The notes under the pieces were generated by a model. That model worked only from the letters and a program-made list of their open reading frames with translations. It was not told the DNA's origin and ran no database searches. A program made the translations under genes and the position numbers. Shown in pieces: positions 1 to 20,111 of a DNA stretch of 20,111 bases. Source of the stretch: a virus; IMG/VR virus record IMGVR_UViG_3300021976_000084, positions 1 to 20,111 of that record. One strand, given 5' to 3'. The number at the start of each line of letters is the position of its first letter. The first letter of the stretch is position 1.

Positions 1-39
1 GTGGTCCCGGACATCCGCGGGATGATGGATCGGCCTTGA
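1..39 (+). CDS. Possible 3' end of an upstream gene (partial)
   Basis: Frame 1 is open from the window edge to a TGA at 37-39 and would give a 12-residue C-terminus (VVPDIRGMMDRP). The stop lies 21 bases before the methyltransferase start, a spacing typical of this tightly packed operon. Twelve codons are too few to recognise a family. The third reading frame is also open through this stretch, so the call rests only on spacing and orientation. Confidence 0.3.
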   Translation: MVPDIRGMMDRP

Positions 40-60
40 GAGCGCAGGGGGAGGTGTCGC

Positions 61-1650
61 ATGGTGGAACTTCCGCCGCTGACCGGTAACGGTCGGGCCG
101 AGGTGCACCCCGTCGACACGCTGACCACGTTCCACAAGAACCCCCGCAGCGGGGACGTGGCGATCATCGCCGAGAGCCTGCGTCGCAACGCCCAGTACCG
201 ACCGATCGTGGTCAACGAGGGCACCCGCACCGGCCGGCCGCTCGAGGTGCTGGCCGGAAACCACACCCTGCTCGCCGCCCGGGAACTCGGCTGGCCCTCG
301 ATCCAGTGCTGGGTGATCGACGTGGACGAGCTCGAGGCCCGTCGGATCGTCGCCGTGGACAACGCCTCGGCCGATGCCGGCGGCTATGACGAGGCGATCC
401 TGGCCGACCTGCTCGGCGGGCTCGGCGGCGACCTCGAGGGCACCGGCTACACCGACCGCGACCTGGCCAAGCTGCTGCGGCAGCAGGGCCGGCAGGCCGG
501 CGGCGGAGGCTACACCGAGGAGGACTACCTCCCCGAGCAGCCCGCCATCATCACCGAGCCCGGCGACCTGTGGCTGCTCGGCGACCACCGGGTGCTGTGC
601 GGCGACTCGACCGACCCCGAGGCCGTGGCCCTGGTCACGCTCGAGCAGCGGGTCGCCCTGGTGCACGCGGACCCCCCGTACGGCATGGGCAAGGAAGCCG
701 ACGGGATCGCCAACGACAACCTGCACCGAGACGACCTGGACGCCTTCCAGCTGGCTTGGTGGAGGGCCTGGTCGAAGGCCACCGCCGACAACGGCAGCGC
801 CTACATCTGGGGCACCGCGCCGGACCTCTGGCGGCTCTGGTACGTCGGCGGCCTGGCCGGCGAGGGCGACCTGGTGCTGCGCAACGAGATCGTCTGGAAC
901 AAGGGCTCGAGCATGGCCATGGGCACCGCCGGCCACCACAGCTACCCGACCATCTCCGAGCGCTGCCTGTTCGTCATGCGCGGCCAGCAGTTCCTGGGCA
1001 ACCAGAACACCGAGGACTACTGGGAGGGCTACGAGCCGCTCCGGGTCTGGCTCGTCGCCGAGGTCGAGAAGGCCGGTTGGACCAAGCGCGACGTCAACCA
1101 CCTGACCGGCACGCAGATGGCTGGGCACTGGCTCAGCAAATCGCAGTTCATCCCGATCTCGCGGACCCACTATGAGGCCCTCGCCGAGGCCGCCGGCGGG
1201 GCCGCGTTCACCGCCGGCTATGACGCGCTGTTCGAGCGGCTCTTCCCCGAGGTCCGCGCCGGCGGCAACGAGTACCGGCGCGAGCTCGGCGAGCAGTTGC
1301 GGGAGGGCCGGGCCTACTTCGACAACACCCACGAGAACATGGGCGACGTCTGGTCCTTCAACCGCGTCGCCGGCGCCGAGCGGTTCGGCCATGCCACCCC
1401 GAAGCCGGTCGGGCTTTGCCGCCGCGCGATCCTGTCCAGCACCCGGCCCGGTGATTGGGTCGGGGTGCCGTTCGGCGGCACCGGGCCCGAGGTGATCGCC
1501 GCCGAGCAGGCCGGCCGCCGCGCCGCCGTGCTCGAGCTGGACGCCGGCTACGTCGACATCATCTGCCGCCGCTGGCAGCAGTTCACCGGGCGCCAGCCGG
1601 TGCTCGAGCGGACCGGAGAGCAGGTGGACTTCGATGCCCCAACGACCTAA
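61..1650 (+). CDS. ParB-like domain / DNA methyltransferase fusion
   Basis: Probable SAM-dependent DNA modification enzyme (N6-adenine or N4-cytosine). Residues about 15-125 look like a ParB/Srx-type domain, with GNHT at 66-69 where ParB proteins usually have an Arg at the fourth position. The catalytic motif DPPY is at 204-207, HATPKP (the HPTQKP-like motif) at 444-449, and the SAM-binding FGGTG at 471-475, followed by ELD at 492-494. Motif IV before motif I is the beta-class order. Residues about 320-440 between these motifs are probably the target-recognition region. Motif I is atypical: Val replaces the usual Asp two residues before the Phe, and PE follows GGTG where TT is common. The ATG at 61 has a GGGGAGG ribosome site just upstream. 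The gene overlaps the small terminase gene by 17 bases, so it is part of the packaging operon. It may protect phage DNA from host restriction (inference). Target specificity cannot be read from the sequence. Confidence 0.88.
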   Translation: MVELPPLTGNGRAEVHPVDTLTTFHKNPRSGDVAIIAESLRRNAQYRPIVVNEGTRTGRPLEVLAGNHTLLAARELGWPSIQCWVIDVDELEARRIVAVDNASADAGGYDEAILADLLGGLGGDLEGTGYTDRDLAKLLRQQGRQAGGGGYTEEDYLPEQPAIITEPGDLWLLGDHRVLCGDSTDPEAVALVTLEQRVALVHADPPYGMGKEADGIANDNLHRDDLDAFQLAWWRAWSKATADNGSAYIWGTAPDLWRLWYVGGLAGEGDLVLRNEIVWNKGSSMAMGTAGHHSYPTISERCLFVMRGQQFLGNQNTEDYWEGYEPLRVWLVAEVEKAGWTKRDVNHLTGTQMAGHWLSKSQFIPISRTHYEALAEAAGGAAFTAGYDALFERLFPEVRAGGNEYRRELGEQLREGRAYFDNTHENMGDVWSFNRVAGAERFGHATPKPVGLCRRAILSSTRPGDWVGVPFGGTGPEVIAAEQAGRRAAVLELDAGYVDIICRRWQQFTGRQPVLERTGEQVDFDAPTT

Positions 1651-2110
1651 GCCGACCGCGCTGCGCCTCCTCGAGGGGACCGACCGGAAGGGCCGGCAGG
1701 GCCGGACGATCGACCGGACCACCGAGCCGATGCCCGAGGATGAGGCCCCGGTGCCCCCGTACGATCTCTCCGACGACGTTCGGAAGGTCTGGGACTTCCT
1801 GATCCACCACCTCGGCTACATGGGCCTGCTGGCCGGCGCCGACGCCCACAACATGGCCGGCTACTGCGAGGCCGCCGTGCTCCACGCCCGGGCCTCGCAG
1901 ACCCTGGCCAAGTCCCCGATCCTGGTGCAGGGCGAGCGCGGCCTGGTGATCAACAAGGCCGTGCACGTCCAGGAGAAGGCCGCCCGCGATCTCCTCCGGT
2001 TCTCCCAGGACTTCGGCCTGACCCCGGCCGCCCGGACCCGGATCGAGGTGCAGAAGCGTGCCAACGCGCCAGTCACCCCCAGCAGCAACCCGTTCTCGAA
2101 CACCGGTTAG
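1634..2110 (+). CDS. terS: Terminase small subunit, P27-like
   Basis: The 158-residue protein resembles the P27 family of small terminase subunits, which recognise phage DNA and help load the large subunit for packaging. Visible family features are an N-terminal RLLEGT segment (residues 11-16), a helical middle, and the C-terminal FGLTPAARTR motif typical of this family. The length is normal. The ATG at 1634 lies inside the end of the methyltransferase gene, with GGTGGA about five bases upstream as a ribosome site. The end of the gene overlaps the large terminase gene by 53 bases, the expected small-then-large order. It acts in the cytoplasm at the procapsid portal during packaging. Confidence 0.85.
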   Translation: MPQRPKPTALRLLEGTDRKGRQGRTIDRTTEPMPEDEAPVPPYDLSDDVRKVWDFLIHHLGYMGLLAGADAHNMAGYCEAAVLHARASQTLAKSPILVQGERGLVINKAVHVQEKAARDLLRFSQDFGLTPAARTRIEVQKRANAPVTPSSNPFSNTG

Positions 2111-3836
2111 GCCGACGCGCTCCCTCGAGGAGCGCGCGGTCGAGCTGGCCGGCCAGATCGACGTATCGCCCGAGGTCGCCCACTACCTGCTGAGCCGAAA
2201 GATCAAGCCGCCGACCTGCCGGCCGAAGATCCACACCCCGGAGCCCCGTAACGTCCGGGGCTCAGTGTTCGACGCCGCCCGGGTCGACCGGGTGATGGCG
2301 GCGTTCCGGCAGCTCCGCCACACGCAGGGCCGGTGGGCCGGCCGGGTGCTCGAGCCCGACCCGTGGCAGGTCGCCTACATCCTGGCGCCAGTCTTCGGGT
2401 GGGTGGTCTACAACCGCGAGGTCGAGGACTACGCCCGGATCATCTCCACCGTGCTGATCGACGTGCCCCGCAAGAACGGCAAGTCCACCCTGGTCGGCGG
2501 GATCGGTCTCTACCTCACGGCGGCCGACCGGGAGTCCGGGGCCCAGGTACTGGCCGCGGCCACCTCGGTCGACCAGGCCAAGTTCGTTTTCGACCCCCTC
2601 CGGCAGATCGCCGCCGAGTCGCCCGGGCTGCGCGGGTTCGTCAAGCCGATGCAGCGCCGGATCGTGCACACCCGATCCGGGTCCTACATGCAGGTCGTCT
2701 CGAGCGTCGCCGAGGCCCTGCACGGTGGCAACATCCACGGCGCGGTGATCGACGAGCTGCACCTGCACAAGAAGCCCGACCTGGTGGAGGCGATCGAGAC
2801 CGGCACCGGTGCCCGCACCCAGCCGCTGATCGTGATGATCACCACCGCCGACGACGGGCGGCAGGACACGATCTATGCCCGGAAGCGCGACTACGTGGAG
2901 AAGTTGGCCCGGCACGTGCTGACCGACGCCAGCACCTATGGCGTGGTCTTCGCCGCCGACGCCGAGGACGACCCGTTCTCCGAGGAGACCCAACGCAAGG
3001 CCAACCCTGGGTTCGGTATCAGTCCCACTAAGGCGTTCCTGAAGCGGGTCGCCGCCAAGGCCCGGCAGTCGCCGGCGGAGAAGTCGGCCTACCTCCGGCT
3101 GCACCTCGGCATCCGGACCCGGCAGGAGACCAAGTACCTCGAGCTCGACGTGTGGGACCGAAACGCCGGCCTGGTCAACCTCGACACACTCAACGGTCGG
3201 ACCGCCTACGGCGGGCTCGACCTCTCGAGCACCTCCGACCTCTGCGCGCTCTGTTGGATGTTCCCCGACGGCGAAGGCGGCCTGGACGCGATCTGGCGGC
3301 ATTGGATGCCCGAGCGGGCCTACATCGACCTGAACAGCCGGACCGCCGGCAAGGCCTCGGTGTGGCGCGACCTCGGGCTGCTCGAGGTCACCCCCGGCGA
3401 CGTCGCCGACTACGACTTCATCCGAGCCCAGATCCTCCGGGACTGCCAGACCTTCCAGGTCGAGGCGATCGCCTACGACCGATGGAACGCCTCGCAGCTG
3501 GTCAACGACCTGGTGCAGGAGGACGCCCCGATGGTCCAACTCGGCCAGGGTTTCGCCTCCATGTCGGCCCCGACGAAGCAGATCAAGCACCTGCTGCTGG
3601 CCGGCTCGGCCCGGGCGCCGAGGTTCCGACACGGCGGAAACGACCTGATGAGGTGGCAAGTCGACAACCTGGCGGTCACAATGGACGCGGCAGGGAACGT
3701 CAAACCGGACAAGAAGGCGGCTGGTGACAAGATCGACGGGTTCAGCGCGGCGGCGGACGCCATGTCCCAGGTGATCCTCGCCGAGCCCGAGTTCGTATCC
3801 GCCTACGACGGGGGCCGGGGAGTCGAGACCATATGA
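2058..3836 (+). CDS. terL: Terminase large subunit
   Basis: DNA-packaging motor: an ATPase plus nuclease that pumps DNA through the portal and cuts it. The N-terminal ATPase half has a Walker A-type PRKNGKST at 137-144 and a Walker B VIDE at 230-233. The C-terminal RNase H-like nuclease half has acidic residues in expected settings: D388 (GLDLS), D474 (YDRW) and D560 (KIDG). The 592-residue length fits the HK97-like large terminases. The start is the GTG at 2058, with GAGG upstream, inside the small subunit gene; the 53-base overlap implies translational coupling. Its TGA overlaps the portal ATG (ATGA at 3833-3836). No key residue appears to be missing. Confidence 0.95.
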   Translation: MPTRQSPPAATRSRTPVRPTRSLEERAVELAGQIDVSPEVAHYLLSRKIKPPTCRPKIHTPEPRNVRGSVFDAARVDRVMAAFRQLRHTQGRWAGRVLEPDPWQVAYILAPVFGWVVYNREVEDYARIISTVLIDVPRKNGKSTLVGGIGLYLTAADRESGAQVLAAATSVDQAKFVFDPLRQIAAESPGLRGFVKPMQRRIVHTRSGSYMQVVSSVAEALHGGNIHGAVIDELHLHKKPDLVEAIETGTGARTQPLIVMITTADDGRQDTIYARKRDYVEKLARHVLTDASTYGVVFAADAEDDPFSEETQRKANPGFGISPTKAFLKRVAAKARQSPAEKSAYLRLHLGIRTRQETKYLELDVWDRNAGLVNLDTLNGRTAYGGLDLSSTSDLCALCWMFPDGEGGLDAIWRHWMPERAYIDLNSRTAGKASVWRDLGLLEVTPGDVADYDFIRAQILRDCQTFQVEAIAYDRWNASQLVNDLVQEDAPMVQLGQGFASMSAPTKQIKHLLLAGSARAPRFRHGGNDLMRWQVDNLAVTMDAAGNVKPDKKAAGDKIDGFSAAADAMSQVILAEPEFVSAYDGGRGVETI

Positions 3837-5818
3837 GCATCCTGGATCGCATCCGCAACGGCTTCCGGTCGATCTTCGGGACCTGGGATTCCGGGGTCTA
3901 CTACCAGCCGCTGTTCACCGCCGAGGACGTCCTCAAGATGGACGCCGCCCAGCTCTATCGGGAGCAGCCGCACCTCCGCACCGTGGTGTCGTTCCTGGCC
4001 CGGAACGTGGCCCAGTTGGGCTTGCACACCTTCGAGCGGGTCAACGAGACCGACCGGGTGCGCGACCGTGAGAGCGTGACCGCGCAGCTGTTCCGCCGGC
4101 CCAATCCGGAGACCACCGCCTACGAGCTGGTGCACTCCCTGGTCGGCGATCTGGCGCTCTACGACCTGGCCTATTGGCTGCTGGTCGGCTCGGCCTCGGC
4201 ACCGTCCGGGTGGGAGCTCCGTCGAATCCCGGTGCCGTGGGTCACCCCCAAGGAGGGTGACGCGTTCACCTACCGGACCTTCGAGGTGCTGGTGCCCGGA
4301 CAGCCGACGCCCGAGAAGGTGCCGGCCGAGAACATGCTGGTCTTCCACGGCTGGTCACCGACCTCCGAGCGGGACGGCACCACGCCACTTCAGTCGCTCC
4401 GGTTGACGCTGGCCGAGCAGCTCCACGCCCTGCGCTACCGGGAAGCCGTGTGGAAGCGTGGCGGCCGGGTGTCCTCGGTCATCACCCGACCCAAGGGGAC
4501 GAGCTGGTCGAAGGAAGCCCGCGACGCGTTCCGTGAGGACTGGCGGTCGAAGTTCACCGGCAACGCCGGTACCGAGGGGGGCGGCACCCCGATCCTCGAG
4601 GACGGCATGACGATCGAGAAGCTCGACTTCTCCGCCCACGAGCAGGAGTTCGTGGAGGGCACCAAGCTGGCCTTGGTCACGGTCGCTTCGGTCTACCACA
4701 TCAACCCGGCCATGATCGGCGTGCTCGACAACGCCAACTACTCCAACGTCCGCGAGTTCCGCAAGATGCTCTACGGCGACACGCTGGGCCCGATCCTGGC
4801 CATGGTCGAGGACCGGCTGAACACGTTCCTGGTGCCCCGGCTCGACCCCGACGCCGACCTCTACGTCGAGTTCAACATCGCCGAGAAGCTGCAGGGCAAC
4901 TTCGAGGAGCAGACCGCCGCGCTGCAGGCTGCGGTCGGCCGGCCGTGGATGACCGCCGACGAGGCCCGTGCCAAGAACAACATGCCCGCACTCGGCGGCG
5001 ACGCCGAAGAGCTGGTCACCCCGCTCAACGTCCTGGTAGGTGGCCAGCAGTCCGTGGCCGACGGCGAGACCGAGGGCGGCGGCGGAGGCACCACCGACGA
5101 GCTCGAGGCCGCCCAGCAGGAGCAGGAGGCGGCCGGCGGCACCCACCTCCACCTGGTCAAGGCCCGAGCGCCGGAGACCTATGAGAAGAAATACCGGCAG
5201 GTGCTCGGCGCCTTCTTCAAGCGCCAGCGCGCGGCGGTGATCTCCCGGCTCGGCGCCAAGTCGCCGGGCTGGTGGGACGAGTCCCGATGGGACGCCGAAC
5301 TCGCCGAGGATCTCTACAAGCTGGCCGTGCTGGTCTCCACCGAGATCGGCCGGCAGACCGCCAAGGCCCTCGGGTTCCCGGCCGACGACTACGACGTCGA
5401 CGCCACGCTGGCGTTCCTGCAGGCCACCACCGCCAAGTCGGCGGTCCGGATCAACGCCAAGACCCGCGACGATATCGAGGCCCGGCTCGAGACCATGAGC
5501 GATGACGAGACCGCGGTCGAGAAGGCCGGCGAGGTGTTCGACGTCGCTGAAGGGTCGAGGACCGAGGGCCTGGCCTTCGGCTCTGTCACCGCCATGTCCG
5601 GCTTCGCCTCGGCCGAGGCCGGCAAGCAGGTCGGCGCCAGCACCAAGACCTGGGTGGTCAACAGCACCAACCCGCGATCGGCCCACGCCAAGCTGAACGG
5701 CGAAACGGTCGGCATTGCGGAGACCTTCAGCAACGGGCTTTTATGGCCGGGTGACCCGGCGGGAGACGCCGACGACCTGGCCGGCTGCCAGTGCAGTTTG
5801 GATATCGGGACCGCGTGA
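3833..5818 (+). CDS. Portal protein with C-terminal MuF-type domain
   Basis: Residues 1 to about 395 look like an HK97-type portal, the ring at the capsid vertex through which DNA passes. Supporting segments are LYREQPHLRTVVSFLARNVA near the start and IGVLDNANYSNVREFRK in the middle. A Gly/Glu-rich linker at about 405-440 (ETEGGGGGTTDELE) follows. Residues about 445-661 end in the pattern of Mu gpF-like minor head proteins: KTW at 605-607, H618 followed by KLNG at 620-623, then CQC at 652-654. In many phages the MuF protein is a separate gene. Here the reading frame is continuous, making a 661-residue fusion. The ATG overlaps the terminase stop as ATGA. MuF domains are associated with head assembly; a more exact role cannot be read here. 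Confidence 0.9.
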   Translation: MSILDRIRNGFRSIFGTWDSGVYYQPLFTAEDVLKMDAAQLYREQPHLRTVVSFLARNVAQLGLHTFERVNETDRVRDRESVTAQLFRRPNPETTAYELVHSLVGDLALYDLAYWLLVGSASAPSGWELRRIPVPWVTPKEGDAFTYRTFEVLVPGQPTPEKVPAENMLVFHGWSPTSERDGTTPLQSLRLTLAEQLHALRYREAVWKRGGRVSSVITRPKGTSWSKEARDAFREDWRSKFTGNAGTEGGGTPILEDGMTIEKLDFSAHEQEFVEGTKLALVTVASVYHINPAMIGVLDNANYSNVREFRKMLYGDTLGPILAMVEDRLNTFLVPRLDPDADLYVEFNIAEKLQGNFEEQTAALQAAVGRPWMTADEARAKNNMPALGGDAEELVTPLNVLVGGQQSVADGETEGGGGGTTDELEAAQQEQEAAGGTHLHLVKARAPETYEKKYRQVLGAFFKRQRAAVISRLGAKSPGWWDESRWDAELAEDLYKLAVLVSTEIGRQTAKALGFPADDYDVDATLAFLQATTAKSAVRINAKTRDDIEARLETMSDDETAVEKAGEVFDVAEGSRTEGLAFGSVTAMSGFASAEAGKQVGASTKTWVVNSTNPRSAHAKLNGETVGIAETFSNGLLWPGDPAGDADDLAGCQCSLDIGTA

Positions 5819-5830
5819 GAGGATGAGCGC

Positions 5831-6298
5831 GTGTTGATGCCTACCCGCGAGGTCCCCCGGACCAAGATCTGTTCGCGCTGCCAGGCAGAGAAGCCGGCCG
5901 AGGCATTCCAGCGGAACAAGCGGATGAAGACCGGCTTGTCGACCTACTGCCGGGAGTGCTCGGCCGAGGTCAGCCGGACGTATCGAGCCGAGCACCCCGA
6001 GAAGTTCGCCGGGTATGAGGCGACCCGAGTGCGGACCACTGAGCAGCGGTGGGCGGCCAAGCTGTGGATCACCTATCGGATTCGTCCGGCCGAGTACTAC
6101 CGGATGCTCGAGCAGCAGCTGGGGCGTTGCGCGGTCTGCTATGAGCCGGCCGAGGGCAAGCTCAACGTTGATCACGACCACGAGACCGGGAAGGTGCGCG
6201 GCCTCCTCTGCCTCAACTGCAACCTGATGCTGGGGCACGCTCGAGACAACGCCGCGACGCTGGCCGCGGCCATCACCTACTTGGAGAGCCATGCATAA
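5831..6298 (+). CDS. HNH endonuclease, recombination endonuclease VII family
   Basis: The 155-residue protein resembles T4 endonuclease VII-like nucleases, which use a zinc-stabilised beta-beta-alpha-metal fold. The C-terminal half carries paired cysteines C100/C103 and C127/C130 around the catalytic VDHDH at 113-117, followed by TGKVRGLLC. The N-terminal part has a second Cys cluster (CSRC and CREC), perhaps a zinc-binding DNA-contact module. The GTG at 5831 follows a GAGAGGA ribosome site; an in-frame ATG at 5837 is an alternative. The stop overlaps the protease gene by eight bases. Its position between portal and protease interrupts a normally contiguous order, so it is probably a free-standing homing-type endonuclease. 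A junction-resolving role in packaging is the alternative. Confidence 0.87.
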   Translation: MLMPTREVPRTKICSRCQAEKPAEAFQRNKRMKTGLSTYCRECSAEVSRTYRAEHPEKFAGYEATRVRTTEQRWAAKLWITYRIRPAEYYRMLEQQLGRCAVCYEPAEGKLNVDHDHETGKVRGLLCLNCNLMLGHARDNAATLAAAITYLESHA

Positions 6299-7130
6299 GG
6301 CTGCGCAACTGACAGGGATTAAGGCCGGTCCGGCGGACGATCTCAACGAGGGTGAGTTTTTCGCGTATGCGAGCATCTTCGGCAACGTCGATTCCTACGG
6401 TGACCGGGTGGTGAAGGGGGCGTTTGCCGACACCCTGGCCGAGTGGTCGAAGTCGGAGAACGTGATCCCCCTGCTCTTCGGTCATCGGATGGACGATCCG
6501 GATCTGAACATCGGCCACATCCTCGAGGCCGAGGAGGACGACCGAGGTCTCAAGGTCCGCGGCCAGCTCGACCTCGCCGGCCCGAAAGCGGCCCAGGTCT
6601 ACCGGCTGCTCAAGGGCCGCCGGCTCGCCCAGCTCTCGTTCGCCTATGACGTCCAGGAGGCGGCGTGGGTCGAGGAGGACGCCGACAAGGAGGCCAAGGA
6701 CGACGGGGTGTCCAAGTACGAGATCTACGAGCTTCGGAAGCTGAAGCTGTACGAGGTCTCCCTGGTCCCGATCGGCGCCAACCAGGAGACCGAGCTGCTG
6801 GCCGTCAAGGCTGCCAGCGAACACACCGCCCGATTCGTGGCCCAGGTGAAGGCCGGTCGGGTCCTGTCGGCCAAGAACGAGACCGCGTTGCGGGACGCCC
6901 ACACCCAGCTTTCCTCGGCGGTCGACCAGATCGCCGAGGTGCTCGCCCAAGTGGCGGGCGATGACGAGGAAGCGAAGACCCATCCGACAGAACCGGCCAA
7001 GGTCCCGGACGCGGAAGCCAAGGGCGAGCAGCCCGAGGAGCAGAAGCGCCCGGCCGAGGAGCCCACGCTGACCGGCCCGGCAGACGCCTACCTCTCCCTG
7101 ATCAACTACCGGGAAAGGATCCTGGCATGA
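6291..7130 (+). CDS. Prohead maturation protease, HK97 type
   Basis: Serine protease that trims capsid proteins inside the procapsid before expansion. Family-like landmarks are FAYASIFGNVDSYGD near residues 24-38, H65 in FGHRMDDP, S116 in AQLSFAYDV and E155 in YEVSLVPIGAN. These fit a His/Ser/acidic catalytic set. Residues beyond about 225 are a charged, Pro/Glu-rich, partly helical tail (EPAKVPDAEAKGEQPEE) that may act as a scaffold or be removed during maturation (inference). The ATG at 6291 has GGAGAG upstream, within the end of the endonuclease gene. Its stop overlaps the capsid gene start as ATGA, the usual protease-then-capsid order. Confidence 0.92.
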   Translation: MHKAAQLTGIKAGPADDLNEGEFFAYASIFGNVDSYGDRVVKGAFADTLAEWSKSENVIPLLFGHRMDDPDLNIGHILEAEEDDRGLKVRGQLDLAGPKAAQVYRLLKGRRLAQLSFAYDVQEAAWVEEDADKEAKDDGVSKYEIYELRKLKLYEVSLVPIGANQETELLAVKAASEHTARFVAQVKAGRVLSAKNETALRDAHTQLSSAVDQIAEVLAQVAGDDEEAKTHPTEPAKVPDAEAKGEQPEEQKRPAEEPTLTGPADAYLSLINYRERILA

Positions 7131-8416
7131 CCGTGAAGACCAAGAGCCTGCGCGAGCAGCACGTCGACACCCTGGCCAAGGCGCGCGAGATCGCCGAGGC
7201 GGCCAAGGACGGCGAATTCACCACCGACCAGAAGGCCGAGCTGGACGCCCTGCTCGAGAAGGCCGACGAGCTGGCCGCGGACATCAAGACCAAGGCCGAG
7301 GACGAGCGCCGGCTGGCGCGGATCGCCGAGCTCGGAGGCGACGCCAAGGACGGCTTCACCGGCGGCGAGCCGCCGCGTGAGCCGGGCGCGGCCAAGACCC
7401 TCGGTGACCATTTCATCCAGTTCGCCGGCGCCGACCTCAAGAAGATCCGCACCACCAAGGGCTTCCAGATCGACACGGGCGAGGAGGGCTGGCTGCCGGA
7501 CGGCGCCAAGGCCGCGACCGACCCCAACACGATCGGCGCCTCGATCCCCGAGGCGTTCACCCAGATCGACCGGACGGTCCTCGAGACCTACCGCCGTCCG
7601 GTCGTCTCCGACCTGCTCGGCGTGGGTGCCATCGGCGACGGCTTCACGGGAGTCACGTACTTCCGCGAGGGCGCGGTCGAGGGCGACTTCGCCATGGTGG
7701 GGGAGGCCGGGCAGAAGCCCCAGTTGCACTTCACCAACCCGACCGCCACCACCGACAAGCTGAAGAAGGTTGCCGGCTGGTGGGACGACTCGGAGGAGAT
7801 GCTCGAGGACGCCGCGTGGTTGTCGGCGACCTTCAACAACCGGGCCCGCTACATGATCGAGCTGTTCGAGGAAGCCCAGCTGCTCCGTGGCGACGGCACC
7901 GGCAACAACATCCTCGGCCTGCTCAACCGGTCCGGCATCCAGGAGATCGAGCGCGAAGGCGTGGTCGGCACGCCGGCCGAGTGGGAGCCCGAGCAGGACG
8001 CGATCTTCCGGGCGATCACTGCAGTCGAGACCGCCACCGGCCTGTCGGCCGACGGCATCGTGATCAACCCCCTGGACTACCAGCGGATCCGGCTCTCCAA
8101 GGACGCCAACGGCCAGTACTTCGGCGGCGGATTCTTCCAGGGCCAGTACGGCAGCGGCGTGGTCGCCGACCGGCCGCCGCTCTGGGGCCTCCGCACGGTC
8201 ATCACACCCGCCGCCACCCTCGGCACCGCCCTGGTCGGCGCCTTCAAGGCGGCCACCTCGGTGTTCCGCCGCGGTGGTCTCCGGGTCGTCTCGACCAACT
8301 CCGACCTCGGCAAGTTCACCAAGGACATCATCACCACTCGGATGGAGAAGCGGGTCGGCCTGGCCGTCCGCAACCCCACCGCCGTGGTCGAGGTGTCCCT
8401 GGCCGATCCGGCCTGA
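7127..8416 (+). CDS. Major capsid protein, HK97 fold
   Basis: Structural protein forming the icosahedral shell. Residues about 1-80 are strongly helical and charged (AELDALLEKADELAADIKTK), as in the delta/scaffold region of HK97-type capsid proteins that the prohead protease removes. The mature part follows from about residue 100. LRGDGTGNNILG starting at residue 253 matches the conserved loop of this family, and the 429-residue length fits. The ATG at 7127 sits inside the protease stop (ATGA), so translation is probably coupled. The exact cleavage site cannot be fixed from the sequence. Confidence 0.94.
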   Translation: MTVKTKSLREQHVDTLAKAREIAEAAKDGEFTTDQKAELDALLEKADELAADIKTKAEDERRLARIAELGGDAKDGFTGGEPPREPGAAKTLGDHFIQFAGADLKKIRTTKGFQIDTGEEGWLPDGAKAATDPNTIGASIPEAFTQIDRTVLETYRRPVVSDLLGVGAIGDGFTGVTYFREGAVEGDFAMVGEAGQKPQLHFTNPTATTDKLKKVAGWWDDSEEMLEDAAWLSATFNNRARYMIELFEEAQLLRGDGTGNNILGLLNRSGIQEIEREGVVGTPAEWEPEQDAIFRAITAVETATGLSADGIVINPLDYQRIRLSKDANGQYFGGGFFQGQYGSGVVADRPPLWGLRTVITPAATLGTALVGAFKAATSVFRRGGLRVVSTNSDLGKFTKDIITTRMEKRVGLAVRNPTAVVEVSLADPA

Positions 8417-8443
8417 CCCCCGAATCCGACCTGAGATCTGAGA

Positions 8444-8450
8444 GAGGAGA
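8444..8450 (+). promoter_or_regulatory. Strong ribosome binding site
   Basis: GAGGAGA lies six bases before the ATG at 8457, in the 40-base gap after the capsid gene. It decides the start of the short Lys-rich protein gene. No convincing terminator is visible in the gap. Confidence 0.6.
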
Positions 8451-8456
8451 AGACCC

Positions 8457-8636
8457 ATGGCAGTCGAGAAGATGAAGCGCTACAACCTCAACGTCAACGG
8501 GGTGGACCACACCATCCGGCTGAACGACGAGGACGCCGAAGCCCACAAGGAGGCGTTCGGCGACAAGCTGGCCGAGAAGCCGGCCAAGAAGAAGGCCCCG
8601 GCCAACAAGGCCGCCGCCGAGCCGGCCAACAAGTAG
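8457..8636 (+). CDS. Small Lys/Ala-rich protein downstream of capsid
   Basis: A 59-residue protein beginning MAVEKMKRYNLNVNGVDHTI. The first half looks like a small beta-rich module (LNVNG, TIRLNDEDA). The second half is a low-complexity basic tail of Lys, Ala and Pro (AEKPAKKKAPANKAAAEPANK). Short proteins of this layout often sit between the major capsid and adaptor genes of actinophages, but no function can be assigned. The start is well supported by the GAGGAGA site. The basic tail could bind DNA or an acidic capsid surface (inference). Confidence 0.8.
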   Translation: MAVEKMKRYNLNVNGVDHTIRLNDEDAEAHKEAFGDKLAEKPAKKKAPANKAAAEPANK

Positions 8637-8650
8637 CGGGGGAGAACCCG

Positions 8651-9139
8651 GTGGAGTACCCGGAGCTGGCGCCAGGCGTCGACTCAGAGACCGCGGGGGT
8701 GGTGCGCGGCTACTGCCGCTGGCACATCGCTCCCGTGGTCACTGAGACGCTCGTACTGCCCAGCTCCGGGTCGTCCTCGATCATCCTGCCCACTCTCAAG
8801 CTGCGGGCCGTGACGGCTCTCACGATCGACGGCACGGCCCTTACCTCCGACGAGCTGGCCGATCTCAACTGGTACCAGGCCGGCTACATCCGGACCGGTC
8901 GGCGCATCCCCTGCAAGGGCCGCGCGATCTCGGTCACCATCACTCACGGCTTCGAAGAGTGCCCGATCGAGATCCTGGCCGCGGTCACCCGGATCGACGC
9001 CGGCGTCCCGTACGCCGGGCTGAAGTCGGCGGCCACCCTCTCCAACTCGTTCAGCACCGCCGCCGGCGACACCGATGACGGGTTCGACCCCTACGTCTCC
9101 CGCATCCTCGGCGACTACCGGGTCCCGATCGGCAGCTGA
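8651..9139 (+). CDS. Head-to-tail adaptor
   Basis: A 162-residue protein in the position where the first connector protein, bound to the portal ring, is normally encoded. The sequence resembles gp6/gp15-type adaptors: an N-terminal helical segment, a beta stretch with ALTIDGTALTSDE, a GRAISVTITHGFEECPIEI segment, and a C-terminal YVSRILGDYRVPIG ending of the sort common in actinophage adaptors. The GTG at 8651 has GGGGGAG upstream and lies 14 bases after the previous stop. The next gene in the usual order, head closure, is displaced by an inserted endonuclease gene. Confidence 0.8.
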   Translation: MEYPELAPGVDSETAGVVRGYCRWHIAPVVTETLVLPSSGSSSIILPTLKLRAVTALTIDGTALTSDELADLNWYQAGYIRTGRRIPCKGRAISVTITHGFEECPIEILAAVTRIDAGVPYAGLKSAATLSNSFSTAAGDTDDGFDPYVSRILGDYRVPIGS

Positions 9140-9176
9140 GCCGATGACGATCACGGGTTGCGCTACCGTTATCACC

Positions 9177-9644
9177 ATGCCGAACCCAATCACCGAGGAC
9201 GACTTCTGGGCCCGCACCGTGGAGACGGTCGAAGGTTGCCGACTCTGGACCGGGGCGATCAATACCCAATCTGGGCACGCCAGCGTCCACCGCAACGGCG
9301 CCGTATTCAGCGCCTCTCACCTGGCGCTCGAGTTCGCCGGGGTTGAGGTCCCGGACGGCTGGGCAGTCGACCACCTCTGCCACACTCACGACTGGACGTG
9401 CGAGGCCGGTGCCAGCTGCCTGCACCGCCGGTGTGTTAACCCCGACCACCTCGAGCCAGTGCCCCAAGGCGAGAACGAGCGCCGAGCCCGCCACCGTCTC
9501 CGGTTCTGCAAGCGCGGCCACGAGTTCACACCCGAGAACACGCTGGCCGTTTCGATCAAGGCCGAGGGCCGAGTCGCCCAAGGTTGCCGGACCTGCCGCC
9601 GAGAAGCCGCCGCGCGGCACCGAGCCAAGAAGGCCCGGGCATGA
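9177..9644 (+). CDS. HNH endonuclease, HNH_3-like
   Basis: From the ATG at 9177 the protein is 155 residues. It opens with the DDFWARTVETVEGCRLWTGA pattern typical of phage HNH_3-type nucleases. The catalytic region is VDH at 64-66 and CVNPDH at 86-91. A CKRGH...CRTC zinc-binding ending follows. In-frame ATGs at 9144 and 9075 exist. The 9144-9176 stretch has atypical third positions and no family similarity, so 9177 is preferred, although no ribosome site precedes it. The stop overlaps the head-closure ATG as ATGA. It interrupts the adaptor/closure pair, so a free-standing homing endonuclease is likely. It is a sibling of the gene at 11047. Confidence 0.88.
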   Translation: MPNPITEDDFWARTVETVEGCRLWTGAINTQSGHASVHRNGAVFSASHLALEFAGVEVPDGWAVDHLCHTHDWTCEAGASCLHRRCVNPDHLEPVPQGENERRARHRLRFCKRGHEFTPENTLAVSIKAEGRVAQGCRTCRREAAARHRAKKARA

Positions 9645-10009
9645 TTGTCGTGGCCACGACCAGGGTTACGGTTCGCCGACCCTCGGATGGCAGCGATAGA
9701 GACCCCCAGGGCGCCGGCTACGGCACCCCCAGCGACACCGAGACGACCTGGACCACTCCCCACACCAGCGTCCGCGCCACCATCATCCCGAACACCGGCC
9801 GGACCGGCGGGCCCGGCGACACCGAGTTCACCCAGTACCAGCTCGCGTGCGATCCGATCGACCTGCGCCATACTGATCTCGTGGACGACGAGACCACCGG
9901 TGACACCTTCCGGGTCGAGTGGGCCCACACCACCCCCGGCGTGGCCGGTCTCGGTCACACCACCGCCGGACTCTCGACGATCGATCCCGAGCTAGGAGCA
10001 CCAGAATGA
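9641..10009 (+). CDS. Head closure (stopper) protein
   Basis: A 122-residue protein beginning MIVVATTRVTVRR, rich in beta strands. It sits in the position and size range of head-closure proteins, which form a ring below the adaptor and hold DNA in the head. A middle segment RATIIPNTGRTGG and the phrase DPIDLRHTDLVDDETTGDTFRV suggest a small beta-barrel like HK97/SPP1 closure proteins. Longer in-frame starts upstream would run inside the endonuclease gene. The ATG at 9641, overlapping that gene's TGA, is the natural start. The assignment rests mainly on gene order. Confidence 0.72.
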   Translation: MIVVATTRVTVRRPSDGSDRDPQGAGYGTPSDTETTWTTPHTSVRATIIPNTGRTGGPGDTEFTQYQLACDPIDLRHTDLVDDETTGDTFRVEWAHTTPGVAGLGHTTAGLSTIDPELGAPE

Positions 10010-10251
10010 GCCAAGTCACCATCACCGTGGACCACCCGGGCACCCACGCCCCCAGCTCTGAGCAGCTCGCCGAGGCGCTCAAGACCGCCGAGGGCGGCTG
10101 GGACGGCCCCTATGTGGTCGTCGGCTACACCGAGAAGTCTGGCGGACCCTCCGAGTACACCCTCGAGGACCTAACGGTCCCGACCGAGGAGACCCCGGTC
10201 CCGACCCCGAAGCCGCGCAAGGTCGCGGAGACTCCGCCGCCGGCGGAGTAA
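10006..10251 (+). CDS. Small protein of unknown function in the connector block
   Basis: An 81-residue protein starting MSQVTITVDHPGTHAPSSEQ. There is an AGGAG ribosome site at 9994-9998, and its ATG overlaps the previous stop as ATGA. The first 55 residues look folded (TITVDH, GPYVVVGYTEK). The last 25 are a Pro/Thr/Glu-rich tail (PTEETPVPTPKPRKVAETPP). I do not recognise a family. Its place between head closure and the gp10-like gene suggests a minor connector or assembly role, which is inference. Confidence 0.72.
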   Translation: MSQVTITVDHPGTHAPSSEQLAEALKTAEGGWDGPYVVVGYTEKSGGPSEYTLEDLTVPTEETPVPTPKPRKVAETPPPAE

Positions 10252-10259
10252 CTCCCCCC

Positions 10260-10568
10260 GTGCGCCCGGTCCAGCTGGCCCGCCGAGGGCTGCAGGCGAT
10301 CCTCGAGTCTTCCGAGACCGAGGCTCGCCTGCTGGCACTCGCCGAGGTCGGCGCGGACACGGCGCGCCGCCGATGCCCCGTGGGCACCCGACCGCGCGGC
10401 CGGCGGCCACATCTCCGAGACACCATCAAGGCCAGCTCTGAGCCCGGCCGGGCCGTCTACAGTTACGGCCAACCGCACGGCCTGCTGGTCGAGAAGGGCA
10501 CTGTCAAGATGCGGAAGCAGCCCTTCATGCTGCCGGGGGTCGACGCGATGAAAGCCGCACTTCGATGA
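10260..10568 (+). CDS. HK97 gp10-like head-tail joining protein
   Basis: A 102-residue basic protein. It matches the layout of HK97 gp10-like proteins: an N-terminal helix (ILESSETEARLLALAEVGADTA), then RRPHLRDTIKAS, then GLLVEKGTVKMRKQPFMLPG near the end. The EKGT...QPFMLPA/G phrase is characteristic of this family, which acts at the head-tail interface before the tail terminator. The start is the GTG at 10260, with GGAG 12 bases upstream, a weak site. Its TGA overlaps the next ATG as ATGA. Confidence 0.82.
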   Translation: MRPVQLARRGLQAILESSETEARLLALAEVGADTARRRCPVGTRPRGRRPHLRDTIKASSEPGRAVYSYGQPHGLLVEKGTVKMRKQPFMLPGVDAMKAALR

Positions 10569-11050
10569 GCTGGCCCCTGATCGGCGACTCCACCGATCTG
10601 CTGCCCGATCCTGACGGCACCGATCTGCTGCCCGATGCCGAGAACGCCCACCGGGTCTGGCTCCGCAACAAGGTGGCCCTGGTCGGTACCCGCGTGTTCT
10701 TCGTCTTCCCCGAGAAGGGGCGACCGCTCGTCCGGGAGAGCCCGGACGAGCCGCCCGGCCCCGGCGACAAGCCGGCCCTGATCACCCTGCAGCGGACCGG
10801 CGGCGCCCCCCAGCTCGGCGAGGCGCTGCTCGACGACCTCCGGCTCGACTACGACGTCTGGGCCCTCAACAAGAAAGACGCCAGCACGGCCATGAGGTCG
10901 CTGGTGTCGCTGCTGCGGAGCACCGCCGGCATCCTGCTCGACGGCTCGACCTACCTCTACGGGGTCCAGGTCGAGTCGGTCCTGTGGGTGCCAGATGACA
11001 CGGCCAAGCTGGCTCGGTATGTCGTCACCGGAACGAGCACGGTCCGATGA
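10565..11050 (+). CDS. Tail terminator protein
   Basis: A 161-residue protein in the slot just before the major tail protein, after removing the inserted endonuclease gene. Tail terminators cap the tail tube and join it to the head. The core LRLDYDVWALNKKDASTAMRSLV with a helical segment, then TYLYGVQVESVLWVPDD, fits the family. Two oddities are visible. The N-terminus carries a nine-codon tandem duplication (TDLLPD repeated). The C-terminus VVTGTSTVR is nearly repeated at the end of the endonuclease gene downstream. The ATG overlaps the previous stop and its own TGA overlaps the endonuclease ATG. Confidence 0.75.
   Translation: MSWPLIGDSTDLLPDPDGTDLLPDAENAHRVWLRNKVALVGTRVFFVFPEKGRPLVRESPDEPPGPGDKPALITLQRTGGAPQLGEALLDDLRLDYDVWALNKKDASTAMRSLVSLLRSTAGILLDGSTYLYGVQVESVLWVPDDTAKLARYVVTGTSTVR
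10591..10636 (+). repeat. 27-base tandem duplication in the tail terminator gene
   Basis: A 19-base segment (caccgatctgctgcccgat) occurs at 10591-10609 and again, identical, at 10618-10636, a period of 27 bases or nine codons. It encodes TDLLPD twice (TDLLPDPDG then TDLLPDAEN). The exact identity points to a recent in-frame slip or duplication. Confidence 0.85.
11021..11050 (+). repeat. 3'-end repeat, copy 1 (end of tail terminator gene)
   Basis: These 30 bases encode VVTGTSTVR plus the stop. Compared with 11473-11502, 24 of 30 bases match, and 21 of the last 24. Two of the three differences in that last part are silent third-position changes (acg/acc, gtc/gtg) and one turns Gly into Ala. 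Both copies end on a stop codon in frame. Confidence 0.8.
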
Positions 11051-11502
11051 TTGAGCAGCGGATGGCTGGTAAGTTCACGGTCCTCGAGGGCGGCTGCTGG
11101 CGCTGGGATCGGGCGGCCAACAAGGGCTACGGCGTGCTCCGGGTAGGGGCTCGCATGGAGTACGTCCACCGGCTGATCTGGGCCGAGCGGAACGGGCCGG
11201 TGCCGGAAGGCCGCCAGGTCGATCACTACCTATTCCCGGAGACGTGCATCGGCTCGCTGTGCGTTAACCCTGACCACCTCCGGCCGGCCACGACTTGGGA
11301 GAATAGCCTGCGGAGCAGCGCTCCCTGGTCGGCCAACCGAGCCAAAGAGGCATGCCTTAGAGGCCACGCCTTTGACCCAGTTAACACGAGGGTCGCCCCT
11401 GACGGGGAGCGAGTCTGCCGCGCGTGCTGCAGGCTCAGAATGCAGGCCGCCCGACGGCGCGCCAGAGTAGACGTGACCACCGCAACGAGCACCGTGCGAT
11501 GA
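11047..11502 (+). CDS. HNH endonuclease, HNH_3-like, with extra C-terminal tail
   Basis: A 151-residue nuclease of the same type as the one at 9177. It has a WRWDRAANKGYGVLR opening, VDH at 58-60, CVNPDH at 72-77, and a CLRGH...CRAC zinc-binding ending. After the last Cys pair both siblings continue for a basic stretch, but this one has nine more residues (VTTATSTVR). Those nearly copy the end of the tail terminator. The ATG overlaps the terminator TGA (ATGA at 11047-11050), so translation is probably coupled. It separates the terminator from the major tail gene. Likely a free-standing homing endonuclease that inserted at the terminator's 3' end (inference). Confidence 0.87.
   Translation: MIEQRMAGKFTVLEGGCWRWDRAANKGYGVLRVGARMEYVHRLIWAERNGPVPEGRQVDHYLFPETCIGSLCVNPDHLRPATTWENSLRSSAPWSANRAKEACLRGHAFDPVNTRVAPDGERVCRACCRLRMQAARRRARVDVTTATSTVR
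11473..11502 (+). repeat. 3'-end repeat, copy 2 (end of HNH gene)
   Basis: These 30 bases encode VTTATSTVR plus the stop and pair with the copy at 11021-11050. They add a tail not present in the sibling endonuclease. They may be the original 3' end of the tail terminator gene, now read as the end of the inserted gene. Confidence 0.75.
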
Positions 11503-11514
11503 TCCTCACGAACC

Positions 11515-11535
11515 GCGACGCCGGACCCGGCGCGC
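11515..11535 (+). other. Stem-loop upstream of the major tail gene
   Basis: gcg, a bulged A, cgccg, a four-base loop (gacc), then cggcgcgc can fold into about eight G-C pairs. It lies in the 52-base gap before the major tail gene. No T-run follows, so it is not a typical intrinsic terminator. In such GC-rich DNA a chance hairpin is quite possible. Confidence 0.35.
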
Positions 11536-11554
11536 AGATGAGAAAGGAATCGGG

Positions 11555-12109
11555 ATGCCTCGAGATCCCCGCAACATCAAGATCGGGCCGGGCTGGCTGA
11601 AAGCCGCGCCGGTTGGAAGCGAAGAGCCCGACGACCTGGTGACCGCTTGGGACGTGGCGTGGGTCGATCTCGGCTACACCGAGGAGGGCCACAGCTTCAC
11701 CAGCACGCCGAACTTCGAGGCGATCGAAGTCGCCGAGGAGCTCTCCCCGGTCTTCTACGAGCAGACCAACGTCCAGTACCAGCTCGAGCTGGCCCTGGCC
11801 GAGATCACCCACGACAACCTCAAGAAGGTGCACAACGGCGGCACCATCGTCGCCAGCGGCACCGGCCCCACGGCCATCACCACCTTCGAGCCGCCCACGG
11901 TCGGCGTGGCGATCCGGATCGCGCTGGGCTGGGAGTCGATCGACGGCTCCGAGCGCTACGTCTTCCGGAAGTGCCTGCAGACCGGCGCGATCGAGATGGC
12001 CCGCCGCAAGGCCCCCGCCAAGACCACCCTGCCGGCCACCTATCAGCTCGAGCTGCCCGGCGGCGGTGTCCTGCCGTGGAAGTCGATCCAGGCAGTCCTG
12101 GCGGCCTGA
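11555..12109 (+). CDS. Major tail protein (tail tube)
   Basis: A 184-residue protein expected to form the stacked hexameric rings of the tail tube. It has a beta-rich layout with VDLGYTEEGHSFTSTPNFEAIEV near residues 35-60. The second half reads RYVFRKCLQTGAIEMARRKAPAKTTLPATYQLE, close to the conserved end of siphovirus tube proteins (aromatic-rich strand, basic loop, TLP, then a strand). The ATG at 11555 follows AAAGGA. It lies just before the chaperone pair and tape measure, the standard order. The family is inferred from these patterns and the order. Confidence 0.86.
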   Translation: MPRDPRNIKIGPGWLKAAPVGSEEPDDLVTAWDVAWVDLGYTEEGHSFTSTPNFEAIEVAEELSPVFYEQTNVQYQLELALAEITHDNLKKVHNGGTIVASGTGPTAITTFEPPTVGVAIRIALGWESIDGSERYVFRKCLQTGAIEMARRKAPAKTTLPATYQLELPGGGVLPWKSIQAVLAA

Positions 12110-12114
12110 TCTCG

Positions 12115-12636
12115 ATGACCGACAACTTCCCGCAGTACGACCCCTCGGTCTCCTCGCCCTCCGATCCATGGTCGGGCGAGGAGGTCACGGTCAAGACCGC
12201 ACCCCCGCCGATCGGCCCGGTGCTCAAGCTCGGCGACGAGACCTTCAAGTCCACCCGCTACATCAACAAGTGGGCGCTGATGGCTCTGGCCGCCGCCGAG
12301 CGGCACCAGGACGACGACGCCATGGCCGTGGCCGTCTACGACATGGCGCTGACCGCGATCCACTCGGACGACCGGGCCCGGTTCAACCGGTACATGCTCG
12401 AGCACGGCGGCGACGACGACACCCTGGTCAAGATGCAGGAGGGCGTAAGCGAGCTGGTGGCCTACTGGACCGGTAGAAAACCCGAGCCGCCACCGGTCTC
12501 CTCGCCTGCCTCGCCCATCGAGGAAACGCCGCCGTTGTATCGGCACGTCTCACTCTCGCAGGGCAAGGTCACGGTGCTGCCGGCTCCCTCGACCCAGGCG
12601 AGCTCGATCGATGGCCCCGAGAGCTTGGTGGGGTAG
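12115..12636 (+). CDS. Tail assembly chaperone, upstream (G-like) product
   Basis: A 173-residue protein between the major tail gene and the tape measure, the place of lambda G/GT-type chaperones that coat the tape measure during tail assembly. The folded core is LKLGDETFKSTRYINKWALMALAAA through VSELVAYWTGRK. A Pro/Ser-rich tail (PEPPPVSSPASP) and a less ordered end follow, reaching a TAG at 12634-12636. The ATG at 12115 is five bases after the tube gene stop; upstream in-frame starts would run inside the tube gene. The second frame, open from 12477 to 12830, supports production of a longer -1 frameshift product. Confidence 0.85.
   Translation: MTDNFPQYDPSVSSPSDPWSGEEVTVKTAPPPIGPVLKLGDETFKSTRYINKWALMALAAAERHQDDDAMAVAVYDMALTAIHSDDRARFNRYMLEHGGDDDTLVKMQEGVSELVAYWTGRKPEPPPVSSPASPIEETPPLYRHVSLSQGKVTVLPAPSTQASSIDGPESLVG
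12630..12636 (+). other. Candidate -1 ribosomal frameshift site
   Basis: The sequence G GGG TAG lets a tRNA reading GGG at 12631-12633 slip back one base onto GGG at 12630-12632 while the stop waits in the A site. Reading then continues from 12633 in the open -1 frame. A second possible place is C CCC G at 12615-12619. The heptamer does not match the classic X XXY YYZ form, so the exact site is uncertain. Confidence 0.45.
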
Positions 12637-12830
12637 ATCAGGCCCGGTTGTTCCTTTCGATCCCCCTCGGCCTGCTGCTCGATGTGGTCTACATGGTCCG
12701 CACCGAGGTGATGGACGCGGAGGAGCGGGACAGGTTCGACCGGGACCTCGAGGGAGATGATGAGCCCGAGGACGATGGGCCCAGGCTGGCAGATCAGCAG
12801 GGTGGCGAAACGGTCTACGTGAGGAGGTAA
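12633..12830 (+). CDS. Tail assembly chaperone, -1 frame (T-like) extension
   Basis: This frame is -1 relative to the upstream chaperone gene. From the candidate slip it reads VDQARLFLSIPLGLLLDVVY, then MVRTEVMDAEERDRFDRDL and an acidic, Gln-rich end, finishing at TAA 12828-12830. The SIPLG..LDVVY helix fits the downstream part of actinophage chaperone pairs. A GT product through 12633 would have 238 residues. A separate start at the TTG at 12648 is possible but has only a weak ribosome site. The final AGG AGG codons also form the ribosome site of the tape measure gene. Confidence 0.72.
   Translation, partial: VDQARLFLSIPLGLLLDVVYMVRTEVMDAEERDRFDRDLEGDDEPEDDGPRLADQQGGETVYVRR
12822..12828 (+). 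promoter_or_regulatory. Ribosome binding site of the tape measure gene
   Basis: AGGAGGT is a full-length match to the anti-Shine-Dalgarno core, seven bases before the GTG at 12835. It is also the last two Arg codons and the first base of the stop of the chaperone extension, so termination and re-initiation share the same bases. Confidence 0.8.
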
Positions 12831-12834
12831 CCCC

Positions 12835-15800
12835 GTGGCGATTGTGCTCGGTAGCGGTCTGATCGAGGTGCTGCCGTCCCTCGCCTCGGGGTTCGCTTCC
12901 TCCCTCAATCGTGACGTCGGCCGCGCCGCCAGCAAGGCCGGTGCCAAGATCCCGCTCGAGGTGGACACCAAGGCCCTCGGCCGCACCGCCGGCATGGCGA
13001 TCGGCAAGATCTTCAACCGGATGCACCCGGAGATCACCCCCAAGGTCGATACCGACGGGCTCTCCCGGAAGCTCCGTAGCGACACCGCCAAGGCCGGCCG
13101 GGACGGGTCCAAGGGGTTCGGCAAGGCGTTCGCCGCCGGCATCGGCCAGGTGGCGATCGGGTCGATCCTCGCCGACGGCATCCGGGCTGGGGCCGGCGCG
13201 CTGAAGGGTGTTTTCGCCGGCGCGATCGATGAGGCCACCGAGGCTATGCAGGTCGGCAAGATCACCGAATCGATCATTCGCAGCACGGGCGGTGCGGCCA
13301 AGATCTCGGCCAAGGGAATCGGCGACTACGCCGCCGCGCTGTCGGCCAAGATCGGGGTCGACGACGAGGCGATCCAAGCCGGCCAGAACCTGCTGCTCAC
13401 CTTCAAGAACGTGAAGAACGAGGGCACTGGACTCTCGGCCATCTTCGACCGGGCCACCTCCGCCGGCGCCGACCTGGCCGCGGCCGGCTTCGGCTCGATC
13501 TCGGGCAACGCCAAGATGCTCGGCAAGGCTCTCAACGACCCGACCAAGGGCATGACCGCGCTCTCCCGGGCCGGGGTCACCTTCACCCAATCGCAGCAGG
13601 ACCAGATCAAGGCCCTGCAGAAATCGGGCGACCTGCTCGGCGCGCAGAAGATCATCCTGGGCGAGGTCGAGTCCCAGGTCGGCGGAGCCGCCGAGGCCAG
13701 CGCCACCGGCGCGATGAAGATGCAGACCGCGTGGGGCAACACCCTCGAGAACCTCGGCGGCAAGATCCTGCCCATCCTCGACAAGGTGCAGGGCGCGGTC
13801 GCCACCAAGGTGCTGCCGATCGTCAACAGCGTGATCGACAAGATGGGCCCGGCCCTCGAGCAGATCGGCCCGCTCTTCGAACGCGGCTTCGGCGTGGTCG
13901 GTCCCATCGTCTCGGACGTGATCGGCAAAGCCGGCCCGATCCTGCAGGGCATGCTGGCCAACTGGGGATCCCTCTTCCAGCAGCTCGGCCCGATGATCGG
14001 CCCCTTCCTCGGCACCCTGATGGCAGCCGTCCAGCAGCTCGCCCCCGTCTTCCAGCAGTTGCAGGGCACCGTCTTCAAGGCCATCGGCCAGATCGTCTCC
14101 CAGCTGCTGCCCACCGTGACCAGCCTGGTGCAGATGATCGTGCCGGCCCTCGGCTCGATCGGCGCGGCGGTCGGCGGCGTGCTGAACGCCGTGATCCCGA
14201 TCGTCTCTCAGATCGTTGCCACGCTGATGTCCGCCCTGCGCGACAACATGCCCGCCATCCAGGGCGCTCTGACCTCGATCGGCTCCGCCGTCTCCGGCAT
14301 CGGCCAGCTGATCACCGTGGTCTGGCAGACCGTCGGTCCCGTGGTGCTGCCGATCATCTCGGCCCTGTTCGGTGTGATCGTGAACATCATCGGCGGCGCC
14401 TTCAAGATCATCGACGGCCTGATCAAGGTGATCACCGGCGTGCTGACCGGCGACTGGGCCAAGGCCGGCGAGGGGCTGAAGGCGATCCTGGGCGGTCTCT
14501 GGCAGGCCGTCTCCGGCATCTTCCAGGGTGCGTTCTCCATCCTCCGCTCGCTCTTCGGCGGCGTGGTGACGTGGCTGCTCGACCGGGCCCGCGGCTTCGT
14601 CGAATCGGTGGTCCGGGTCTTCCTCGGGATCGTCTCGTTCATCCGGGGCGCCTTCTCCGCCGGGATCGGGTTCCTGCGCGGGCTGTTCGTCGGCGTCTTT
14701 CGGTTCGTGTCCGGCATCGTCCAGGGCCACATCGCCACCGTCCGGGGCATCCTCCGCGGGATCAACGACTGGCTCCGGGGCACCTTCGCCGGCGCCTTCG
14801 CCCGGATCAAGGGCTGGATGACCGGACCGATCTCGGCCGCCAAGGGCGCGATCGACACGATCCTCGGGAAGGTCAAGGGGGCCTTCGACTCGGCGGTGAA
14901 GGGCATCGGCACGATCTGGGACGGGCTCAAGAAGATGGCCGCCGTGCCGGTCAACTTCGTGATCGACACGATCTACAACAACGGCCTGCGGGAAATGATC
15001 AACATGATCCCCGGGGTCGAGGATCTGCCCAAGGCCCCCACGGTCAGCTTCGACCGCGGCGGCGTAATGCCTGGCTACACCCCGGGCCGCGACGTCCACA
15101 AGTTCTGGTCACCGACCGGCGGCGGGCTCGAGCTCTCCGGCGGTGAGGCCATCATGCGGCCCGAGTTCACCAGGGCCATGGGTGGCGCAGGTGGCGTGGA
15201 GATGCTCAACAAGGCCGCGCGCGCGGGAAACCGGGCCCTGATCCAGACCCTGCTCGGCGGCTCCCAGAAGCACGCCGGCGGCGGCATTGTCAGCTTCAAG
15301 GGCGGCCGGTTCACCGAGCAGTTCGCCGGCGTGCTGCAGACCGTGGCGAAGCAAATGAGCTTCAACCTCTTCCAGGGCGGGTTCCGCCCGACCACCAGCT
15401 ACTCCGGCACCAGCCACGCCGGCGACGCGATCGACGTGGGCCCGGTCTCCGCCCGGCTCGTCCGGCTGCTGCGCGACTTCGGCATCGCCGCGTGGGATCG
15501 GACCGGCATGGGCAACTGGGCCCCACACATCCACGGCATCCCGCTGCCTGGCGTGGGCCGTGCGGGCGGCTCCGGGGTCTGGCAGGCCCAGGACTACCTC
15601 CGGGGCGGGAACGGGCTCAGTGGGGCTGACAACGGCGCCGGCTCCGGCTACCACCCGGGCATCACCAAGGGCGGCGGCGAGTTCACCTTCGTCGGCGACT
15701 TCTTCGAGGCCATCTCGAAGCTGCCCGGTCTGCTCGGCGGCTTGAAGACCAACTTCGACCAGATGACCTCCGACGGGTTCGGCAAGATCGTCAAGGACGC

Positions 15801-16122
15801 CACACTGGCCCCTCTCAAGCAGGTGGTCGGATGGATCAACGACAAGATCCCCGGCCCCGGCCCGCTGCCCGGTTTCTCCTCGGGCGGCCGAGCCGTCAAG
15901 GGGGGATGGGCCCGAGTCGGCGAGGACGGCGCCGAGGACGTCTACCTGCCGCCGAACTCGGTGGTCTCCCCCGCCGGCCGCCGAGCCACCAGCCGGCTGG
16001 TGCTGCTCGAGGGCACAGTCTCGCTCGACGAGGAAGGCCGCATGATGCTCCGCGGCCTGGCCCGCGAAGAGATCGACCAGGACACCCAATACGGGCGCCA
16101 GCTCGACCGGATGAGGAGGTAG
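12835..16122 (+). CDS. Tape measure protein with M15-like peptidase domain
   Basis: Sets tail length and is ejected with the DNA. At 1095 residues it is the longest gene here. By the rough 0.15 nm per residue rule it would give a tail near 160 nm. After an N-terminal Ala/Lys-rich part, hydrophobic stretches lie at about 429-470 and 493-540. Typical tape-measure segments FDRGGVMPGYTPG (from 739) and GGWARVGEDGAEDVYLP (about 1020-1037) flank a domain at about 815-910. That domain contains SHAGDAID, with H861, D867 and the later HIH at 898-900. This arrangement resembles the zinc site of M15-type peptidases, known as wall-cutting modules in phage tails. The spacing H-x5-D is one residue shorter than in many M15 enzymes. 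The GTG at 12835 has a perfect AGGAGG site. Confidence 0.93.
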   Translation: MAIVLGSGLIEVLPSLASGFASSLNRDVGRAASKAGAKIPLEVDTKALGRTAGMAIGKIFNRMHPEITPKVDTDGLSRKLRSDTAKAGRDGSKGFGKAFAAGIGQVAIGSILADGIRAGAGALKGVFAGAIDEATEAMQVGKITESIIRSTGGAAKISAKGIGDYAAALSAKIGVDDEAIQAGQNLLLTFKNVKNEGTGLSAIFDRATSAGADLAAAGFGSISGNAKMLGKALNDPTKGMTALSRAGVTFTQSQQDQIKALQKSGDLLGAQKIILGEVESQVGGAAEASATGAMKMQTAWGNTLENLGGKILPILDKVQGAVATKVLPIVNSVIDKMGPALEQIGPLFERGFGVVGPIVSDVIGKAGPILQGMLANWGSLFQQLGPMIGPFLGTLMAAVQQLAPVFQQLQGTVFKAIGQIVSQLLPTVTSLVQMIVPALGSIGAAVGGVLNAVIPIVSQIVATLMSALRDNMPAIQGALTSIGSAVSGIGQLITVVWQTVGPVVLPIISALFGVIVNIIGGAFKIIDGLIKVITGVLTGDWAKAGEGLKAILGGLWQAVSGIFQGAFSILRSLFGGVVTWLLDRARGFVESVVRVFLGIVSFIRGAFSAGIGFLRGLFVGVFRFVSGIVQGHIATVRGILRGINDWLRGTFAGAFARIKGWMTGPISAAKGAIDTILGKVKGAFDSAVKGIGTIWDGLKKMAAVPVNFVIDTIYNNGLREMINMIPGVEDLPKAPTVSFDRGGVMPGYTPGRDVHKFWSPTGGGLELSGGEAIMRPEFTRAMGGAGGVEMLNKAARAGNRALIQTLLGGSQKHAGGGIVSFKGGRFTEQFAGVLQTVAKQMSFNLFQGGFRPTTSYSGTSHAGDAIDVGPVSARLVRLLRDFGIAAWDRTGMGNWAPHIHGIPLPGVGRAGGSGVWQAQDYLRGGNGLSGADNGAGSGYHPGITKGGGEFTFVGDFFEAISKLPGLLGGLKTNFDQMTSDGFGKIVKDATLAPLKQVVGWINDKIPGPGPLPGFSSGGRAVKGGWARVGEDGAEDVYLPPNSVVSPAGRRATSRLVLLEGTVSLDEEGRMMLRGLAREEIDQDTQYGRQLDRMRR
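16114..16119 (+). promoter_or_regulatory. Ribosome binding site shared with the end of the tape measure gene
   Basis: AGGAGG, seven bases before the GTG at 16127. It encodes the last two Arg residues of the tape measure, followed at once by TAG. It repeats the arrangement at 12822. Confidence 0.75.
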
Positions 16123-16126
16123 GCGC

Positions 16127-18001
16127 GTGGGCTCCGCGACGATCACCAACCTGCTGGACACCCACGTGGGCCAGGACCAGCCACTCACCAACTACAACCT
16201 CGGCGGCTCGCTTTACGTCCGCCAGTGGGCCAGCTCGATCCGGGTCGCCTACCTCTACTTCGCCAACCCGGTCCCGGCCGGCGCCACCATCACCTCGGCC
16301 AAACTGCACCTCTACGGCTACGCCAAGCCGGTCGCCGGCACGATCCAGCTCTACCTCCGCCGGCTGGCCCAGACGATCGCCTATAGCAAGGTCACCTGGA
16401 ACAGTCGCGCCACCGCGTTCTCCTACCCCGAGGTCTACGCCTCGAAGTCCGGGACCTACCCCGACCAGACCGAGTACGAGTTCGACATCGCTGCCGCACT
16501 GCAGCCGGTCGCCGACGGGGCAAAGTGGTACGGCCTGCAGCTCGGCAGCGATTGGGTGACCGAGACGTGGAGCCCCCGTTTCATGTCGGTCAACCACCCC
16601 AACCCGGACCTCCGGCCGTGGGTCGAGTTCACCTGGTCGGACGCCCCCGACTCGCCCACGCAGCTGGCGCCGGCCGGGACCAGGGTGATCTCCACCGCCA
16701 AGCCGATCCTCCGGTTCAACTACTCCGACGTCTCCGGCGACACCGATATCGCCGGGGCCCAGGTCCAGGTCAACACCACCAGCTCGTTCACCTCACCCGC
16801 CTACGACTCCGGCGACCAGGACGTCGACTCGCCCCAGTGGGATCTCACCCCCTCGGCGTTCACGGCGGTCGCCGGCACCACCTACTACTGGCGGGTCCGG
16901 GTCCGCGACGGCGCCGGGCTCTGGTCGGGCTGGTCGGCGGCGGCCTCGTTCGTCTACCGGGTGCTGCCCGTCCTCGAGATCCAGAACCCGCAGCCGGATC
17001 CCGACAACTTCGTCGAGGAGCCCACCCCCGGCATCACCTGGAACGTCACCAGCGGCACTCAGGTGGCCTACCAGCTCGGCCTCTACCGCACGGTCGGGAA
17101 CCGCGACGTGCTGCTGTGGAGCCGGCCCCGCACGGTCGGCACCACCGATGGCTTCACCGTCCCGGCCGGCGTGATCACCGTCAAGGACGCCACCTACCGC
17201 ATCGACGTCCGGGTCTACGACGAGTACGACCGCGAAGCCGTCCCCAACGGCCCGGCCTACACGCAGCTCACCCGCTACTTCACCTACGAGTTCTCCGCGC
17301 TGACCACCCCGGTCTCCGACCTCACCGCCGAGCCCCTCGACCCCTACCCCGGCGTGACGCTCGAGTGGAACCGGGCCACCACCCCGGACAGTTACAGCGT
17401 GATCCGGGACGGCCTGATCATCGCCTCCCAGCTCGACCCCGACGACGACACGTGGGTGAGCGGCACCCTGAACCGGTGGGTCGACCGGTTCCCGGTCAAG
17501 AACCGGGTCCACACCTACAGCGTCCAGGCGATCGTCAACGAGAAGGCCAGCGCCAGCAACCCGACCGTGGTCGCCGTCAACCGGCTGCTCGGCACCTGGC
17601 TCGTCGATGCCACCGAGGGCGGCCCCCAGGTCTGCCTGATGACTGACAAGGAGCGCACCTTCGTCCTCGAGGAGGACTCGGCGGTCTACAAGGTGCTCGG
17701 CGCCTCCATCGTCTCGCTGGTCATGCAGAGTCTCCGGGCCTACTCCGGCAACGTCCCCGGCGAGCTCCACACCGGTGTCCCGGGCTGCTCGGAGACCGCC
17801 GACGTCTGGCGCTCCCGGCTGCTCGAACTGAAGGCCAACGCCGGCCAGCTGGTCTACCTGTTCATCACCGGCATGACGATCCCGGTGGTCCTGCAGAACG
17901 TCCAGGTCGCGCCCGGCGTGACCACCTCCGGCAAGCACATCGCCTCCTTCGACTGGCACCAGCAGGGCCTGCTGCCGTTCACTCCGAAGGGGCTGCTCTA
18001 G
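16127..18001 (+). CDS. Tail-tip protein: DNRLRE-like, FN3-like and Dit-like parts
   Basis: A 624-residue protein directly after the tape measure, where distal tail (Dit) genes usually sit. Residues about 5-170 resemble a DNRLRE domain: DTHVGQD, AYLYFANPVPAGATITSAKL, then TWNSRAT and PWVEFTW. Residues about 174-272, 273-388 and 389-484 look like fibronectin-III-type repeats (TYYWRVRVRDGAGLWSGWS is clear). Residues about 485-624 resemble the tube-joining part of Dit proteins (VYKVLGASIVSLVMQSLRAY; VVLQNVQVAPG). DNRLRE domains are mostly known from secreted surface proteins, so a surface-binding role is inferred. The GTG at 16127 follows AGGAGG. The stop shares one base with the next GTG. Confidence 0.82.
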   Translation: MGSATITNLLDTHVGQDQPLTNYNLGGSLYVRQWASSIRVAYLYFANPVPAGATITSAKLHLYGYAKPVAGTIQLYLRRLAQTIAYSKVTWNSRATAFSYPEVYASKSGTYPDQTEYEFDIAAALQPVADGAKWYGLQLGSDWVTETWSPRFMSVNHPNPDLRPWVEFTWSDAPDSPTQLAPAGTRVISTAKPILRFNYSDVSGDTDIAGAQVQVNTTSSFTSPAYDSGDQDVDSPQWDLTPSAFTAVAGTTYYWRVRVRDGAGLWSGWSAAASFVYRVLPVLEIQNPQPDPDNFVEEPTPGITWNVTSGTQVAYQLGLYRTVGNRDVLLWSRPRTVGTTDGFTVPAGVITVKDATYRIDVRVYDEYDREAVPNGPAYTQLTRYFTYEFSALTTPVSDLTAEPLDPYPGVTLEWNRATTPDSYSVIRDGLIIASQLDPDDDTWVSGTLNRWVDRFPVKNRVHTYSVQAIVNEKASASNPTVVAVNRLLGTWLVDATEGGPQVCLMTDKERTFVLEEDSAVYKVLGASIVSLVMQSLRAYSGNVPGELHTGVPGCSETADVWRSRLLELKANAGQLVYLFITGMTIPVVLQNVQVAPGVTTSGKHIASFDWHQQGLLPFTPKGLL

Positions 18002-19155
18002 TGTGGACGCCCGCGCTCTCGGCCGCTGACTTCGCCCTGTTCCTGCAGGGCCTGCTCGGCTCTCACCAACTCCGGTCCCGGCTGCAGATCATGGACACCA
18101 GCCACCAGGTGCTCGGCGATGTCACCGAGCAGCTGCTGGACGGCTCGGTCACGGTCGACGCCCTGGCCGAGGTCACCAGGTCGGCCAGCCTGTCGCTGTT
18201 CGACCCGGCCCACGTGCTGCAGCTCGACAGCAGCGCTCCCACCGACGGGGTGCTCTACCTCGACCGCATGATCGGGATCTCCTACCAGATCTACTCCGAG
18301 GTCTTCCCCCAGACCGTCACCGTGCCCATCTTCACCGGGCCTTTGTCGAAGGTCAGCCGCGACGACGACACCGTGACGATCGAGGCCCTCGGCAAGGAGG
18401 TCTTCGCCAAGCAGCCAGCCGGCCGCACCCGCAGCTACTCGAAGGGCTGGTACCGCACCCAGATCGTCAAGGAGCTGCTCACCGAGACCGGAGAGACCCG
18501 GTTCGATATCGAGGCCTGGACGCTGCGCACCGCTGACGTGTTCGGCGTCACCTTCGAGACCGACGTGTGGAGCCTGGCCAAGCGGATGGCCGGGGACCGG
18601 ATGCTCTACTACAACGGCGCCGGCACGCTGGTGATGCGCCGGCCGCTGACCCGCACCGTCTTCACCTTCCGCGACGGCGACGGCGGCTCCCTGCTGACCA
18701 AGCCCCAGATCGACAACTCCACCGACGACCTCCGCAACATCGTCCGCGTCCGGGGCGGCATCCCGAAGGGCGCCAAGTTCCCGGTCAACTACACCGCCTA
18801 CGCTCCCGCCAGCCACCCCCTGAGCGCCCAGAGTCTCGGCCGCAACGGCAAGGCCCGCCGACTGCTCGAGGTGATCGAGGACCAGGACCTGCTCTCCGTC
18901 CAGGCGTGCAAGGAACGAGCCGTGGCCGCCCTCAACTCGGCGCTGAAAACCGCCACCGCCGTGGCCTTCGACGCGATCCCGGTACCGATGATGGAGTGGG
19001 GCGACCTGATCGGGACCTCGGCCGCCGGCGTGTCCGCCACCTCGAGGCTCGACCAGTTCACCCTGCCGCTGCGGGCCGGCGAGTCCGCTTCCATGGGATA
19101 CAACGACCGCCGTGCGACCCTGAACAAACCAGCCATAAGGGGGCGAAAGCGATGA
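18001..19155 (+). CDS. Tail hub / baseplate protein, gp37-like
   Basis: A 384-residue protein resembling the Gp37-like tail proteins of actinophages (hub or Tal-type baseplate proteins). Features include an N-terminal LRSRLQIMDTSHQVLGDVTEQ, a beta-rich middle with TVTVPIFTGPLSKVSRDDDTVTIEALGKE, and DNSTDDLRNIVRVRGG (about 240-255) before a helical CKERAVAALNSAL. The end GYNDRRATLNKPAIRGRKR is basic. The GTG at 18001 uses the last base of the previous TAG. Its TGA overlaps the next ATG as ATGA. It probably forms the ring below the Dit-like protein (inference). Confidence 0.82.
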   Translation: MWTPALSAADFALFLQGLLGSHQLRSRLQIMDTSHQVLGDVTEQLLDGSVTVDALAEVTRSASLSLFDPAHVLQLDSSAPTDGVLYLDRMIGISYQIYSEVFPQTVTVPIFTGPLSKVSRDDDTVTIEALGKEVFAKQPAGRTRSYSKGWYRTQIVKELLTETGETRFDIEAWTLRTADVFGVTFETDVWSLAKRMAGDRMLYYNGAGTLVMRRPLTRTVFTFRDGDGGSLLTKPQIDNSTDDLRNIVRVRGGIPKGAKFPVNYTAYAPASHPLSAQSLGRNGKARRLLEVIEDQDLLSVQACKERAVAALNSALKTATAVAFDAIPVPMMEWGDLIGTSAAGVSATSRLDQFTLPLRAGESASMGYNDRRATLNKPAIRGRKR

Positions 19156-20111
19156 CCACGGCGGGCAAACTGCTCAGCGTCGACGCCCACCCCGCCGGCT
19201 CGCTCGTGTCGGAGACCGGCACCGCGGGCCGGCTCCCGGTCTATGAGGTCTGGGACTTCTCCCCCGACGGCGGCACGGTCAAGATCGACGACGTGGTGTA
19301 CGCCTACGACGGCACCGACGAAGACACCTCCGAGCTGCTCGGCGCCCTGCTGCCCATCCCCGCGCCCGAGACCCTGGTGCTGGTCGAGCCGTACGCCGAG
19401 ACCCGGCTGGCCTCGGTCTCCCTGAACGACGAGGGCGACTACCTGCAGGCCCTCGTGCCCCACGCGCTCTCCGCCCTCCTCGAGGAAGGCCAGCGCGACC
19501 CGGACAACCTCGAGACCGTCACCGTGGTGCAGACCTCCCCCGGCATGTGGGAGGTCGCCGACGTTCTCGACCAGCGCGCCGAGCTGACGCCAGACGCCGG
19601 CCAGCAGCTCCCCGACCACCCGTCCGACGGCATCCCGCCGGCCACCTCGCCCGACCCCACCGCCATCGGCGGGATCGGCGCGATCTTCCTCCGCTGGACC
19701 GCGATCGAGAACCCCGACCCCGTGACCTACGAGGTGCACCTGGGCACCTCGCCCGACTTCGTACCGGACGAGTTCACCCTGGTCGCTCTCACCCCGGCCT
19801 CCTCGATCACCCTCCGGGCGCTGCCGGACGCCGATCCGCTGGCCTACGAGACCGCCTACTACTTCAAGATCGTCGCCACCGACGCCGACGGCGCGGCCGA
19901 CCCCAGCGCCCCGGCCATGGCCCAGCTGTTCAAGGTGACCGGCCCGGACATCGCCGCCGACTACGTGTACGCCGGCAACCTGGTGGCCGATCAGATCATC
20001 GGCGGCACCATCAACGCCAGCCTGCTGCTCTCCGGCGCGATCAAGACTGCCGAGGCCGGCAGCCGGGTGGAGCTCGGCCCGTTCGGCATTGTGGTCTACA
20101 ACCCCGCCGGC
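19152..20111 (+). CDS. Minor tail protein with FN3-like domain (partial)
   Basis: Open from the ATG at 19152 to the window edge without a stop (320 codons), so the C-terminus is missing. Residues 1-155 are of unknown fold (MTTAGKLLSVDAHPAGSLV). Residues about 160-260 resemble a fibronectin-III domain (FLRWTAIENPDPVTYEVHLGTSPDF, then TAYYFKIVATDADGAAD). From 264 the sequence reads GPDIAADYVYAGNLVADQIIGGTINASLLLSG, a phrase typical of actinophage tail-tip and fibre proteins before a long beta-structured shaft. AAGGGGG precedes the start. Host-surface contact is the likely job, by analogy. Confidence 0.84.
   Translation, partial: MTTAGKLLSVDAHPAGSLVSETGTAGRLPVYEVWDFSPDGGTVKIDDVVYAYDGTDEDTSELLGALLPIPAPETLVLVEPYAETRLASVSLNDEGDYLQALVPHALSALLEEGQRDPDNLETVTVVQTSPGMWEVADVLDQRAELTPDAGQQLPDHPSDGIPPATSPDPTAIGGIGAIFLRWTAIENPDPVTYEVHLGTSPDFVPDEFTLVALTPASSITLRALPDADPLAYETAYYFKIVATDADGAADPSAPAMAQLFKVTGPDIAADYVYAGNLVADQIIGGTINASLLLSGAIKTAEAGSRVELGPFGIVVYNPAG

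Follow-up and report, generated by a model that had tools for sequence, protein, structure and literature searches.

Free-standing endonuclease genes flanked by a copied end of their host gene are known from the mitochondria of Allomyces and Glomus, where they lie in atp6 of Allomyces macrogynus and in atp6, atp9, cox2 and nad3 of Glomus (PMC3630166). The endonuclease ORF of these mORFs stands between a diverged copy of the host C-terminus, which the gene uses, and the native end, which is displaced downstream, and the differences between the two copies are mostly silent (PMC3630166). The phage locus described here is similar in that a free-standing homing-type endonuclease gene is flanked by two host 3' ends, the upstream copy being in use. 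However, the fungal mORFs are mitochondrial, encode LAGLIDADG or GIY-YIG enzymes and have copies of ~50–280 nt, whereas our gene is from a phage, encodes an HNH protein and has copies of 26 nt. The donor origin of the fungal copies is backed by relatives (PMC3630166), whereas our comparison is one between the two copies themselves.

In phages, the nearest described case is the ShiLan HNH insertion in mycobacteriophage DNA methylases, whose first 11 residues are very like the 11 host residues that follow the insertion (PMC11855218). The ShiLan copies are more alike as protein than as DNA, the copy in the insertion is nearer to uninvaded than to invaded genes, and the authors weighed the similarity as a sign of an intron (PMC11855218). 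As at our locus, a phage HNH gene lies between two similar stretches of host gene, but the ShiLan insertion is in mid-gene and in frame with the host protein, with a hidden HNH in another frame (PMC11855218). By analogy, the ShiLan pattern fits the same process as the one considered here. The HNH insertion of phage Omega (gene 51) is reported to be accompanied by a new 3' end of lysin A (PMC3706429). The free-standing HNH genes of T4-like phages and mycobacteriophages are, like ours, small and placed at gene borders, but the extracts of the two accounts do not describe a duplicated, re-spelled gene end, and in the T4 type the cleavage site is distant from the nuclease gene (PMC2988022, PMC3706429). 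In the open-access literature, we found no paper presenting duplication of a host gene end as a habit of phage HNH genes.

The terminator/HNH junction

The window, that is, the whole stretch of DNA analysed, is an entire IMG/VR virus record of 20.1 kb, possibly a genome fragment. It encodes a siphovirus-type structural region, and its capsid protein is 43–48% identical to capsids of Arthrobacter and Gordonia phages. The gene order is terminase, portal, endonuclease VII, protease, capsid, head-tail adaptor, a first HNH gene, head completion, neck, tail terminator, a second HNH gene and major tail protein, genes without a profile match being named from gene order in relatives. The features that matter here are the following.

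9177–9644, + strand: sibling HNH gene (phrog_826, E=5.9e-35)
10565–11050, + strand: tail terminator gene, 161 aa, the invaded gene (phrog_123 tail terminator, E=1.9e-10; 26-member family alignment; model)
11026–11051, + strand: repeat copy A, the terminator 3' end with its stop codon and the overlapping HNH start codon (ATGA), coding for the last strand of the terminator and for R161
11047–11502, + strand: HNH endonuclease gene, 151 aa (PF13392, phrog_826, alignment A6)
11478–11503, + strand: repeat copy B, the last eight HNH residues and the stop codon, terminator-like and not HNH-like
11503–11554, + strand: 52-nt spacer 5' of the major tail gene, with that gene's likely ribosome-binding site AGAAAGGAA
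11555–12109, + strand: major tail (tail tube) protein gene (PF25681, E=3.4e-6; order in relatives)

The terminator gene ends GTC GTC ACC GGA ACG AGC ACG GTC CGA TGA and the HNH gene ends GTG ACC ACC GCA ACG AGC ACC GTG CGA TGA. The final 24 bases of the two genes are identical at 21 positions, both run in frame to TGA and only one of the three differences changes an amino acid, as the earlier note had reported. Aligned without gaps, the repeat spans 26 nt with 23 identities and extends one base beyond the stop codon. Local flanking repeats were scored at 80 HNH loci: the window HNH gene reached 18.5, more than any other gene, and the highest value among 401 control ORFs was 14.5. Over the last 27 nt the identity is 22/27, a value reached by none of 54,022 mismatched pairs of an HNH gene and an upstream gene (p <= 1.9e-5), and p stays below 1e-3 after correction for the roughly 20 pairs of adjacent genes that the window contains. 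The repeat is real and beyond chance.

The repeat is a terminator sequence by origin, and the HNH family does not otherwise have it. The upstream gene was identified as a tail terminator by its phrog_123 match, by its place before the major tail gene and by a predicted fold like those of the lambda gpU, T5 p142 and Mu terminators. Among 26 terminators from related contigs, the final strand follows approximately R-Y-x-x-T-x4-[VIL]-R, and the only invariant column of the alignment is R161, the last residue of the window terminator. The AlphaFold model of the terminator places residues 150–160 in a confident terminal strand. As a separate feature, a 27-bp tandem repeat (85% identical) lies near the 5' end of the terminator gene (window 10586–10639) and yields TDLLPDPDGTDLLPDAE.

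The downstream protein belongs to HNH_3 (PF13392, 34.3 bits against a cut-off of 24.8, E=1.9e-8) and to phrog_826 (E=1.1e-36, residues 3–146), and its HNH and zinc-binding residues are conserved in alignment A6. Judging from its family, it is presumably an active, mobile nuclease. Its model shows the tail as an extension of the last helix with falling confidence. The earlier note had named HNH homologues at other loci with the TSTVR tail as evidence against its insertion reading; STVR is carried by 0 of 232 other HNH genes. When nonapeptides were scored with BLOSUM62 against VTTATSTVR, the best C-terminus of another HNH protein reached 8 and the terminator end 32. The earlier note had also pointed to tail length, and its figures stand, with 19 residues after the start of the last CxxC in the sibling and 28 here. 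This argument is weak alone because tails differ widely in length: the median after the last CxxC is 21 residues (quartiles 18–25), 12 of 80 homologues have at least 28, and the tails of the PapayaSalad and Ignacio homologues are about as long as that of the window HNH protein.

The locus can be compared with an uninterrupted one. In all six related phages examined, which are distant, the terminator gene directly precedes the major tail gene and the HNH gene is absent there. When the HNH body and one copy are taken out of the window, so that the flanks meet at the repeat, the terminator reads through in full (161 residues, with VVTATSTVR as its end), and the 52-nt spacer to the tail gene is unchanged in this reconstructed empty site. 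The window thus has the mORF arrangement: two copies of the terminator end flank the HNH ORF, and the terminator is intact through the adjacent copy. Viral contigs, phage records and genome contigs gave no close relatives of the terminator, with or without the HNH gene; DNA-pattern searches for the shared end gave no match, and the capsid and distal tail proteins, used as single-sequence anchors in viral contigs, gave no loci. A capsid profile retrieved 80 distant loci, with terminators related to that of the window at the profile level only. In one related phage contig (L058, 9723–10298), an HNH gene lies directly 3' of the major tail gene, one gene beyond the position it has in the window.

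Copied gene ends at other HNH genes

A position-restricted protein comparison of 233 HNH genes yielded, besides the window, one further 3' case (L265) and four 5' mirror cases (L145, L193, L218 and L253). At L265, the C-termini are NEARAAGVCA for the upstream gene and QEARAAGVAF for the HNH protein, and the seven codons they share have four differences, all of them silent (p=0.0017 for the protein match; 18/27 bases, p=0.0013); taken alone, this 3' case is suggestive. The 3' matches at L200 and L300 were rejected as junction motifs, and a weak match at L263 was left out of the count.

In the 5' cases, the start of the HNH protein is a re-spelled copy of the start of the next gene. The HNH start is INFTIPGTPVAKG at L218, where the RusA gene begins ISFTIPGAVVGKG, and both look like genuine RusA starts because RusA relatives begin FTIPGQPVAKGRPKF. 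The corresponding pairs are NLSDARTELGDR and the tail protein start NLSDARAEVGER at L253, KKMTGVSLFAG and the DNA methyltransferase start KQLTGVSLFAG at L145, and QLLLAPVRHLYR and the next gene's start QMTLSPVRTLYR at L193. These four cases exceed the 99.9% threshold of the null, where 0.33 were expected. At L218, L253 and L193, the HNH stop and the downstream start overlap as ATGA, and a purine-rich stretch of ribosome-binding type lies within the C-terminal codons of the HNH gene. The copies in the four 5' cases are 50–73% identical in DNA, and over all six cases, window included, 33 of 48 changed codons are silent. Such DNA divergence with mostly silent changes would be the look of two working gene ends that diverged separately, although the 5' cases are biased towards silent change because they were selected by protein similarity.

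Two of these loci have further peculiarities. The downstream gene is frameshifted a few codons past the copy at L145 (2892–2960, an extra TA in GGTATATAGGCGGG) and at L253 (2920–2970, an extra T in GGCTTTTGAC), through either assembly error or real damage or a repair scar. At L253, the likeness extends upstream of the copied start, with GTGATGCCG standing ahead of the HNH gene and again ahead of the next gene (2425–2450 and 2895–2923).

The copied-end arrangement belongs to a minority of HNH genes, since no clear case emerged among 17 HNH genes from isolate phages or among 36 others. The earlier note had spoken of a host-gene-sparing insertion strategy, and that word is too strong because most of the HNH genes examined have no such copy.

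Origin of the shared end

An insertion that duplicated the gene end is the simplest account of the locus. Entry of the nuclease gene at the 3' end of the terminator gene would leave the last eight to nine terminator codons present twice. The terminator would use copy A and so keep its terminal strand, while the HNH gene would start on the terminator stop codon (ATGA) and acquire from copy B some extra residues at its C-terminus. To judge by the parallel cases, the gene most likely came from a related phage by break-repair recombination; the donor's end of the terminator gene, slightly diverged, would have entered together with the nuclease gene and displaced the recipient's end downstream. We therefore regard insertion of a free-standing homing-type HNH gene, with break-repair as the favoured route, as the probable origin of the two copies, and we infer both the insertion history and the donor origin. 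Recombination between the copies would delete the nuclease gene, and the terminator would still be functional. Much of the earlier note's insertion reading holds, given a non-chance, terminator-native repeat, an intact terminator and relatives without the HNH gene. Its assignment of the upstream copy as imported and the downstream copy as original is less secure: by their sequence, three differences in 24 bases would fit an imported, diverged end and a drifted local duplication alike.

The main competing explanation is that some 26 bp of the recipient's terminator end were copied in the act of insertion (through a staggered break that was filled in, through template switching or through microhomology repair) and that the two copies, identical at first, then drifted, no donor end being involved. 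In its favour, identity between the copies is 88% over 26 nt, the base past the stop codon being part of the match, and three changes of which two are silent would be ordinary under drift (17% of random three-change sets have at least two silent codon changes). Against it, the copies of the parallel cases are merely 50–81% identical in DNA and 30 of 43 changed codons at the five non-window loci are silent, a divergence that suits ends which diverged as working genes, with the caveat that the selection of the 5' cases by protein similarity over-represents silent changes. We judge this local duplication unlikely, although it deserves serious consideration.

There are two further explanations. 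Two gene ends rich in Thr, Ser, Val and Arg could have become alike by chance or convergence in a GC-rich genome with ATGA junctions, for example through translation-start motifs, and weak junction-motif matches do exist, L200 and L300 reaching 18/27 through GGAGCATGA-type ends. However, the 22/27 match has no equal among the mismatched pairs, copy B is not followed by a gene start and the shared stretch contains no Shine-Dalgarno motif, which makes such an origin very improbable. Selection could instead keep the ends alike if the nuclease tail imitated the terminator, for example by binding the terminator ring or a partner, and both copies have indeed kept the reading frame and a similarity of eight residues. 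We give this mimicry slightly less credence still: the shared sequence is modelled as a strand in the terminator but, with falling confidence, as a prolonged helix in the HNH protein, and the parallel cases copy unrelated proteins (RusA, a methyltransferase, a tail protein), which favours a by-product of insertion over mimicry.

The finding in the window gains interest because the arrangement recurs, and at both gene ends. A free-standing homing gene is constrained to leave essential genes unbroken and its own carrier uncut. Both constraints could be satisfied by a short duplicate of the host gene's end in other codons, whose changes, as the earlier note proposed, might destroy the cleavage site; such duplicates would also explain how homing genes come to lie at gene borders and how phages shuffle gene ends among themselves. 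A tentative generalisation, possible but on balance doubtful, is that HNH homing genes of phages have repeatedly entered essential genes at one end or the other, each as a cassette with that end re-spelled, so that the host gene works and the carrier is resistant to the nuclease it encodes; this would amount to a natural gene drive with a recoded rescue. The pattern is known from fungal mitochondria; here it involves both gene ends and several unrelated phage or prophage genes, which turns it into a testable general rule.

Other nuclease genes

Neither the endonuclease VII gene nor the sibling HNH gene of the window has a flanking repeat above background. The endonuclease VII gene lies between portal and protease (window 5831–6298), as it does in Arthrobacter phage Kumotta (L003, 4506–5042), and Arthrobacter phage Shoya has none at that place. 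The portal/protease position is a second mobile nuclease site common to different genera.

The sibling HNH gene was compared with the head-completion gene at 9641 as a candidate 5' copy. Its first residues, MTITGCATVIT, could be an old start of the head-completion gene, the start sequences compared being too variable to go further. The sibling frame (9144–9644) has an in-frame ATG at 9144, 33 nt ahead of the start at 9177, and its stop codon overlaps the following start as ATGA, like the 5' copy cases. Finally, one bacterial genome (G462, C1 90151–90657) has three adjacent matches to the C-terminal zinc part only of phrog_826, looking like a tandem of the zinc module.
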